From NCBI GenBank assembly GCA_003252455.1, contig QKED01000003.1:62001-126000 (forward strand): DNA of 64,000 bases. Reading direction: 5' to 3'. This stretch comes from Gammaproteobacteria bacterium (lineage in GTDB: Bacteria; Pseudomonadota; Gammaproteobacteria; Thiohalomonadales; Thiohalomonadaceae). Positions 1 to 64,000 of the stretch are shown here, in pieces (the stretch's first letter is position 1; each line of letters starts with the position of its first letter). The notes beneath the pieces are model-generated. The model saw nothing but the letters and a program-made list of their open reading frames with translations, had not been told where the DNA came from and searched no databases. A program made the position numbers and the translations under genes.

Positions 1-670
1 GGAGTAGCCCGCGTGGCTGGACCAGGCGGTACTGCGGGATGACCACGCTGGAGAAGAACGGCAGCATGCGGTGTGCCACGAGCAGCAGCAACGGGATGAG
101 AAAGAGCCACAGGCCGAGTTGTACGCCACGCCCGACACAGGCCCAGTTGCCGTTGAGCAGCGAGACCAGCGTCTGCAGCCCGGCGAGCAGCGCCACGCCG
201 AGCGCGACCAGGAGTGACCACTCGTAGAAGCGGTCCGCCCCCTTGGCCCCGCGCGTCACCTGGAGCAGGTGCCACACCCCGATGGCCAGGCCGAGCAGCC
301 AGACCCCGAAGCCGAAGGCGAACAGCCCCACACCGCCCCACACCCCGAGCCACGCCAGCCCCATGCCGAGCCCCATGAGCGCGGCCACGCGGCTGTAGTG
401 GTGGCGGGCGATGGGCGTGGTACGCAACCAGCGCGGGAAGGTCGTCATGAGAAAACCGAAGATAAAGAAGGGGAAGAGGCCGAAGAGCAGCAGCACCGGG
501 TGGAGCCAACTGGCGGGCAGGGCCGGGCCCGGCAACAGCGCCACACCGAAGGTGCGCCCGGCCAGCTCCAGGGCCCAGAAGAGCATCGGCAGTAGTAGCT
601 GCACGGCACCGAGGAGAAAAAAGGGGCGGTGCGGTGCGGCGGTGAGGATGCTGAGATGTGGTTGGCGCAT
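1..670 (-). CDS. nnrS: NnrS family membrane protein (partial, runs off the left edge)
   Basis: Reading leftward from an ATG at 670, a stop-free frame of 223 codons continues past base 1, so the C-terminal part is missing. The product is very hydrophobic with about six membrane spans visible, begins MRQPHLSILTAAPHRPFF, and carries HPVLLLFGLFPFFIFGF, TTFPRW and HRMLPFF, patterns I recognise from NnrS. NnrS proteins are haem/copper-containing inner-membrane proteins linked to nitric-oxide tolerance and denitrification regulons. A candidate FNR/DNR-type site lies about 60 bases upstream of the start, which fits control by oxygen or NO. The family call rests on sequence pattern; the exact biochemical role of the family is not settled. 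Confidence 0.8.
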   Translation of the reverse strand, partial: MRQPHLSILTAAPHRPFFLLGAVQLLLPMLFWALELAGRTFGVALLPGPALPASWLHPVLLLFGLFPFFIFGFLMTTFPRWLRTTPIARHHYSRVAALMGLGMGLAWLGVWGGVGLFAFGFGVWLLGLAIGVWHLLQVTRGAKGADRFYEWSLLVALGVALLAGLQTLVSLLNGNWACVGRGVQLGLWLFLIPLLLLVAHRMLPFFSSVVIPQYRLVQPRGLL

Positions 671-970
671 GCGCGGGCCCTCGTGGAGTGAGGGTGTGAT
701 CCTCGACCCTGAGCGGCCGCCTCGCCTTAATCTGCGTCAATGGCGCGCTGGGGCCGGGGCACGCGCAGACCTTGGCCCGATCGCTATGCAAGGCACTGAG
801 AACAGCCATCTCTAGGCAGAGTGAGCCCTCACTTTGAGCCTGCCCGGGGTGCCTGCGTGGCGGGCCGTTTTCAGTCCTGCCGGTGCGGATTGCGCCAAGG
901 GGCCGGGCGTCGCGCCACCCGCCGGGCTGTGGCACCATCCCCCCTTCGCTTGCCGCCACGAGTCATCGCT
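671..970. other. Divergent intergenic region nnrS / GNAT
   Basis: This 300-base spacer separates the divergent nnrS and acetyltransferase genes. Apart from the FNR-like box at 727-740 I see no gene. A frame open upstream of 971 is probably untranslated, because its composition is arginine-rich and unlike the domain that follows. Confidence 0.6.
727..740 (-). promoter_or_regulatory. Candidate FNR/DNR/ANR-type box upstream of nnrS
   Basis: On the minus strand the site reads TTGACGCAGATTAA, close to the FNR-family consensus TTGAT-N4-ATCAA. Only two consensus positions differ. It lies 57-70 bases before the nnrS start, where an activator of the class would sit. Confidence 0.5.
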
Positions 971-1567
971 ATGTCTACCCCCTGCCTCATCAGCCTACAC
1001 GGCGTGCAGATCCACCCCTATCTGGACGACCTCGCCGAGCTGCGCATCCGCGTCTTTCGTGAATACCCCTACCTCTACGACGGTACCCCGGCGTACGAGG
1101 CACGCTACATCGAGACCTACGCCCGTGCCTCCGAGAGCCTCTTCGTCCTCGCCCTCGACGGCGAGCGGGTGGTGGGCTGTTCCACCGGCGTGCCCATGGG
1201 CGACGAGGAGGAGGCCTTTCGCCGCCCCTTCCTCGACCACGGTTACGACCCCGAGCGCATCTTCTACTTCGGCGAGTCGGTGCTGCTGCCCGAGTATCGC
1301 GGGCTCGGCTTAGGTGGGCGCTTCTTCGACGAGCGCGAGGCCTATGCCCGACGCCTCGGACGCTTCGACCTCACCTGCTTCTGCGCCGTGCAACGGGCGG
1401 ATGATCACCCGCGTCGCCCCTCGGGTTACCGCCCCCTCGACCCCTTCTGGGAGAGGCGCGGCTATCGCAAGCACCCGGAGCTCAGCACCACCTTCAGTTG
1501 GAAGGAGCAGGACGACGCAGGGGAGAGCCCCAAGCCGATGACCTTCTGGCTGCGGGCGCTCGATTGA
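971..1567 (+). CDS. GNAT family N-acetyltransferase
   Basis: A 198-residue protein in one GNAT domain, which transfers acetyl from acetyl-CoA to an amine. The acetyl-CoA loop is seen as PEYRGLGLGGRFF, following the beta-4 strand FYFGESVLL. I chose the ATG at 971 (MSTPCLISLHG) because the frame continues 50 codons upstream only as low-complexity Arg/Ala sequence, while the fold starts right after this Met. The gene stands alone: nnrS is divergent and a palindrome cluster follows. The substrate cannot be read from the sequence. Confidence 0.85.
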   Translation: MSTPCLISLHGVQIHPYLDDLAELRIRVFREYPYLYDGTPAYEARYIETYARASESLFVLALDGERVVGCSTGVPMGDEEEAFRRPFLDHGYDPERIFYFGESVLLPEYRGLGLGGRFFDEREAYARRLGRFDLTCFCAVQRADDHPRRPSGYRPLDPFWERRGYRKHPELSTTFSWKEQDDAGESPKPMTFWLRALD

Positions 1568-1577
1568 ACCCAGTCTG

Positions 1578-1604
1578 CATTCCCACGCAGAGCGTGGGAA
1601 CGAG
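1578..1604. repeat. REP-like palindrome (CATTCCCACG / CGTGGGAACGAG family)
   Basis: An imperfect palindrome with arms TTCCCACGC and GCGTGGGAA lies 10 bases after the acetyltransferase stop. The same family recurs at 12991-13008, 13061-13084, 13117-13144 and 13234-13261. It may serve as a transcript-end hairpin. Confidence 0.75.
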
Positions 1605-1855
1605 CGGGGAGCGTGAGGCCCACCCGGCCCCGCGCGGCAGAGTCTCGGCACCCGCCGAGAATCCACTGCTGGGCATCTGGAGTACACGCCTCGGCGTGTA
1701 TGTTCCCTGGTATCCAGGCTCCGCCTGGATACCCCGCTCTTCACGGCTCTGCCGCTAGCCCAACCGTGGAGGCCCACCCGGCCCCGCGCGGCAGAGCCGC
1801 AAGAGCAAGGTCCCGAGGCAGAGCCTCGGCACCAGTACCTCATAGGCGGCGGTCC
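1605..1855. repeat. Cluster of short palindromes and a 28-bp direct repeat
   Basis: This non-coding stretch holds a 28-bp direct repeat (1615-1642 and 1769-1796, starting GAGGCCCACCCGG), a palindrome TACACGCCTCGGCGTGTA at 1683-1700 and another hairpin with arms TATCCAGGC/GCCTGGATA at 1711-1731. It looks like stacked REP-type elements between convergent genes. Confidence 0.65.
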
Positions 1856-2536
1856 TCACCCACCCCGACGCGCCACCCACACCGTGTGCCACGCCCCCTT
1901 CTGGCCCGCGTGCGCACGCACGCGCTGCTCGTCGACCAAGAAGCCGACATAGCGCAGCCGCTCGCTAAAGGGGGCGTCGGGCCCGGCGGACCAGACCGCC
2001 AGCACCCCACCGGGGCGTAGCGCGCGGTAGGCCGCCTCCAGCCCCGCCGTGGTGTAGATGCGGTCGTTGTCGCGCTGGGTCAGCCCCTCGGGGCCGTTGT
2101 CCACATCGAGCAGGATGGCGTCGTACTCACCGCGCGCGTGCAGCAGCAGCTCGCCCACATCGCCGAGCGCCACGCGGGTGCGCGCATCGTCGAGCGGGTA
2201 CCCGGCGAAGCGCCCCAGGTGTTCGCGATTCCAGCGCTCCACGGCGGGCACCAACTCGGCCACCACCACCTCCGCCTCGGGCCCCACCGCACGCAGCGCG
2301 GCGGCCAGGGTGTAGCCCATGCCGAGGCCGCCGACCAGTACGCGCGCGTCGGCCTTGTCGGCGAGGTGGGCACAGCCCAGCTCGGCCAGGGCATCCTCCG
2401 AGCCGTGCAGGCGGCTGTTCATCAGCTCGCCGCCGCCGACGATCATGATGGAGAACTCCTCCTCGCCGCGCTGGTAGAGGCGCAGCTCACCGTTATCGGG
2501 GAGCGGGGTGGTGTCGATCAGCTGCCAGGGACGCAT
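1856..2536 (-). CDS. Spermidine-synthase-like SAM-dependent protein
   Basis: A 226-residue protein with a Rossmann-type methyltransferase or polyamine-synthase fold. The nucleotide-binding loop is VGGLGMGYT, followed by the acidic strand end VVVAELVPAVERW and the motif ILLDVDNGPEGL. Related proteins are annotated as spermidine synthase-like, but only the fold is clear and aminopropyl transfer cannot be asserted. I chose the ATG at 2536 (MRPWQLIDTTPL); 50 further upstream codons are low-complexity and would run into the promoter region of the divergent dbpA. Confidence 0.75.
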   Translation of the reverse strand: MRPWQLIDTTPLPDNGELRLYQRGEEEFSIMIVGGGELMNSRLHGSEDALAELGCAHLADKADARVLVGGLGMGYTLAAALRAVGPEAEVVVAELVPAVERWNREHLGRFAGYPLDDARTRVALGDVGELLLHARGEYDAILLDVDNGPEGLTQRDNDRIYTTAGLEAAYRALRPGGVLAVWSAGPDAPFSERLRYVGFLVDEQRVRAHAGQKGAWHTVWVARRGG

Positions 2537-2636
2537 AAGGGGGCTCGCTCGGTAGGGATGGGGCGCGGGGGCTGCTATGATCGCGCACTTCGCTGCGGCA
2601 CTGCGCCGCCGCGCCACGCTGCCAAGGGCCCCCCGT

Positions 2637-4013
2637 GTGAACGCTGCATTCTCCTCCCTCCCGCTCGACCCCGCCACCCTCGCCAACCTGGATTCCCTCG
2701 GCTATCAGCGCATGACGCCGATTCAGGCACAGGCGCTGCCGCCGCTGCTCGCCGGGCACGACCTCATCGCCCAGGCCAAGACCGGCAGCGGCAAGACCGT
2801 CGCCTTCGGCCTCGGCCTGCTCGCGCGCCTCGACCGCGAGCGCTTCGCCGTGCAGGGGCTGGTGCTCTGCCCCACCCGCGAGCTGGCCGACCAGGTGGCC
2901 AAGGCGCTGCGCGCGCTCTCCCGCGCCCACGCCAACACCAAGATCGTCACCTTGAGCGGCGGCGCCCCCTTCGGCCCGCAGATCGCCACCCTGGAGCACG
3001 GCGCGCACATCGTCGTCGGCACGCCGGGGCGCATCCTCAAACACCTGCAAAAGCGCACCCTCAACCTGCGCGCGGTGGAGACGGTGGTGCTCGACGAGGC
3101 GGACCGCATGCTCGACATGGGCTTTCTCGACGACATGCGCACCATCCTCGCCGCCACCCCCAAGGGGCGCCAGACGCTGCTCTTCTCCGCCACCTACCCC
3201 GACGAGATCCGCGCACTGAGCGAGCAGTTCCAGCGCGAGCCGCAACAGGTGACCATCGAGGGGGGCCACGACGCAGGCACCATCCGCCAGCGCTTCGTCG
3301 AGGTGGAGAAGGGGGCGCGGCTACGCACCCTGATGGCGCTGCTCGCCGAGTACCGCCCCGCCTCCACGCTCATCTTCACCAACATGAAGCAGGCGGCGGA
3401 CGAGCTGGCCGAGGAGCTGCGCGCGCGCGGCATCCCCACCCTGGCGCTGCACGGCGACCTGGAGCAGAAGGATCGCGACCTCACCCTGGTGCGCTTCGCC
3501 AACCGCAGCGTGCCGGTGCTGGTGGCCACCGACGTGGCCGCGCGCGGCATCGACATCGAGGATCTCGAAATGGTGGTCAACTACGACCTGCCGCGCGACG
3601 CCGAGGTCTATGTGCACCGCATCGGTCGCACCGGGCGCGCCGAGGGCAAGGGGGTGGCGGTGAGCCTCTACCTGGCCAGCGAGGCGCACCGCGTGCTGGC
3701 GGTCGAGGAGTACCTCGGCGGCAAGATCACCCCCGAGCCGATCCGCACCGGCGCCCCCGAGGGCTTCACCCTCGGCGCGCCCATGGTCACCCTGTGCATC
3801 GACGGCGGGCGCAAGGAGAAGGTGCGCCCCGGCGACATCGTCGGTGCGCTCACCGCCGAGCCCTCCATCCCCGCGGCCAAGGTAGGCAAGATCGCCATCT
3901 TCGACCACGTCGCCTACGTGGCCGTGGACCGCAGCGTGCGCAAGGTGGCGCTGCGCGTGCTGGCGGAGGGGAAGATCAAGGGGCGGCGCTTCAAGGTGCG
4001 CGCGCTGCACTGA
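2637..4013 (+). CDS. dbpA: DEAD-box ATP-dependent RNA helicase DbpA
   Basis: DbpA is an RNA helicase that acts on 23S rRNA (helix 92 region) during large-subunit assembly. The core motifs are visible: AKTGSGKT (motif I), PTRELADQ (Ia), DEAD in VLDEADRMLD, SAT in LFSATYP, and HRIGRTGRAEGKG (VI). The C-terminal ~75 residues, with PGDIVGAL and GKIAIFDHVAYVAVDR, form the DbpA-specific RNA-binding domain that separates it from other DEAD proteins. I favour the GTG at 2637: it has AAGGG eight bases upstream and gives 458 residues, close to E. coli DbpA (457). An ATG at 2577 would add 20 residues but overlaps a TATGAT that looks like a -10 box. Confidence 0.92.
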   Translation: MNAAFSSLPLDPATLANLDSLGYQRMTPIQAQALPPLLAGHDLIAQAKTGSGKTVAFGLGLLARLDRERFAVQGLVLCPTRELADQVAKALRALSRAHANTKIVTLSGGAPFGPQIATLEHGAHIVVGTPGRILKHLQKRTLNLRAVETVVLDEADRMLDMGFLDDMRTILAATPKGRQTLLFSATYPDEIRALSEQFQREPQQVTIEGGHDAGTIRQRFVEVEKGARLRTLMALLAEYRPASTLIFTNMKQAADELAEELRARGIPTLALHGDLEQKDRDLTLVRFANRSVPVLVATDVAARGIDIEDLEMVVNYDLPRDAEVYVHRIGRTGRAEGKGVAVSLYLASEAHRVLAVEEYLGGKITPEPIRTGAPEGFTLGAPMVTLCIDGGRKEKVRPGDIVGALTAEPSIPAAKVGKIAIFDHVAYVAVDRSVRKVALRVLAEGKIKGRRFKVRALH

Positions 4014-4035
4014 GTAACAAGGCGAGGGCGATGGC

Positions 4036-4477
4036 GTGCGTGTGCCGAAGCTCAAGGCATGGATGTGGGTACTGTTATCGCTCGTCGTGCTGGTCGGTCT
4101 CGGGTCTGTTGGGCTCTCATGGCTCCTTGACGATCTCTGTGAGAACCGCATCGTCGCCCACTATCCATCCCCGAGCGGACGGCTCCAGGTGGTACAGTTC
4201 GCGCGCGCTTGCGGTGCCACCACGGGCTTCAGCCAACAGCTCTCTCTACTGCCCATCGCGGCCGTGCTGGGGGGACGAAGGGGGAAACCTCTTTGTCGCC
4301 GCTGGTGACCACGGCAAGGTCCGCGACCTTGAGCATGGGCTAAAGGTGCACTGGCGCGATGAGCAGACCTTGGAGGTGCGCTATCCCCCCGGAACGCGCG
4401 TCTTTCACCAGGTGCCGCTGTTCGGCGCGACACAGGTGCTCTATCTGGAGAGTGTCTGGCCCGAGGCGGAGCAATGA
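4036..4477 (+). pseudogene. Frameshifted small membrane-anchored protein (DUF5412-like)
   Basis: From the GTG at 4036 the frame encodes an N-terminal membrane anchor (MWVLLSLVVLVGLGSVGLSWLL) and then CENRIVAHYPSPSGRLQVV and CGATTGFSQQLSLL. It then falls out of frame after a run of six G at about 4269-4274. The next frame continues the same kind of protein (GGNLFVAAGDHG, VHWRDEQTLEVRYPP, VFHQVPLF) to a TGA at 4477. Deleting one G would rejoin the two halves into about 146 residues. The pattern (Cys-Glu-Asn, CGATTGFS, GGN-F) resembles the uncharacterised DUF5412-type family. Whether this is a real lesion or a homopolymer error cannot be decided here. Confidence 0.65.
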
Positions 4478-4808
4478 GCTCGAACGACGCCATACGGGTG
4501 CCCCCTTCCCGTCTGACGCTTACCCACCCTACGTGAGCAGGCGTTGAGCGCCTGGCTCATCGATAGTTTGGCGCGGGAAATGGTGGGTGCGCTGCGCCTA
4601 TCCACCCGACGCGAGGGGGGCGTTGAGCACCCATGTCCGTCGACGGCGTCTCCGTGTGGGAGCCCATGGATGAAGTCGGTATGGCCTAGGTTAAACTCTG
4701 TGCGCGCCGCTCGGCGCGTTATGGATGAGCGAGGGTGCTTAAGATGAGTGGGTGGATGATCTCGATACGCGCTGACGCTGCGGATGTGGTGGGCGGCGGA
4801 GATAGGGC
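4478..4808. repeat. Gene-free spacer with REP-type palindrome remnants
   Basis: No convincing gene is seen. A hairpin element lies at 4582-4607 with arms GGTGG and CCACC around TGCGCTGCGC, and a partial copy of the same kind (TACCCACCCTAC) at 4521-4532. It resembles dispersed palindromic elements; a related element is seen at 42629-42656. Confidence 0.5.
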
Positions 4809-7259
4809 ATGATCGATATCGGCGTCCTCCTGCTCTTGCTCTCGGTCCTGCTGCTGCTCGCCGCCGGGGCACAGCCGCTGGCGCTCTCCCTGCGCCTGCC
4901 CCCCAGCGTATTGCTGGCGGCGGTGGGGATGGCCATCGGATCCCTCGCTTGGCTCCTGCTCGGCCAGGAGCACGCGGGCGCCAAGGCGGCCCAGGCACTG
5001 CTCTCGCTACCGCTCCACTCCACCACCTTCCTCTACGGCTTCCTGCCGCCACTGCTGTTCCAGGCGGCGCTTACCCTCGACATCCGCCGCATGCTCGACG
5101 ATGCCGCGCCGATCCTGCTCTTGGCGGTGGTCGCGGTCGTGGTGGCCACCGGGGTGGTGGGTTGGTCGCTCTCGCTGCTCACCGGCACCAGCATCATCGT
5201 CTGCATGCTGCTCGGCGCGATCATCGCCACCACCGACCCGGCGGCGGTGATCGCCATCTTCCGCGACATCGGCGCCCCGGCGCGCCTGACCCGGCTGGTG
5301 GAGGGGGAGAGCCTGCTCAACGATGCCGCCGCCATCGCCCTCTTCACCGTGCTCCTCGGGCTGCTCACCGGCAGTGCCGAGGGGGGGGCGTGGGCGGTGG
5401 TGCAGACCTTCTTCGCCAGTTTCCTCGGCGGCATCCTGCTCGGGGTAGTGGTGGGCCGGGTGTTGATCGCCTGCGTGCCGCTGCTGCGCGACATCTCCGC
5501 CGCCGAGTTCACCCTCACCCTGGCCGCGCCCTGGCTCGCCTTTATCCTCGGCGAGCGCCTCTTCGGCGTCTCCGGCGTGGTGGCGGTGGTCGCCGCCGCC
5601 ATCACCTTCGCCGCCCTCGGCCCTGGGCGCTTCACCCCGGCCAACTGGCTGCACCTGCAACGCATCTGGGAGCAGGTGGCGGTGATCGCTGGCTCACTCG
5701 TGTTCATGCTCGCCGCCGTGTTGGTGCCGCGTCTGGTGCTCGGCGTCACCTGGCAGGAGGTGACCTGGGTGGTGGCGGTGGTGGTCGCCGCCCTGGTGGC
5801 ACGCGCCCTGGTGCTCTTCGGTCTGTTGCCGCTGCTCTCTGCCGTGGGGCTCTCGGAGCGGGTCGGCGTCAGCTTCAAGCTGGTGATCCTGTGGGGTGGG
5901 CTGCGCGGTGCGGTGACCCTGGCGCTGGCCCTGGCGGTGACCGAGAACACCCTGCTGGAGCCCGAGGTGAAGCGCTTCGTCGCGGTGCTCGCCACCGGCT
6001 TCGTGCTCTTCACCCTGTTCGTCAACGGCGTCACCCTGCGTCCCTTGATGCGCCTGCTGCACCTCGACCGCCTGAGCCCGGTCAATCAGGCACTGCGTGA
6101 CGAGGTGCTGGCGCTGGCGCTGGTGGAGGTGGCCGAGGAGGTGCGCCGTGCCGGACGCGATTTCGCCATCGCCGAGGAGACCGTGGCGCAGGTGACTACG
6201 GCCTATGCCATCCGTGCCGATGTGCCCACCGAGCAGCTCGGTGACCGCGACCGGCTCAACCTGGCGCTGCTGGCCCTGGCCCACCGTGAGCGTGAACTGG
6301 TGCTCGCCCACCACGAGCGCGGGGCGATGCCGACGGCGGTGGTGGCGCAGCTGTTGCGCCACGCCGGGCGACTGTTCGACGGCGGACGCACCGCCGGGCG
6401 CCACGGTTACGCCAGCGCCGGGCGACGGGCGTTGGAGTTCACCCGCGGTTTTCGTTTTGCCTACGCCCTGCACCGCCACCTGGGGGTGCATCGACTCCTG
6501 GCCGATCGTCTGGAGGAGCGCTTCGCGCTGCTGTTGGTGAGTCGCCTGGTGCTCACCGACCTGTTGCGCTTCGCCGACCGCAAGCTCAAGCCGCTGCTCG
6601 GTGAGCGCGTGGCCCAGGTGGCGGGGGAGGTCCTGGCGGTGCGCCAGGGCGCGGTGGAGCAGGGCCTCGACGCCCTGCGGCTACAGTATCCCGACTATGC
6701 CGAGGCGCTGGAGCAGCGCCACTTGGCCCAGCTCGCCCTGGCCGAGGAGGCGCGTCACTACGACGGCCTGCGCGACGACGGTCTGATCGGCGAGGAGCTG
6801 CACGACCACCTGCGCCAGGGCATCCGGGAGCGCCGCCGCGACCATGCCCTGCCGGAGCTGGACCTCGGCCTCGACACCCTTGAGCTGATGGAGGATGTGC
6901 CGCTCTTCGCCCCGCTCGGCGACCGCGATATGGAGGAGATCGCCGGGATGCTCACCCCGCGCTTCGCCCTACCGGGGGAGCGCATCGTACGCCGTGGCGA
7001 CCTGCCCGACGGCATGTATTTCATCTCCTCCGGTGCGGTGGAGGTGCGCCTGCACGGGCAGAATGTGCTCCTCGGGCGTGGTGACTTCTTCGGCGAGCTG
7101 GCGCTGTTCAACCGCAAACGACGTAGCGCCGACGTGGTCTCGCTCGGCTATTGCCACCTACTGCGCCTACCCAACGACGAATTCAGCGACTTCCTCGATA
7201 CCCACCCGGCGCTGCGCGAGCAGCTGCAGCAGGTGGCCAAGAGCCGCCGCGGTAGTTGA
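4809..7259 (+). CDS. Na+/H+ (cation:proton) antiporter, CPA1 type, with C-terminal cyclic-nucleotide-binding domain
   Basis: An 816-residue inner-membrane protein. Residues 1-420 carry about 12 membrane spans with the CPA1 ion-binding signatures TTDPAAV (141-147) and EGESLLND (165-172), so Na+ (or K+) for H+ exchange is expected. Residues 430-690 are a soluble helical region. The last ~115 residues form a cNMP-binding/Crp-type domain, starting DVPLFAPLGDRDMEEIAG and containing FFGELALFNRKRRSA, the phosphate-binding cassette. This matches the architecture of NhaP/SOS1-like exchangers regulated by a ligand on a cytoplasmic tail, but lacks a voltage-sensor segment. The ATG at 4809 has GGAGA upstream. 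It appears monocistronic. Confidence 0.9.
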   Translation: MIDIGVLLLLLSVLLLLAAGAQPLALSLRLPPSVLLAAVGMAIGSLAWLLLGQEHAGAKAAQALLSLPLHSTTFLYGFLPPLLFQAALTLDIRRMLDDAAPILLLAVVAVVVATGVVGWSLSLLTGTSIIVCMLLGAIIATTDPAAVIAIFRDIGAPARLTRLVEGESLLNDAAAIALFTVLLGLLTGSAEGGAWAVVQTFFASFLGGILLGVVVGRVLIACVPLLRDISAAEFTLTLAAPWLAFILGERLFGVSGVVAVVAAAITFAALGPGRFTPANWLHLQRIWEQVAVIAGSLVFMLAAVLVPRLVLGVTWQEVTWVVAVVVAALVARALVLFGLLPLLSAVGLSERVGVSFKLVILWGGLRGAVTLALALAVTENTLLEPEVKRFVAVLATGFVLFTLFVNGVTLRPLMRLLHLDRLSPVNQALRDEVLALALVEVAEEVRRAGRDFAIAEETVAQVTTAYAIRADVPTEQLGDRDRLNLALLALAHRERELVLAHHERGAMPTAVVAQLLRHAGRLFDGGRTAGRHGYASAGRRALEFTRGFRFAYALHRHLGVHRLLADRLEERFALLLVSRLVLTDLLRFADRKLKPLLGERVAQVAGEVLAVRQGAVEQGLDALRLQYPDYAEALEQRHLAQLALAEEARHYDGLRDDGLIGEELHDHLRQGIRERRRDHALPELDLGLDTLELMEDVPLFAPLGDRDMEEIAGMLTPRFALPGERIVRRGDLPDGMYFISSGAVEVRLHGQNVLLGRGDFFGELALFNRKRRSADVVSLGYCHLLRLPNDEFSDFLDTHPALREQLQQVAKSRRGS

Positions 7260-7314
7260 GGGCGGGCATGTCATGCGCGAATCAGGCCGATTTCATACGA
7301 CCAAAAGGGGCCTG

Positions 7315-7452
7315 TCAGGTGTGATTCGCCGCTAGCAGGGCGTCGATGCGCGCGCGCAGGCGCAGTCCCTGTACCGGTTTGCGCAGCACGGGGAGGTCGC
7401 CGACCAGCGTCTCGTCGATGGTGGTGTCGCCGGTGATGATCAGCGTGGGAAT
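7315..7452 (-). pseudogene. Fragment of hybrid histidine kinase 3' end (left direct repeat)
   Basis: About 45 codons (IPTLIITGDTTIDETLVGDL, LPVLRKPVQGLRLRAR) match the C-terminal receiver end of the kinase at 17253-19031. Nucleotides 7331-7452 and 17281-17402 align over ~122 bases with about eight differences. The fragment has its own stop (TGA at 7315) and no upstream kinase sequence, so it is a remnant. It lies on the far side of the restriction-modification genes, in the same orientation as the intact gene. Confidence 0.85.
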
Positions 7453-7600
7453 GCATCCCGAGGCGCTCCAGCGCCAAAAGACCCGAAGCAGTGGAATATC
7501 CATGGGTATGTGGTACTGGAGAACCATCTGCATTTTGTCGCTCAGGCACCACGCTGGAGAACAGCTCCAGCGCCTGGACTGCATGATCTTTGAGGCGCCA
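7453..7600 (+). pseudogene. Remnant of a RAYT / IS200-like tyrosine transposase
   Basis: The frame at 7486 encodes KQWNIHGYVVLENHLHFVAQ, which matches the conserved HUH region (NH-L-H) of REP-associated tyrosine transposases. It then breaks; the next frame continues with weak similarity before a stop. Only ~50 codons survive, so it is non-functional. It abuts the kinase fragment exactly where that similarity ends. Confidence 0.55.
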
Positions 7601-7674
7601 TAACGCGATGGCGCTGGGCCATCAACAAGGCTCACGCGCAGCGCAGCCCTCGGGTGATGACGCGACCATACGCG

Positions 7675-8412
7675 CTAGTACCCCCACTCCTCATGCTTCA
7701 GCGGCAGCTGGTTGAGCCGCGCCTTGATCAGTCGCCACTGGGGCAGTAAGCGGTCCATATGCTGTTTGAAGTTGTCGTTGTGGCCCCGCTCCAGCAGGTG
7801 TACCAGCTCGTGCACCAGGATGTATTCGAGGCACTCGGGCGGCTTCTTCGACAGCTCCAGGTTGAGCCAGATACTACGCCGTTCTCGGTTGCAGCTGCCC
7901 CACTTGGTGCGCATCTTCTTGATGCCCCAGTGCGTGACCTCCTTGCCGACCAGCGGCTGCCACTGATCGAGCAGCTCCGCGACCCGCACGCGCAACTCGC
8001 TCCGGCGCCACTCCTCCAGCAGCTTGGCCCGGTTGGCGACGCTGGTGCCGGGGCTGACGTACATCCGCAGTCGGCCCGACTGCATCGCCTCTACCGCATG
8101 ACGCCCCCGGCGCTCGATCACCTCCAGACGGAAACTCTTGCCCTGGTAGTAGTGGCACTCGCCCGAAACGTACTGCCGTTCAGATTGCCGCGCCTGCTGC
8201 CGAAACGCCTGCTGCTGCTTCTTGATCCAGCTCAGGCGCGAGACCACGGCCAGGCGCACGTTGTCGTCGGTGATGTGGTTGGGCACCGCCATGCGCACCC
8301 GGCCATCGGGCGGGTAGACGCCCAGATGCAGGTTCTTGATCGCCTTGCGCACCACCTGCACCTCGATGCCGTCGACGGTTACGGTGTCACTCGCCTTGCT
8401 CGACTCACTCAT
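7675..8412 (-). CDS. YgjP-like (DUF45) zinc metallopeptidase of the restriction island
   Basis: A 245-residue protein of the YgjP/WLM-type metallopeptidase family. The zinc site is HELVH at 201-205, followed by His211 (ERGHNDNF), a typical HExxH arrangement, and the family motif TKWGSC precedes it at 169-174. It starts inside the end of hsdR (8-base overlap), so it is translationally coupled to the type I restriction subunit. Proteases of this family often accompany type I systems. A role in turnover of the restriction subunit or in activation of a partner is inference. Confidence 0.88.
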   Translation of the reverse strand: MSESSKASDTVTVDGIEVQVVRKAIKNLHLGVYPPDGRVRMAVPNHITDDNVRLAVVSRLSWIKKQQQAFRQQARQSERQYVSGECHYYQGKSFRLEVIERRGRHAVEAMQSGRLRMYVSPGTSVANRAKLLEEWRRSELRVRVAELLDQWQPLVGKEVTHWGIKKMRTKWGSCNRERRSIWLNLELSKKPPECLEYILVHELVHLLERGHNDNFKQHMDRLLPQWRLIKARLNQLPLKHEEWGY

Positions 8413-11400
8413 ACTCGGGCTGGTTCTTGATGATCTTGAATATCGTATCGAAGTCGACCGCGTAGTCGCCCATCTCGTCGCGCACGGCGTGCTCCAGGTC
8501 GCGGGTCTTGAAGCGGTTGCCCTTCCAGTCCGCCTTCTTGGTCTGGTGGATGGCCGTGTCGATGCGCACCACCAGCTCCTCGTTGCCGTCCAGGTTGTCG
8601 TAGAGTGACTGCTTGCCCCGCGTATCCATCGACGCCGGGTAGCTGACGCTCTCCCCCGGCGCGGTCAGCTCCTGGGCCAGCTTCTTCACCTCCTGCAGGT
8701 AGGCCTGGTAGTCCAGGGCCTCCTCACGCCGCTGTTCGATGAGCGCCGCCAGCAGCTCGGACATACGCTCGTAGTACTTGGGGTTGATCGGCTGGCCGTC
8801 GAGGATCACCTTGCGGATGTTGTTCTCGATGGTCTCGGCCATCGCCTCGGGTACCGGGCCGCCGTCGCTTTTGCCCTGGTACTGCGCCGCCTTGGCGATG
8901 ATCAGCTCCACCAGCCCCAGCTCCTCGAAGTCGACCACCGTCTCGCTCTCCTCGGCGCGCACGTAGCTGTCGATGAGGCGGCGCATGGCCGGTTCGTACT
9001 GTTTCAGGTCCACCTCGTCCCGCGCGGCCAGCTTGATCTCCTGGCGCATCTGGCTGAAGTGCTCCACCTCCTGCTTGACCGTGGCGGAGTCGGCGGGGGA
9101 GTAACCGGCGGCGCCCAGCTCGTTGGCGAGGTTGGCGTAGGCGCGCACCAGGGCGGCGACGTTCTTGTAGAGCGCCACCCGCTTGCCCTCGTTGAGCTTG
9201 AGCGCCTCGGGGTCGGCCACGTCGCCGCAGAAGTAGCGCAGGTAGTCGGCCAGCGCCTTCGGCTCCAGCACCGGCTCGCACAACCCCTTCACCGTCTCGC
9301 GCGCCTCTTCCAGCCGCTCGCGGCCCTTCTCCAGGCGGTTGGTCAGCAGGCCGTGTACGTCCGCCTCGTCGTAGGCGTCGAAGGCGCCGCTGGTGTAGTC
9401 GTGGATGGAGCTCTCCAGGCTGTTGAACAGGTCCTTGTAGTCGACGATGTAGCCGTACTCCTTGTCGTCGCCATCCAGGCGGTTGACCCGGCAGATCGCC
9501 TGGAACAGGCCGTGGTCCTGCATCTTCTTGTCGATATAGAGGTAGGTGGCCGAGGGGGCGTCGAAACCGGTGAGCAGCTTGTCGACCACGATCAGCAGAC
9601 GCATCTGCCCCGGCTCCTCCTTGAACTGCTGCTTGACCCGCCGCTCGAACTCCTCGGCGCGGTTGATCGCCTGCTCCTTGGGCAGTTCGAAGTAGTCGGC
9701 GAGCATCTTCTGGTAGATCTCGTACTGGTGCAGCCGCTCGGTATAGCCCGCGCCGGTCTCCTCGCCCTTGATGTCGGCGGGCGAGGGGAGGTAACTGGTG
9801 ACGATGGCGCACTTGCCCTTCAGCTCGGTCTGCTCGAACAGCTCGTAGACCTTGCACGCCTGATAGATGCTGGCGCAGACCAGCATGGCGTTACCGCGAC
9901 CGCTCATCAGGCGCGGACGCCGTTTCATGTCCAGCCAGATGTCGTTGACGATCATCTCCAGCCGCTCTCTGCTGGAGAGCAGCTTCTGCATGGTGCCCCA
10001 GCGCTGCTTCAGCTGCACCTTGGCCATGTCGGTGAGGCCGACGGTATTGGTCTCGAACCAGGCGTCGATCTTCTCCGGGGAGCGGATGTACTGGTCGATG
10101 TCGCGCGCCTCGTATTGCAGGTCGAGCACCACCCCGTCGTTCACCGCCTCGTCGAACTTGTAGCTGTGGATGAAGGCGCCGAACACCTCGATGCTCTTCT
10201 GCTTATCCTGCTTGAGCAGCGGCGTGCCGGTAAAACCGATAAACACCGCCTCGGGCAGGATCGCCTTCATCGCGCTGTGCAGCTTGCCCGACTGGGTGCG
10301 GTGGCACTCGTCGACGAAGACAAAGAGGTTGCCCTTGGCCTGGAAGTCGCTCGGCAGCTGCGCCAGCAGCTCGGCGATGTAGTCGTCGGTGGCCTGCTGG
10401 TCGCTCACCTCGCCGCGCCGACCGAACTTGTGCACCAGGGAGCAGAGCAGCCACGGCTTGGCCTCGTTGAGCAGGGCGACCAGGTCGCTACCGCTGCGTG
10501 TGCGCTGGATCTGCTCGTCGACGCCGAGGAAGACCCCCTCGATCTGCTCGTCCAGCTCGGTGCGGTCGGTCACCACCAGCACGCGGGCGTCTTCCACATG
10601 CTCGCGGATCCACTTGGCCAGCCAGACCATGGTCAGGCTCTTGCCCGAGCCCTGGGTGTGCCAGATGATGCCGCCGTGTCGGGCGGCGATGCGCGGCTCG
10701 GCCGCCTTCACGCCGAAGTACTGATTGTGCCGGCAGAGCTTCTTGATCCCGGCATCGAAGACGATGAAGTTGTGCACCAGCTCCAGCAGGCGCTCTTTGG
10801 CGCAGAGGCAGGCGATCTCGAAGTCGAGCCGCTCGCCCCCGGTCGCGTTGTCGTCGTCCTCCAGCGAGAGGTACTTGCGGCCCCGCTCGTCCACCTCCGG
10901 GTTGTAGGCGGGGTTCTCCTCGCGCCAGTGGTAGTAGTGCTTGGCCGGGGTCTCGATGGTGCCGTAGCGCAGCCCCTGGGAGTCGTTGCCCGCCATCACC
11001 AGCTGCATGGTGGTGAAGAAGTCGCGGATGAAGGCCTTCTTTTGGTTGTCGAGGTTCTGCTGGATCCCCTGGTTCACGTCGACGCTGGCGCGCTTGAGCT
11101 CGATCACCCCCAGGGCGATGCCGTTGACGTAGAGCACCAGGTCCGGGCGCTTGGTGTTGTCGCCCTTTACCGTCACCTCCTCGGCGATGGCGAAGTCGTT
11201 GCTCAGCGGCTCGGCCCAGTCGATGAGCCACACCGTCTTGTCCGGTCTGCCGCCGCCTGGGGAGACCTTCACCCCGTAGCGCAGGTCGCTGTAGACCGCC
11301 TTGTTGGCCTGGTAGAGCTTGGTGCCGTCGCCCATGGCGGCGGAGCGCTTGAACTTGCGCAGCGCCTTGCTGGCCAGCGCCTCGTCGACGCCCCGACTTG

Positions 11401-11548
11401 CCAGCCAGTCGCGCAGCAGCCCCTCTTCGATGGGGGCGTTACCGGTACGGTCGTGCCAGTTGCCCAGGTAGCGGTAGCCGAGGCGCTGCTGGAACAGCGC
11501 CACCACGCGGTTTTGAGTAATTCGTTCGAGCTGGCCTACCTGGCTCAT
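8405..11548 (-). CDS. hsdR: Type I restriction enzyme R subunit
   Basis: A 1047-residue motor-nuclease subunit that translocates and cleaves DNA lacking the host methyl mark. The N-terminal nuclease domain has the PD-(D/E)xK pattern RPDLVLYVNGIALGVIELK (Asp136, Glu150, Lys152). The helicase region has Walker A GSGKS (300-304), DECH (413-416), GFTGTPLL and a C-terminal RecA lobe with LLIVVDKLLTGFDAPS. Length is normal for HsdR. It lies 3 bases after the AlbA_2 gene stop and overlaps the downstream protease, so the cluster is read as one message. A 72-bp copy of its 5' end is found at 13149-13220. Confidence 0.95.
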   Translation of the reverse strand: MSQVGQLERITQNRVVALFQQRLGYRYLGNWHDRTGNAPIEEGLLRDWLASRGVDEALASKALRKFKRSAAMGDGTKLYQANKAVYSDLRYGVKVSPGGGRPDKTVWLIDWAEPLSNDFAIAEEVTVKGDNTKRPDLVLYVNGIALGVIELKRASVDVNQGIQQNLDNQKKAFIRDFFTTMQLVMAGNDSQGLRYGTIETPAKHYYHWREENPAYNPEVDERGRKYLSLEDDDNATGGERLDFEIACLCAKERLLELVHNFIVFDAGIKKLCRHNQYFGVKAAEPRIAARHGGIIWHTQGSGKSLTMVWLAKWIREHVEDARVLVVTDRTELDEQIEGVFLGVDEQIQRTRSGSDLVALLNEAKPWLLCSLVHKFGRRGEVSDQQATDDYIAELLAQLPSDFQAKGNLFVFVDECHRTQSGKLHSAMKAILPEAVFIGFTGTPLLKQDKQKSIEVFGAFIHSYKFDEAVNDGVVLDLQYEARDIDQYIRSPEKIDAWFETNTVGLTDMAKVQLKQRWGTMQKLLSSRERLEMIVNDIWLDMKRRPRLMSGRGNAMLVCASIYQACKVYELFEQTELKGKCAIVTSYLPSPADIKGEETGAGYTERLHQYEIYQKMLADYFELPKEQAINRAEEFERRVKQQFKEEPGQMRLLIVVDKLLTGFDAPSATYLYIDKKMQDHGLFQAICRVNRLDGDDKEYGYIVDYKDLFNSLESSIHDYTSGAFDAYDEADVHGLLTNRLEKGRERLEEARETVKGLCEPVLEPKALADYLRYFCGDVADPEALKLNEGKRVALYKNVAALVRAYANLANELGAAGYSPADSATVKQEVEHFSQMRQEIKLAARDEVDLKQYEPAMRRLIDSYVRAEESETVVDFEELGLVELIIAKAAQYQGKSDGGPVPEAMAETIENNIRKVILDGQPINPKYYERMSELLAALIEQRREEALDYQAYLQEVKKLAQELTAPGESVSYPASMDTRGKQSLYDNLDGNEELVVRIDTAIHQTKKADWKGNRFKTRDLEHAVRDEMGDYAVDFDTIFKIIKNQPEYE

Positions 11549-11551
11549 TGC

Positions 11552-12961
11552 CTAATCCTCCACTACCTTCCAGCGACCGCCCTTGGCCGGGCCGATGCGT
11601 TCCAGTTTGCCCTCTTCGCGCAGCTTTCTGATAGCCCGCTCGACCGCGCTTTCGGACTTGCCGACTTCACCGGCTATCGCTGGAATGGAAAGGCTGCCGT
11701 CATGTCGCAAAACGGCAAGGATTCTATCTGGTGTTTTCGGGGGTGCTTTTCCCGGCGTTTTCCCCAGCGTTTCTCCCGGCGTTTTCCCCAGCGTTTTCCC
11801 CGGCGTTTTCCCCGGCGTTTTCCCCGGCGTCTCGGTTGCTGTCCCCGTACCTGACTGCTCGACCGGAAAATTGAACGTGATCCACAAACCGCTCTGCTCA
11901 TACTGAAACAGCGGTGCGGAGACACCCGCCGTCGCACAGGCCTCCAGGATGCGTTCGATACCCCGCCCCCAGGATTCGATCATCCCGGCGCGGAAAAAGG
12001 CGTTGGCCACGTCGGGATTGAACGGCTGTGAGGCGTGCTTGGCCAATAGCTTTGCGACATCCCAGTCGGGCGGCAGAATCCCCGGATTCCAGATCATCAG
12101 CTTGTCGGCATAGACGCTGATCTGAATGGGAATGCCACTGGCATAGTCCTTGTGCACCACCGCATTGAGGAGCGCCTCGCGCAGGGCGGCCTCAGGCACC
12201 GGCCAGGTCTCGATGCGCTGCAACCCCTCGTAGGAGATCCATGCCCTGAGGTATTTGGCCTTGAGGATCTCGACGGCGCGATTCACCTGCATCAACAGGC
12301 TGCCATGCACCTCGTCCTGGTAGCGCAAATCGACGTTGTTGTCGAAAAATCCCAACTTCACCCAGGCACCGACGGCAAAGCGCTCGGGATCGCCGTGGAA
12401 CAGCAGCAGCGCGGCACGCTTCAAGAAACCCCCTTCGATCAGGTGGAGTTTCTCCAGCAACACCTCATCCGTCTCTTCGAGGATCTCGGTCGTGAGGCGC
12501 TGGCTCCGATCCGCCTGTTTGCGGAAGAAGGCGAGCGCGGCAGTATCCAGATCGGCAGCGCCGACCTGTGGCGTCGGCACCCCATCCCAATGCCGCCCCT
12601 GCTTGTTCAACAGAAACCGATCCAGTGCGGCCCCCTTCAGCTCCTGCTTGGTGCTGCCGCTACGATAGTGATATTGCCCTTTGTAGCTGATCGGGTAGGG
12701 ATAGGGCTCGACCCGGATCTCTACCAGCTGCTTGCCGCCCTCGTGACTTAGATTCACATCGACGACGCTGCCCAGCAGGTCGCGTACCTTGTTGGGCAGG
12801 GTCTCCAGCAACTGCCGTGCATCGGCCACACCCACCGCCTCACCCGCATCGTTGCGGCCAATGACCAGCACGCCACCCTCGGCATTGGCAAAGCCGCAGA
12901 TCCACTTCAGGTACTCGTCCCGCCACGAGACTTTCCATTCCACACGTTGCGATTCGTTCAT
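11552..12961 (-). CDS. AlbA_2/Schlafen-type ATP-binding protein with winged helix
   Basis: A 469-residue protein with three parts. The N-terminal AlbA_2 (Schlafen-like) domain includes ESQRVEWKVSW and FANAEGGVLVIGRND. The middle has a GHKL-type ATPase region with EALLNAVVHKDY, NPGILP and IESWGRGIERI. A low-complexity linker of GKTP repeats leads to a C-terminal winged helix (SIPAIAGEVGKSESAVERAI). Proteins of this kind recur inside type I restriction operons and other defence loci. A regulatory or effector role is suspected, not shown. The linker is coded by seven 12-bp tandem repeats (11745-11828). Start ATG at 12961; a repeat-filled spacer separates it from hsdS. Confidence 0.85.
   Translation of the reverse strand: MNESQRVEWKVSWRDEYLKWICGFANAEGGVLVIGRNDAGEAVGVADARQLLETLPNKVRDLLGSVVDVNLSHEGGKQLVEIRVEPYPYPISYKGQYHYRSGSTKQELKGAALDRFLLNKQGRHWDGVPTPQVGAADLDTAALAFFRKQADRSQRLTTEILEETDEVLLEKLHLIEGGFLKRAALLLFHGDPERFAVGAWVKLGFFDNNVDLRYQDEVHGSLLMQVNRAVEILKAKYLRAWISYEGLQRIETWPVPEAALREALLNAVVHKDYASGIPIQISVYADKLMIWNPGILPPDWDVAKLLAKHASQPFNPDVANAFFRAGMIESWGRGIERILEACATAGVSAPLFQYEQSGLWITFNFPVEQSGTGTATETPGKTPGKTPGKTLGKTPGETLGKTPGKAPPKTPDRILAVLRHDGSLSIPAIAGEVGKSESAVERAIRKLREEGKLERIGPAKGGRWKVVED
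11745..11828. repeat. Seven tandem 12-bp repeats coding a GKTP linker
   Basis: Seven successive 12-bp units of the form GTTTTCCCCGGC lie inside the AlbA_2 gene and encode Gly-Lys-Thr-Pro units. As 12 is a multiple of three, slippage would lengthen or shorten the linker without breaking the frame. Confidence 0.85.
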
Positions 12962-13271
12962 GACGCTTCTGTCTTTCCGTCCCCCTCTTCCCCACGGTCC
13001 TTCGTGGGAATGCAGACCTCGCTCATACCAGCCTCGTCTTGCCGGTGAGGCGTTGTTCTGGTTCCCATGGTCCTCCGTGGGAACCCATACCTTGTGCTGG
13101 GTTGAAGCGCCGTATGCATTCCCACGCGTGAGCGTGGGAACGAGGGCTGGTGCGGTCGTGCCAGTTGCCCAGGTAGCCGTAGCCGAGGCGCTGCTGGGAC
13201 AGCGCTACCACGCGGTTCTGTGTGGCACGTCCCCTCGTTCCCACGGTCCTCCGTGGGAATGCAGACCTCAC
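12962..13271. repeat. Mosaic spacer of REP palindromes and duplicated hsdR/hsdS scraps
   Basis: No intact gene is present. Palindromes of the TTCCCACG family lie at 12991-13008, 13061-13084, 13117-13144 and 13234-13261. Bases 13149-13220 copy the hsdR 5' coding end (11444-11515, five differences in 72). A direct repeat of ~68 bases (12983-13050 and 13232-13299) includes the last codons of hsdS (GKTRLV). The spacer seems built by repeated recombination among neighbouring sequences. Confidence 0.8.
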
Positions 13272-14678
13272 TCATACCAGCCTCGTCTTTCCGGTTAGGA
13301 GTTGTTGCATCATGGCTTGTTTGATTTGTCGGGTTTTTGAAAGATGCTTTTGCGTCAGATCAATGTCTTTGTCCATATCAAACAACACACTTGCTATCGC
13401 TTGCTGTTCTACTTCGTTTCTGGGAACGATTACTTGCACAGATTCCAGTGAACTTGCACTAATGTGGACAACAGCATCGCCCTGCCCCTTGCTCGATTTT
13501 TGTTTGACAACGTAATCACTATTCAAGCAATAACCAAGGAACAAGGAGTCGCCCCAGTAAGGGCGCAGGATAACTATATCTCCTCCGGTATATGCTTCAA
13601 ATTCATCAAGAAAAGCAACGCACTTGCCAATCTCCTCCTTTGTTTCTCCTGAGGCCGCAAATAGTAAATCGCCTTTGGTTATTTTGGTTGCAGTTAACGA
13701 TACTGGTTTAGATATGTGCGAATCAAACTCCTTGATGTAATCATGGTGTAATGTGTAGATTTCACCATATCTAACGCACGGGATTGATCCGCTCTTGGAC
13801 TCATCCTTCTTTACACCTGTCCCTTTTGAAAATACTCCAATGTCGCCCAGTCGACGAATCTCCCAATCCTCTGGAATCTCACCAAGTTCGGTCTGTTTGT
13901 AACCGGTGTGGGTTTTAGCGACCGGCTCCTCTCCATCCTTGGAGTCGCCCGATAAGTGCTTCCCTGTACAAAAAGGCGGCAGGCGCGTTTTGCCGGTAAG
14001 CAGTTGCTGCATGGCGGCGGTTTTGATGGCGCGCTTTTTGGTGATGAGTCTTTCCAGTGAGGTGATTAGGGCATCGACATCGGAGAGGGCGTTGGCGATG
14101 GCGGCTTGCTCATTTCCTGGTGGATACGGTACCGGTATCGCCCTTATTAGCTTTGTATTTAGATTCGGTTGACCATTTCCTGTAGCCACCTCATCATGTA
14201 ATTCTTTGGTTTTCGTATTAATAAAGTGAACCAAGAATTCCTTATTGCCAATACGTTGATTGATAATTGCAGCTACGCCATCGTTAGCGCAACATTTAAT
14301 ATCGAGGATTTTGGCAACCCCTAATGTTGCCCCGCTATTCGAAATTATTAACGTCCCTTTTTCTAATGTTCTGCTACGCAAAGAACCTGACTTGGTTAGC
14401 ATTGTTTCCGTGGAGGTTACGTAAATTTGACTGGAAGGAATGTTTGTTAAGGAAGCAACAGTTAACCAGGGTATATAGTTTCCATTAAAATATTTTGAGT
14501 CTCCCGCCGGTCGCGGTGAACCACCTCGTACAACATCACCACATTCACCTAATAGCTTGCACTCCCAGTCTTGAGGAATAACGCCAACCTCCGTCCTCTT
14601 ATACCCCACAGGACAATCATCCCCCCGCCGAGCACTCCGATACTCGACACTCGCCTCCTTCACCTCACCCCCGCTCAC
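13272..14678 (-). CDS. hsdS: Type I restriction enzyme specificity (S) subunit
   Basis: A 468-residue protein with two target-recognition domains and two helical spacers. It determines the bipartite DNA site recognised by the methylase and nuclease. The two halves start alike: GYKRTEVGVIPQDWE and GYKQTELGEIPEDWE. Both end alike: AMQQLLTGKTRLP and MMQQLLTGKTRLV. The recognition domains are visibly AT-richer than their neighbours, as is usual for exchanged TRDs. I chose the GTG at 14678, which overlaps the hsdM stop by four bases (GTGA); longer frames upstream are shadows of hsdM. Confidence 0.93.
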   Translation of the reverse strand: MSGGEVKEASVEYRSARRGDDCPVGYKRTEVGVIPQDWECKLLGECGDVVRGGSPRPAGDSKYFNGNYIPWLTVASLTNIPSSQIYVTSTETMLTKSGSLRSRTLEKGTLIISNSGATLGVAKILDIKCCANDGVAAIINQRIGNKEFLVHFINTKTKELHDEVATGNGQPNLNTKLIRAIPVPYPPGNEQAAIANALSDVDALITSLERLITKKRAIKTAAMQQLLTGKTRLPPFCTGKHLSGDSKDGEEPVAKTHTGYKQTELGEIPEDWEIRRLGDIGVFSKGTGVKKDESKSGSIPCVRYGEIYTLHHDYIKEFDSHISKPVSLTATKITKGDLLFAASGETKEEIGKCVAFLDEFEAYTGGDIVILRPYWGDSLFLGYCLNSDYVVKQKSSKGQGDAVVHISASSLESVQVIVPRNEVEQQAIASVLFDMDKDIDLTQKHLSKTRQIKQAMMQQLLTGKTRLV

Positions 14679-17122
14679 CACACCAACCCCATCTTGCGCA
14701 GATGCCCGTCGACCTTGGCACTCAGCAGCTCCACCTCGTCCACCAGCTTGGGCAGCGGCAGCTCGTAGCGCTCCTCCAGCCCCTTTACCCGGTTGGCGAG
14801 CTGCTGGGTGACGCGCTCGATCTCGGCGACGATGCGCCCCTCCAGGGTGGCGAGCCATTTGTCCTGCACGATGAGGGCCTTGTTGTCGGCCTCGGTGAGT
14901 TGGGGGTATTGGCGGAACAGCTGTTTGTCCAGCGCCTCCTGCGCGGTTTTTAACTGCTTCTTGCAACGGGCCTCGGCCTCGATGAGGCGTTGCGCCTGTT
15001 TAAGCGCCGCGACCTCTTCCGGGTCATGGGTCTGTTTCAGGCGGGCGGTGACGCTGCCCTTGTTGACCTTGCAGGTGTCGCTCTGTGCCTCTTCCAGCAG
15101 GCCGCCCTCCACGGCGTGCTCCTCCAGGTAGGCCTCCAGCGTCTGGCTGGCGCTGTCGAGCGCGGTTTGCAGTGCATCGAGCGCATGCTGCTCCTGGGCG
15201 AAGAAGCGCTGCACGACAAGGGCGGGGGGGATCAGTTCGGCGCGGTATTTGGCCTTGTCGATGATGAGGTCTGGGCTCTCCTTGAGCTTTTCGCCCTTTT
15301 TCACCACCAGTTCGCGCAGGGTGTTGGCGGCGGGCCAGCCGTCTTGGGTGATGAAGTAGACGTCGTCCTGCATCGTCTCGGCCCAGTAGTCCATGATGAT
15401 CTGGTACATGTCGTAGCGGTCGAGCAGGGGGGCGTCGGTGTAGGCGGCGAGCAGCGCCTCGGAGAGGGTGTGGATGATCGCCTTGGGCTGGTCGCCCTGC
15501 TGGATCTCGGCCAGGGCGGCCTGCCCCTGCCAGCGCTCGAAGCGGGCCAGGCCCTCTTTGGCGAAGGCCTGGAACTCGGGGTGGTCGAGGAGGGTGGCCT
15601 TGACCTGGTTGGCGGGCACCAGGGGGCGGCAGTAACCGGGGCGCTCAGGTTCGAACAGGGCGTGGCGCAGTTGCGGGAAGACCTGCCAGTAGCGCGCCAG
15701 GGCCTCGATGTCGGCGTCGGGGATGCCGCCGTTGAGGTGGGCGTCGAGGTCGTGCAGGTCTTCGGCGGCGCTGCTGTCGATGTAGCGGGGGAGGTTGAGG
15801 TTGTAGTCGTTGCCCGCGATCTCGGCGAAGGGGACCCGGCGGCTGTAGCCGGGCTGTTCGATCCGGTTGTTGAAGACGTCGACGATCTTGTGGATGTCTT
15901 GGCTGCGCAGGCGGTTTTTGGGGCCGTCTTTCATGTAGCCCTTGCTGGCGTCGAGCATGAAGATGCCGCCCGCCGGGTCGTTCAGACGCGCCTTGGCCCT
16001 GGCCTTGTCGATGACGATGATGCAGGCGGGGATGCCGGTGCCGTAGAAGAGATTGGCGGGCAGGCCGATGATGCCCTTGATGTAGCCCTGCTTGACAAGC
16101 GCGCGACGGATGTCGGCCTCGGCGTTGCCGCGAAACAGCACGCCGTGGGGCAGGATGACGGCGGCCTTGCCGGTGCTCTTGAGCGCCTTGAGGATGTGCA
16201 GCAGGAAGGCGTAGTCGCCGTTCTTCTCCGGCGGCTCGCCGTATTCGAAGCGGCGGAAGAGGTCGGCGCCGGTCTCGTCGCGCTTGATGCCGTTGGACCA
16301 CGCCTTGTAGGAGAAGGGCGGGTTGGCCACGGCGAAGTCGAAGGTGATGAGCAGGGTGTCGCCGACCCGGTGCTCGGGCTCGGCCAGGGTGCTGTGGCCG
16401 CCGGGGGCGATGTCGGCGTCGGCGTTGTCGTGCAGGATCATGTTCATGCGGCAGAGGGCGGTGGTGGCGACGTCCTTCTCCTGGCCGTAGAGGGAGAGGC
16501 CGTTGGCCGCCTCGTCCGCGGCCTTGAGCAGCAGCGAGCCGGAGCCGCAGGTGGGGTCGTATACGGTCTTGCTGCGCGGGGTATCCGGGGTGATGCCGAC
16601 CACCTTGGCGAGCACGCGCGAGACCTCCGCCGGGGTGTAGAACTGCCCCTTGCTCTTGCCCGATTCGGTGGCGAAGTTGCGCATCAGGTATTCGTAGGCG
16701 TCGCCGAGCAGGTCGTCGCCCTGGGCGGTGTTGCCGCCGAAGTCGAGCCCCTGGAAGATGCCGATGAGCTTGGAGAGGCGGTCGACCATCTCCTTGCCCT
16801 TGCCGAGGCGCTCCTCGTCGTTGAAGTCGTTGTCCTTGTTGGCCAGCCAGGGCAGCTCGTTCTCCCTGCCGATGCGCTCCAGCACCATGTTGAGCTTCTC
16901 GCCCACCTCCTTGTCGCCCTTGAGTTTGACGATGTCGGGGAAGGTGCAGCCGGTGGGGCAGACGATCATCGCCCGGCGGTCGTGCAGGAACTTGTCGGAG
17001 ACGTACTTGAGAAAGAGGAAGGTGAGCACGTAGTCCTTGTACTGGGAGGCGTCCATGCCGCCGCGCAGCTCGTCGCAGCTGGCCCAGAGGGAGGAGTAGA
17101 GTTCGGTCTTTTTGATGGCCAT
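14675..17122 (-). CDS. hsdM: Type I restriction-modification N6-adenine methyltransferase (M subunit)
   Basis: An 815-residue N6-adenine methyltransferase that modifies the site chosen by HsdS. The SAM-binding motif is DPTCGSGSLL (189-198) and the catalytic motif NPPF is at 267-270, within an N6_Mtase domain preceded by the HsdM N-terminal helical domain (KTELYSSLWASCDELRGG). The C-terminal ~300 residues are a long helical extension. The ATG at 17122 (MAIKKTEL) matches the family start; upstream in-frame codons are not conserved-looking. A TATAGT at 17160-17165 on the minus strand could be the -10 box of the operon. Confidence 0.95.
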   Translation of the reverse strand: MAIKKTELYSSLWASCDELRGGMDASQYKDYVLTFLFLKYVSDKFLHDRRAMIVCPTGCTFPDIVKLKGDKEVGEKLNMVLERIGRENELPWLANKDNDFNDEERLGKGKEMVDRLSKLIGIFQGLDFGGNTAQGDDLLGDAYEYLMRNFATESGKSKGQFYTPAEVSRVLAKVVGITPDTPRSKTVYDPTCGSGSLLLKAADEAANGLSLYGQEKDVATTALCRMNMILHDNADADIAPGGHSTLAEPEHRVGDTLLITFDFAVANPPFSYKAWSNGIKRDETGADLFRRFEYGEPPEKNGDYAFLLHILKALKSTGKAAVILPHGVLFRGNAEADIRRALVKQGYIKGIIGLPANLFYGTGIPACIIVIDKARAKARLNDPAGGIFMLDASKGYMKDGPKNRLRSQDIHKIVDVFNNRIEQPGYSRRVPFAEIAGNDYNLNLPRYIDSSAAEDLHDLDAHLNGGIPDADIEALARYWQVFPQLRHALFEPERPGYCRPLVPANQVKATLLDHPEFQAFAKEGLARFERWQGQAALAEIQQGDQPKAIIHTLSEALLAAYTDAPLLDRYDMYQIIMDYWAETMQDDVYFITQDGWPAANTLRELVVKKGEKLKESPDLIIDKAKYRAELIPPALVVQRFFAQEQHALDALQTALDSASQTLEAYLEEHAVEGGLLEEAQSDTCKVNKGSVTARLKQTHDPEEVAALKQAQRLIEAEARCKKQLKTAQEALDKQLFRQYPQLTEADNKALIVQDKWLATLEGRIVAEIERVTQQLANRVKGLEERYELPLPKLVDEVELLSAKVDGHLRKMGLVW

Positions 17123-17252
17123 GCGGGGTCGGTCGTGTCGGGGCGAAGGGCGGGAGGGAACTATACCGTTATCGACTTGCAGGGGGGTAGAACCCGGTTG
17201 GCCGGTGTTGGCGGCGTGGTACCTACACACGGCTGTCCAGGAGCACGCTGGA

Positions 17253-19031
17253 TCAGCGCTCGATAGGCCCCTGGTGCGACGCCAACAGCGCGTCGATGCG
17301 CGCACGCAGGCGCAGCCCCTGCACCGGTTTGCGCAGCACCGGGAGGTCGCCGACCAGCGTCTCGTCGATGGTGGTGTCGCCGGTGATGATCAGCGTGGGG
17401 ATGGCGCGGTCGAAGTGGTGGTGCAGGCGGCGTGCCTCGTCGGGGCCGCTGCGCTGCGCCTGGAGGCGCAGGTCGGCGACGATCACCGCCGGTGCCTCTG
17501 CCGGTCGCTCTGATGCGGCGAAGGCGTGGATGATCGCCTCGGCGTCGCTCCCGGCCACCGGGTGGCAGCCCCAGCGGGCGGTGAGGGTGGCGAGGGCGTC
17601 GCGTACCTCGGGGTCGTCGTCGATGATGGCGATGGTCAGGCCGCGTAGGCGGTCGCCGCTCTCGGGGATGGCGCGCTCTATCTTGGCCAGGCCTGACGCG
17701 GGGGGGACGAGAAAGCTGAAGGTGGAGCCTCGCCCCGGTGCCGAACGCACGCTGACCTCATAACCCAGCTGCCGTGTGAGGGCGGCGACGATGGCCAGCC
17801 CCAGGCCCAGCCCTTTGCGCCGGTCGCGCTCGGGATTGCCCACCTGATAGAACTCACCGAAGATCGCCTGCTGCTGCTCGGCGGCGATGCCGATGCCGCT
17901 GTCGCGCACCTCGATGTGCAGCTGCCCGCCCCGGCGACGGCAGGCGACCAGGATGGCGCCCCGCTCGGTGTAGCGCAGGGCGTTGGCCACCAGGTTGCGT
18001 AGGATGCGCTCCAGCGCGGCGGCGTCGCTGTGTACCAGTGCGCTGGTGGGCACCACGCGCAGACGCAGGCTGCGTGCGGCGGCCTGGTCGGTGAACTCCG
18101 CCTGGATGCGCTCGAAGAGCGGTTGCAGAGGCAGGTCGCGCAGGTCGAGGGGCAGGCTGCCCGCCTCGGCACGCGAGAGGTCGAGCAGTGAGTCGAGCAG
18201 CATGCCGAGGTTTTCGCTGGAGGCGGCGATCTTCTCCACCAGGGCGTGGGGGGCGGCGCGCCCCTCGGCCAGCTCCTCCTGCAACACGGTGACGAACAGC
18301 TCCAGTGCCTGGATCGGTTGGCGCAGGTCGTGGCTGGCGGCGGCGAGAAAGCGGCTCTTGGCGGCGTTGGCGTCTTCGGCCTGCTGGCGCGCCTGCACGG
18401 TGATGGCGTTCTCCTGGCGGATCTGATCGAGCAGGTCGAGGTTGTCGAAACGCAGTTGGATCAGCTCACGGATGGTCGCCTGCTGACGCAGGGCGAAGAT
18501 CAGGCTGGCGACCATGGTGACGATGAGCGGAAAGGCCTGAAACAGGAACAGCGGACTCTCTTCCATCAGCGTGCGCGCAAGGAACGGCAGCAGGGTCAGC
18601 AGGTTGAAGATGAGGTGGGCGGGGAAGTAGACGCCGACGCTCGGCACCGAGAGGGCGACCAGGGTCGGCAGCACCAGGGCGATGGGGAAGAGGGCGTCGA
18701 GGGTGGGCAGGAAGAAGGCCCAGCCGATGTAGCCCCAGGTGACCCCGGAGAGCGCCGCGCCGAGCACGAAGCGCCGACGCCAGTGGGCGAGGCGGCTGTA
18801 GCGGGTGGCGTCGGCCCAGTAGCGCCGGGTGTCGAGCCAGCGCAGGCCGCTGATGCCCCAGAGCGCCGCCAGCCAGCCGAGCAGGTGCTGGTGGCCGATC
18901 TCGGTACCCCACAGCACCAGCACCAGCAGGCTGCCGGTGAGCAGTTGCCCGCCGAGCACCAGGGGCACCTGGCGATGCAGCAGGTCGGTGTGTTCGCCTT
19001 CGAGCGGCTGTGCGGTCTGCTCAGCTAGCAC
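17253..19031 (-). CDS. Hybrid sensor histidine kinase with membrane sensor and C-terminal receiver
   Basis: A ~592-residue membrane kinase. The N-terminal part has about six membrane spans. Then come a coiled region, a HisKA domain with the phospho-acceptor in AASHDLRQPIQALEL, and a HATPase domain (NLVANALRYTERGAI, DSGIGI, GLGLGLAIV). It ends with a receiver domain (IIDDDPEVRDAL, acceptor Asp in VIVADLRLQ, conserved Lys in VLRKPVQ). The GTG at 19031 overlaps the upstream regulator's stop (TAGTG), so the two are coupled. Its last ~122 bases are duplicated at 7331-7452. The signal sensed is unknown. Confidence 0.9.
   Translation of the reverse strand: MLAEQTAQPLEGEHTDLLHRQVPLVLGGQLLTGSLLVLVLWGTEIGHQHLLGWLAALWGISGLRWLDTRRYWADATRYSRLAHWRRRFVLGAALSGVTWGYIGWAFFLPTLDALFPIALVLPTLVALSVPSVGVYFPAHLIFNLLTLLPFLARTLMEESPLFLFQAFPLIVTMVASLIFALRQQATIRELIQLRFDNLDLLDQIRQENAITVQARQQAEDANAAKSRFLAAASHDLRQPIQALELFVTVLQEELAEGRAAPHALVEKIAASSENLGMLLDSLLDLSRAEAGSLPLDLRDLPLQPLFERIQAEFTDQAAARSLRLRVVPTSALVHSDAAALERILRNLVANALRYTERGAILVACRRRGGQLHIEVRDSGIGIAAEQQQAIFGEFYQVGNPERDRRKGLGLGLAIVAALTRQLGYEVSVRSAPGRGSTFSFLVPPASGLAKIERAIPESGDRLRGLTIAIIDDDPEVRDALATLTARWGCHPVAGSDAEAIIHAFAASERPAEAPAVIVADLRLQAQRSGPDEARRLHHHFDRAIPTLIITGDTTIDETLVGDLPVLRKPVQGLRLRARIDALLASHQGPIER
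17281..17402. repeat. Right copy of ~122-bp direct repeat flanking the restriction island
   Basis: This stretch lies inside the kinase 3' end and matches 7331-7452 with about eight differences. The two copies, in the same orientation, enclose the five-gene restriction-modification cluster. Confidence 0.85.
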
Positions 19032-19639
19032 TAGAACCAACCGCGGCGCTTGGCCAGCAGCACTGCCTCGGTGCGCGAGCGCAGGTCGAGGCGTTTGAGC
19101 AGGGCGGTGACGTGGGCGCGCACGGTGTCTTCGCTCATCGCCAGGTAGTCGCCGATCTCGCGGTTGGTGCGCCCGGCGCAGAGTTCGGCGAGCACCTCGG
19201 CCTGGCGGGGGGTGAGGAGCGCTTCGAGGGTGTCACCGGTGTCGTGCTGCGCTGACGGCTCAGGTGTGTAGATCTCGCCATCGAGGATGCGCGCCAGGGC
19301 CTCGCGCAGCACGCCGCTGTCCGCCGATTTGGGGATGTAGCCCTGCGCGCCACACTGCATCGCCTGGCGCACCACCTGCGCCCCCTCGGTGGCGGAGATG
19401 ACCACCAGGCTGGCGTCGGGTTGGGCGAGGCGGAAGGCGCGCAGAGAGTCGATGCCGCCGAGACCGGGTAGGCCCATGTCGAGGAAGATGACGTCGAACG
19501 CCTGTTCAGCCGCCGCGTCGAGTCCGCTCTCTGCGCTCGCCACCTCGATGATCTCTAGCGGTAGATCCCAGCAGCGCGCCAGCATCAGCTTGAAGCCTTC
19601 GCGGAACAGGGCGTGGTCATCGACGAACAGTATCTTCAT
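19031..19639 (-). CDS. LuxR/NarL-family response regulator
   Basis: A 202-residue two-domain regulator. The receiver has the acidic pair in FVDDHALFREG, phospho-acceptor Asp54 in VIFLDMGLPGLGG, and KSAD. The C-terminal LuxR helix-turn-helix is LTPRQAEVLAELCAG followed by TNREIGDYLAMSEDTVRAHV. It is the likely DNA-binding partner of the downstream hybrid kinase, with which it is translationally coupled. Targets are unknown. Confidence 0.92.
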   Translation of the reverse strand: MKILFVDDHALFREGFKLMLARCWDLPLEIIEVASAESGLDAAAEQAFDVIFLDMGLPGLGGIDSLRAFRLAQPDASLVVISATEGAQVVRQAMQCGAQGYIPKSADSGVLREALARILDGEIYTPEPSAQHDTGDTLEALLTPRQAEVLAELCAGRTNREIGDYLAMSEDTVRAHVTALLKRLDLRSRTEAVLLAKRRGWF

Positions 19640-20187
19640 GGCGACAGGGCGGTGGCGTTAATCAGGTTTCTCCGTTCGTTGAGTGGTGCTCCGTCACTCG
19701 CCAGAGGATGCCGAAAAACCACCCTTACATCCAGCTGAAACAGATAGATAACAGCGCCTTACCGCACTACATACGCGCACAGGGCAACGGCATACTTTGC
19801 CAATAGCGGCTGAAGATTCGCCACGGAGGCACAGAGAACACGGAGAGTGACCGGTATGCGGGGACCGGCAAGCCTGCCCGCTTAGGTGGATAGGGTTGTT
19901 TCGACATCCGACTCGCCCGAATCGCGCCTCTCCGTGTTCTCCGTGTTCTCCGTGCCTCTGTGGCAAAAACTAGGCGGACGCCCTGCATGCGCGCGGTGAA
20001 CCGGCCCCGTACCCGCCACATTTGTGTAATAGACGACCCCAGGGCTGCATGCTGCAATGTGGTGCGGCGCGCTACGCCTCGTTTTGCGGGTGTGGCCCCT
20101 TGTGTGGTCTGGGTTGCTCGCCTCGCATACGCCGCTGCCACCTATAGCGACTCTGCCGCGCCATCGGCCATACGTTAGGACTCCGCC
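19640..20187. other. 548-base spacer with a MITE-like inverted repeat
   Basis: No gene is recognised. Bases 19820-19847 (GCCACGGAGGCACAGAG, then AACACGGAGAG) and 19928-19964 form an inverted repeat around ~80 bases; the right arm carries an extra CTCCGTGTT. A solo arm of the same element is at 28022-28048. It could be a small non-autonomous element or palindromic repeat unit. Confidence 0.6.
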
Positions 20188-23100
20188 ATGCCCCTGTTCG
20201 CCCTCCCGCTTCAACCCCATACCTCCTGGTGCGACCTCTGGAGGCCAACGACGAATGCGCCTGCCGGGCGTGGCTCCCGTCGGCTCTGGGCCCTGCTGGT
20301 CTGGGTCGTGGTGCTGGCGAATGGGGCCGCGCAGGCCGCCAACACCACCTATTTAACGGTGAATTTCGAGAGCGGCGCGTTCAATCAGGTGAACTGGGCC
20401 AACGGGGGCGATGCCCTCTGGGGTGTGAGCGGTAGCCAGGTGCACGGCGGACTCAATGCCGCCGAGGCACCGGAGTCCCTTACCGACAATCAAAGCGCCA
20501 CCCTCTCCTGGACCATCGCTACGCAGGCCGGTGCGGTGAGCTTCTGGTATGCGGTCAGCTCGGAGGCCGATTACGACTTTCTGGAGTTCGCCATTGATGG
20601 GGTGAAGAAGGGCTCCTGGTCCGGTGAGCGGGGCTGGAGTCAGGCGAGCTTCGCGGTGACGGCCGGTACCCATACCTTCACCTGGCGCTACATCAAGGAT
20701 GAGATCGAGTCGGCGGGGCAGGATCGGGCCTGGATCGACGACGTGGTGGTGCCGGTCAGCGACCTCCTGGATAGCGATTCGGACAAGGTCATCGACAGTG
20801 CAGATAACTGCCCGGCGACGAAAAACCTCGACCAGCTGGATAACGATGGCGATGGGGCGGGTGACGCCTGCGACCTGGACGACGACAACGACGGCCTGAG
20901 CGACCTCGATGAGCTGAATATTTGGGGCTCCAATCCGTTCCTCGCCGACAGCGATGGGGATGGGCTGAGTGACGCCGCCGAGGCACAGCTCGGCTCCGAC
21001 CCGCTACTGGCCGACACCGATGGCGACGGCCTCGGCGATGCCTCCGACAACTGCGCGAGTGCAAGCAACATCGACCAGCTCGACAGCGATGGTGATGGGC
21101 CGGGCGATGCCTGCGATACGGACGACGACAACGACGGCCTGAGCGACCTCGACGAGCTGAACAGCTACGGTACCGACCCGCTGCGCGCAGACAGCGACGG
21201 CGATGGATTGAGCGATTTCGACGAGGTGAACAGCACAGACACCAACCCGCTCCTGGCAGACAGCGACGGCGATGGTGCCGGTGATGTAGCCGACAACTGC
21301 CGCGTCGTAGCTAACGCCGATCAGCTCGACAGCAACGCCGATGGCCTGGGCGACGCCTGTAGCCTGGTGGTCGATTTTGAGACCGCCGCGCTGGATCAGG
21401 TGCAGTGGATCGACGGGGGCGACCTCCCCTGGACGGTGACCACGACGACGGCCCACGGTGGTCTCTATGCCGCCGAGGTGCCCGAGGCGCTGGAGAACAA
21501 TCAAACTTCCACCCTGACCTTAGTCACCACCACGCTGACGGGCGAGGTGAGCTTCTGGTACCGCGTCAGTTCGGAGGCCGACTTCGACACGCTCCTCTTC
21601 GCCATCGACGGGGTGGAGCAGGCGCTCTGGTCGGGTGAGGTGGCGTGGTCACAGGCCCGCTTCCCGGTGAGGGCGGGTAGCCACACCTTTACCTGGCGTT
21701 ACGCCAAGGACGTAAACGGCTCGGTGAACCTGGATCGGGCCTGGATCGACGATCTGGTCATCCCCGTCGACCCCCTGGCTGACAGCGACGGCGATGGCGT
21801 CGCGGATGTCAGCGATAACTGCCAGGCCGCGAGTAATGCCGACCAGCTCGATAGCGACGGCGATGGGACCGGGGATGTCTGCGACACGGACGACGACAAC
21901 GACGGCCTGAGCGACCTCGACGAGGTGAATATCTACCACTCCAACCCGCTGCTCGCCGACAGCGATGGTGATGGCCTCAGCGACCTTATCGAGGTGACCG
22001 AGCTGGGCACCGACCCGACCCAGGCCGACAGCGACGGTGACGGCGTGGCCGACGCGGTGGACAACTGCCGGATGGTGAGCAATGGCGGCCAGGTCGACAG
22101 CAACGGCGACGGCATGGGCGACTACTGTAGCGAGGTGGTCGACTTCGAGAGCGCCGCGCTGGATCAGGTCGCCTGGGTGGGTGCGGGCGACGCCGCCTGG
22201 ACGGTGACCAGTGCCATGCGCCATGGCGGCGCATACGCCGCCGAGGCACCGGGGGCGCTGGCCCCCGGTCAGAGTGCCAGCCTCTCCTACACCGTTACCA
22301 CGCAGACCGGTGCGGTGAGCTTCTGGCTGGCGAGCACTATACTCTCCGGCTACAAGCTGTACTTTTCCATCGACGGGGTGGAGCAGCAGTGGTGGCAGTT
22401 CGTGCCGGGAGGGTGGCAGCAGTTCAGCTACCCGGTGAGCGCGGGCACCCACACCTTCACCTGGCGCTACGCCAAGAACACCAACGCGTCCTCTACCCAG
22501 TATCAGGCCTGGATCGACGACCTGGTCTTTCCCGTCGACGTCTCCGTGGATACGGACGCCGACGGCATCGACGACAGCGTGGATAACTGCCTGACCCTGA
22601 GCAATCCCGACCAGCTCGACAGCAACGCCGACGGTCGGGGCGATGCCTGCACCCTGGCCTTCGATTTCGAAGAGGGCACGCTGGCGCAGAGCGGATGGGT
22701 GCTGGGCGGCGATCTCCCCTGGGCCGCGAGCACCAGCAACGCCTGGGGCGGTCTGCGTGCCGCCGAGGTGCCGGAGGCCCTGGCCGACAATCAGTTCGCC
22801 AGCCTCACCTATACCACGGCGACGCTCTCCGGCGAGATGAGCTTCCGGTATGCGGTCAGCTCGGAGCAGGCGTTCGACTACCTGCGCTTCTACATCGACG
22901 GGGTGGAGCGGGGCGCGTGGTCGGGTAGCGTGGACTGGACTATGGCCAGTTACACGCTGAGCGCGGGCACCCACATCTTTACCTGGAGTTACTTCAAGGA
23001 CGAGATCATCTCCGCCGGGCTGGATCGGGCCTGGATCGACGATGTGGTGCTGCCCTTCGACCCTGCGGCGGACGCCGACGGCGATGGGGTCGCGAACGGC

Positions 23101-26100
23101 ATCGACAACTGCCCCACCACCGCCAATCCCGACCAGGGGAATAACGATGGGGATGGGCAGGGCGACCTCTGCGACAACGATGACGATAACGACGGCCTGC
23201 TCGACACCTATGAGATCAAAAAGAGCGGCGGTACCGACCCGCTGAACCCCGACTCGGACGGCGACGGCCTGAGCGACGGTGAGGAGGTGAACACCCTGGG
23301 CACCAACCCGCTGGAGCCGGACTCGGACGGCGATGGCGTGGGTGACCTGGTCGACAACTGCCGCACCCTGAGCAACGCTGACCAGCTCGATAGCGACGGC
23401 GACGGCCAGGGCAACGCCTGCGATACGGACGACGACAACGACGGCCTGAGTGATAGCGCTGAGGTGAACATCTACGGCACCAATCCGCTGCTCGCGGACA
23501 GTGACGGCGACGGCCTGAGCGACCCGGAGGAGCTGAACACCACCGGCACCGACCCGCTCTCGGCGGACAGCGATGGCGACGCCGCCGGGGACCTCAGTGA
23601 CAACTGCCCGCTGCTGAGCAATGCCGACCAGCTCGATAGCGACGGCGACGGTGCGGGCAACGCCTGCGATGCGGACGACGACAACGACGGCCTGAGCGAC
23701 AGCGCCGAGGTGGACACCTACGGCACCGACCCGCTGATGGCCGACAGCGACGGCGACGGCCTGAGCGACCCGCAAGAGCTGAACGCCATCGGCACCGACC
23801 CGCTGCTGGCCGACAGCGATGGTGACGGCAGCGACGATGGTGTCGATAACTGCCGCACCCTGAGCAACCCCGACCAGCTCGATAGCAACGCCGACGGTCT
23901 GGGTGATGCCTGTAGCGCGCTGGTCGATTTCGAGAGTGGCGAGCTCGATCAGATCCCCTGGGCCACCAGCGGCAGCGCCGCCTGGACGGTGACCGCCACC
24001 TCCGCCGCTGACGGCCTCTATGCCGCCGAGGCGCCGGAGTCGCTCGGCGACAGCCAACGCGCCGACCTCTCCTGGAGCGGCACCACGGTGAGTGGTGAGG
24101 TGAGCTTCCGCTATGCGGTCAGCTCGCAGGCCGGGCTGGACCTGTTGACCTTCCTCATCGACGGCGTGGAGGTGTGGTCCTGGTCCGGGGTGGTCGACTG
24201 GACCCAGGTCAGCTTCCCGGTGACGCCGGGTCGGCATACCTTCACCTGGCGTTACAGCAAGGACGCCTTCGACTCGGAGAACCTCGACAGAGCCTGGATC
24301 GACGACCTGGTCATCCCGGTCGACACCACAGCGGATGGCGACGGCGATGGTGTCCAGGACTACGCCGACAACTGCCAGACCCTGCCCAACCCGCGTCAGG
24401 ACGATAGCAACCGTGACGGCTTTGGCGATGCCTGTAGCGTGGCGACCGATTTCGAGGGCGCCCCGCTGGATGCGTTGGGCTGGGTGAGCGGGGGTAATGT
24501 CACCTGGTGGGTGACCTCCAATCGGGCCCACGGCGGTGCCTGGGCCGCCGAGGCGCCGGAGCTGCTGGCCGACAATCAGATCGCCACCCTCTCCAGCACC
24601 GTCACGACGATGGCGGGTGAGGTGGTCTTCTGGTACCAGATTAGCTCGCAGGTGGGGGACAACTTGCGCTTCGCCATCGACGGCGTGGTGCAGGGCGAGT
24701 GGTCGGGCCTAGACGACTGGGCGCAGGCCCGCTACCCGGTGAGCGCCGGTAGCCACACCTTCACCTGGAGCTACAGCAAGGACGCGAGTGGCTCCGCGCT
24801 CCAGGACCGCGCCTGGATCGATGACGTCGTCTTCCCGGTGGCTGACGAGACCGATAGTGACGGCGACGGCGTCTGGGATAGTGCCGACAACTGCCCGCTC
24901 GCCGCCAACGCCGCGCAGCTCGACAGCGACGGTGATGGCGCGGGCAACGTCTGCGACGCCACCCCCAACGGCGATGACGACGCCGACGGTATCGACAACC
25001 TGGTCGACAACTGCCCGGTCCTGACCAACCCCGACCAGCTCGATAGCGACGCTGACGCCCAGGGCGACGCCTGCGACAGCGACGACGACAACGACGGCGT
25101 GGCCGACAGCAGCGACCGCTTCCCCCTCGACCCCTACGAGTGGCTCGATTCTGATAGCGACGGCAGCGGCGACAACGCCGACCTCGACGACGACAACGAC
25201 GGCGTGCCCGATAGCCAGGACAGCGACCCGCTCGACCCGAACGAGTCCGGCCTGCTGCTCACCCTGAGCGAGACCCCGGACACCAGCCACTACGGTTGGC
25301 TGTGGGACGTGAGCAGCCACTACAGCCTGCTCGCCGTCACCTTCGAGAGCAACGGCGTCGAGCGCCTGCTGACGCTGCGCGGCTACGCCATCGACACGCC
25401 GGAGAAGGTCGGCGTCTACCTCAACGGCGTGCTCATCGACCACCTCGCCCAGAGCGGCGACGCCACCCTCGGCGCCGTGCAGACGCTCACCCTGCCGGTT
25501 GCCGCGCAGCTCGACGGCAGCAACCGCATCGAGATCCGCCAGCAACTCACGCCCGGCCTCAGTTGGGGGGTCACCGCGTTGGCGCTGCTCAGCGACACGG
25601 ACGGCGACGGCCTCAGCGATAGCCAAGAGGTGCTGCTCGGCACCAACCCCGACAGCCCGTTCAACCCCATCGACGGCGCCGCCGCCGGGGCGGTGGTGGT
25701 CGGCAGCAGCGGCGATGACCTGATCGAACTCGACCGCAGCAACCAGAGCGTCGACGGCGGGGCCGGTGACGACCTGTTCATCGCCGCCGTCGGCAACAGC
25801 TACCTCACCGGCGGTAGTGGTGGCGACATCTACTACTACAGCGCGCTCAACCAGGGGCTCGACTTCATCCTGGACTTCGACACCAGCAGCGACGCCATCA
25901 ACCTGCACGCCGCCCTCGCCGACGACATCGGCTACAGCGGCAGCGACCCCATCGGCGAGGGCTACATCCGCTTCACCGACTACGGCGCCTACGGCTGCTA
26001 TCTCGGCCTCGACCGCGACGGCAGCGCCAGCGCGCACGCCACGCTGCAGCTGCTCTTCACCCTCTATGTCCCCTGTAGCGCCCTTGAGGCCTCGGGGCGG

Positions 26101-26112
26101 ATCGACTGGTAA
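20188..26112 (+). CDS. Giant secreted modular protein with thrombospondin type 3 repeats
   Basis: A 1974-residue protein. The N-terminus has an unusually long leader ending [15 protein letters not shown], a Sec-type signal peptide. Six copies of a ~130-residue module follow (about nt 20359, 21367, 22132, 22657, 23920 and 24442). Each begins D/NFE...W and includes [20 protein letters not shown] and ending AWIDDLV, suggesting a beta-sandwich binding domain. Between them lie Asp-rich TSP3 calcium repeats ([21 protein letters not shown]). The last ~150 residues hold GDDLIELD and GGAGDDLF glycine-aspartate repeats and [11 protein letters not shown], as in RTX/type I secretion C-termini. Surface attachment or matrix function is likely but inferred. 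RBS AGGA precedes the start. No secretion genes are adjacent. Confidence 0.88.
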
Positions 26113-26129
26113 CCGTTGGACTGCTTCAC

Positions 26130-26674
26130 CCGCGTCTCCGAGCCCTCCCACGCCCTGGCGCCGGGGCTCGCGCGGTGGATTTTGGGCGGACTCTGGCGGC
26201 GTCGGCGGCGCGGGCGCCGGGTCTCCCCCGTTTCCGCCCGAGGCGCTGTTGGATGAGCTGCACATCTGCGGCGAGCGGCGAGCGGCGAGCGGCGAGCGGC
26301 GTGAGGCCGAGGGGCTGGCCAACGCCCTCGCCGACAAGCTCGACGCGCACAACCTGAGCCTCGACCTTTTGCAGAACATGGTCGACGCGCTGCTCGATGG
26401 CATCTACATGCCGATCGATCCCGAGGTGCGGGGCGTGCCCTTCGACCTGGTGGAACGGGTCTACGCCAAGTGCCACTCGGTGGCCAGCGACATCGAGCCC
26501 CTCATCACCCTGTTCGCCCCCTCGGACCCGGGCCTCATCGCCAATACCCTGCTGCTCTTGCCCCGCGCCTAGGGCGACCGTGAGTATCACGCCCGCGTGG
26601 CGGACTACGTCGACCACCTGGATCGCTTCACCCGCGACAACGCCCGTCGGGCGCCCGCCTATCTGACCCGCTGA
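26130..26674 (+). pseudogene. Broken helical protein gene of unknown function
   Basis: One frame encodes PPFPPEALLDELHIC, then GLANALADKLDAHNLSLDLL and MVDALLDGIYMPIDPEVRG, interrupted by TAG at 26570-26572. The same frame goes on with coding-like sequence (GDREYHARVADYVDHLDRFT) to TGA at 26674. Upstream, four tandem heptamers GCGAGCG (26271-26298) lie within the frame. I do not recognise the family. The amber codon and heptamers suggest decay, although readthrough or a separate start cannot be excluded. Confidence 0.45.
26271..26298. repeat. Four tandem GCGAGCG heptamers
   Basis: Four perfect 7-bp copies in tandem. Seven is not a multiple of three, so a change in copy number would shift the reading frame of the overlapping broken gene. 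Confidence 0.85.
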
Positions 26675-26763
26675 ATGTGCATCTTGTGCACCCCGGTGCG
26701 ATCTTCTGTCAATTGGCCGTGCTACGCTTTTACTCCCTAAACCTTACCTGGTGGTGAGTTCTC

Positions 26764-28005
26764 ATGTCCCTCTCGATGAGTTTTGCCCGCAACGGCGATA
26801 AACAGAATTCCGCCTTCTTCGAGGAGTACCTCGGCAGGCTCCTGGAGGAGCGCGACCGCGTCGGCCTCACCGAGGCGATCCGCCAGGTCGAGGCGCTGAT
26901 GATCACCGTCGACCCCGACTCCTCGGTGCAGTACATCGCCGAACTCTGCCTGATGACCCCCTACCACTACCTGGTCACGCTGGAGAGCGAGAGCCACTGG
27001 ACGCACATCCTGCGCATCGACATGAACTCGCCGGACTTGCTGGTGCGCGAGGTGAAGGACCCCCATCAGCGTGGCATCTTCCGCAGCCTCAACGAGGTCT
27101 ATCCCATCGGTTCGCGCAAGCCCAACTCGCGCTACATGGGCGAGATCCTGCGCGTCTCCAACCTGCACAGCGTGGTCAGCGAGCAGCAGGCGCGCGAGTT
27201 CCGCTTCTTCAGCGCCGACGACATCCGCCGCATGGAGCTGCCGGGCAATCTGGCCATCAGCAAGCCCTCGCCCTACACCCACAACATCGTCGGTTACCTG
27301 GAGCGCGAGGATGAGTCGATCCGCGTCTATGCCCTGGGCCTCTCCTCGATCCGCGAGGATGTGCAGGTGGTCTACGAGACGGCCAAGGAGCTGCAGAAGC
27401 GCCAGGGGTTGGAGGGGCTGATCCTGCCCATCGACCACCTGGCGACGCGCGTCTACAGCCAGAACCGTGAGGTGGCGATCCTGGAGTGGCTGTCGCTCTC
27501 CAGCTACTACTACTGGGGCTCATACGACATCCGCGACCAGAACTCCTCCACCAACGTCACCAAGTCGGTGCACTACAACGCCGAGTCCATCAGCCCGGCC
27601 AAGGTGTTTACCGCCAACAACACCCCCTACTTCGTCAACCACCTCGACCAGTTGCCCAACCCCACCGAGACCTTCGTGCGCAACTATGGCCCGCGCCTGC
27701 ACCACATCGCCCTGGCGGTGGCCGATGGCGAGACCCACGGTCGGGAGAACATCGAGCACGTGGTCAAGGAGATCGCCGCGCAGGGGCGAGGCTTCCTACT
27801 CGATGTGATCGGCTCGAAGGAGGAGGGGCTCAAGCAGATCTTCTCCAGCGCCTCGGAGCACTCCTCGCTGATCATCGAGTATGTGCAGCGCTACGGCGGT
27901 TTCCAGGGCTTCTTCACCAAGGACAACGTGGCCAAGCTGACCCACGCGGCGGGGGTGGACGAGGAGCTGCTGGAGATGCAGGCGCAGCACTCCGGGCAGC
28001 GCTAG
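26764..28005 (+). CDS. VOC-superfamily protein related to 4-hydroxyphenylpyruvate dioxygenase
   Basis: A 413-residue protein. The N-terminal ~210 residues are not recognised. The C-terminal half looks like the two VOC modules of HPPD: PIDHLATRV (candidate metal ligand His225), RLHHIALAV (His314), GFLLDVIG, and LIIEYVQRYGGFQGFF (Glu372). His, His and Glu in this order match the Fe(II) triad of HPPD, which converts 4-hydroxyphenylpyruvate to homogentisate. The protein is diverged and about 50 residues longer than usual HPPD, so the substrate is open. ATG at 26764 follows GGTGAG. No tyrosine-catabolism genes are nearby. Confidence 0.65.
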   Translation: MSLSMSFARNGDKQNSAFFEEYLGRLLEERDRVGLTEAIRQVEALMITVDPDSSVQYIAELCLMTPYHYLVTLESESHWTHILRIDMNSPDLLVREVKDPHQRGIFRSLNEVYPIGSRKPNSRYMGEILRVSNLHSVVSEQQAREFRFFSADDIRRMELPGNLAISKPSPYTHNIVGYLEREDESIRVYALGLSSIREDVQVVYETAKELQKRQGLEGLILPIDHLATRVYSQNREVAILEWLSLSSYYYWGSYDIRDQNSSTNVTKSVHYNAESISPAKVFTANNTPYFVNHLDQLPNPTETFVRNYGPRLHHIALAVADGETHGRENIEHVVKEIAAQGRGFLLDVIGSKEEGLKQIFSSASEHSSLIIEYVQRYGGFQGFFTKDNVAKLTHAAGVDEELLEMQAQHSGQR

Positions 28006-28262
28006 GCCGAGGTGGGGATTTGCCACGGAGGCACAGAGGGCACGGAGGTAGGATTGATTTGCCTGGGCGGGTGTTGCACACCCACCCGAGGCGTTACCCA
28101 TATAGCCACGAGGAGCTTGGCCAGTGGCGGTCGGTAACGGTGCGGACGGGGCTGCAAGCCACCGTCCGGCGAGGTGATGAGTTTCAGCTGAGCGACGATG
28201 GGGCGGAGGGCGCTTCCCGCTAAAGCGTCGACCTCCTATGAGTTCTGGAGGCCGCTGGGCGG
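28006..28262. repeat. Spacer with solo copy of the GCCACGGAGGCACAGAG repeat
   Basis: Between convergent genes lies a single repeat arm at 28022-28048, matching 19820-19847. No gene is seen in the remainder. Confidence 0.6.
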
Positions 28263-28811
28263 TTACTCCTCCACCAGGTCGCGGATCGCCTTGAACAGCT
28301 TGCGGTAGCTGACCGGGGGCTTGTTCTGCTCACGCTCTTTCTTGGCGTTGCGCACCAGGTTGCGCAGGGTCTGGCGGTCGGCCTGGGGGTACTCGTCGGC
28401 CAGCGCGCCGACCCCGGCGTCGCCCTCCTCGATGAGGCGGTCGCGCCACTGTTCGCAGAGGTGCTGCTGGTGGATGGCGGCGGCGTCGTTGCCCTCCAGC
28501 TTGTCGAGGGCGGCGATGATCGGCTCGGCGTCGAGGCCGCGCATCAGCTTGCCGATGTACTGGATCTGGCGTTTGCGCCCGCCGTGGGCCTTGATGCGGC
28601 GCGCCTCGGCCACGGCGTTGGCCAACGGCTCGGGCATCGGCACCTGCGCCAGTTGGCTGGAACCCAGGCCCACCAGCTTCTCGCCGAGCTTCTTCAGCGC
28701 ATGCGCCTCGCGCTTGAGCTGGCTCTTGCTGATGAGTTCGATCTCGTCGTCGTCGTTCTCGACCTCGCTGTCGAACTCGCTGTCGTCCCAATCGTCGTCG
28801 TCGTGGTGCAT
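28263..28811 (-). CDS. darP: Ribosome biogenesis factor DarP (YjgA/DUF615)
   Basis: A 182-residue protein of the YjgA family, which associates with the maturing 50S subunit. Family signatures are SKSQLKREAHALKKLGEKL, RRIKAHGGRKRQIQYIGKLM and the C-terminal QTLRNLVRNAKKE. The N-terminus is a strongly acidic tail (HHDDDDWDDSEFDSEVENDD). It lies 16 bases after mgtE and may be read with it. Confidence 0.92.
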   Translation of the reverse strand: MHHDDDDWDDSEFDSEVENDDDEIELISKSQLKREAHALKKLGEKLVGLGSSQLAQVPMPEPLANAVAEARRIKAHGGRKRQIQYIGKLMRGLDAEPIIAALDKLEGNDAAAIHQQHLCEQWRDRLIEEGDAGVGALADEYPQADRQTLRNLVRNAKKEREQNKPPVSYRKLFKAIRDLVEE

Positions 28812-28827
28812 GTCGGTCGTCGTCGTG

Positions 28828-30186
28828 TCAGATGAGGAACAGGCTGGCCAGGCCGAGGAAGGCGAAGAAGCCGACCACGTCGGTGACCGTGGTCAGTACC
28901 ACACTACCGGCCAAGGCCGGGTCGGCACCGAGGCGGCGCAGCATGAGCGGGATGGTGGCGCCGGAGAGGGCCGCCACACAGAGGTTGATGATGATGGCGC
29001 TGGCGATCACCAGGCCGAGCTTGGCGTTGCCGAACCAGACGATCACCACCCCGGCGATCACCGTGGCCCAGATGAGGCCGTTGAGCAGCCCCACGGCCAC
29101 CTCTTTTTTCATCAGCTGGCGCGCGTTCTTGTTGTTGACCTGGTCGAGGGCCAGGGCGCGGATCACCAGGGTCAGGGTCTGGCTACCGGCGATGCCGCCC
29201 ATGCTGGCGACGATGGGCATGAGCACGGCGAGGGCCACCAGCTGCGAGATGGTGGCATCGAACAGGCCGATGACCCAGGAGGCGAGAAACGCGGTGAGCA
29301 GGTTGGCGCCGAGCCACACGGCGCGGCGCTTGGTGCTCGGCAGCACCGGGGCGAACAGGTCCTCCTCCTCGGAGAGACCGGAGCGGCCCATGAAGGAGTG
29401 GTCGGCCTCGTCGCGGATCACGTCGACCACGTCGTCGATGGTGATACGTCCGAGTAGCTTGCCGTTCTCGTCCACCACCGGGGCGGTGACCAGGTCGCGG
29501 CGCTCGAAGATCTTCGCCACTTCGTTGGTGGGGGTGGCGGCGCTGATCGGTTCGATGTCGTCGCTCAGCAGCTCCTCCACCGTGGTGGAGCCGGGATGGG
29601 TCACCAGGTCGGTGAGGGCGAGCATGCCGAGAAAGGTGTTGTCGCGGTCGACCACCATCAGGTGGTCGGTGGTGTTGGGCAGGGTGCCGCGTCGGCGCAG
29701 GTAGCGCAGCACCACATCGAGGGTGATGGTGGCGCGCACGGTGACTGCGTCGACGTTCATCAGGCCGCCGGCGGTGTCTTCGGGGTAGGAGAGTACCGCT
29801 TCGAGGCGCTGGCGGTTCTGCTCGTCGAGCGCGGCGAGGATCTGGGCGATCACCTCCTCCGGCATCTCCGGCAGCAGGTCGGCCAGGTCGTCGGTCTCCA
29901 TCCCCTCGGCGGCGGCCACCAGCTCGGCGTGGTCCATCTCCTCGATGAGGGCGGGACGCACGTGGTCGCTGACGTAGGTGAGGACCTCGCCGTCCAGCTC
30001 GGAGGGGATGAGTTGCCACGCCTCGATACGCTCGTCGGGGGGGAGCGATTCGAGGAACAGGGCGATCTCGGCGGTGTGCAGGTCGTCGAACGCCGCGCGC
30101 AGCTCATCGTGCCGCTGCTCTTGGAGCAGCAGGTGGAGCTCAGGGCTCTCCGGCTCAAGGCTGGGGTTTTCGGGCGTTTCTGACAT
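28828..30186 (-). CDS. mgtE: Magnesium transporter MgtE
   Basis: A 452-residue Mg2+ channel/transporter. The N-terminal helical domain (LHTAEIALFLESLPPDE) is followed by a pair of CBS domains (LMVVDRDNTFLGML, VVDENGKLLGRITIDDVVDVI) and five C-terminal membrane spans with MPIVASMGGIAGSQTLTLVIR. The ATG at 30186 (MSETPENPS) is preferred over an upstream in-frame codon because the extra 29 residues are low-complexity. It lies downstream of ptsO with a 127-base gap. Confidence 0.94.
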   Translation of the reverse strand: MSETPENPSLEPESPELHLLLQEQRHDELRAAFDDLHTAEIALFLESLPPDERIEAWQLIPSELDGEVLTYVSDHVRPALIEEMDHAELVAAAEGMETDDLADLLPEMPEEVIAQILAALDEQNRQRLEAVLSYPEDTAGGLMNVDAVTVRATITLDVVLRYLRRRGTLPNTTDHLMVVDRDNTFLGMLALTDLVTHPGSTTVEELLSDDIEPISAATPTNEVAKIFERRDLVTAPVVDENGKLLGRITIDDVVDVIRDEADHSFMGRSGLSEEEDLFAPVLPSTKRRAVWLGANLLTAFLASWVIGLFDATISQLVALAVLMPIVASMGGIAGSQTLTLVIRALALDQVNNKNARQLMKKEVAVGLLNGLIWATVIAGVVIVWFGNAKLGLVIASAIIINLCVAALSGATIPLMLRRLGADPALAGSVVLTTVTDVVGFFAFLGLASLFLI

Positions 30187-30313
30187 GCGCAGGTCCGAGA
30201 TCGGCGGGGGCGGGTGGTCGCCGGTGCATCTTACCTCAGATGGATGGGGGCTGTCGGGGCGATTTCCCCGCAAAGGCCGATTTTTTCAGGTCGTGCCGCA
30301 CGGCTCGGGGGGG

Positions 30314-30583
30314 TTACTGCTCCTCGTCGAAGCGGTCGGCGATGAGCTGTGTGAGCGCCTCCAGCGCCGTCTCGGCCTGCTCCCCTTCGCAGTGCACCTG
30401 CACCTGGGTGCCCTGGGCGGCGGCGAGCATCAGTACGCCCATGATGCTCTTGCCGTTGACCCGCCGCCCCTCGCGCTCCAGGGCGATGTTGCAGGGGAAG
30501 CTGGAGGCGAGCTTGACCAGCTTGGCGGAGGCGCGGGCGTGCAGCCCCAGCTTGTTGATGATGGTGAGTTCGCGAGAGGGCAT
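30314..30583 (-). CDS. ptsO: HPr-family phosphocarrier (NPr-like)
   Basis: An 89-residue HPr protein. His15 in NKLGLHARASAKLV is the phosphorelay site and Ser46 in NGKSIMGVLML is the HPr kinase site; both are present. It takes phosphate from EI and passes it to EIIA proteins. It starts 3 bases after the EIIA gene. With ptsN, a mannose-type EIIA and hprK nearby and no sugar permease, it belongs to a regulatory PTS rather than sugar uptake. Confidence 0.93.
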   Translation of the reverse strand: MPSRELTIINKLGLHARASAKLVKLASSFPCNIALEREGRRVNGKSIMGVLMLAAAQGTQVQVHCEGEQAETALEALTQLIADRFDEEQ

Positions 30584-30586
30584 GGG

Positions 30587-30994
30587 TCAGCTTTCGGATG
30601 GGCAGCGGTTCGGGCAGTGGATGACCCCGTCGCGACCACCGCTGAGGGCCTTTTCGGTCAGCTCGTCGAGGTCGAGTTGGGCGTAGTTGAAGATGCGTAG
30701 GAGCATCGGTAGGTTGACCCCGGCGACCACCGCGATGCGGTGGTCGTTGCGTAGGCAGCAGGCGATGTTGCCGGGGGTGGAGCCGTACATGTCGGTGAGC
30801 ACCAGGACGCCATCGCCACTGTCGATCTCGTTCACCAGGCGCGTGGCGCGGGCGTTGAACACCTCGGGCTCCAGTTCACGGGCCACCGAGAGGGTGGCGG
30901 AGCAGAAGGGGTTGTGCCCCAGGGTGCCGACGGCGGTGTTGAGCAGCGCCTTGCCGAGTTCGTGGTGGGTGATGAGAAGCAGTCCGACGCTCAT
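30587..30994 (-). CDS. PTS mannose-type EIIA domain protein
   Basis: A 135-residue single-domain EIIA of the mannose/fructose (IIA-Man) family. The phospho-acceptor is His10 in VGLLLITHHELGKALL, and DMYGSTPGNIACCL is a family signature. No IIB, IIC or IID genes are present, so it probably acts as a regulatory acceptor in the PTS relay. It overlaps rapZ upstream by four bases and is followed 3 bases later by ptsO. The start ATG at 30994 is fixed by that overlap. Confidence 0.9.
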   Translation of the reverse strand: MSVGLLLITHHELGKALLNTAVGTLGHNPFCSATLSVARELEPEVFNARATRLVNEIDSGDGVLVLTDMYGSTPGNIACCLRNDHRIAVVAGVNLPMLLRIFNYAQLDLDELTEKALSGGRDGVIHCPNRCPSES

Positions 30995-31854
30995 GTGAGT
31001 TCCCGGTGGCGGGTGACCACCTTGATGCCGCGTGCGTCGAGGCGCTTGGCCAGCTGATCGACCAGGAAGACCGAGCGGTGGTGCCCGCCGGTGCAGCCGA
31101 TGGCGATGGTCAGGTAGCTGCGCTTGTCGGCGCGAAACGCGGGGAGCCAATTGACGATAAAGGTCTCGATGTCTGCCAGCATGCGCGCGACGTCGGCCTG
31201 CTGGGAGAGGAAACTCTGCACCGGGGCGTCCAGGCCGGTAAAGGGGCGCAGCTCCAGCTGCCAGTGCGGATTGGGCAGGCAGCGGCTGTCGAAGACGAAG
31301 TCGGCATTCACCGGTACGCCGTGCTTGAAGCCGAAGGACTGCAGCAGGATCGACATCATGCCGTCGGGGGCGATGCCGACCCAGTCGTGGATCAGGTCGC
31401 GCAGTTGGTGCACCGTGGTGCGGCTGGTGTCGAGGGTCAGGTCGGCGCGCGAGGCGATGGGCTCCAGGTAGGTGCGTTCGGCCTCGATGGCATCGGCCAG
31501 TGGCCGCCCGTCGCTGGCCAGGGGGTGGCGGCGACGGGTCTCGCTGAAGCGCTTGATCAGGGTGTGGGTGTCGGCGTCGAGGTAGATCACCGTGGGGCTC
31601 ACGCCCATCGACTCCAGCTCCTTGAGCAGGGCGCCGAAGCGGTCGAGGTCGTGGCACAGGTTGCGCGCGTCGATGCCCACGGCGGCGCGACTGACGTGGC
31701 TCACCGTGGGGTCGTCACGGGTCAGCTCGGAGGCGAAGTTGGCCAGGAGACTCTGCGGCAGATTGTCGATGCAGTAATAGCCCAGGTCTTCGAGCACATT
31801 GAGCATGATGCTCTTGCCCGAGCCGGAGGTGCCGCTGACGATAAAGAGTTTCAT
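30991..31854 (-). CDS. rapZ: RNase adapter protein RapZ
   Basis: A 287-residue RapZ/YvcJ-family ATPase. Walker A GTSGSGKS is at 8-15, and the C-terminal domain has IAIGCTGGHHRSVFLVDQL. In enterobacteria RapZ directs RNase E to the sRNA GlmZ and so controls GlmS. It overlaps hprK by four bases upstream and the EIIA gene by four downstream. Confidence 0.95.
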   Translation of the reverse strand: MKLFIVSGTSGSGKSIMLNVLEDLGYYCIDNLPQSLLANFASELTRDDPTVSHVSRAAVGIDARNLCHDLDRFGALLKELESMGVSPTVIYLDADTHTLIKRFSETRRRHPLASDGRPLADAIEAERTYLEPIASRADLTLDTSRTTVHQLRDLIHDWVGIAPDGMMSILLQSFGFKHGVPVNADFVFDSRCLPNPHWQLELRPFTGLDAPVQSFLSQQADVARMLADIETFIVNWLPAFRADKRSYLTIAIGCTGGHHRSVFLVDQLAKRLDARGIKVVTRHRELT

Positions 31855-32810
31855 GGGCTGCGGTTGGCGTTCAACAGGCGGTGGTGACGTTCGAGGAAGT
31901 CGGCGCTGGCGTCGTAGCCGTGATCATACAGGATCTGATTGCGCGCGGCGGCCTCGACCAGTACGGAGAGGTTGCGCCCGGCGGCCACCGGCAGGGTCAC
32001 CATGGGGACCTGCACATCGAGGATGGTGCGGCTGGAGCGCAGCCCGCTCAGGGGTGTCTCGGGGTCGCGCTCGAAGCGTTCCAGGGGCTCTAAGTGGATG
32101 ATCAGCTGGAGCGATTTGCTGCGCTTAATGGCGTTGTCGCCGAACATCTTGCGGATGTTGAGAAGCCCCAGGCCACGTACCTCCAGGAAGTCCTTGAGCA
32201 GCTCCGGTGCACTCCCACGCAGGGTATCGGGGGGGATGCTCATGAACTCCGGTGCATCGTCCGCCACTAGACGGTGGCCGCGATTGATCAGCTCCAGGGC
32301 CAGCTCGCTCTTGCCCACCGCGTGCTCGCCGGTGAGCAGCACGCCGATGCCGAGCACATCGAGGAACACCCCGTGTTCGGTGGCGCGCGGTGCCAGACGG
32401 GTGTGCAGATAGAAGCTGATGTGGTTGATCAGCCGCTCGTTGGAGAGCGGGGTGGAGAAGATCGCCACCTCCTGCGCCTCGGCCAGGTCGACCAGACCGG
32501 GGTGTGGGGGGGCGTCGTCGGTGAAGATGAGTAGCGGGATGGCCAGGGTGACGAAGCGCGTCAGGCTCTCTTGGTAGAGACGCTCGTCGAGCTGCGCCAA
32601 CTGTTCACTCTCGCTATGGCCGATGAGCTGGATGCGGTGTGGGCAGATGGCATTGAAGCGGCCGATGTAGGAGACCTTGCCCGGCTCGGTGCCGGGGGGC
32701 AGCAGCGGGCGCGCGGCGTTGTGCTGGGTGTGGTTGAGCCAGTGCAGCTGCAGCGAGTCGGCGCAGGCACGGAACAGCTCTTCGATGGTGACGTTGGCGG
32801 GGGGCGTCAC
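31851..32810 (-). CDS. hprK: HPr kinase/phosphorylase
   Basis: A 319-residue HprK. It phosphorylates or dephosphorylates HPr at Ser46. The P-loop is GEHAVGKSELALELI, followed by RGHRLVADD, and the HprK signature LEVRGLGLLNIRKMFG is intact. The start is GTG at 32810, 11 bases after the ptsN stop, with TGAGG nearby; upstream in-frame codons are shadows of ptsN. HprK is typical of Firmicutes but occurs in many proteobacteria beside ptsN and rapZ, as here. Confidence 0.93.
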   Translation of the reverse strand: MTPPANVTIEELFRACADSLQLHWLNHTQHNAARPLLPPGTEPGKVSYIGRFNAICPHRIQLIGHSESEQLAQLDERLYQESLTRFVTLAIPLLIFTDDAPPHPGLVDLAEAQEVAIFSTPLSNERLINHISFYLHTRLAPRATEHGVFLDVLGIGVLLTGEHAVGKSELALELINRGHRLVADDAPEFMSIPPDTLRGSAPELLKDFLEVRGLGLLNIRKMFGDNAIKRSKSLQLIIHLEPLERFERDPETPLSGLRSSRTILDVQVPMVTLPVAAGRNLSVLVEAAARNQILYDHGYDASADFLERHHRLLNANRSP

Positions 32811-32820
32811 CGTGGGGGCC

Positions 32821-33285
32821 TCAGGCGCAGAGGATGCGCAGGATAGCGGCGCTGTCGTGCGCCGCGCGCAGGCGCCGGCGCTGCTCGGGGTCGCTGAAGA
32901 TGCCGGCCAGGTGGGCCAGCGTCTTGAGGTGTTCGGTGGTGGCCTCTTCGGGCACCAGCAGGGTGAAGAGCAGGTCGACCTGCTCACCATCGGGGGCGTC
33001 GAAGTCGACCGCCTCGGCGAGGCGGATGAAGGCGGCCAGCGGACGGCTGGCATTACTCAGGCGCCCATGCGGGATGGCCACGCCGTGGCCGATGCCGGTG
33101 GAGCCCATCTTCTCACGCCCCTGCAGGCTGTCGAGCAGTTGGCGCTCGGTGAACTCTCCCTGTAGGGAGCCGAGCAGTTGGGCCAGGCTCTCCAGGGCGC
33201 GCTTCTTGCTGGTGACCGGGATGTCCAGGGCGATGCACTGTTCATCCAGAAGGGGACAGATGGGGCTGTCGTCATTGGTGGCCAT
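32821..33285 (-). CDS. ptsN: Nitrogen-regulatory PTS protein EIIA-Ntr
   Basis: A 154-residue EIIA of the fructose/nitrogen type. The phospho-acceptor is His73 in GHGVAIPHGRL, the same position as in E. coli PtsN. It is the regulatory output of PTS-Ntr, affecting K+ homeostasis and nitrogen/carbon balance. It follows hpf and rpoN in the classic order and is immediately upstream of hprK. Confidence 0.94.
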   Translation of the reverse strand: MATNDDSPICPLLDEQCIALDIPVTSKKRALESLAQLLGSLQGEFTERQLLDSLQGREKMGSTGIGHGVAIPHGRLSNASRPLAAFIRLAEAVDFDAPDGEQVDLLFTLLVPEEATTEHLKTLAHLAGIFSDPEQRRRLRAAHDSAAILRILCA

Positions 33286-33338
33286 GGTGGATCTCGGGAT
33301 TGTTGTTCTTTTTTGCGTCGGCCTGCTCTAAGGCAATC

Positions 33339-33361
33339 GACCCGCCTCGGGGGCGGGTCGT
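33339..33361 (-). terminator. Hairpin after hpf
   Basis: A perfect nine-base-pair stem, CGACCCGCC with GGCGGGTCG around TCGGG, lies 11 bases after the hpf stop. No T-run follows on the minus strand, so it may be a weak terminator or an mRNA-stabilising hairpin before ptsN. Confidence 0.5.
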
Positions 33362-33371
33362 TGCAGGAGCC

Positions 33372-33698
33372 TTACTCGATGGGCTGCTCTTTGAGCGCGC
33401 CGTTGGCGCGGTGGTGATCCGTCACCTTCTCTTTGTGCTTGGTGATCTGGCGGTCGAGCTTGTCGACCAGCTTGTCGATGGCGGCGTACATGTCCTCCTC
33501 GGTGGAGTCGGCGTAGAGGTTGTTACCGGTGATGGAGAGGGTCGCCTCGGCCTTTTGGCGCAGCTTTTCGACGGTGAGGATCACATGCACGTTGGTCACA
33601 TGGTCGAAGTGGCGCTCCAGTCGCTCCAGCTTGCTGGTCACGTAGCTACGCAGCGAGTCGGTGATTTCGATGTGGTGACCGGTCAGGTTCAGCTGCAT
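33372..33698 (-). CDS. hpf: Ribosome hibernation promoting factor (short form)
   Basis: A 108-residue HPF/YfiA-type protein that binds the 30S decoding region and promotes 100S formation or inactivation in stationary phase. Signatures are MQLNLTGHHIEITDSLRSYV and EEDMYAAIDKLVDKLDRQI. It lacks the extra C-terminal domain of long HPF. An AAAGGAG ribosome site precedes the ATG. It sits between rpoN and ptsN, the usual place. Confidence 0.95.
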   Translation of the reverse strand: MQLNLTGHHIEITDSLRSYVTSKLERLERHFDHVTNVHVILTVEKLRQKAEATLSITGNNLYADSTEEDMYAAIDKLVDKLDRQITKHKEKVTDHHRANGALKEQPIE

Positions 33699-33731
33699 GG
33701 GTATGCTCCTTTCTACAGTGGAGACAGCGCA

Positions 33732-35273
33732 TCACGCCAGGCGTTTGCGCTCGTTGGATGGGGGGATGGCCAGCGCTTCGCGGTATTTGGCGATAGTCCT
33801 GCGGGCCACCTGGATCCCCCGTTCGGTGAGGATTCCGGCGATCTTGTTGTCGCTTAAGGGTTTGGCCGGATTCTCCTCCATGATCAGTTGTTTGATCAAT
33901 GCCCGGATGGCGGTCGAGGAGCACTCGCCACCATCCGAGGTGCCCACGTGGCTGGAGAAGAAGTACTTCAGCTCGTAGATGCCGCGTGGGGTGTGCATGT
34001 ACTTGCGGTTGGTGACGCGGGAGATGGTCGATTCGTGCATCCCCAGCTCCTCGGCGATGTCGTGCAGCACCATGGGGCGCATCGCCACATCGCCCTGTTC
34101 GAGGAAGTCGAGTTGCGCGGCGATGATGCTGCGGGCCACCTTGAGCAGGGTCTCGTTGCGGCTCTGCAGGCTCTTGATGAACCAGCGCGCCTCCTGCAGG
34201 TGGCTCTTCATGTGCGCCGACTCTTCGGGGTTGCGCACCTGTTTGATGAGTCCGGCGTAGTGGGCGTTGACACGCAGGCGCGGGGCCGCCTCGGGGTTGA
34301 GCTCCACCAGCCAGCCGTGGCTGCCGCGGCGCACGAAGACATCGGGCACGATGTATTCGGCGGCACCGGAGGAGATCTGCGCACCGGGACGCGGGTTGAG
34401 CGACTGGATCAGCGTAATCACGCCAAGCAGTTGGTCGTCGTCGAGCTTCAGACGGCGCTTCAAGGTGTTGAAGTCGCGCTTGGCCAGCGCCTCGAAGTGG
34501 TGCTCCAGCAGGGCCAGCGCCTCGCTGTGCCAGGTCTCGCCGCTCGGGCGTTGGCGCAGCTGGATGAGCAGGCACTCGCGCAGGTCGCGGGCGGCGATGC
34601 CGGGTGGGTCGAACTGCTGCACCCGGTGCAGCACCGCCTCCACCTCGTCGAGCTCCAACTCGGGTAGGTCGCGCAGCAGCGCCTCGCGCAGCTCCTCGGC
34701 GGACATCTCCAACAGGCCATCGTCGTTGATGGCGTCGATGATCATCTCGGCCACCAGGCGGTCGGCGTCGCTCATGGGGGTGAGGTCGAGCTGCCAGTAG
34801 AGCTGCTCGCGCAACCCCTCGCTGGTGCTGTCGCCGTAGTCGAGGTTGGTCATCTCGTTGGCGGGGGCGCTACCGGCAGGGGTGCTGGGGTCGTAGATGT
34901 CGTCCCAGGAGACGTCCACCGCCAGGTCGTCGGGGATGGCGCTCGGCGGCTCGTCACCGCCCCCCAGCTCGCGCTCGCTCTCGGCGGCGCGGTACTCCTC
35001 GGCGTCGCCCCCATCGCCCCCATCGCCGCCCGCCTCATCGCTGTTGCCGCTGTTGTCACTGCTACGGCTGAGGGTGTCACCCTCCCCCTCGTCGCCGCCA
35101 CCGGCGAGCTCCTCGCCCTCGCGGGCCTCCTCCAACATCATGTTGGAGTCGAGGGCGAGCTGGATCTCGGTCTGGAGCTCCAGAGTGGAGAGCTGCAGCA
35201 TGCGGATCGCCTGCTGCAATTGGGGGGTCATGGTCAGTTGTTGACCGAGCCGAAGCTGCAGCGACTGTTTCAT
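33732..35273 (-). CDS. rpoN: RNA polymerase sigma-54 factor
   Basis: A 513-residue sigma-54. Region I (MKQSLQLRLGQQLTMTPQLQQ, activator-responsive) is followed by a long acidic region II (about residues 50-110, Glu/Gly/Asp-rich), the core-binding region, a helix-turn-helix and the RpoN box ARRTIAKYRE at about 490-499, which reads the -24 element. Length is slightly above average owing to the acidic linker. It follows lptB, with 184 bases between. Confidence 0.96.
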   Translation of the reverse strand: MKQSLQLRLGQQLTMTPQLQQAIRMLQLSTLELQTEIQLALDSNMMLEEAREGEELAGGGDEGEGDTLSRSSDNSGNSDEAGGDGGDGGDAEEYRAAESERELGGGDEPPSAIPDDLAVDVSWDDIYDPSTPAGSAPANEMTNLDYGDSTSEGLREQLYWQLDLTPMSDADRLVAEMIIDAINDDGLLEMSAEELREALLRDLPELELDEVEAVLHRVQQFDPPGIAARDLRECLLIQLRQRPSGETWHSEALALLEHHFEALAKRDFNTLKRRLKLDDDQLLGVITLIQSLNPRPGAQISSGAAEYIVPDVFVRRGSHGWLVELNPEAAPRLRVNAHYAGLIKQVRNPEESAHMKSHLQEARWFIKSLQSRNETLLKVARSIIAAQLDFLEQGDVAMRPMVLHDIAEELGMHESTISRVTNRKYMHTPRGIYELKYFFSSHVGTSDGGECSSTAIRALIKQLIMEENPAKPLSDNKIAGILTERGIQVARRTIAKYREALAIPPSNERKRLA

Positions 35274-35457
35274 GCCAGGCGGCCAGCGGGTCGGTCAGAG
35301 GGGAGGGTCATGGGCAAACTTTTCTTGGGCCTGTGTGGGGGATAATTCCTACGGGGGAGGGACATTTTATCCGATTTCCTCACTGCGTGGGGAGGATATT
35401 ACCGGCCCTGTCCCCTGTGATCTGAGTGTAGTCGACCGGCGCGAAAGGCAAGGGGGG

Positions 35458-36183
35458 TTAGAGTCGGAAGCCCTCGCCCAGGTAGACCTCGCGCACCTGT
35501 TTATCGGCCAGCAGGCGGTCCGGCTCGCCGTCGGCGATGACGTGGCCGCCGCTGATGATGTAGCCCCGATCGCAGATGCCGAGGGTCTCGCGCACGTTGT
35601 GGTCGGTGATGAGTACGCCGATGCCGCGCCCGCGCAGGTGGGTGATGATCGCCTGGATGTCGAGCACCGAGATGGGGTCGACACCGGCGAAGGGTTCATC
35701 GAGCAGGATGAAGCGCGGGTCGGTGGCCAGGGCACGGGCGATCTCCACGCGGCGCCGTTCGCCACCGGAGAGGGCCATGCCCAGGCTGGCGGCGATGTGG
35801 TTGATGCTGAGCTCTTCGAGCAGCGCCTGGAGCTGCTCCTCGCGTTGACTCTGGGTCAGGTCGGCGCGCGTCTCCAGGATCGCCATGATGTTTTCGCTCA
35901 CGCTGAGCTTGCGAAAGACGGACGCCTCCTGCGGCAGGTAGCCGATACCGTGGCGCGCACGGATGTGCATGGGCATGCGCGTCAGGTCGTGATCGTCGAG
36001 GCGGATCGCCCCCTGGTCGAGCGGGATGAGGCCGACGATCATGTAGAAGCAGGTGGTCTTGCCCGCGCCGTTGGGGCCGAGTAGCCCCACCACCTCGCCG
36101 CTCTCGATGTGCATGGAGACGTCGCGCACGATGGTGCGTGGGCCATAGCTCTTGGCCAGGTGTTCGGCGCTCAGACGGCTCAC
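35458..36183 (-). CDS. lptB: LPS export ABC transporter ATP-binding protein LptB
   Basis: A 241-residue ABC ATPase, the same length as E. coli LptB, that powers LPS extraction by LptFG. Walker [10 protein letters not shown] (36-44), signature [15 protein letters not shown], Walker [14 protein letters not shown] and the H-loop ITDHNVRE are all present. The GTG at 36183 overlaps the lptA stop by four bases (GTGA) and fits the family start; longer upstream codons are shadows of lptA. Confidence 0.96.
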
Positions 36184-36704
36184 GGCTTCTTCTCCTCGGC
36201 GGGCTTGGCGCCGGGCACGCCGGGGAGCGCACCGCCGGGGCGGATGATGGCGTGGATGCGCCCGTCGTCGCTGGTGCCGCGCTCGGCCTTGACCAGGCGC
36301 TTGTCGATGTCGTAACGGATCTGCTCGCCGCTGAACTCGTTGCCCCCCTGCCACAGGTGCACGCCACCGGTGAGGCGCACCTCGCCTTTCTGCAGGTCGT
36401 AGAGCAGGGCGCTGGCCTCGGCGCGGGTCTGCCCCTCGCCCTCGCCTTGGGTGAAGCGCACCGGTTTGCCGCTCGCCTCCAGGCGGGAGAGGGTCTCGCC
36501 CTGACGGAAGAAACTGATGCGTGCCGCCTGTAGGGTCACCGAGCCTTGGCGCAGCTCGACGCGCCCGAGGTAGCTGCTGACCCCCTTGGCGTCGTCGATC
36601 TCCACCCGGTCGGCGCTGATGTAGAGGGCCTGTTCGCGCTCGGCGAGGGCCGGGGCGGCGAGCAGCAGCCCGAGCAGCAGGGGCAGGAGTCTACTTGGGT
36701 TCAT
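36180..36704 (-). CDS. lptA: LPS transport periplasmic protein LptA
   Basis: A 174-residue OstA-type protein with a signal peptide ([21 protein letters not shown]). LptA forms the periplasmic bridge that carries LPS from LptC to LptD. The mature part begins [20 protein letters not shown] and contains the repeated beta-strand pattern of the family ([23 protein letters not shown]). It overlaps lptC by 14 bases and lptB by four. Confidence 0.93.
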
Positions 36705-37251
36705 AGCGGCCTCGGATGTTGGCGTCCAGGGTGAGATAGCGGCGTGTGAGGTCGAGCTGTAGGCCGTCGGCGGTCAACAGGGTATCACTGCTCTCGATGC
36801 GGATGGGGGCATCGGTGGCGGCGTGGGCGCGGGCGGGCCAGAGTGCCAGGCGTTCGGTCTGGATGGTCAGTCCGTCGGCGGTGTCGTCGGTGCGGCGGAT
36901 GCGTACGCCGTCGGCGAAGCGGATCTCGCTGCGGTCGGCGGGCATCCAGCCACGGCCCGCCTCGACCTGCCAGGCGGGTCCCGCGGTGGCGACCAGCTCG
37001 AAGTGCGGGGCCTGCAACTCGGTGCGCCCGTCGTCGGGGTAGTGGGTGAGGGCGGCGGCGTGCAGGCGGTATTGGGGCTGCCCATCGGCGCCCATGGCGG
37101 TGAGGGTGAGCCCCTTGATGAAGTAGTCGGGCAGCGCTGCCGCCGCCTCGGGGTTTGGCCCTGCGCCCTCCTCACTGCGCCGCGAGAGCCAGCTGCTGCC
37201 GAGGGCCAGGGTCAGCACGAGCAGTCCGATGAGCAGGGGGCCGCGATTCAT
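36691..37251 (-). CDS. lptC: LPS export protein LptC
   Basis: A 186-residue bitopic inner-membrane protein: one N-terminal span (LLIGLLVLTLALGSSWL) and a periplasmic beta-jellyroll (DYFIKGLTLTAMGADGQPQY, YPDDGRTELQAPHF). LptC receives LPS from LptBFG and hands it to LptA. It is located between kdsC (17 bases upstream) and lptA. Confidence 0.9.
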   Translation of the reverse strand: MNRGPLLIGLLVLTLALGSSWLSRRSEEGAGPNPEAAAALPDYFIKGLTLTAMGADGQPQYRLHAAALTHYPDDGRTELQAPHFELVATAGPAWQVEAGRGWMPADRSEIRFADGVRIRRTDDTADGLTIQTERLALWPARAHAATDAPIRIESSDTLLTADGLQLDLTRRYLTLDANIRGRYEPK

Positions 37252-37268
37252 GGGGGCGTGACGGTGGG

Positions 37269-37799
37269 TTAGAGCAGGTAGTGGTCGAAGGCCGCCTCAA
37301 GGGTGCCTTGGGCCTGCATGATCAATTCGCACACCTCGCGCGCGGCGGCGCGCCCCCCGGGCAGGTCGGTGCTCCAGTGGGCGTGTTTGTGCACCAGCGG
37401 GTGGGCGTCGGCTACGGCGATGGCCAGGCCGCAGCGCAGCATGATCGGCAGATCGACCACGTCGTCACCCACATAGGCGACCTGTTCAGGGCCCACGCCG
37501 AGCTTGGCGCAGAGCGCCTCGAAGGCGGGCAGCTTGTCGAGCTGGCCCTGGTAGACGTGCTCGATGCCGAGGCTCTCCATGCGCTTGGCCACCACGTTGG
37601 AGGTGCGCCCGGTGATGATGCCGATGGGCACGCCGCTCTGCTGCAGCATCTTCATGCCGTGGCCATCCTTGGAGTTGAACGCCTTGTACTCCTGGCCGTC
37701 GTCGCCGAGGAACAGGCTGCCGTCGGTGAGTACCCCATCCACATCGAAGACGACGAGACGTACCGCCTGGGCCCTTTGGGTCAGCTCCTTCTCCTGCAT
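37269..37799 (-). CDS. kdsC: 3-deoxy-D-manno-octulosonate 8-phosphate phosphatase
   Basis: A 176-residue HAD phosphatase that makes Kdo from Kdo-8-phosphate. HAD motif I is VVFDVDGVLTDG (Asp19, Asp21), motif II IITGRTS, and motif IV YVGDDVVDLPIM. It has no cap domain, as expected for the tetrameric KdsC class. It is 72 bases after kdsD and 17 bases before lptC in the Kdo-LPS transport block. Confidence 0.95.
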   Translation of the reverse strand: MQEKELTQRAQAVRLVVFDVDGVLTDGSLFLGDDGQEYKAFNSKDGHGMKMLQQSGVPIGIITGRTSNVVAKRMESLGIEHVYQGQLDKLPAFEALCAKLGVGPEQVAYVGDDVVDLPIMLRCGLAIAVADAHPLVHKHAHWSTDLPGGRAAAREVCELIMQAQGTLEAAFDHYLL

Positions 37800-37871
37800 G
37801 TCGTTACCTTATCGTTTTGTTGGTGTGTGCTTATATAAAGGCCCCCGTCGTGTGCGGGTTAGGCCTGGGCG

Positions 37872-38858
37872 TCATACTACACCGGCGCGCAGCATGTCGT
37901 GCATGTTGAAGGCCCCCACCAGCCGACCATCGGTGTCGACCACCGGCAGAGCCCCCACGCGCCGCTCCTGCATCAGGCGCAACGCCTCGGCGGCGAGCAG
38001 CTCGGGGGCGACACGTACCGGGTCGCGGGTCATCACCTGGGTGATGGGCAGGTTGCGGATGGCGACCTCACCGTGGTCGAGCAGGCGGCGCAGGTCGCCG
38101 TCGGTGAAGATGCCGAGAAGTCGCTCCTGCCCGTCGACCACCGTGGTCATGCCCAGCCCCTTGCGCGTCATCTCCAGCAGCGCCTCGCTCAAGGGCGCCT
38201 CGGCGCCCACCATGGGGGTGCGTGCGCCGCTGTGCATGATGTCGCGCACGTGCAGCAACAGGCGCCGCCCGAGGGCACCGCCAGGGTGGGAGAGGGCGAA
38301 GTCGGTCTCGGTGAAGCCGCGTGATTCGAGCAGCGAGACGGCCAACGCATCGCCCATCACCAGCGCCGCCGTGGTGCTGGCGGTGGGGGCCAGGCCGAGC
38401 GGGCACGCCTCGCGCGCCACGCTCACGTCCAGGTGCACGTCGGCGGCCTGGGCCAAGGTCGAGCCGGGGCGCCCGGTGAGGGCGATGAGCGGGATGCCGA
38501 GGCGCTTGATGAGCGGCAGGATGGTGAGGATCTCGGCGGTCTCGCCGGAGTTGGAGAGGGCCACCACCACGTCTTGCGGGGTGATCATCCCCAGGTCGCC
38601 GTGGCTCGCCTCGCCCGGATGGACGAAGAAGGCGGGAGAGCCGGTGCTGGCCAGGGTGGCGGCGATCTTGCCGCCGATGTGGCCCGACTTGCCCATGCCG
38701 GTGACCACGATGCGCCCGACGCAGCCGAGCAGGTGCTGGCACGCCTGCGCGAAGGCGGCGTCGAGGCGCGGGGCGAGGGCGGCCACCGCCTCGCGCTCGG
38801 TCTCGATCACCGCACGACCGAGGGCGATCACCTGTTGCGGGTCGATGCGATGGGGCAT
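37872..38858 (-). CDS. kdsD: Arabinose-5-phosphate isomerase
   Basis: A 328-residue enzyme that converts ribulose-5-phosphate to arabinose-5-phosphate, the first step of Kdo synthesis. A SIS domain (VTGMGKSGHIGGKIAATLAS, SNSGETAEIL) is followed by two CBS domains (VVDGQERLLGIFTDGDLRR, ALPVVDTDGRLVGAFNMHD). Length matches E. coli KdsD. A GAGGAG ribosome site precedes the ATG. It is the first gene of the block. Confidence 0.95.
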   Translation of the reverse strand: MPHRIDPQQVIALGRAVIETEREAVAALAPRLDAAFAQACQHLLGCVGRIVVTGMGKSGHIGGKIAATLASTGSPAFFVHPGEASHGDLGMITPQDVVVALSNSGETAEILTILPLIKRLGIPLIALTGRPGSTLAQAADVHLDVSVAREACPLGLAPTASTTAALVMGDALAVSLLESRGFTETDFALSHPGGALGRRLLLHVRDIMHSGARTPMVGAEAPLSEALLEMTRKGLGMTTVVDGQERLLGIFTDGDLRRLLDHGEVAIRNLPITQVMTRDPVRVAPELLAAEALRLMQERRVGALPVVDTDGRLVGAFNMHDMLRAGVV

Positions 38859-39138
38859 GCTGGGGCTCCTCTCCTGGGGCTGGCTTGGGGGGTAGTTTAC
38901 CTGTTGCGCCGGGGGGATGCAGGGCTGTGGTTACCCTGGGCTAGGGCTTATGGATGCCCGTCGCCGGACCCCTCGGCGGGGGGCGCCGAGGTCGGGGCCC
39001 AGATAGGTCATGCCTGCGTCTCGCTAGTGCTGGTCAAGCACTCTCCCTTAACGTTACATTGTCACCGCTTGCCGCGAATCAAGGTGACCCAGGGGCGGCC
39101 CGCGTAGCATTCACGCCCGCATCGTGAGGAGAGTAGAC

Positions 39139-40023
39139 GTGCAGACCCCTTTTTCTCGATATGTATGGGCGCTCCTGTGGGCGCTGTTGCCCGGCCTCGC
39201 CGCCGCCTACGACCTGCCCGAGGTGCGCCAGAGCGGTGTGTTGCGCCACCTCGGGGTGCCCTATGCCCACTTCGTCACCGGCGGAGGCGACGGGCTCGAT
39301 GTGGAGCTGATGCAGGGCTTTGCCGCCTCGCTGGGGGTGCGCTACGAGTACGTGGCCACCGACTGGAACAGCGTCTTCGGCGACCTCACCGGGCGCAACG
39401 CGCGCCTCGGCGAGCACGGTGCCGAGTGGCTCGATACGGTGCCGGTCAAGGGCGACGTGATCGCCCAGGGGCTGACGATACTGCCCTGGCGCGCCGAGCT
39501 GGTGGCCTTCTCCACCCCCACCTTCCCCACCGCCGTGTGGCTGGTGGCGCGGGCCGACTCGCCCATCACCCCTATCGTGCCCAGTGGCGCCTACGCGGAG
39601 GATATCGCCCTGGTCAAGCGCGCCATGGCGGGGCTCAGTGTGCTCGGTCTGGAGAACACCTGCCTCGACCCGGCGCTCTACGACCTCGCCGCCACCGAGG
39701 CCGAGGTGCGCCTGCCTGAGAAGCATCTGCAGCCGGGCGAGTTGGCCCCGGCGATCCTCAACTTCGATGCCGATACCACGCTCCTCGATGTGCCCGATGC
39801 CCTGCTCGCCCTCGAACAGTGGCCGGGGCGCTTCAAGGTGATCGGCCCGGTCTCCGAGCCGCAGAGCATGGCCGCGGCCTTCCGCAAGGATGCCCCCCAG
39901 CTGCTCGCGGCGTTCAACGCCTACTACGCCGCCTTGCGCCAGTCGGGGCAGTATCGGCGCCTGGTCGAGAAGTACTACCCGACCGCGTTCGTCTACTACG
40001 CCGACTTTTTCGCCGAGGAGTAG
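39139..40023 (+). CDS. Periplasmic solute-binding-like protein (SBP_bac_3 type)
   Basis: A 294-residue secreted protein with a Sec signal (FSRYVWALLWALLPGLAAA). The mature part, from YDLPEVRQSGVLRHLGVPYAHF, is the amino-acid-type binding fold, with VELMQGFAASLGVRYEY and VIAQGLTILPWRAELVAFS. I chose the GTG at 39139 because GAGGAG ends eight bases upstream. The next gene, a GGDEF/EAL protein, starts immediately after the stop, so this binding protein may be a periplasmic sensor input for it rather than part of a transporter; no permease is nearby. Confidence 0.8.
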   Translation: MQTPFSRYVWALLWALLPGLAAAYDLPEVRQSGVLRHLGVPYAHFVTGGGDGLDVELMQGFAASLGVRYEYVATDWNSVFGDLTGRNARLGEHGAEWLDTVPVKGDVIAQGLTILPWRAELVAFSTPTFPTAVWLVARADSPITPIVPSGAYAEDIALVKRAMAGLSVLGLENTCLDPALYDLAATEAEVRLPEKHLQPGELAPAILNFDADTTLLDVPDALLALEQWPGRFKVIGPVSEPQSMAAAFRKDAPQLLAAFNAYYAALRQSGQYRRLVEKYYPTAFVYYADFFAEE

Positions 40024-40027
40024 TCCC

Positions 40028-42403
40028 CTGAACGGGCTGAGCCGCCGCCTCGACCTGCCCCACGCGCGCACCTCGCTAAAGGTGGTGGGTGTGCTGTTGA
40101 GCCTGTATGTGTTGCTGCTGCTGGCCACCGCCTCGGTCTCGCAGCAGAACCTGCGGCGGGCCACCCTGCAGGAGCTGCGCTTCGAGTTGGAGCGCAAGGC
40201 CAGCACCCTGTCGTACTTCTTCGTCGAACGCATGGCCGACATGGAGGCGCTACACGAGGACCGTTCGCTGGAGGTGTTCTTCGCCAATCGCGCCCTGGGC
40301 ATGTCCATGACCTACGGCCTGGCGGCCAACCTCTACACCGTGCGCAAGCGCTTCGAGGGGCTGGTGGCGGTCAAGCGCATGGGGGAGATCCCGGTCTATC
40401 GGCGCCTGCTGTTTCTCGACGAGCAGGGGCGCCCGCTGGTGGACGTCGGTCCCGCCGCTGGCGGTGACCTGGGCTGGATCGACGCCAGCAGAGCGCTGCC
40501 ACCGCACCCGGCCCTGGCGCTCTACGAGGCCGACGGGGTGCGCTGCTTCGCCCTGATGACCCCGCACTTCTTCAAGGGCCGGGCGATCGGGCGCATCATC
40601 GCCGAGCTGAACCTGCAGGCGGTGTTGGCGCGCCTGGTGGAGCTGCCGATGGACGAACAGCACAGCGCCCCGGTGGTGGAGGTGCGCATCGACCCCTCGC
40701 CCGCCTACCCGTCGCAGGTGCTCCTGCAGATGGGCACGCCGAGTCTCGACGAGGTCCCGCCGTTCGAGCCGCTCAGCGCCCCGGTGGCCGGTACGCCGTT
40801 CATCCTGCATGTGGCCCACCCCGGTGCGGTGCTGCGCGGTTACCTCACCTCGCCCTGGCTGCTCTTCTCCTTCGGCCTGCTCGGCATGGCCCTGCTCGGG
40901 GCGATCATGCTGGCCATGCGAGCCTGGGGCCACAAGCTGGCGATGGACGCCCGCCTCTACGCCTCGCAGCGCCAGCGCGCCCTGCTGCGCGAGCAGAACG
41001 AGCGGCTGGAGGAGGAGATCCACAAGCGCCTGGCGTTCGAGCAGCAGCTCGCGCACCAGGCCCACTACGATGGCCTCACGCGCCTACCCAACCGCATGTT
41101 GGCGATGGAGCGTCTGGGTCACGCCCTGAGCGGGCTCGACCGGCAGAACGGCGCAGTGGTGGTGATGTTCATCGACCTCGACCGCTTCAAGAATATCAAC
41201 GACACCCTCGGCCACGACGCCGGTGATGCCTTGCTACGCGAGGCGGCACAGCGCCTCACCCGCTCGATCCGCAGTAACGACACCGCCGCGCGTCTGGGGG
41301 GCGATGAGTTCTTCATCCTCATGACCGGGGTGGCCGACGACTCCGCCGCCGAGTTGGTGTGCGAGAAGGTGCTGGCCAACTTCGCCCACCCCTTCGACCT
41401 GCTCGGTCAGGAGGTCTACTGCTCCGCCAGCATCGGCGTGGCACTGGCCCCGCGCGATGGCCACGACGCCACCACCCTAATGAAGCATGCCGACCTGGCC
41501 CTCTACCGCGCCAAAGAGAGCGGGCGCGACGCCTTCTGCTTCTTCACCGCCTCCATGCAGCAGCACGCCCAGGCGCGTCACCTGATGGAGCAGCTGCTCA
41601 AGCTGGCGCTGGAGCGCCACGAACTCTCTCTACGCTACCAGCCACAGTTCGAGTTGGACACCCTGCAGATGACCGGGGTGGAGGTGCTGGTACGCTGGGA
41701 GAACCCCCAGCTCGGCGAGGTGGAGCCGGATGTGTTCATCCCCCTGGCCGAGGAGGCGGGGTTGATGGACGCCATCGGCGACTGGGTGTTGGGGCAGGCC
41801 TTCGCCGACATCAGCCACCTCGGCCCGCTCGGTCATCCGCTGAGCTTCAGCATCAACATCTCCGCACGCCAGCTGCGCCACGGTAAGCACCTGCTGGAGC
41901 GGCTCGACCAACTGCTGCAGGAGAGCGGTCTACCCGCCGAGCGTCTAGAGCTGGAGATCTCCGAACGCGTCCGGCTTGGCGAGATCCCCGAGGTAGGGGC
42001 GCTGATCGACGCCCTCGACCGGCGCGGCGTGCGTCTGGTGCTGGACGATTTCGGTATCAGCCTGCTGGCCCTCGCCTACATCCGCCAGTTCCCCGTGCGT
42101 GGGCTGAAGATCGACCACCTCTTCGTGCAGAACATCGCCCGCAACGAGGACGACGCGCGCCTGGCCAAGGCGATCATCGCCCTGGCCCAGACCCTCGACA
42201 TCCGCGTGGTCGCCGAGGGGGTCGAGAGCCAGGCCCAGGCCGGCCTGCTCTACGACTTCGGCTGCCACCTGGCACAGGGTTACTACTTTGCCGAGCCGAT
42301 GCCGATCCGCGACCTGGCGGCGTGGCTGGCCGAGGGCGACAGCGCCGTCTCCGTCGAGTTCGGCGACCTGAACGACCTGGGTGACGAGCCGCCCAAACCC
42401 TGA
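40028..42403 (+). CDS. GGDEF-EAL domain membrane protein
   Basis: A ~791-residue protein with an N-terminal membrane anchor (VVGVLLSLYVLLLLATASV), a periplasmic sensor region of ~260 residues, a second membrane span (LLFSFGLLGMALLGAIML) and a coiled linker. The GGDEF domain is intact at 424-428 (ARLGGDEFFIL), so c-di-GMP synthesis is plausible. The EAL domain has EVL at 552-554 instead of EAL but keeps NISARQL, LELEIS, DDFG, LKIDHLFV and VAEGVES; phosphodiesterase activity is uncertain. No ATG or GTG fits near the beginning. A CTG at 40028, seven bases after the GAGGAG in the upstream gene's end, is the best start, so the N-terminus is tentative. Confidence 0.85.
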   Translation: MNGLSRRLDLPHARTSLKVVGVLLSLYVLLLLATASVSQQNLRRATLQELRFELERKASTLSYFFVERMADMEALHEDRSLEVFFANRALGMSMTYGLAANLYTVRKRFEGLVAVKRMGEIPVYRRLLFLDEQGRPLVDVGPAAGGDLGWIDASRALPPHPALALYEADGVRCFALMTPHFFKGRAIGRIIAELNLQAVLARLVELPMDEQHSAPVVEVRIDPSPAYPSQVLLQMGTPSLDEVPPFEPLSAPVAGTPFILHVAHPGAVLRGYLTSPWLLFSFGLLGMALLGAIMLAMRAWGHKLAMDARLYASQRQRALLREQNERLEEEIHKRLAFEQQLAHQAHYDGLTRLPNRMLAMERLGHALSGLDRQNGAVVVMFIDLDRFKNINDTLGHDAGDALLREAAQRLTRSIRSNDTAARLGGDEFFILMTGVADDSAAELVCEKVLANFAHPFDLLGQEVYCSASIGVALAPRDGHDATTLMKHADLALYRAKESGRDAFCFFTASMQQHAQARHLMEQLLKLALERHELSLRYQPQFELDTLQMTGVEVLVRWENPQLGEVEPDVFIPLAEEAGLMDAIGDWVLGQAFADISHLGPLGHPLSFSINISARQLRHGKHLLERLDQLLQESGLPAERLELEISERVRLGEIPEVGALIDALDRRGVRLVLDDFGISLLALAYIRQFPVRGLKIDHLFVQNIARNEDDARLAKAIIALAQTLDIRVVAEGVESQAQAGLLYDFGCHLAQGYYFAEPMPIRDLAAWLAEGDSAVSVEFGDLNDLGDEPPKP

Positions 42404-42415
42404 GGGGTTTTGCCT

Positions 42416-42626
42416 GGAGCCCCAAGCCAACGGCTTGTGCGGGGCGGTGCTGTTCGGGGGTGGGCGTTCAAGCCGTTGGCTTGAAGCTCCGGCGCTTGGA
42501 GCCCCAAGCCAACGGTTTGTGCGGGGCGGCGGTGTTCGAGGGTGGGCGTTCAAGCCGTTGGCTTGAAGCTCCGGCGCTTGGAGCCCCAAGCCAACGGCTT
42601 GTGCGGGGCGGCGCTGTTCGAGGGTG
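42416..42626. repeat. 82-bp tandem repeats, 2.6 copies, with internal palindromes
   Basis: Units start at 42416, 42498 and 42580, each opening GGAGCCCCAAGCCAACGG. Each full unit holds two hairpins, CAAGCCAACGGCTTG and CAAGCCGTTGGCTTG. The third unit is truncated after 47 bases. A related cluster is at 46900-47075. Confidence 0.9.
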
Positions 42627-42885
42627 TAGGTCGGATAAGCGCAGCGTCATCCGACGAGCCGCTGCTGACTCTCCCACAAAAACATCTAGTCGAGACGCTT
42701 CCCCCTGAAGCTCTATTCCACCCCTGCATGGTGAATGCAACGGCATCGATGCAGCCTCCCGACCGAGAGGGGGCGTGTTAGTTGCGTTTCGGACAATGAC
42801 GGGTGGCGTACCTCGGCACGCCGGATGAGAGGGACGCTAATCCGGCCCCCGTCTTGGCGATCCCGGCCAAGACGCAGACAGCTGA
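42627..42885. repeat. Spacer with further palindromes
   Basis: A hairpin with arms GTCGGAT and ATCCGAC is at 42629-42656. Another, GTCTTGGC with GCCAAGAC, is at 42851-42873, 13 bases after the end of the cytochrome gene and perhaps its terminator. No gene is seen. Confidence 0.6.
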
Positions 42886-44631
42886 TTATTCGACCTCCAC
42901 GCGGCTCACGGGGAGCGTGACCCCGGTCAGTCGATTCTGCTCCAGCTCGCGCCAGACGTTGGCCTGGGGGCGGATGGTGGCGTCTCGCCCCTGGGTGAAA
43001 CTCTGCGCCTGCACGATGCGCCAGTAGGCCTTGTCCAGGGTCAGGGCGCGTGCGCGACTGGGCACCAGGAGGCGGCTCACGTCGCGGTGCAGGGCATCGA
43101 GGGCGTCCTGGCGCAGCGCCCCCTTGGCGTCGAAGAAGCGCTCCATCACCTCCTGATTGCCACGAAACTCATCGCCAGCACCGTTGTGTTGCAGGTAGAG
43201 GCTGTATTCGTACTGGCCATCTTCGCGGCGGGGTTCGGCGCTGCCCTCTAGGCCCTTCTGCGTCCAGTGGTACCAGCCGCCCCGGTGGGCCTCTTGGCCG
43301 GTGAATTTGCGCGCGAAGGCGAAGGTGGTGTCGGTGGTGGCGCCGATGCCGCTGTGGCAGCCCATGCAGTAGAGCCCCTCCTCCTTGGTCTGCGGGCGCA
43401 GACGACCGTCGGTATCCTCGATAAAGCCCTGGTAGTGCCAGCCCTGGGTGAAGAGGCCGCGCTCCATGTCACCGGGGACCTGGCGGGTCTGGTCGGCGTT
43501 CAGGGCGCGCTCGCGCGCCTCGCGGATGGCCACCTGCTTGAGCTCGGAGTAGTTGTACCAGCTGCCCTTCTTGGCGTAGCGCAGCTCCTTCATGCGCGGG
43601 GCGAGGGCGCCGGGGGCGTCGGGGTCGAGGTAGCGCACGCTGTGCAGGAACTCGGTCCCCTCGGGGAAGAGCCCGGCGGCGAGGTGCAGGGTGCCCGCCT
43701 GTTGCAGCCGCCGCGCCTCGCCCACGTAGGACATCTCGCGTCCCTGACTCGGCTCCCAGTCGTAGGCGATGTGGTCGGCGCGGTCGAGCACGCCGTTTTT
43801 GTTCAGGTCGACCTGCCAGGTGGCCTCGGCCACCGCCGGGATGGGGACGTCGCGGCGCAGGATCAGCGCCTCGACGATGGCCAGGTTGACCTGATAGGTG
43901 AGGCGGTCGAACTGGCCGTCGTCGGCGTGTTGCAGCGCCGGGGCGAGGCGGATGAGTACGTCGTCGCTGGAGCCGTTGGTGGGCCAGAAGGTGCCGGGGA
44001 AGGGGGCGTAGGCGAAGGCGCGCCAGCCGGTGGGCTGGCCGTTGCGGTCGAGGTCGAACCCCTCGGCGTCGAAGGCGAAGTAGGCGTCGGGGGTGTAGCC
44101 GTCCCAGTGGGCGTCGCGGTCCAGGTCCCACTCCTTGGGCAGCGCGTTGAGCCGCTCGGCCAGGGTGATGCCGCCGTCAGCGGTGTGGTAGTTGTCGCCG
44201 CGCACATAGGCGAGCAGGGTCGCGTCGTCGATCGCCGCCACCTCGGCGCTGCGGTCGCTGAAGAGGTTGCTCCAGGGGTTGACCAGGGCCGGGCCGGGCA
44301 GGCTGTAGCTGAGCTGTAGGGCCCGGTCGTCGAGGTAGTTGGGCGCCTTGCCGTTGGTGTGGCAGGCGAAGCAGGGGTTGTGGCTCGCGCCCGCGGCATC
44401 CTGCGTCCGCGTGTAGCACTGCGGCGGGATGTAGGCGGTCGCGTTGGTGATCAGGGGGTTGGTGATGCGCCCGTCCACGCCCAGATAGGCGTCGGGGGCG
44501 ACGACCGGGGCGGCGTCACCGGCGCCCGTGTCGAGCTGTACCTGCGTTGCGGCTGGGGCGCTCGGGTCGTTGCCGCCACAGGCGGCAAGGCCCAGGCAGA
44601 GGGTGATGAGCAGGGTGTGCTGGGTGGACAT
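42886..44631 (-). CDS. Two-haem c-type cytochrome lipoprotein
   Basis: A 581-residue predicted lipoprotein. The signal peptide ends with lipobox LAAC (lipid Cys18). Two haem-binding sites are visible, CFACH at 87-91 and CMGCH at 422-426. A Ca-binding-like stretch DLDRNGQP and DLNKNGVLDRADH are also present. I do not recognise a named family. A periplasmic electron-transfer or oxidoreductase role is inferred. I prefer the ATG at 44631. A strong hairpin sits only 34 bases upstream, after phoX, so expression likely depends on readthrough from phoX. Confidence 0.75.
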   Translation of the reverse strand: MSTQHTLLITLCLGLAACGGNDPSAPAATQVQLDTGAGDAAPVVAPDAYLGVDGRITNPLITNATAYIPPQCYTRTQDAAGASHNPCFACHTNGKAPNYLDDRALQLSYSLPGPALVNPWSNLFSDRSAEVAAIDDATLLAYVRGDNYHTADGGITLAERLNALPKEWDLDRDAHWDGYTPDAYFAFDAEGFDLDRNGQPTGWRAFAYAPFPGTFWPTNGSSDDVLIRLAPALQHADDGQFDRLTYQVNLAIVEALILRRDVPIPAVAEATWQVDLNKNGVLDRADHIAYDWEPSQGREMSYVGEARRLQQAGTLHLAAGLFPEGTEFLHSVRYLDPDAPGALAPRMKELRYAKKGSWYNYSELKQVAIREARERALNADQTRQVPGDMERGLFTQGWHYQGFIEDTDGRLRPQTKEEGLYCMGCHSGIGATTDTTFAFARKFTGQEAHRGGWYHWTQKGLEGSAEPRREDGQYEYSLYLQHNGAGDEFRGNQEVMERFFDAKGALRQDALDALHRDVSRLLVPSRARALTLDKAYWRIVQAQSFTQGRDATIRPQANVWRELEQNRLTGVTLPVSRVEVE

Positions 44632-44664
44632 GGCGATTTCACTGGGTAAAAAGTGGTGATAACG

Positions 44665-44700
44665 AAAAACCGGCCCATGCACTTGGCATGGCCGGTTTTG
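44665..44700 (-). terminator. Strong hairpin between phoX and the cytochrome gene
   Basis: Arms AAAACCGGCC-ATGC and GCATGGCCGGTTTT pair with one bulged base, and the minus strand continues TTTTTC. It is 80 bases after the phoX stop and 34 bases before the cytochrome start, so it may act as an intercistronic attenuator. Confidence 0.8.
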
Positions 44701-44781
44701 CGTGGCTTGGCAATCGGTCGCTGCGGGGTCCGCCGTCTGGTGTGCCCGCGTGGGCGCACCAGCCGTTGCCGAAGCTGAGGC

Positions 44782-46728
44782 TTACTTCAGTGAGGGGAAG
44801 GGACCGATGTAGCCGACGTAGGACTCCTTGTCCGCCGCGCTGCCGGCCTTGTCGCCATCGGACTCACCGTACGGGTGCTGGGTCACCAGGGTGGCGTAGC
44901 CGTAGCCGTTGATGTCGGTGTGCCAGAAGGGCGAGGTGGTTTCGGAGCCGTAGGGGGTGGTGGCGATGCGGGTCATGGTGCCGAGCTTGACGTCGTAGGA
45001 CCAGACGAAGTCGTTCTGGTGCTTGTCGGTGTCCTCACCGATGAGCAGCTGGCCGTACTTGGGCAGGTAGGAGACGTTGTCGGGGTTGGAGACACCGTTG
45101 ACGCTGCAATCATTACCGGCGTAGCTGGTGCCGGTGTAGTCCATGGACTGGCCGATGAGCAGGCCGTACATGTTGAGGGCGACGTAGTCGCTGTCGATCG
45201 CCGTGCCGTTGCTGTCGTAGGCGCCGCCCTGGATGTCGAGGCCGTAGACCGCACCGCAGGAGTTCTTGGTGAGGCGGATGTGGTTGGGGCCACCCTTGTC
45301 CTGGCTGGAGCCGTTCTCCATGCCCTTGGCCACTTCGCTCATGGCGACGTAGAGGACGTTCTGGTCCGGGTTGTAGGTGATGCCCTCTTCCTTGCGGAAC
45401 TCGGTGGTGGCGCCCATCACGGCGGCGTAGAGACGGGTCTCCAGACGCGAGGCCATCTGCTCCATGCCGCTCTTGACCATCACGCACTTGAAGCCGGCGT
45501 CGTAGGTGTTGGTGGCGGTGTACTTGGGATCGCTACAGGTGCCGGTGCCGCTGTCGGCGGCGGCATCCACCTCGAACATGGTGTCGAAGGTGACCGAGCT
45601 GTCGTCGAGGTAGGCCTTGATCTCGGCGTTGCTGGCGTGGCCCAGGTTGATCCACTCCAGGGAGGCGGAACCGGCGCCGGTGGCGGACTCCTGGATCCAC
45701 TTGGCGGCGTAGAGGGTACCGGCGCTCAGGTCTTGCGCAGTGTCGGCGACGAACATGAACAGGCCGACGTTGGTGCCGTCGTCGGAGAGGTAGACGGTGC
45801 GCTCGTCGGGCATGACGTAGGCCAGCTCGTGGGCGAAGCGGCCCAGGGTGTAGTGCTTCTGCACCGAGCTGTCGCCGCTGGCGGAGGTGATCTGGATCTC
45901 CGGCACCCAGCCGTAGAAGTAGCCGAAGTGGGCGGCGTTGGCGGCGTCGTTGGTCAGGCCGTTGTAGCGGGCGATGGAGTCCATGTGCTCGTCGTGCCAG
46001 CCGTCAGAGGCGCTATTGCCGAACCAGTAGGGGGCGACCGTGGGGGTGGGGTTGAAGTTGGCCATCGGCGGCTCGTACTCCTCGGAGCCGAGGTGGCTGT
46101 TCCACGGGGTGGTCATGCCGGCGCAGTTGACGTAGGTGCCGAAGACGTTGGAGAAGTCCACCGGGCGGGTGGCCACGGCAGCGAGGTTGCCCATGCCGTC
46201 CTGCGACAGCTCGGTGACGTAGGCACCGCCCAGCGAGCACTCGAGCTGGGTGACGGCGAACAGCTTGCTGCCGAAGGTGAGCATGGAGGTGTGGTCGGGG
46301 CCGGAGCCGTTGGTGCAGACCCAGTCGCTGTTGTCGGCGGCCTTGAAGGCAGCACCGGTCTTGTCGGTCAGCAGGCCGAAGATGGCGGTCTCGCCCGTGG
46401 CACCGCCCAGCAGGGGCAGCACTTCGTTGGTGCGCACCAGGGTGTTGTAGCCGATGGAGTAGGTGGTCTCGTTGATGGTGACCTCGGTCGCGGCGCGGAT
46501 CTGCTTCTTCTCGCTATCGACGACCGGCACGGAGACGCCCATGAACTGCATGCTGTAGGCGAGACCCGACTCCCCTTGCGGGCCCTGGCTACCCTGTACG
46601 CCTTGGACGCCCTGAGCACCATTGGTGCCGTTGGTACCATCGGCACCGTCAGAACCATCTTCGGCGCAGCCGAACAGGCCGGTGGAGAGGGCAGCGATGA
46701 TCGCCAGACTGAGCAGCTTCTTTTCCAT
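44782..46728 (-). CDS. PhoX-type (DUF839) lipoprotein phosphatase with collagen-like stalk
   Basis: A 648-residue protein. It starts MEKKLLSLAIIAALSTGLFGC, a lipoprotein signal with lipid Cys21. Residues 25-54 are ten Gly-X-Y triplets (GSDGADGTNGTNGAQG). The main domain shows PhoX/DUF839 features such as LGSEEYEPP, FGRFAHELAYVMPDE-like text (LGRFAHELAYVMPDERTVYL), ITYNPDQNVLYVAMSE and GQLLIGEDTDKHQND. PhoX enzymes are Ca/Fe-dependent phosphomonoesterases made under phosphate starvation, usually exported by Tat. Here export looks like Sec plus lipid anchoring. A phased array of TGAC boxes lies upstream, fitting PhoB control. Catalytic activity is not proven by the sequence. Confidence 0.8.
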   Translation of the reverse strand: MEKKLLSLAIIAALSTGLFGCAEDGSDGADGTNGTNGAQGVQGVQGSQGPQGESGLAYSMQFMGVSVPVVDSEKKQIRAATEVTINETTYSIGYNTLVRTNEVLPLLGGATGETAIFGLLTDKTGAAFKAADNSDWVCTNGSGPDHTSMLTFGSKLFAVTQLECSLGGAYVTELSQDGMGNLAAVATRPVDFSNVFGTYVNCAGMTTPWNSHLGSEEYEPPMANFNPTPTVAPYWFGNSASDGWHDEHMDSIARYNGLTNDAANAAHFGYFYGWVPEIQITSASGDSSVQKHYTLGRFAHELAYVMPDERTVYLSDDGTNVGLFMFVADTAQDLSAGTLYAAKWIQESATGAGSASLEWINLGHASNAEIKAYLDDSSVTFDTMFEVDAAADSGTGTCSDPKYTATNTYDAGFKCVMVKSGMEQMASRLETRLYAAVMGATTEFRKEEGITYNPDQNVLYVAMSEVAKGMENGSSQDKGGPNHIRLTKNSCGAVYGLDIQGGAYDSNGTAIDSDYVALNMYGLLIGQSMDYTGTSYAGNDCSVNGVSNPDNVSYLPKYGQLLIGEDTDKHQNDFVWSYDVKLGTMTRIATTPYGSETTSPFWHTDINGYGYATLVTQHPYGESDGDKAGSAADKESYVGYIGPFPSLK

Positions 46729-46792
46729 CACGTGATACACCTTTGAGGATTGGGTAGATGAGCCAAATGAGGCGCATGGTGGTGGTGTGGGA

Positions 46793-46851
46793 TGACGTGA
46801 GGGTGACGTGAAAGTGACCGAATTTGTTCCGCCGCATGACATTGGTGTGAC
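46793..46851 (-). promoter_or_regulatory. Candidate PhoB array (Pho box) upstream of phoX-like gene
   Basis: On the plus strand, TGAC occurs at 46793, 46804, 46815, 46837 and 46848, spaced exactly 11, 11, 22 and 11 bases. On the coding strand this gives GTCAC/GTCAT half-sites at the 11-bp period of Pho boxes. The nearest lies 65 bases before the start. Confidence 0.75.
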
Positions 46852-46899
46852 GGCGTGGTGATCGCTGAAATGGGGCGTTAAGGAGGTGGGGTGGCGTTG

Positions 46900-47075
46900 T
46901 TCGAGGGTGAGGATTCAAGCCGCTGGCTTGAGGCTCCGGTGGGGCTGGGCGGGAGTCACAAGCCAACGGCTTGTGCGGGGTGGCGTTGTTCGAGGGTGAG
47001 AATTCAAGCCGTTGGCTTGAAGCTCCGGGGGGGCTGTTCGAGGGGGCTCAAGCCGTTGGCTTGAGGCTCCGCTGG
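46900..47075. repeat. Palindromic repeat cluster related to 42416-42626
   Basis: Hairpins TTCAAGCC(G/A)...GGCTTGA recur (about 46914-46931, 46959-46973, 47003-47021, 47047-47063), with the same TTCGAGGGTGAG linkers seen in the 82-bp repeats. It fills the space between phoX and the antiporter. Confidence 0.8.
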
Positions 47076-47090
47076 TTGTGTGTGAGGTGT

Positions 47091-48083
47091 TCAACCCGCC
47101 GCAGCGAGGTAGAGCAGCACCATATAGACGCTGTAGGCGAGCAGCAGCAGGATGCCGCCGATGCGCCCCACCTGGTGTTTGCCGCCGGGGCGTGCGGCCA
47201 TGACGAAGAGCATCAGGGCGGTGATGACCATGGCGGGCAGGTCGCGGCTGAACACCTCCGGGGGCAGTTCGGCGGGGGTGATGGCCCCGGCCAGGCCGAG
47301 CACGGCGAGCAGGTTGAACATGTTCGAGCCGAGCACGTTGCCCACGGCGATGTCGTGCTCGCCCTTGCGCGCGCTGACCACGGAGGCGGCCAGCTCCGGC
47401 AGGCTGGTGCCGATGGCGACGATGGTCAGGCCGATGATCAGGTCGCTGACGCCGAAGGCGTGGGCGATCTCCACCGCGCCCCACACCAGCAGGCGTGAGC
47501 TGACCAGCAGCAGCAGCAGGCCGACCGCTGTCCAGCCGAGGGCCTGCCACATGGGCATGTCGGCGGGGATCTCCTCGGCGTACTCCTCGTGCAGCGGGTC
47601 GCACCCCTCCACCGGGTCGCACTCGGTGGCCTGCTGTTGCTGCCCCATGCGCACCATCCACACCACCATGGCGAGCATGCCGAGAAGCAGGACGACGCCG
47701 TCCAGGCGCGACATCACCCCGTCCCACAGCAGCAGGATGGCCAGGGCCATGATGGCGAACAGCACGGGAAACTCGCGGCGCAGGGTGGCGGAGTGGACCA
47801 GCAGCGGGGTAATGAGGGCGGTTACGCCGAGTACTAGACCGACGTTGGTGATGTTGGAGCCGATGGCGTTGCCGACACCCAGGTTGGGGTTACCGGACCA
47901 GGAGGCGACGGCGGAGACCAGCATCTCCGGCGCCGAGGTGCCGAAGCCGACGATGGTCAGGCCGATGAGCAGGGGCGAGACGCCGAGATTGCGCGCGGTG
48001 GCGGAGGCGCCGAGGACGAAGCGGTCGGCGGCCCAGACGAGCAGGATAAAGCCGGCGATGACGGCGAGTGTGGGATAGAGCAT
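47091..48083 (-). CDS. Calcium/sodium antiporter (CaCA family)
   Basis: A 330-residue YrbG-type exchanger with ten membrane spans in two inverted halves. The alpha-repeats are GFGTSAPEMLVSAVAS with NAIGSNITN, and AIGTSLPELAASVVSA with NVLGSNMFN. Ca2+ (or another divalent) for Na+ or H+ exchange is expected. A central cytoplasmic loop is Glu/Asp-rich (DPVEGCDPLHEEYAEE). It is transcribed downstream of mlaA, 47 bases apart. Confidence 0.92.
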   Translation of the reverse strand: MLYPTLAVIAGFILLVWAADRFVLGASATARNLGVSPLLIGLTIVGFGTSAPEMLVSAVASWSGNPNLGVGNAIGSNITNVGLVLGVTALITPLLVHSATLRREFPVLFAIMALAILLLWDGVMSRLDGVVLLLGMLAMVVWMVRMGQQQQATECDPVEGCDPLHEEYAEEIPADMPMWQALGWTAVGLLLLLVSSRLLVWGAVEIAHAFGVSDLIIGLTIVAIGTSLPELAASVVSARKGEHDIAVGNVLGSNMFNLLAVLGLAGAITPAELPPEVFSRDLPAMVITALMLFVMAARPGGKHQVGRIGGILLLLAYSVYMVLLYLAAAG

Positions 48084-48130
48084 GGAGGCGGGGGTCTCTT
48101 GACGTTCGAATCAGGGGCCGAGGCCCCGGC

Positions 48131-49009
48131 TCAGCGGCCGGGGGGGGGCGGGGCGGTGCCCGGGTCGGCAAAGGGGTCGATGTCGCGCGCATCGAGCGGT
48201 GCGCTCGGGTCGGCGAAGGGGTCGATGGCGCCCGGGTCGAGCGGCGCACTCGGGTCGGCGAAGGGGTCGATGGCCCCCGGGTCGCCGAACGGGTCGATAG
48301 CATCCGCCGGACCACTCACCGGTGGCGGGTTACCGTCGTAGACCAGGTTGCGGCGACGCTGCAGATAGGCGCCGCGCATGAAGGCGTAGGGGTCGAGGGC
48401 GGCGCTGTCGAGCATGCGACTGCCCTGCAGCAGGCTGGCGCGCAGGTCGACGATCTCCACCGCCTTGAGCCCGTAGTAGGTGCCGTAGTCGTCGACCATC
48501 TCGGCCAACGGGTCGAAGTTCCAACTGGCGAGGGTGCCGCTGGCGTCGCGCACGCTGCTCGGGCCGAGGAAGGGGATGACGAAGTAGGGACCGGGGCCGA
48601 GGCCCCAGTAGCCCAGGGTCTGGCCGAAGTCCTCGTTGTGTTTGGGCAGGTCGAGCGGGGTGGCCACATCGAACAGGCCACCGAGGCCGACGAGGCTGTT
48701 GACCGAGACGCGCCCCAGGTCCTGCAACGCCTGCTCGCCCTTGAGCTGCAGCAGGTCGTTGACGAACACCAGCACATCACCGAGGTTGCCGAAGAAGTTG
48801 CTCACGCTGCGGCTCACCGGCTTGGGCACGTAGGCCTCGTAGGCCTCGGCGGTGGGGCGCAGCACGGCGCGGTCTACCGCGTCGTTGAAGCGATAGACGC
48901 TGCGGTTGTAAGACTCCCAGGGGTCCTCGGGGCTGGTCGCGCGCGGGGATGTGGCGCAACCGCCGAGCAGTAGGGCGGCGGCGAGGAGGGGGACGGGGTG
49001 CAGGCGCAT
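48131..49009 (-). CDS. mlaA: MlaA (VacJ) outer-membrane lipoprotein with repeat tail
   Basis: A 292-residue lipoprotein (lipobox LGGC, Cys18) of the VacJ/MlaA family, which removes phospholipids from the outer leaflet of the outer membrane. Family signatures include DPWESYNRSVYRFNDAVD, FFGNLGDVLVFVNDLLQ and ETLGYWGLGPGPYF-like text (QTLGYWGLGPGPYFVIPFLG). The last ~55 residues are unusual: an imperfect repeat of AIDPFADPSAPLDPG, rich in Asp and Pro. Start ATG at 49009. Other mla genes are not in the window. Confidence 0.93.
   Translation of the reverse strand: MRLHPVPLLAAALLLGGCATSPRATSPEDPWESYNRSVYRFNDAVDRAVLRPTAEAYEAYVPKPVSRSVSNFFGNLGDVLVFVNDLLQLKGEQALQDLGRVSVNSLVGLGGLFDVATPLDLPKHNEDFGQTLGYWGLGPGPYFVIPFLGPSSVRDASGTLASWNFDPLAEMVDDYGTYYGLKAVEIVDLRASLLQGSRMLDSAALDPYAFMRGAYLQRRRNLVYDGNPPPVSGPADAIDPFGDPGAIDPFADPSAPLDPGAIDPFADPSAPLDARDIDPFADPGTAPPPPGR
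48155..48300. repeat. 45-bp coding repeats in the mlaA tail
   Basis: About three imperfect 45-bp units encode IDPFADPSAPLD-type repeats at the MlaA C-terminus. The unit length is a multiple of three, so copy-number change would keep the frame. Confidence 0.75.
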
Positions 49010-49035
49010 GGGGCTCTCCGAGCGGGTGGGATCGT

Positions 49036-49230
49036 CTATCGCCCTTCGGTGCGCACCAGGCCACAACGGGCACAGCGCGAACGGGTCACCAGGCGCCCCA
49101 GCTTCACATCGAAGGCGGTCTCTTTTTCCACCACCCACTTGTGAAATCCGCTGCGGCAGAGCGTACGATCTGGCGGCGGCCGCTTCTTGGGCCGCTGAAA
49201 AGGGATGATTTTACCCATCTTGCCCTCCAT
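49036..49230 (-). CDS. Small zinc-ribbon-like conserved protein
   Basis: A 64-residue basic protein, probably starting at the second Met (MGKIIPFQRPKKRPPPDRT). Cys and His residues are spaced as a possible metal site: TLCRSGFHKW and later SRCARCGLVRTEG. The family is not named to my knowledge, but the compact Cys-rich layout and the FDVKLGRLVTRSRC motif suggest a real gene. It lies just upstream of mlaA, 26 bases apart. Confidence 0.65.
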   Translation of the reverse strand: MEGKMGKIIPFQRPKKRPPPDRTLCRSGFHKWVVEKETAFDVKLGRLVTRSRCARCGLVRTEGR

Positions 49231-49303
49231 CAGGATAGTCTAATGTGTGCGCTCTTCGCAGCCCGTCACACACCACCGACCTATACAGTAGCAGCCCACG
49301 TCC

Positions 49304-52061
<2,758 letters not shown>

Positions 52062-52073
52062 GCGGTGGCCTCG

Positions 52074-52964
52074 TCAGGCGAAGGGGTCGATCTGGTCGAG
52101 GGTGATGCCGAGCGTGTTCTGGGTGACGCGCTGCCACAGCTCGATATCCCCGGCGTAGAGCGCCTCGACGCGGCGCGTGAAACTCGCCGGCAACTGGGCC
52201 TCTTTCAGCTCTTTGGAGAGCCTGTTGGAGAAGGTGTTCATCTTGCCCATGGTGGGGTTGCCAGCGGGCAGCTCGTCGGCGTAGCGCACCGCCAGCGGGC
52301 CAGGGGCGCCAAGGCGCTTGCGTACGCCGGTACCGGTGATGTTGCGTACCAGGTCCTTGAGCGGGGTGGCGCCGACCTCGGCCTTTTTGCCGCCCTCGTT
52401 ACCCATGTTGCCGCGGGTGTCGCTGAGCTGGGGTAGGTTGAAGCGCTTGGCGATGTCGTCGATACCTGCATCGAACGACTCCACCAGATAGAGGTGGGGG
52501 TTGATGCGCGGGCGCATGCAGCGGTCGTAGATGAAGTGTGTCTGCGGCTCGTGGTGGGCGTCGAAGAAGGCGTACTCGACCAGTGCCAGGTAGGCGTCGG
52601 CGAAGGTCGTGATGTCGAGCTTGGCGATGTCGCACAGCTCGAAGTAGACATCCTCGGGGCAGACCACCTGGTCGGTACGCGAGAGGTGCGCCACCTCGGG
52701 GTAGGTGATGCGCAGCATGGTCTCGGGGATGGAGGAGATAAAGCGCTTCACCGGGCTGCGCAGGAAGGTGACGCTGGGGCCGGTAAAGTCGCGGTAGTGC
52801 ACCATGCGCTCGACGCCGAGGCGATTCTTCGACTCGGTGGAGGCGTTCTTGGAGATGCGGATCAGGCCGAGGTTGATGTCCTCACGCACCAACACATGAC
52901 CGTGGTGGTGGGTGGTGGTGAGGGGCGCGCGCATGGGGCGTTCGCCGCCGGGGGTGCTGCTCAT
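52074..52964 (-). CDS. Sulfotransferase (Sulfotransfer_2-like)
   Basis: A 296-residue protein with the two PAPS-binding elements of cytosolic and Golgi-type carbohydrate sulfotransferases. The 5'-phosphosulfate loop is RISKNASTESKNRL (36-49) and the 3'-phosphate region VTFLRSPVKRFISSI (65-79). The product would be a sulfate ester on a sugar or lipid; the acceptor is unknown. It is placed between the SDR gene (30 bases) and the GMC oxidoreductase (12 bases), suggesting a shared pathway. Confidence 0.8.
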   Translation of the reverse strand: MSSTPGGERPMRAPLTTTHHHGHVLVREDINLGLIRISKNASTESKNRLGVERMVHYRDFTGPSVTFLRSPVKRFISSIPETMLRITYPEVAHLSRTDQVVCPEDVYFELCDIAKLDITTFADAYLALVEYAFFDAHHEPQTHFIYDRCMRPRINPHLYLVESFDAGIDDIAKRFNLPQLSDTRGNMGNEGGKKAEVGATPLKDLVRNITGTGVRKRLGAPGPLAVRYADELPAGNPTMGKMNTFSNRLSKELKEAQLPASFTRRVEALYAGDIELWQRVTQNTLGITLDQIDPFA

Positions 52965-52994
52965 GGTCTTTTCCTAACTACGGGATGCTTTCTG

Positions 52995-53765
52995 TTATGA
53001 CTTCTTCAGGCCGAGGAGGCGCTTGAGAGCCCCCTTCCAGCTCTCGCCCACGTGCAGCTGACGCCCCTCCTGGAAGAAGGCGCCGCTCTGTCCCCCCTCG
53101 GGCATGAGGATGAGTGGCAGCATGAGGTCGAAGATCGCCTCCGGGGCGTGGCCGTAGTCGCTCATGGCGGTGCGCGTGGCACCGGGGCTGAACTCGTTGA
53201 TCAGCACATTGGGGTAGCGGCTGCGGTCGACCTCGCGCGCCAGCCCCTTGACCAGGGCGTGCAGGGCTCCCTTGGTGGCCGAGTAGGCGATCGAGTCGGG
53301 GAGCGGATTGAGGTCGGCCAGGGAGCCCATCACCACGATACGCCCGTCGTTGTGCGCGAGCATGTCGGGGAGCACCGGACGGATGCTGTTGGCCACCCCC
53401 AGCACATTGATGGCGAAGGTGTCGGCGAACACCTCTGGGGCCTGGTCGAGGAAGTAGGCGCGCGGGTAGATGGCGGCGTTGGCGATGAGCACCTGAATGG
53501 TGCCGAGGTCGGCCTTGATGCGGCCCATCACCTCGACGCACTGCGCCGGGTCACGCACATCGGCGCTGTAGGGGTGGATGGTGGGGCAGCCCTCGGCGGT
53601 GGCCTGCAGGCGTGCGAGGTTGCGCCCGAGGATCGCCACCCGTGCCCCGGCCTGGGCAAAGCGCCGCGCCAGCGCCTGCCCGATGCCCGAGCCTCCGCCG
53701 GTGATCACCACCACCTTGGCGTCGAGGGTCTTGGGGTCGGATTGGGGGCTGTGGGCGGCGGGCAT
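52995..53765 (-). CDS. Short-chain dehydrogenase/reductase
   Basis: A 256-residue classical SDR. The NAD(P) loop is ITGGGSGIG (21-29), NAA is at 96-98, and the catalytic Ser148, Tyr161 and Lys165 are in VVMGS and YSATKGAL. It is the first gene of the run with the sulfotransferase and GMC oxidoreductase and has a good AGGAGAGAG ribosome site. The substrate is not predictable. Confidence 0.92.
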   Translation of the reverse strand: MPAAHSPQSDPKTLDAKVVVITGGGSGIGQALARRFAQAGARVAILGRNLARLQATAEGCPTIHPYSADVRDPAQCVEVMGRIKADLGTIQVLIANAAIYPRAYFLDQAPEVFADTFAINVLGVANSIRPVLPDMLAHNDGRIVVMGSLADLNPLPDSIAYSATKGALHALVKGLAREVDRSRYPNVLINEFSPGATRTAMSDYGHAPEAIFDLMLPLILMPEGGQSGAFFQEGRQLHVGESWKGALKRLLGLKKS

Positions 53766-54081
53766 CGTCTCTCTCCTAGGCAGCGCACGGGGGCGCCGGG
53801 GCGGGTGGGGCAGGGGGGCTAGCCTACCCGTTCAAGCCGGGGGTGTCACCTGCGCGCCGGTGGTCGATACATCCCCGGATTTCGGGCGCGGATGCGCGGT
53901 CGTCGCGCGCGCAATCCCGGTCTGTGGGGTCCTGCCGGTCGCCCCTCGATAGGCGCTCTGTACACGGCCTGACGGTGGTTTGGGCGCCGGACCCGTGCAT
54001 TATTCCTGTTGCGCCTGAGGATGCAAGTTATCGAGGGGCTTTTGTCACCAATTCGGGCCAATGGGGAGGTGTCGGCCCCGT
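53766..54081. other. 316-base spacer, no gene recognised
   Basis: Between the SDR gene and the end of the FRG gene (both on the minus strand) I see no coding frame with family features, no tRNA and no strong terminator. It likely holds the promoter of the SDR operon. Confidence 0.5.
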
Positions 54082-55749
54082 TTAGCCGTCGCGCCGGAAG
54101 ACCTTGCGCTTCTTGACCCGTTGCACCACCACGGGCCGGACCCGGGTGTCGCCACATACGGGCGATGGGTCGCAGCGCATGCCGCAACGGGTGCGCAGGT
54201 ACTCGGAGCAGGCGGCGTAGTGCAGGTCGAGCTTGATGAAGAGTCGGGCGAGGTCGTAGAGCACCTCCTGCTGGTCGCGATTGGTCAATACGCCGGCATA
54301 GATGCGGGCCATCGCCTTGGCCACATAGTGTGGCGCCGCCGCCTCGTGGTAGGCGATCACATAGACCCGCTTGACCAGGGCCAGATAGGCCCGATTGCAC
54401 GCCGACACCTGGGCCGGGCAGTCGAGGTCGTAGCCTAGGCGGCTGCGTGCGGCGAGCATGCGCTCGTCGACCCGGAAGCTCTCTTCGATGACGAGCCGCA
54501 GCGCGTCCCAGCTCGCGTAGCTGCGCAGGTGGTCGATGACCATCTGGCGAAAGCCGCGGGTCTTACGCGAGATGCTGCCGTCGAAGGTCCATTTGTGCAC
54601 CTTGGCGGTGCTGCCGATGATGAAGCAGTGCTCTACGTTCAGCTCCCATGGGGTGAAGGTGCGCAGGATGGCGGCCAGCGAGCCCACCTTGTTGGGGACG
54701 GTGACATCGGTCTTGATGTTGGAGCGGATCAGGGGTTCGAGGCTCATGCGGTCGCGCTTGCGCTCGTGGTTGATGCTCGGCAGGGTGCGGATCCAGTAGG
54801 AGAGCCCCTGCATATCGGGGAACAGAGAGAAGCCGGTGACGTTCATCAGTGTCAGGCGGCTGGTGATGCGCCGGTGCAGGTACTGGGGGATGCGGAACTT
54901 GATGATCGGCATGTTGCGGCACGACGCGGGTGGTTCGGCCAGGCGGAACATGTGCAGCAGGTTCTCCATGAAGGAGCGGTTGGTGTCCACCGGGACCAAG
55001 AACAGCCCCTGCTGCGCCATGATGCGGGCGTTGAGTGAGCCGGGGGTGAGTAGCAGCAGCCCGGGGGTGAGCTCCCCCGGAGGTGCGGCGCTCTGCATCA
55101 GCTGTTTGAAGTATTTGATGGCACGACGCTTTTCGTGCAACCCCGCGTGGCTGGCAGTGACCTCTGTGGGCGGCGTGCCCTCCTCCTCGCACCCCTCGTC
55201 ACTCAGGCAGTAGAGCGAGGCGACCGAGGGACGGTGACGCGGCAGGGGGGTCTTCTCGTCGTCTCCCAGGGTGATGTCGGCGGTGTCGAGCAGGCGCCTG
55301 CGGCAGAGCTTGATCCAATCCTTGTGGATCGCCCATACGGCGGCGTCGAGGGGCTCGCCGGTGCCGTGCGGGTCGGGTCGGTTGACCAGGTGCGAACTCA
55401 GGGCGAAGAAGGTGGCGATGTAGGGGGAGCGGGTGAAGTCGAGCAGCCGGGTCGGGATGCCATGGTGTTGCATCAGCGCCATCCGTTCGACCAAATCGCT
55501 CTCCGGGCCCGAGGTGCGCTCGTTGGTGAATAGGTGGCTGCGACGGTCGAACTCGCGCGCCGAGTTGATCTCGTAGTAGTGGCGGTCGAGGGCCACGTCG
55601 ACGGTGCGCTCCAGTGACGTGGAGAGGTTCCAGGTGTGGTCGGATTGGCCACGGTAGATGTAGTTGTCGCCGAGCAGGTGGAAGTAGGTGTTCAGCTCCG
55701 TCGAACTGGAGATGCGGATATCGATGAACTCGGGCTGGGGTGTCATCAC
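54082..55749 (-). CDS. FRG-domain protein with unrecognised C-terminal half
   Basis: A 555-residue protein. The N-terminal ~200 residues carry the FRG signature: YIYRGQSDHTWNLSTSLER (30-48) and MQHHGIPTRLLDFTRSPYIA (93-112). FRG domains occur in phage-defence and toxin-like proteins and may be related to ADP-ribosyl-transferase folds. Residues ~310-555 match nothing I know; they are basic, contain several Cys near the end (CSEYLRTRCGMRC) and end in RVKKRKVFRRDG. There is no small partner gene as in toxin-antitoxin pairs. Start is one of two adjacent ATGs at 55749. Confidence 0.7.
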   Translation of the reverse strand: MMTPQPEFIDIRISSSTELNTYFHLLGDNYIYRGQSDHTWNLSTSLERTVDVALDRHYYEINSAREFDRRSHLFTNERTSGPESDLVERMALMQHHGIPTRLLDFTRSPYIATFFALSSHLVNRPDPHGTGEPLDAAVWAIHKDWIKLCRRRLLDTADITLGDDEKTPLPRHRPSVASLYCLSDEGCEEEGTPPTEVTASHAGLHEKRRAIKYFKQLMQSAAPPGELTPGLLLLTPGSLNARIMAQQGLFLVPVDTNRSFMENLLHMFRLAEPPASCRNMPIIKFRIPQYLHRRITSRLTLMNVTGFSLFPDMQGLSYWIRTLPSINHERKRDRMSLEPLIRSNIKTDVTVPNKVGSLAAILRTFTPWELNVEHCFIIGSTAKVHKWTFDGSISRKTRGFRQMVIDHLRSYASWDALRLVIEESFRVDERMLAARSRLGYDLDCPAQVSACNRAYLALVKRVYVIAYHEAAAPHYVAKAMARIYAGVLTNRDQQEVLYDLARLFIKLDLHYAACSEYLRTRCGMRCDPSPVCGDTRVRPVVVQRVKKRKVFRRDG

Positions 55750-55894
55750 TCTCTCCTTGGTACGCGTGGGCCTTGGTCGCTTCTATCCGGTCAGATAGCG
55801 AACCTAAACAATCTCCGCTTAAGGTGCAACTTTCGTCGTTAGGGGGTCGCGGGCGTACGCGCCGTGTCGGTCAGTCGCTGTATCTGCACACGGC

Positions 55895-58147
55895 TCAGGT
55901 CAGGCGTTCGAACATCTGCACCAGTGCCTCGCGCGAGACCGGCTTGTGCAGCACATGGTCGAACAGCCCCGCCTCGTTGGGGGGCTCGCCGGCGGTGACC
56001 AGGCCGATCTGCAGCTGGCTGTCGCGCGCGCGCAGGGCTCGCGCGCAGGTGATGCCGTCGAGGCCGGGCATGCGCATGTCGAGCAGCACCAGGTCCAGCG
56101 GCTGCTGGGCGAAGCGCTCCAGCACCTGCTGGCCGTTGTCGCACTCGATCACCTGGTGGCCGAGGCTGCGCAACAGGCCGCTGTGCAGGGTGCGCTGCAG
56201 CGGGTCGTCGTCGGCCAGCAGCACCTGTAGCGAGCGGTGGGTGGGGGGCCGCCCCTTGCGCCCTTCGGGGATGGCCAGGTCGAGGATGAAGGAGAAGCGG
56301 CTGCCGACCCCGGGCTGGCTCATCAGACGCAGCTCGCCGCCCATGTGGCGGACGATCTCGCGGCTCACCGGCAGGCCGAGGCCGCTGCCCTGTTCGCCAC
56401 CCTCCTGCGCCACGCGGTAGAAGCGGGCGAAGATGCGTCGCTGTTCGTGCTCGGCGATGCCGGGGCCCTGGTCGCTGACCACGAACTCCACCTGACAACG
56501 CCGGCGCCCCTGGATGATGGGGCGTACGGTAAGGCACACCTCGCCCTGCTGGCTGAAGCGGATGGCGTTGTCGAGCAGGTTGATGAGCACCTGGCGGATG
56601 CGCTGGGTGTCCCCCTCCAGGGTGGTGGGCAGGCTGTTCGCCACTGCGGTGGTGAGGCTCAGGCCGCGCTCGGCGGCGTGGGTGGCGTAGAGCAGGGTGA
56701 GGCTCTCGGCCAGGCGGCGCGGCTCGAAGGGGACCGGGGTGAGGGTGATCTGGCCGTGCTCCACTCGGGAGTAGTCGAGCAGATTGTCTACCAGACCGAG
56801 TAGCGCCTGACCGGAGTAGTGGAGATTTTCGGTCGCCTCGCGCTGGGCCGGGGAGAGCGGGGAGCGACGCAGCAGGTCGAGCAGGCCGAGCATGCCCGAG
56901 AGGGGACTGCGGATCTCGTGGCTCAGGGTGGCGAGAAACAGGCTCTTGCTGCGGTTCTGCTCCTCCTCGCGGCCCATCTCCGCCTGCAGGAGCTTGATGC
57001 GGTCGGCCAGGGCCAGGGAGAGGGTGAGCATCTCGAAGCCGACGGCGCAGAAGGTGGCCAACGGCAGCAGGCTGTTGAGTCCCACCGCGCCGAGCAGGGC
57101 GAGCATGGTCCAGGCGGAGAAGAGCATCAGCACCAACCAGCCGAGCACCACGAAGCGCGCCGGGGTGAAGCCGCACCACCAGGCGTAGAGGGCGCTGCCG
57201 ACCACCAGCGGGGCGAGCAGGAGGTGGCTGACGCGGTTGAAGGTCTGTAGCGGGTCGAGCGGCAGCAGGGGTTGAAGCAGTAGTTGCGCCAGGGTCAGGG
57301 CGATCCAGCCGAGGTAGATCATGCGCAGCGTGGGCGAGAGGCGCGGGATGTCGAGGAACTGGTAGGCGAAGAGCAGGGCGAAGAGGCGGATGAAGGCGGC
57401 GGCGGTGGCCCCGACCTGGTCACGCGGATACTCCAGCTCGACCAGTCCGGCGAGCAGACCGATGCTGTTGGCGAAGAAGAGCAGGTAGCCGATGGCGTGC
57501 AGGGCGTACCAGACGTAGGCGGTGTCGCGCAGCGAGGAGGCGAGCACCAGGTTATAGAGCACCAGCCCGAGGATGCCGCCGAACAGGGTCAACACCAGCA
57601 GTTGGGACCAGGTGTGCCGACTCTGCGCCATGTGCGCAGGCATCAGCTTCACCACCGGCAGGCGCTGGTGGTTGGCCTCGACCCGCAACAGCAGGGTGTA
57701 TGACCGCCCGGCCTGTAGGTCGAGCGGCACGAGGTAGCGCATGTCGATGTCGGCGTGGTGTCGCGCGCCCGTCGCGGGGCGCCCCACGTGTTGCGCCTGT
57801 ACCTGTTCGCCATCGCGGTAGAGGTAGACGTGAAACTGCTCGAAGAGCAGGTTGGCGAGCACCAGGTCGAGCGGCGGCAGCCCGGCCTCGGGGCGTAATT
57901 CGGTGCGTAGCCAGTAGCTCTGTCCGCGCGTGTTGCCCGAATCCGCGGCGGTCTGGGGCGGCGTCGCCTCGGCGAGGCGCGCGAGGGCCTCGTCGGGGCC
58001 CAGTTGTCGCAGGGGGTCGTAGAGCACCGGGGCCGCTTGAAACAGGTCGATGGGCCAGTGCTGGGTTGGCGTGAGGGTCACGCCCTGGCCCCACAGGGGC
58101 CAGAGTAGCAGCAGCAGGGCGAGACCCCGCAACGGATGGCGGCTCAT
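55895..58147 (-). CDS. Hybrid histidine kinase with 7TM-DISM sensor (first of tandem pair by position)
   Basis: A 750-residue kinase. A signal peptide is followed by a periplasmic 7TMR-DISMED2-like domain (~25-175, YWLRTEL...LLRVEANHQR), seven membrane spans (~185-385), a HisKA domain with His410 in FLATLSHEIRSPLSGMLG, HATPase motifs (NLLDNAIRFS, DQGPGIAEHE, GSGLGLPVSRE) and a receiver with Asp690 in LVLLDMRMPGLDG. It overlaps its paralogue upstream by four bases. DISM sensors often bind carbohydrates or related ligands. No response regulator lies next to it. Confidence 0.9.
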   Translation of the reverse strand: MSRHPLRGLALLLLLWPLWGQGVTLTPTQHWPIDLFQAAPVLYDPLRQLGPDEALARLAEATPPQTAADSGNTRGQSYWLRTELRPEAGLPPLDLVLANLLFEQFHVYLYRDGEQVQAQHVGRPATGARHHADIDMRYLVPLDLQAGRSYTLLLRVEANHQRLPVVKLMPAHMAQSRHTWSQLLVLTLFGGILGLVLYNLVLASSLRDTAYVWYALHAIGYLLFFANSIGLLAGLVELEYPRDQVGATAAAFIRLFALLFAYQFLDIPRLSPTLRMIYLGWIALTLAQLLLQPLLPLDPLQTFNRVSHLLLAPLVVGSALYAWWCGFTPARFVVLGWLVLMLFSAWTMLALLGAVGLNSLLPLATFCAVGFEMLTLSLALADRIKLLQAEMGREEEQNRSKSLFLATLSHEIRSPLSGMLGLLDLLRRSPLSPAQREATENLHYSGQALLGLVDNLLDYSRVEHGQITLTPVPFEPRRLAESLTLLYATHAAERGLSLTTAVANSLPTTLEGDTQRIRQVLINLLDNAIRFSQQGEVCLTVRPIIQGRRRCQVEFVVSDQGPGIAEHEQRRIFARFYRVAQEGGEQGSGLGLPVSREIVRHMGGELRLMSQPGVGSRFSFILDLAIPEGRKGRPPTHRSLQVLLADDDPLQRTLHSGLLRSLGHQVIECDNGQQVLERFAQQPLDLVLLDMRMPGLDGITCARALRARDSQLQIGLVTAGEPPNEAGLFDHVLHKPVSREALVQMFERLT

Positions 58148-60486
58148 GCGACCTCCCCGCGACGGTGCTGCTTGAGCCCGGTGAGGAGCTCGGTGAGTTG
58201 ACTGCGCCCGAGGGGCTTGAACATGACGCCGTTGATGCCGTAGCCGAGGTAGGTGTGTGGGTCCGCCTGGGGCCCCTGGGCGGTGGCGATGTAGATCGGG
58301 GTAGAGGCGCGCAGCGGGTCGGTGTGCAGGCGCATGCGCGCCGCCGTGGCCGCGCCATTGAGCATCGGCATGCGCCAGTCCAGCAGCACCAGGTCGAAGC
58401 GCCCCAGCTCGAACTGCTCCAGCGCCGCAACCCCGCCGTCGGCCATCACCACCTCCTGGCCGAGGTTGCGCAGCAGGCCGCCGATCACCTCGCGGTTGAG
58501 CGCCTCGTCGTCCACTACCAGGATGCGGTAGCGTGGCAGAGGGGTGTGGCCTGGCGCCGCGCTCGGGAACTCAAAGGCGAGCGGCAGCCGAAAGTGGAAG
58601 TGACTCCCCTCTCCCAACGTGCTCTCCACGCGGATCGTGCCGCCCATCTGGGTGACGATCTCCTGGCTGATGGCGAGCCCCAGGCCGCTCCCCTCGGCGT
58701 GGCCAGGGCCCTGGCCCTGATAGAAGCGCTCGAAGATGTGCGGTAGGTCGTCGGCGCGGATCCCCTGGCCCTGGTCCGTGACGCTGAAGGTCAGCTCCAC
58801 GTCGCTCTCGCGACGTCGCTCCAGCGCCACGCAGAAGGTGATCTCCCCCTGCGTGCTGAAGCGCAGGGCGTTGCTCAGCAGGTTGGTGAGCACCTGGCGG
58901 ATGCGCACCGCGTCACCGACCAGGCGCGCGGGGATGGCCGGGTCGAGCTGCAGGCGCAGCGTCAGCCCCTGTCCGGCGGCGCGTGGGGCGTAGAGGGTGT
59001 GTAGCGAGGTGACCAGGCGGTGCAGATTGAACGGCACCTGGTGCAGGGGGATGCGTCCCTCGTCGTTGCGTGCGTAGTCGAGCAGGTTGTCGACCAGGTC
59101 GAGCAGCGCCTGCCCGGTGTAGTGCAGGGTCTCCACCTGCTCTTTGTAGGGGCCCTGTTGGGTGGTACGGCGCAGTTCGCCCACCTCGCCGAGCATCACC
59201 GCCAGGGGGCTGCGGATCTCGTGATTGAGGGTGGTGAGGAAGCGGTGCTTGCTGCGATTCTGCTCCTCCTGGCGGCTGCGCTCGCGCTGCAACAGCTTGA
59301 AGCGGTCGGCGAGGGCGAGGGCGAAGAGGATCACCTCCAGACAGAGCAGGGCGAAGGTGAGCTGGGGCGTGAGGGCGGTGTAGGGGATCCAGCCGACCAC
59401 CGTGAGTAGGCGCACCGCCAGGGCCACGACCATCACCAGGCTGCCAAGCACCAGGTAGCGCGCCGGGCTGAAGCCCTGGCGCCAGGTGCGCCAGGCGCTG
59501 TAGAGCAGCAGCGGGGCGATGAGTAGGTGCATGGCGCGGTTGAGTAGCAGGGCGTCGTAGAAGTCGACCAACTGTTCACCGACGAGCTGGATCACGGTGA
59601 GGGCGAGGGTGAGCAGAAACAGCCGACGCAGGCGCGGGGCGGTGGCGCGCAGGTCGAGCATGTAGCAGAAAAACAGCAGTGAGAAGAGTCGCGCGCAGGT
59701 GGCGCTGGCGATATAGAGGTTGAGATTGGGGTCGGCGATGCCGAACAGCCGCTGCATTACCCCCTGCAGTACCAGATAGTAGACGAGGTAGGTCCCCGCC
59801 AGCAGGCTGTACCAGATGTAGGTGATCTGCAGCAGCGCCAGGCCGATGAAGAGGTGGTAGCAGGCGAGGGCGATGAGGGCACCGAACACCGCGTAGTTGA
59901 AGGCCTGTTGATAGACGTGCTGGTCGATGGCGCGGTCGGCGCTGCTCAGGTCGACCAGGATGCGGTGAAACAACCGGGTAGAGACGCGGATCGCCAGGGT
60001 GTACTCGCCCTCGGCCCCCATCTGCAGCGGTATCAGATGGCTGAGGTCGAGACTCGGCGGTGAGCCGGGCGGCGGGGCGGCGGCGACCACCTCGTGCTGG
60101 ATCAGCCGCCCCTCGTGCAGTAGGTAGATGGCCCACTCGTCGAACAGCATGTTGCCCAGGCGCAGGATCGTGGGCGGCAGGTGGCCGTGTACCTCGAAGC
60201 GGCTCACCAGCCAGTAGTGCTGCCCCTCGCGCGCCACCGACTCGGGGTGCAGGGTGGCCTGTGTCTCGGCACGGGCGAGCGCCTGGGTCAGGTCGTCGTG
60301 GCCGGAGGGGTCGTGGAGCACCGTACTCAGGGCGAAGAGGTCGAGCGGGCGGTTGAGGCTCAAGGGGCCGAGGGGGGTCGCCTCGTGGGCGGCGCCGGCG
60401 TCGAGCCAAGCGAGCAGCAGCAGCAGCGCGAGCAGCCGGTGGGCCGAGCGGTGAGGGGGGGCAGTGGGGTGGGAGCGGGTAACCAC
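58144..60486 (-). CDS. Hybrid histidine kinase with 7TM-DISM sensor (paralogue)
   Basis: A ~780-residue paralogue of the next gene downstream, with the same order: signal/anchor (HRLLALLLLLAWLDAGAA), DISMED2-like domain (YWLVSRFEVHGHL), seven spans, HisKA with FLTTLNHEIRSPLAVMLG, HATPase (NLLSNALRFS, DQGQGIRADD, GSGLGLAISQE) and a receiver with LVLLDWRMPMLNG. The GTG at 60486 is preferred because it leaves a conventional positively charged leader; earlier codons are low-complexity. The end overlaps the downstream kinase by four bases, so both are co-translated. Confidence 0.88.
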   Translation of the reverse strand: MVTRSHPTAPPHRSAHRLLALLLLLAWLDAGAAHEATPLGPLSLNRPLDLFALSTVLHDPSGHDDLTQALARAETQATLHPESVAREGQHYWLVSRFEVHGHLPPTILRLGNMLFDEWAIYLLHEGRLIQHEVVAAAPPPGSPPSLDLSHLIPLQMGAEGEYTLAIRVSTRLFHRILVDLSSADRAIDQHVYQQAFNYAVFGALIALACYHLFIGLALLQITYIWYSLLAGTYLVYYLVLQGVMQRLFGIADPNLNLYIASATCARLFSLLFFCYMLDLRATAPRLRRLFLLTLALTVIQLVGEQLVDFYDALLLNRAMHLLIAPLLLYSAWRTWRQGFSPARYLVLGSLVMVVALAVRLLTVVGWIPYTALTPQLTFALLCLEVILFALALADRFKLLQRERSRQEEQNRSKHRFLTTLNHEIRSPLAVMLGEVGELRRTTQQGPYKEQVETLHYTGQALLDLVDNLLDYARNDEGRIPLHQVPFNLHRLVTSLHTLYAPRAAGQGLTLRLQLDPAIPARLVGDAVRIRQVLTNLLSNALRFSTQGEITFCVALERRRESDVELTFSVTDQGQGIRADDLPHIFERFYQGQGPGHAEGSGLGLAISQEIVTQMGGTIRVESTLGEGSHFHFRLPLAFEFPSAAPGHTPLPRYRILVVDDEALNREVIGGLLRNLGQEVVMADGGVAALEQFELGRFDLVLLDWRMPMLNGAATAARMRLHTDPLRASTPIYIATAQGPQADPHTYLGYGINGVMFKPLGRSQLTELLTGLKQHRRGEVA

Positions 60487-60597
60487 GTTGGCAGTCGTGC
60501 GGCCTGTCCGAGCAGGGTCGAGGATAGCATGCGGCGCGTGGCGGTGTGCCGTGGACGTGAGTGTTTCGCGCCCACCCCGCCCCACCCTGCCGCACAC

Positions 60598-61128
60598 TCA
60601 CCCCTCGGCCAGGGCCGCTATCCTCTGCAGGGTGTTCCAGTTGCGTGCCGTGGTGGCCACGCCGAGCGTCCGCTCCAACCCGCTGGCGAGCTTGGAGCGT
60701 CCGATGCCGTCGGGGGCATAGAGGTAGAACGTCTGGCCGTCGAGGGCGTACCGCTCCGAGGCTGCCTTGAGGGCGTCGAGGCGGGCCAGATCGGCGTGGG
60801 CGACCGGGGTGACGAGGAAGAAGAGGTGCAGCGCCTTGCCCTCCTCGCTCGGGAAGGGGGCCGCCGCCAGTGCCGCCGCCAGCTGCGTCCGGCTCAACAG
60901 CAGCACCTCGGGGCGAAACCCCTTGGCCTGGGCCAGTGCCTCGGCGATCGCCTCGGCGTGGCTGGCGTCGAGCGGCGTGGCGCTGCGAAAGACCGCGTTG
61001 CCACTCTGGATGTAGGTGCGTACGGCGTGGTAGCCGAGCTGCTGCAGGGTCTCCACCAGCTCGGCCATCGGCAGGCTGTTGCGCCCGCCCACGTTGATGC
61101 CGCGTAGCAGGGCGATATAGGTGTGCAT
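60598..61128 (-). CDS. DUF1697 protein
   Basis: A 176-residue DUF1697 protein: MHTYIALLRGINVGGRNSL, LGYHAVRTYIQSGNAVF and a C-terminal TARNWNTLQRIAAL are the family hallmarks. The function of the family is unknown. ATG at 61128. It stands alone upstream of the kinase pair. Confidence 0.92.
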   Translation of the reverse strand: MHTYIALLRGINVGGRNSLPMAELVETLQQLGYHAVRTYIQSGNAVFRSATPLDASHAEAIAEALAQAKGFRPEVLLLSRTQLAAALAAAPFPSEEGKALHLFFLVTPVAHADLARLDALKAASERYALDGQTFYLYAPDGIGRSKLASGLERTLGVATTARNWNTLQRIAALAEG

Positions 61129-61349
61129 GGGCGACTCCGCTGATGTTGGGGGCCCACCATACCCGATAGCGCCGCGTGGGCGCATGCCGTACGCCCCCGC
61201 GCCTCGCTAAACGGCGGGTCCGAGACCTTGTGCGGCCGCACCAGCGGCCCCGGGGGTGGTGCCGACCACCCGGCTGTACACCCCCGATTACGCGTGGTGG
61301 GCGTGCCCCTGCTATCCTCGAAGCCCCACGACCCGCCGGAGCCCCTACC

Positions 61350-62021
61350 ATGTCGCTCATCTTCGCCCTGTTTCGTGCCTCCCCCTTCGCCCCCCTGCAG
61401 GCGCACTTTGCCACCGCGCACGCCGCGGCACAGGCGCTGGAGGGGCTGATGCAGGCCGCGTGGGTCGGGGATTGGTCTCGGGCGCAGGGGCAGGTGCAGC
61501 TCATCGTCGCCCTGGAGGAGCAGGCCGACACGCAGAAGCGCACCCTGCGCGCCCAGTTGCCCAAGGGTGTCTTCCTGCCGGTGAGTCGCTCCGACCTGCT
61601 GCAGACACTTCAGGAGCAGGATGCCATCGCCAACCTGGCACGCGATATCGCCCGCTTGGTCTATGGGCGTCGCCTCCAGCTGCCCGAGTCACTGCAGGCG
61701 CCGACCCTCGACCTGCTGCGCCGCAGCATCGCCACGGTGAACGAGGCGCGGACGGCGGTAAACGAGCTGGACGAGCTGGTGGAGGTGGGCTTTCGCGGAC
61801 GTCGGGTGGCACGTATGCAGGGGCTCATCGAGCGCATCGAGGCGCTGGAGAGCGAGAGCGACTGGCTGGAGCTGGAGCTGCGCGACATGCTCTTCGCCAA
61901 GGAGGGGATGCTCAATCCGGTGGATGTGATCTTTATCTATCGCCTGTTCGACTGGCTCGGTGACCTGGCCGACCACGCGGAGGCGATCAGCCATCGCCTG
62001 CAGTTGATGGTGGCGCGCTGA
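61350..62021 (+). CDS. PhoU-like DUF47 (TIGR00153) phosphate transport accessory protein
   Basis: A 223-residue helical protein of the DUF47/TIGR00153 family. It has SPFAPLQAHFATAHAAAQAL, a central KGVFLPVSRSDLLQTLQEQD and ERIEALESESDWLELELRD. Members lie beside pit genes and modulate phosphate uptake. The ATG at 61350 has GGAG nine bases upstream; an open frame of 58 codons before it is not conserved-looking. It is followed 5 bases later by pitA. Confidence 0.9.
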   Translation: MSLIFALFRASPFAPLQAHFATAHAAAQALEGLMQAAWVGDWSRAQGQVQLIVALEEQADTQKRTLRAQLPKGVFLPVSRSDLLQTLQEQDAIANLARDIARLVYGRRLQLPESLQAPTLDLLRRSIATVNEARTAVNELDELVEVGFRGRRVARMQGLIERIEALESESDWLELELRDMLFAKEGMLNPVDVIFIYRLFDWLGDLADHAEAISHRLQLMVAR

Positions 62022-62026
62022 GCGCT

Positions 62027-63280
62027 ATGGAGGCGGGTACCCTGTATATCGTCCTGGCCGCCCTGTTCGGCCTGTTCATGGCCTGGGGCATCGGCGCCAA
62101 CGATGTGGCCAACGCCATGGCCACCTCGGTCGGCTCGCGGGTGTTGAGCCTGCGTCGGGCGATCCTGGTGGCGGCGCTGTTCGAGTTCGCCGGGGCCTAT
62201 CTGGCCGGTGGTTCGGTCACCACCACCATCCGTAGCGGTATCGTCGCCCCGACACACTTCGCCACCGAGGCCGAACTGCTCATCTTCGGCATGCTCGCCG
62301 CGCTGCTCGCGGCGGGGAGTTGGTTGCTGCTGGCCAGTGCGCGCGGCTGGCCGGTCTCCACCACCCACACCATTGTCGGCGGCATCATCGGCTTCGCCGT
62401 GGTGGCGGTGGGGGCGGAGGTGGTGCAGTGGGGGCAGGTGGCGACCATCGCCGCCAGTTGGGTGGTCTCGCCGCTCATCGCCGGTACCTGTGCCTACCTG
62501 CTGTTTCGCAGCGTGCAACGGCTCATCCTCGATACCGACGACCCCTTCACCAACGCGCGTCGCTTCGTGCCGGGCTATATGTTCATCACCGGTTTCGTCA
62601 TCTCGCATATCACCTTGAGTAAGGGGCTCAAGCACGTGGGTCTGCCGCTGAGCGGCACCGAGGCGCTGGTGATTGCCGGGCTCATCGGCCTGGGGGTGAT
62701 GGCCCTGGGGATTGGCTTCATCCGTCGCATCGAGCCCCTGGCGGGGGCGGATCGTGATTTTCAGTTCACCAGTGTGGAGCGGGTGTTCGCCGTGATGATG
62801 GTGCTCACCGCCTGCAGCATGGCCTTCGCTCACGGCTCCAACGATGTGGCCAACGCCATCGGTCCGGTGGCCGCGGTGGTCGGGCTGGTGCAGTCGGCGG
62901 GGAGTGTGGTGGGGCAGAGTGCCATCCCCGGTTGGGTGCTGTTCGGCGGGGCGGCGGGGATCGTCGCCGGGTTGACCATGTGGGGCTATCGGGTGATCCG
63001 CACCGTGGGGCGTGGCATCACCGAGCTGACCCCGAGCCGGGGCTTCGCCTGTGAGCTCTCCACCGCCGCCACCGTGGTCTTCGCCTCCGGGGTCGGCCTG
63101 CCGGTCTCCACCACCCACACCCTGGTGGGGGCGATCCTCGGTGTCGGTCTGGTGAAGGGGATCGCCGCCCTCGACCTCGGGGTGATCCGCTCCATCCTGC
63201 TCTCCTGGCTCGTCACCCTACCCGCCGGGGCGCTGCTGGCGGTGCTGTACTTCTATCTGTTGCGGGCCCTGCTCGGCTAG
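62027..63280 (+). CDS. pitA: Inorganic phosphate transporter (PiT family)
   Basis: A 417-residue membrane protein with about ten spans and the duplicated PiT signature: GANDVANAMATSVGSR near residue 23 and HGSNDVANAIGPVAA in the second half, plus two WPVSTTHT/LPVSTTHT motifs. It takes up Pi (or metal phosphate) driven by H+ or Na+. It follows the DUF47 gene by five bases, a standard pair. Confidence 0.95.
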   Translation: MEAGTLYIVLAALFGLFMAWGIGANDVANAMATSVGSRVLSLRRAILVAALFEFAGAYLAGGSVTTTIRSGIVAPTHFATEAELLIFGMLAALLAAGSWLLLASARGWPVSTTHTIVGGIIGFAVVAVGAEVVQWGQVATIAASWVVSPLIAGTCAYLLFRSVQRLILDTDDPFTNARRFVPGYMFITGFVISHITLSKGLKHVGLPLSGTEALVIAGLIGLGVMALGIGFIRRIEPLAGADRDFQFTSVERVFAVMMVLTACSMAFAHGSNDVANAIGPVAAVVGLVQSAGSVVGQSAIPGWVLFGGAAGIVAGLTMWGYRVIRTVGRGITELTPSRGFACELSTAATVVFASGVGLPVSTTHTLVGAILGVGLVKGIAALDLGVIRSILLSWLVTLPAGALLAVLYFYLLRALLG

Positions 63281-63317
63281 ACACAGGCACAGGCCACACG
63301 GCGTGGTGGTGCGTGAC

Positions 63318-63869
63318 TCAGTTGACCAGACCGAGCTGCTTCATCAGGGCATAGTTGTCCCAGAACAGGTACTTCTCGTCCATCATGCCCATGGCGTCCC
63401 AGTGGCTCATGGTGACCATGTTGAGCTTGAAGCGCTTGCCGGTAGGCTCGATGACCTGGCCGTTACCGGTGGGCATCGGCTCGGTGAAGGTCCCTTCGAG
63501 GGTGCTCACCACGCTGGTCCACTGGCCCTGGCCGATCGTCACCTGGCGCGACTCGACCTCGGTATCGGGGGCGTAGACGAACATCCCCTTGAGGTCGTGG
63601 ATATGCGCTTCGAGGCCGACGGTGATATGCCCGTCGGGCCAGTGCACCTTGACGTTCTCGGCGTGGGTGCTGGCGACACGCTCCCACTCCTGGGAGTTGA
63701 ATACATCGTTTTCAAACAGCTCAGCGGCCTCAAGGTGCTGGCTCACGGTCGAGGCCTGCGCCTGATACTCGGCCAACTGCAAGAGGGCGCTGGCGGTGTC
63801 ATCAGCGAAGGTGTACGGGGTGGCAAAGAGGGCGAGTAGCGCGGCGCGCGGTAGGTATTTGCTGGACAT
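63318..63869 (-). CDS. Secreted SnoaL-like (NTF2-fold) protein
   Basis: A 183-residue protein with a signal peptide (YLPRAALLALFATPYTFA) and an NTF2/SnoaL-like fold: LFENDVFNSQEWERVASTHAE-type opening (NDVFNSQEWERVAS), VKVHWPDGHITVGLEAHI and the C-terminal FKLNMVTMSHWDAMGMMDEK. SnoaL-like proteins bind small molecules, some being ester cyclases. A periplasmic role is inferred from the signal. The gene is convergent with pitA. Confidence 0.8.
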   Translation of the reverse strand: MSSKYLPRAALLALFATPYTFADDTASALLQLAEYQAQASTVSQHLEAAELFENDVFNSQEWERVASTHAENVKVHWPDGHITVGLEAHIHDLKGMFVYAPDTEVESRQVTIGQGQWTSVVSTLEGTFTEPMPTGNGQVIEPTGKRFKLNMVTMSHWDAMGMMDEKYLFWDNYALMKQLGLVN

Positions 63870-63926
63870 GATCGGTCTCCGCTAGAGGGTTCGCTGGCGA
63901 AGGTAGCGAGTCGTGCCGCGCGGCTG

Positions 63927-63954
63927 AATATGACTAACGGACAAATACTGTCAA
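63927..63954 (-). promoter_or_regulatory. Candidate sigma-70 promoter of the SnoaL-like gene
   Basis: On the minus strand, a perfect TTGACA (63954-63949) is followed by 16 bases and CATATT (63932-63927). The start codon is 58 bases further on, leaving a normal leader. Confidence 0.6.
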
Positions 63955-64000
63955 TGGGGTGTAAACGGACGCCGCTCATCGGCCAGCTCGTCCGTCTGGC

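Follow-up and report, generated by a model that had tools for sequence, protein, structure and literature searches.

The phoX-like locus and its upstream array

The window, the whole stretch of 64,000 nucleotides that was analysed, carries on its minus strand a phoX-like gene, a gene for a protein with two CxxCH motifs downstream of it, and an array of 11-bp repeats in front of the phoX-like start codon. The features are listed below; half-site scores come from a hand-built matrix, based on the known PhoB consensus and half-site and not trained on these sequences.

42886–44631, minus strand: gene for a lipoprotein-like protein of 581 aa with two CxxCH motifs (residues 87–91 and 422–426), possibly in the same operon
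44665–44706, minus strand: hairpin followed by a T run, a possible terminator or attenuator, between the phoX-like and two-CxxCH genes
44782–46728, minus strand: phoX-like gene, 648 aa (Pfam PF05787, Foldseek, AlphaFold)
46740–46744, minus strand: putative ribosome-binding site AAAGG, proposed from the sequence
46776–46781, minus strand: putative −10 hexamer CACCAT (weak, 3/6 to TATAAT), 10 bp past the last half-site, placed by the spacing in orthologues
46792–46798, minus strand: half-site 6, ACGTCAT, score 7.4
46803–46809, minus strand: half-site 5, ACGTCAC, score 5.8
46814–46820, minus strand: half-site 4, CGGTCAC, score 5.7
46825–46831, minus strand: position 3, degenerate unit CGGAACA (gap in the array), score −10.6
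46836–46842, minus strand: half-site 2, ATGTCAT, score 10.4
46847–46853, minus strand: half-site 1, CCGTCAC, score 7.3
46858–46864, minus strand: half-site 0 (weak), CGATCAC, same 11-bp register, score 1.0

The five TGAC half-sites that an earlier note on this DNA had placed in strict 11-bp register at 46793–46851 all lie where it put them, at 46793, 46804, 46815, 46837 and 46848 (+0, +11, +22, +44 and +55). While these positions stand, the functional reading is that of GTCAY units on the minus strand, oriented toward the gene at 44782–46728, and a weaker sixth unit has to be added at +66 (TGAT at 46859–46862, ATCAC on the minus strand). In 11-bp steps the minus strand reads CGATCAC, CCGTCAC, ATGTCAT, (CGGAACA), CGGTCAC, ACGTCAC and ACGTCAT, with six of the seven register positions occupied and a degenerate unit at 46831–46825, for which the description as one missing half-site is apt. 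The three-unit pattern has its sole exact match in the window at 46793.

A regular array could also be a product of chance or of tandem duplication that serves no function, and the first two spacers are indeed alike (TGACGTGAGGG/TGACGTGAAAG); elsewhere the spacers differ, and the units there have the TGAC core alone in common. In 300 simulated windows of the same dinucleotide content (first-order Markov), TGAC or GTCA never filled five of six positions in an 11-bp register, the best case being four, reached once. Likewise, no 5-of-6 array of any 4-mer at any period from 8 to 20 occurred in 20 simulated windows, and the real window holds just two others of this type, a 12-bp tandem repeat at about 11.75 kb and a CGAC array at about 25.0 kb. 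Given these sequence statistics a functionless array is very unlikely indeed; spacing, orientation and position are moreover conserved in orthologues (see below). Plain tandem duplication as the origin of the array was rejected, since just two spacers are alike.

Several other repeats were observed in the window. The 12-bp periodic repeat contains GCGTTTTCCCC and spans approximately 11733–11850. A repeat of about 82 nt with the palindrome-like core TTCAAGCCGTTGGCTTGAAGCTCC is found at 42412–42657 and 46888–47070. Five close copies (no more than one mismatch) and two more degenerate ones occur in the window, against an expectation of none; one of the clusters is situated just upstream of the Pho array. 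At 48158–48292, three 45-nt direct repeats give an MlaA-type lipoprotein a 15-residue repeat (GAIDPFADPSAPLD-like) at its C-terminal end.

Between the array and the ATG at 46728 lie 63 bp, and the array runs in the same direction as the phoX-like gene. PhoB promoters do without a normal −35 element; a generic promoter scan of this region of the window found no promoter. In E. coli the half-site is CTGTCAT, and a PhoB site consists of two 11-nt direct-repeat units that are bound in tandem (PMC4415409). With the Pho box of E. coli and other Proteobacteria the window array shares the 11-bp direct repeats, the GTCAY core and the position upstream of phosphate-acquisition genes on the gene strand, and a −10 element about 10 bp past the box is shared by the window's orthologues. 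However, the array is longer than a single two-unit Pho box, with five to six usable units and one gap, and its half-sites begin with CG or CC instead of CT, possibly owing to the high GC content of the genome. Many PhoB-bound sites of E. coli are transcriptionally inert and lie mostly within genes (PMC10294691), whereas the window array is located in a promoter region. A PhoB site has also been predicted for PhoX3 of Ramlibacter tataouinensis, at −96 to −81 (PMC5768637). In that case just one site is predicted and the signals are of Tat type, in contrast to the multi-unit array with support from orthologues described here.

Conservation of the array and the regulator PhoB

Conservation of spacing was tested with the best half-site pair in the 300-bp upstream regions of 17 PhoX orthologues, the window being excluded. 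The best pair scored 11.97 at a spacing of 11 and 8.19 at a spacing of 22, compared with 4.14 ± 0.81 at the remaining spacings between 5 and 30. This 11-bp signal is confined to the gene strand and absent from the opposite strand, and the distance of the half-sites to the start codon is approximately the same as in the window. In the per-gene table, a spacing of 11 is the best in 16 of 18 cases. Extension to 79 named loci gave mean scores for the 11-bp signal of 10.2 in Gamma-, 11.0 in Alpha- and 9.8 in Epsilonproteobacteria; no such signal was found in Delta (3.2), Myxococcota (2.2) and Bacilli (1.6), for which the start codons, and hence the upstream stretch, are less certain. In 18 of 43 orthologues a TAnnnT hexamer follows the last half-site at a distance of exactly 10 bp; at other offsets it was found in none to two, except for five at 21 bp, which is one unit further.

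In one relative (G028, L013:3393–3485), strong 11-bp-spaced pairs lie upstream of phoX in both directions (CTGTCATTCTTTTGTCATC on the opposite strand), which suggests a divergent, putatively PhoB-controlled gene beside phoX.

The genome (4.58 Mb, 118 contigs) encodes PhoB (343.7 bits, curated cut-off 296.2) and, directly after phoB, PhoR (425.6 bits, cut-off 334.2). About 70 bp upstream of phoB lies the GTCAY pair TGTCATAAAGGTGTCAC, and after it a second pair, TGTCTTCACACTGTCAT, keeps to this 11-bp phase, one unit being absent in between, a layout that resembles the window array down to its one-unit gap. The arrangement GTCAY-N6-GTCAY also precedes further phosphate genes. The candidate PhoB targets are:

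L029 (contig C10): pstS-pstC, two pairs
L032 (contig C63): Na/Pi cotransporter
L044 (contig C31): PPK2 (polyphosphate:AMP phosphotransferase)
L042 (contig C104): exported protein, unassigned family
L038 (contig C69): family-4 glycosyltransferase

Units 4–6 of the window array form the sole exact GTCAY triple in the genome. With one mismatch allowed, four matches were obtained, two of which belong to the window array and one to pstS, while the reversed pattern used as a control gave none in the genome even at one mismatch. Within the class, 69 of 369 genomes contain an exact triple, which makes arrays of this kind uncommon, though not unique. Pairs are weakly enriched genome-wide (36 versus 21 in the control) and many lie inside genes; they were therefore trusted only before genes recognised as phosphate-related.

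Recognition of direct repeats is common to OmpR-family regulators, about ten further full-length members of which (OmpR/PhoB type) are encoded in the genome, and the sites of ArcA and KdpE are direct repeats as well. Binding of the array by such a regulator with a repeat of about 11 bp, such as a relative of ArcA or KdpE, is nevertheless improbable: the same GTCAY pair is found before phoB, pstS, the Na/Pi cotransporter and PPK2, the target gene belongs to a phosphatase family, and the half-site fits the PhoB consensus. The presence of phoBR, the recurrence of the motif at phosphate genes and the spacing in orthologues instead uphold the earlier proposal that a PhoB array controls the phoX-like gene.

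A second PhoX is encoded on contig C76, and no convincing Pho box was found upstream of it. The gene (L088:272–9499) encodes an exported protein of 3076 residues that combines PhoX, endonuclease/exonuclease/phosphatase, PhoD, 5'-nucleotidase and PKD-type domains and thereby unites four phosphoester hydrolases in a single polypeptide.

The PhoX-like protein and its two-CxxCH neighbour

The assignment of the downstream protein as PhoX-like is borne out by both family model and fold. The Pfam family PhoX (PF05787) matches with an E-value of 7.2e-26 and 91.8 bits against a curated cut-off of 24. The best PDB match found by Foldseek for the AlphaFold model (pLDDT 85.7) is PhoX of P. fluorescens (3zwu; E 1.7e-19, TM 0.54/0.60), and the first match to a different fold follows far behind (E about 1e-6, TM 0.18). 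A contig scan with the single protein as query found no relatives. Compared with P. fluorescens PhoX (3zwu/4a9v), the protein shares domain, fold, the Cys of the NCAxxxTPW motif and several acidic residues. However, identity over the structural alignment is only about 18% (TM about 0.54–0.60), and the N-terminus displays a Sec/lipoprotein-type signal with a lipobox-like LFGC, followed by a collagen-like GXY spacer (residues 25–55; Pfam, sub-threshold), instead of a Tat signal. No twin arginine was found in the PhoX-like protein, and a Tat-like motif is present in only two of the 18 full-length proteins of homologue set A1. A Tat signal peptide is typical of known PhoX enzymes and is no criterion of the Pfam family. 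All 19 homologues compared have C202, E216, E217, E301, D317 and E448, and these align with residues which we take to be the metal ligands of PhoX. In the alignments, K446 apparently replaces an Arg of PhoX to which we assume a functional role. The protein is a putative phosphatase.

A further difference from P. fluorescens PhoX is the two-CxxCH protein encoded alongside. No Pfam or NCBIfam model matched this protein above cut-off. Its structural model is confident (pLDDT 82); a fold search of the PDB with it gave no match better than E 0.4, and a literature search for a link between PhoX and a cytochrome found nothing. The family is an undescribed, cytochrome-like one and is more novel than the Pho array; based on the CxxCH haem motifs, the partner is a possible haem carrier.

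Among 80 named PhoX loci, a two-CxxCH homologue is located on the same strand in 43, always downstream except in L146 and usually with a gap of about 20–200 bp to phoX; four additional loci have it on the opposite strand. The two-CxxCH family occurs in 18 of 369 genomes in the class and the PhoX subfamily in 25; both are present in 15 (Fisher p about 1e-17, for genomes that are not phylogenetically independent), and the genes are adjacent in 13 of these 15. The pairing of lipoprotein-type PhoX and two-CxxCH protein is spread over Gamma-, Alpha-, Delta- and Epsilonproteobacteria and Myxococcota.

In three Desulfocapsa-type loci (L092, L093 and L105) the partner extends as a frame of more than 960 aa with a third CxxCH; the extension in L105 contains PD40 beta-propeller repeats (Pfam).

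These neighbourhoods bear on the function of the gene product. The PhoX-like protein might be no simple phosphatase; it could be a redox-coupled enzyme that acts with its two-CxxCH partner on another phosphorus source, or the partner could load or maintain the Fe/Ca centre. Such a role is compatible with PhoB control and competes solely over what the gene product does. The cytochrome-like gene adjoins phoX in about half of the 80 loci and 15 of the 18 genomes that carry it have both, and the subfamily departs from PhoX in its lipoprotein-type export and in the apparent Lys for Arg. On the other hand, the Cys and acidic residues that presumably coordinate the metals do not vary, and the window has a hairpin and T run between the two genes, which also makes co-transcription and co-regulation of the two-CxxCH gene there uncertain. 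On balance, a redox role or a metal-maintaining partner is possible but rather less likely than an ordinary phosphatase.

Probable PhoB control of phoX and its wider meaning

Read from sequence, the repeated motif is very probably a PhoB docking site before a secreted phosphatase-like gene, and the data support a putative operator that extends beyond two half-sites and includes a gap. It is highly likely that the stretch from 46858 to 46792 on the minus strand represents a PhoB operator in the phoX promoter, through which an exported phosphatase-like protein would be activated at low phosphate. This operator would comprise head-to-tail 11-bp half-sites, five of them near-consensus GTCAY, one weak and one degenerate. 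In line with the way PhoB is known to act (PMC4415409 for tandem binding), PhoR would phosphorylate PhoB when phosphate is scarce, and PhoB dimers are expected to occupy the direct repeats. The box nearest the gene would take the place of the −35 element, and PhoB would recruit sigma-70 RNA polymerase to a predicted transcription start some 40 nt ahead of the phoX ATG (46728). Low phosphate should accordingly induce phoX, and the PhoX-like lipoprotein, once exported, would act at the cell surface to free phosphate from organic esters.

The PhoB control region itself is well supported as an ordinary switch of a known kind. More tentatively, the Pho-box array may head a two-gene module for phosphorus scavenging, composed of a lipoprotein-type PhoX and a cytochrome-like partner, in which the PhoX enzyme would be redox-coupled or redox-maintained. 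The locus presents a clear sequence-level case for PhoB control of a PhoX subfamily outside the classical Tat-exported enzymes, a control that, as the comparison of orthologues suggests, occurs widely among Gamma-, Alpha- and Epsilonproteobacteria. Moreover, the conserved neighbour makes it a testable question why a phosphatase gene travels with a cytochrome.
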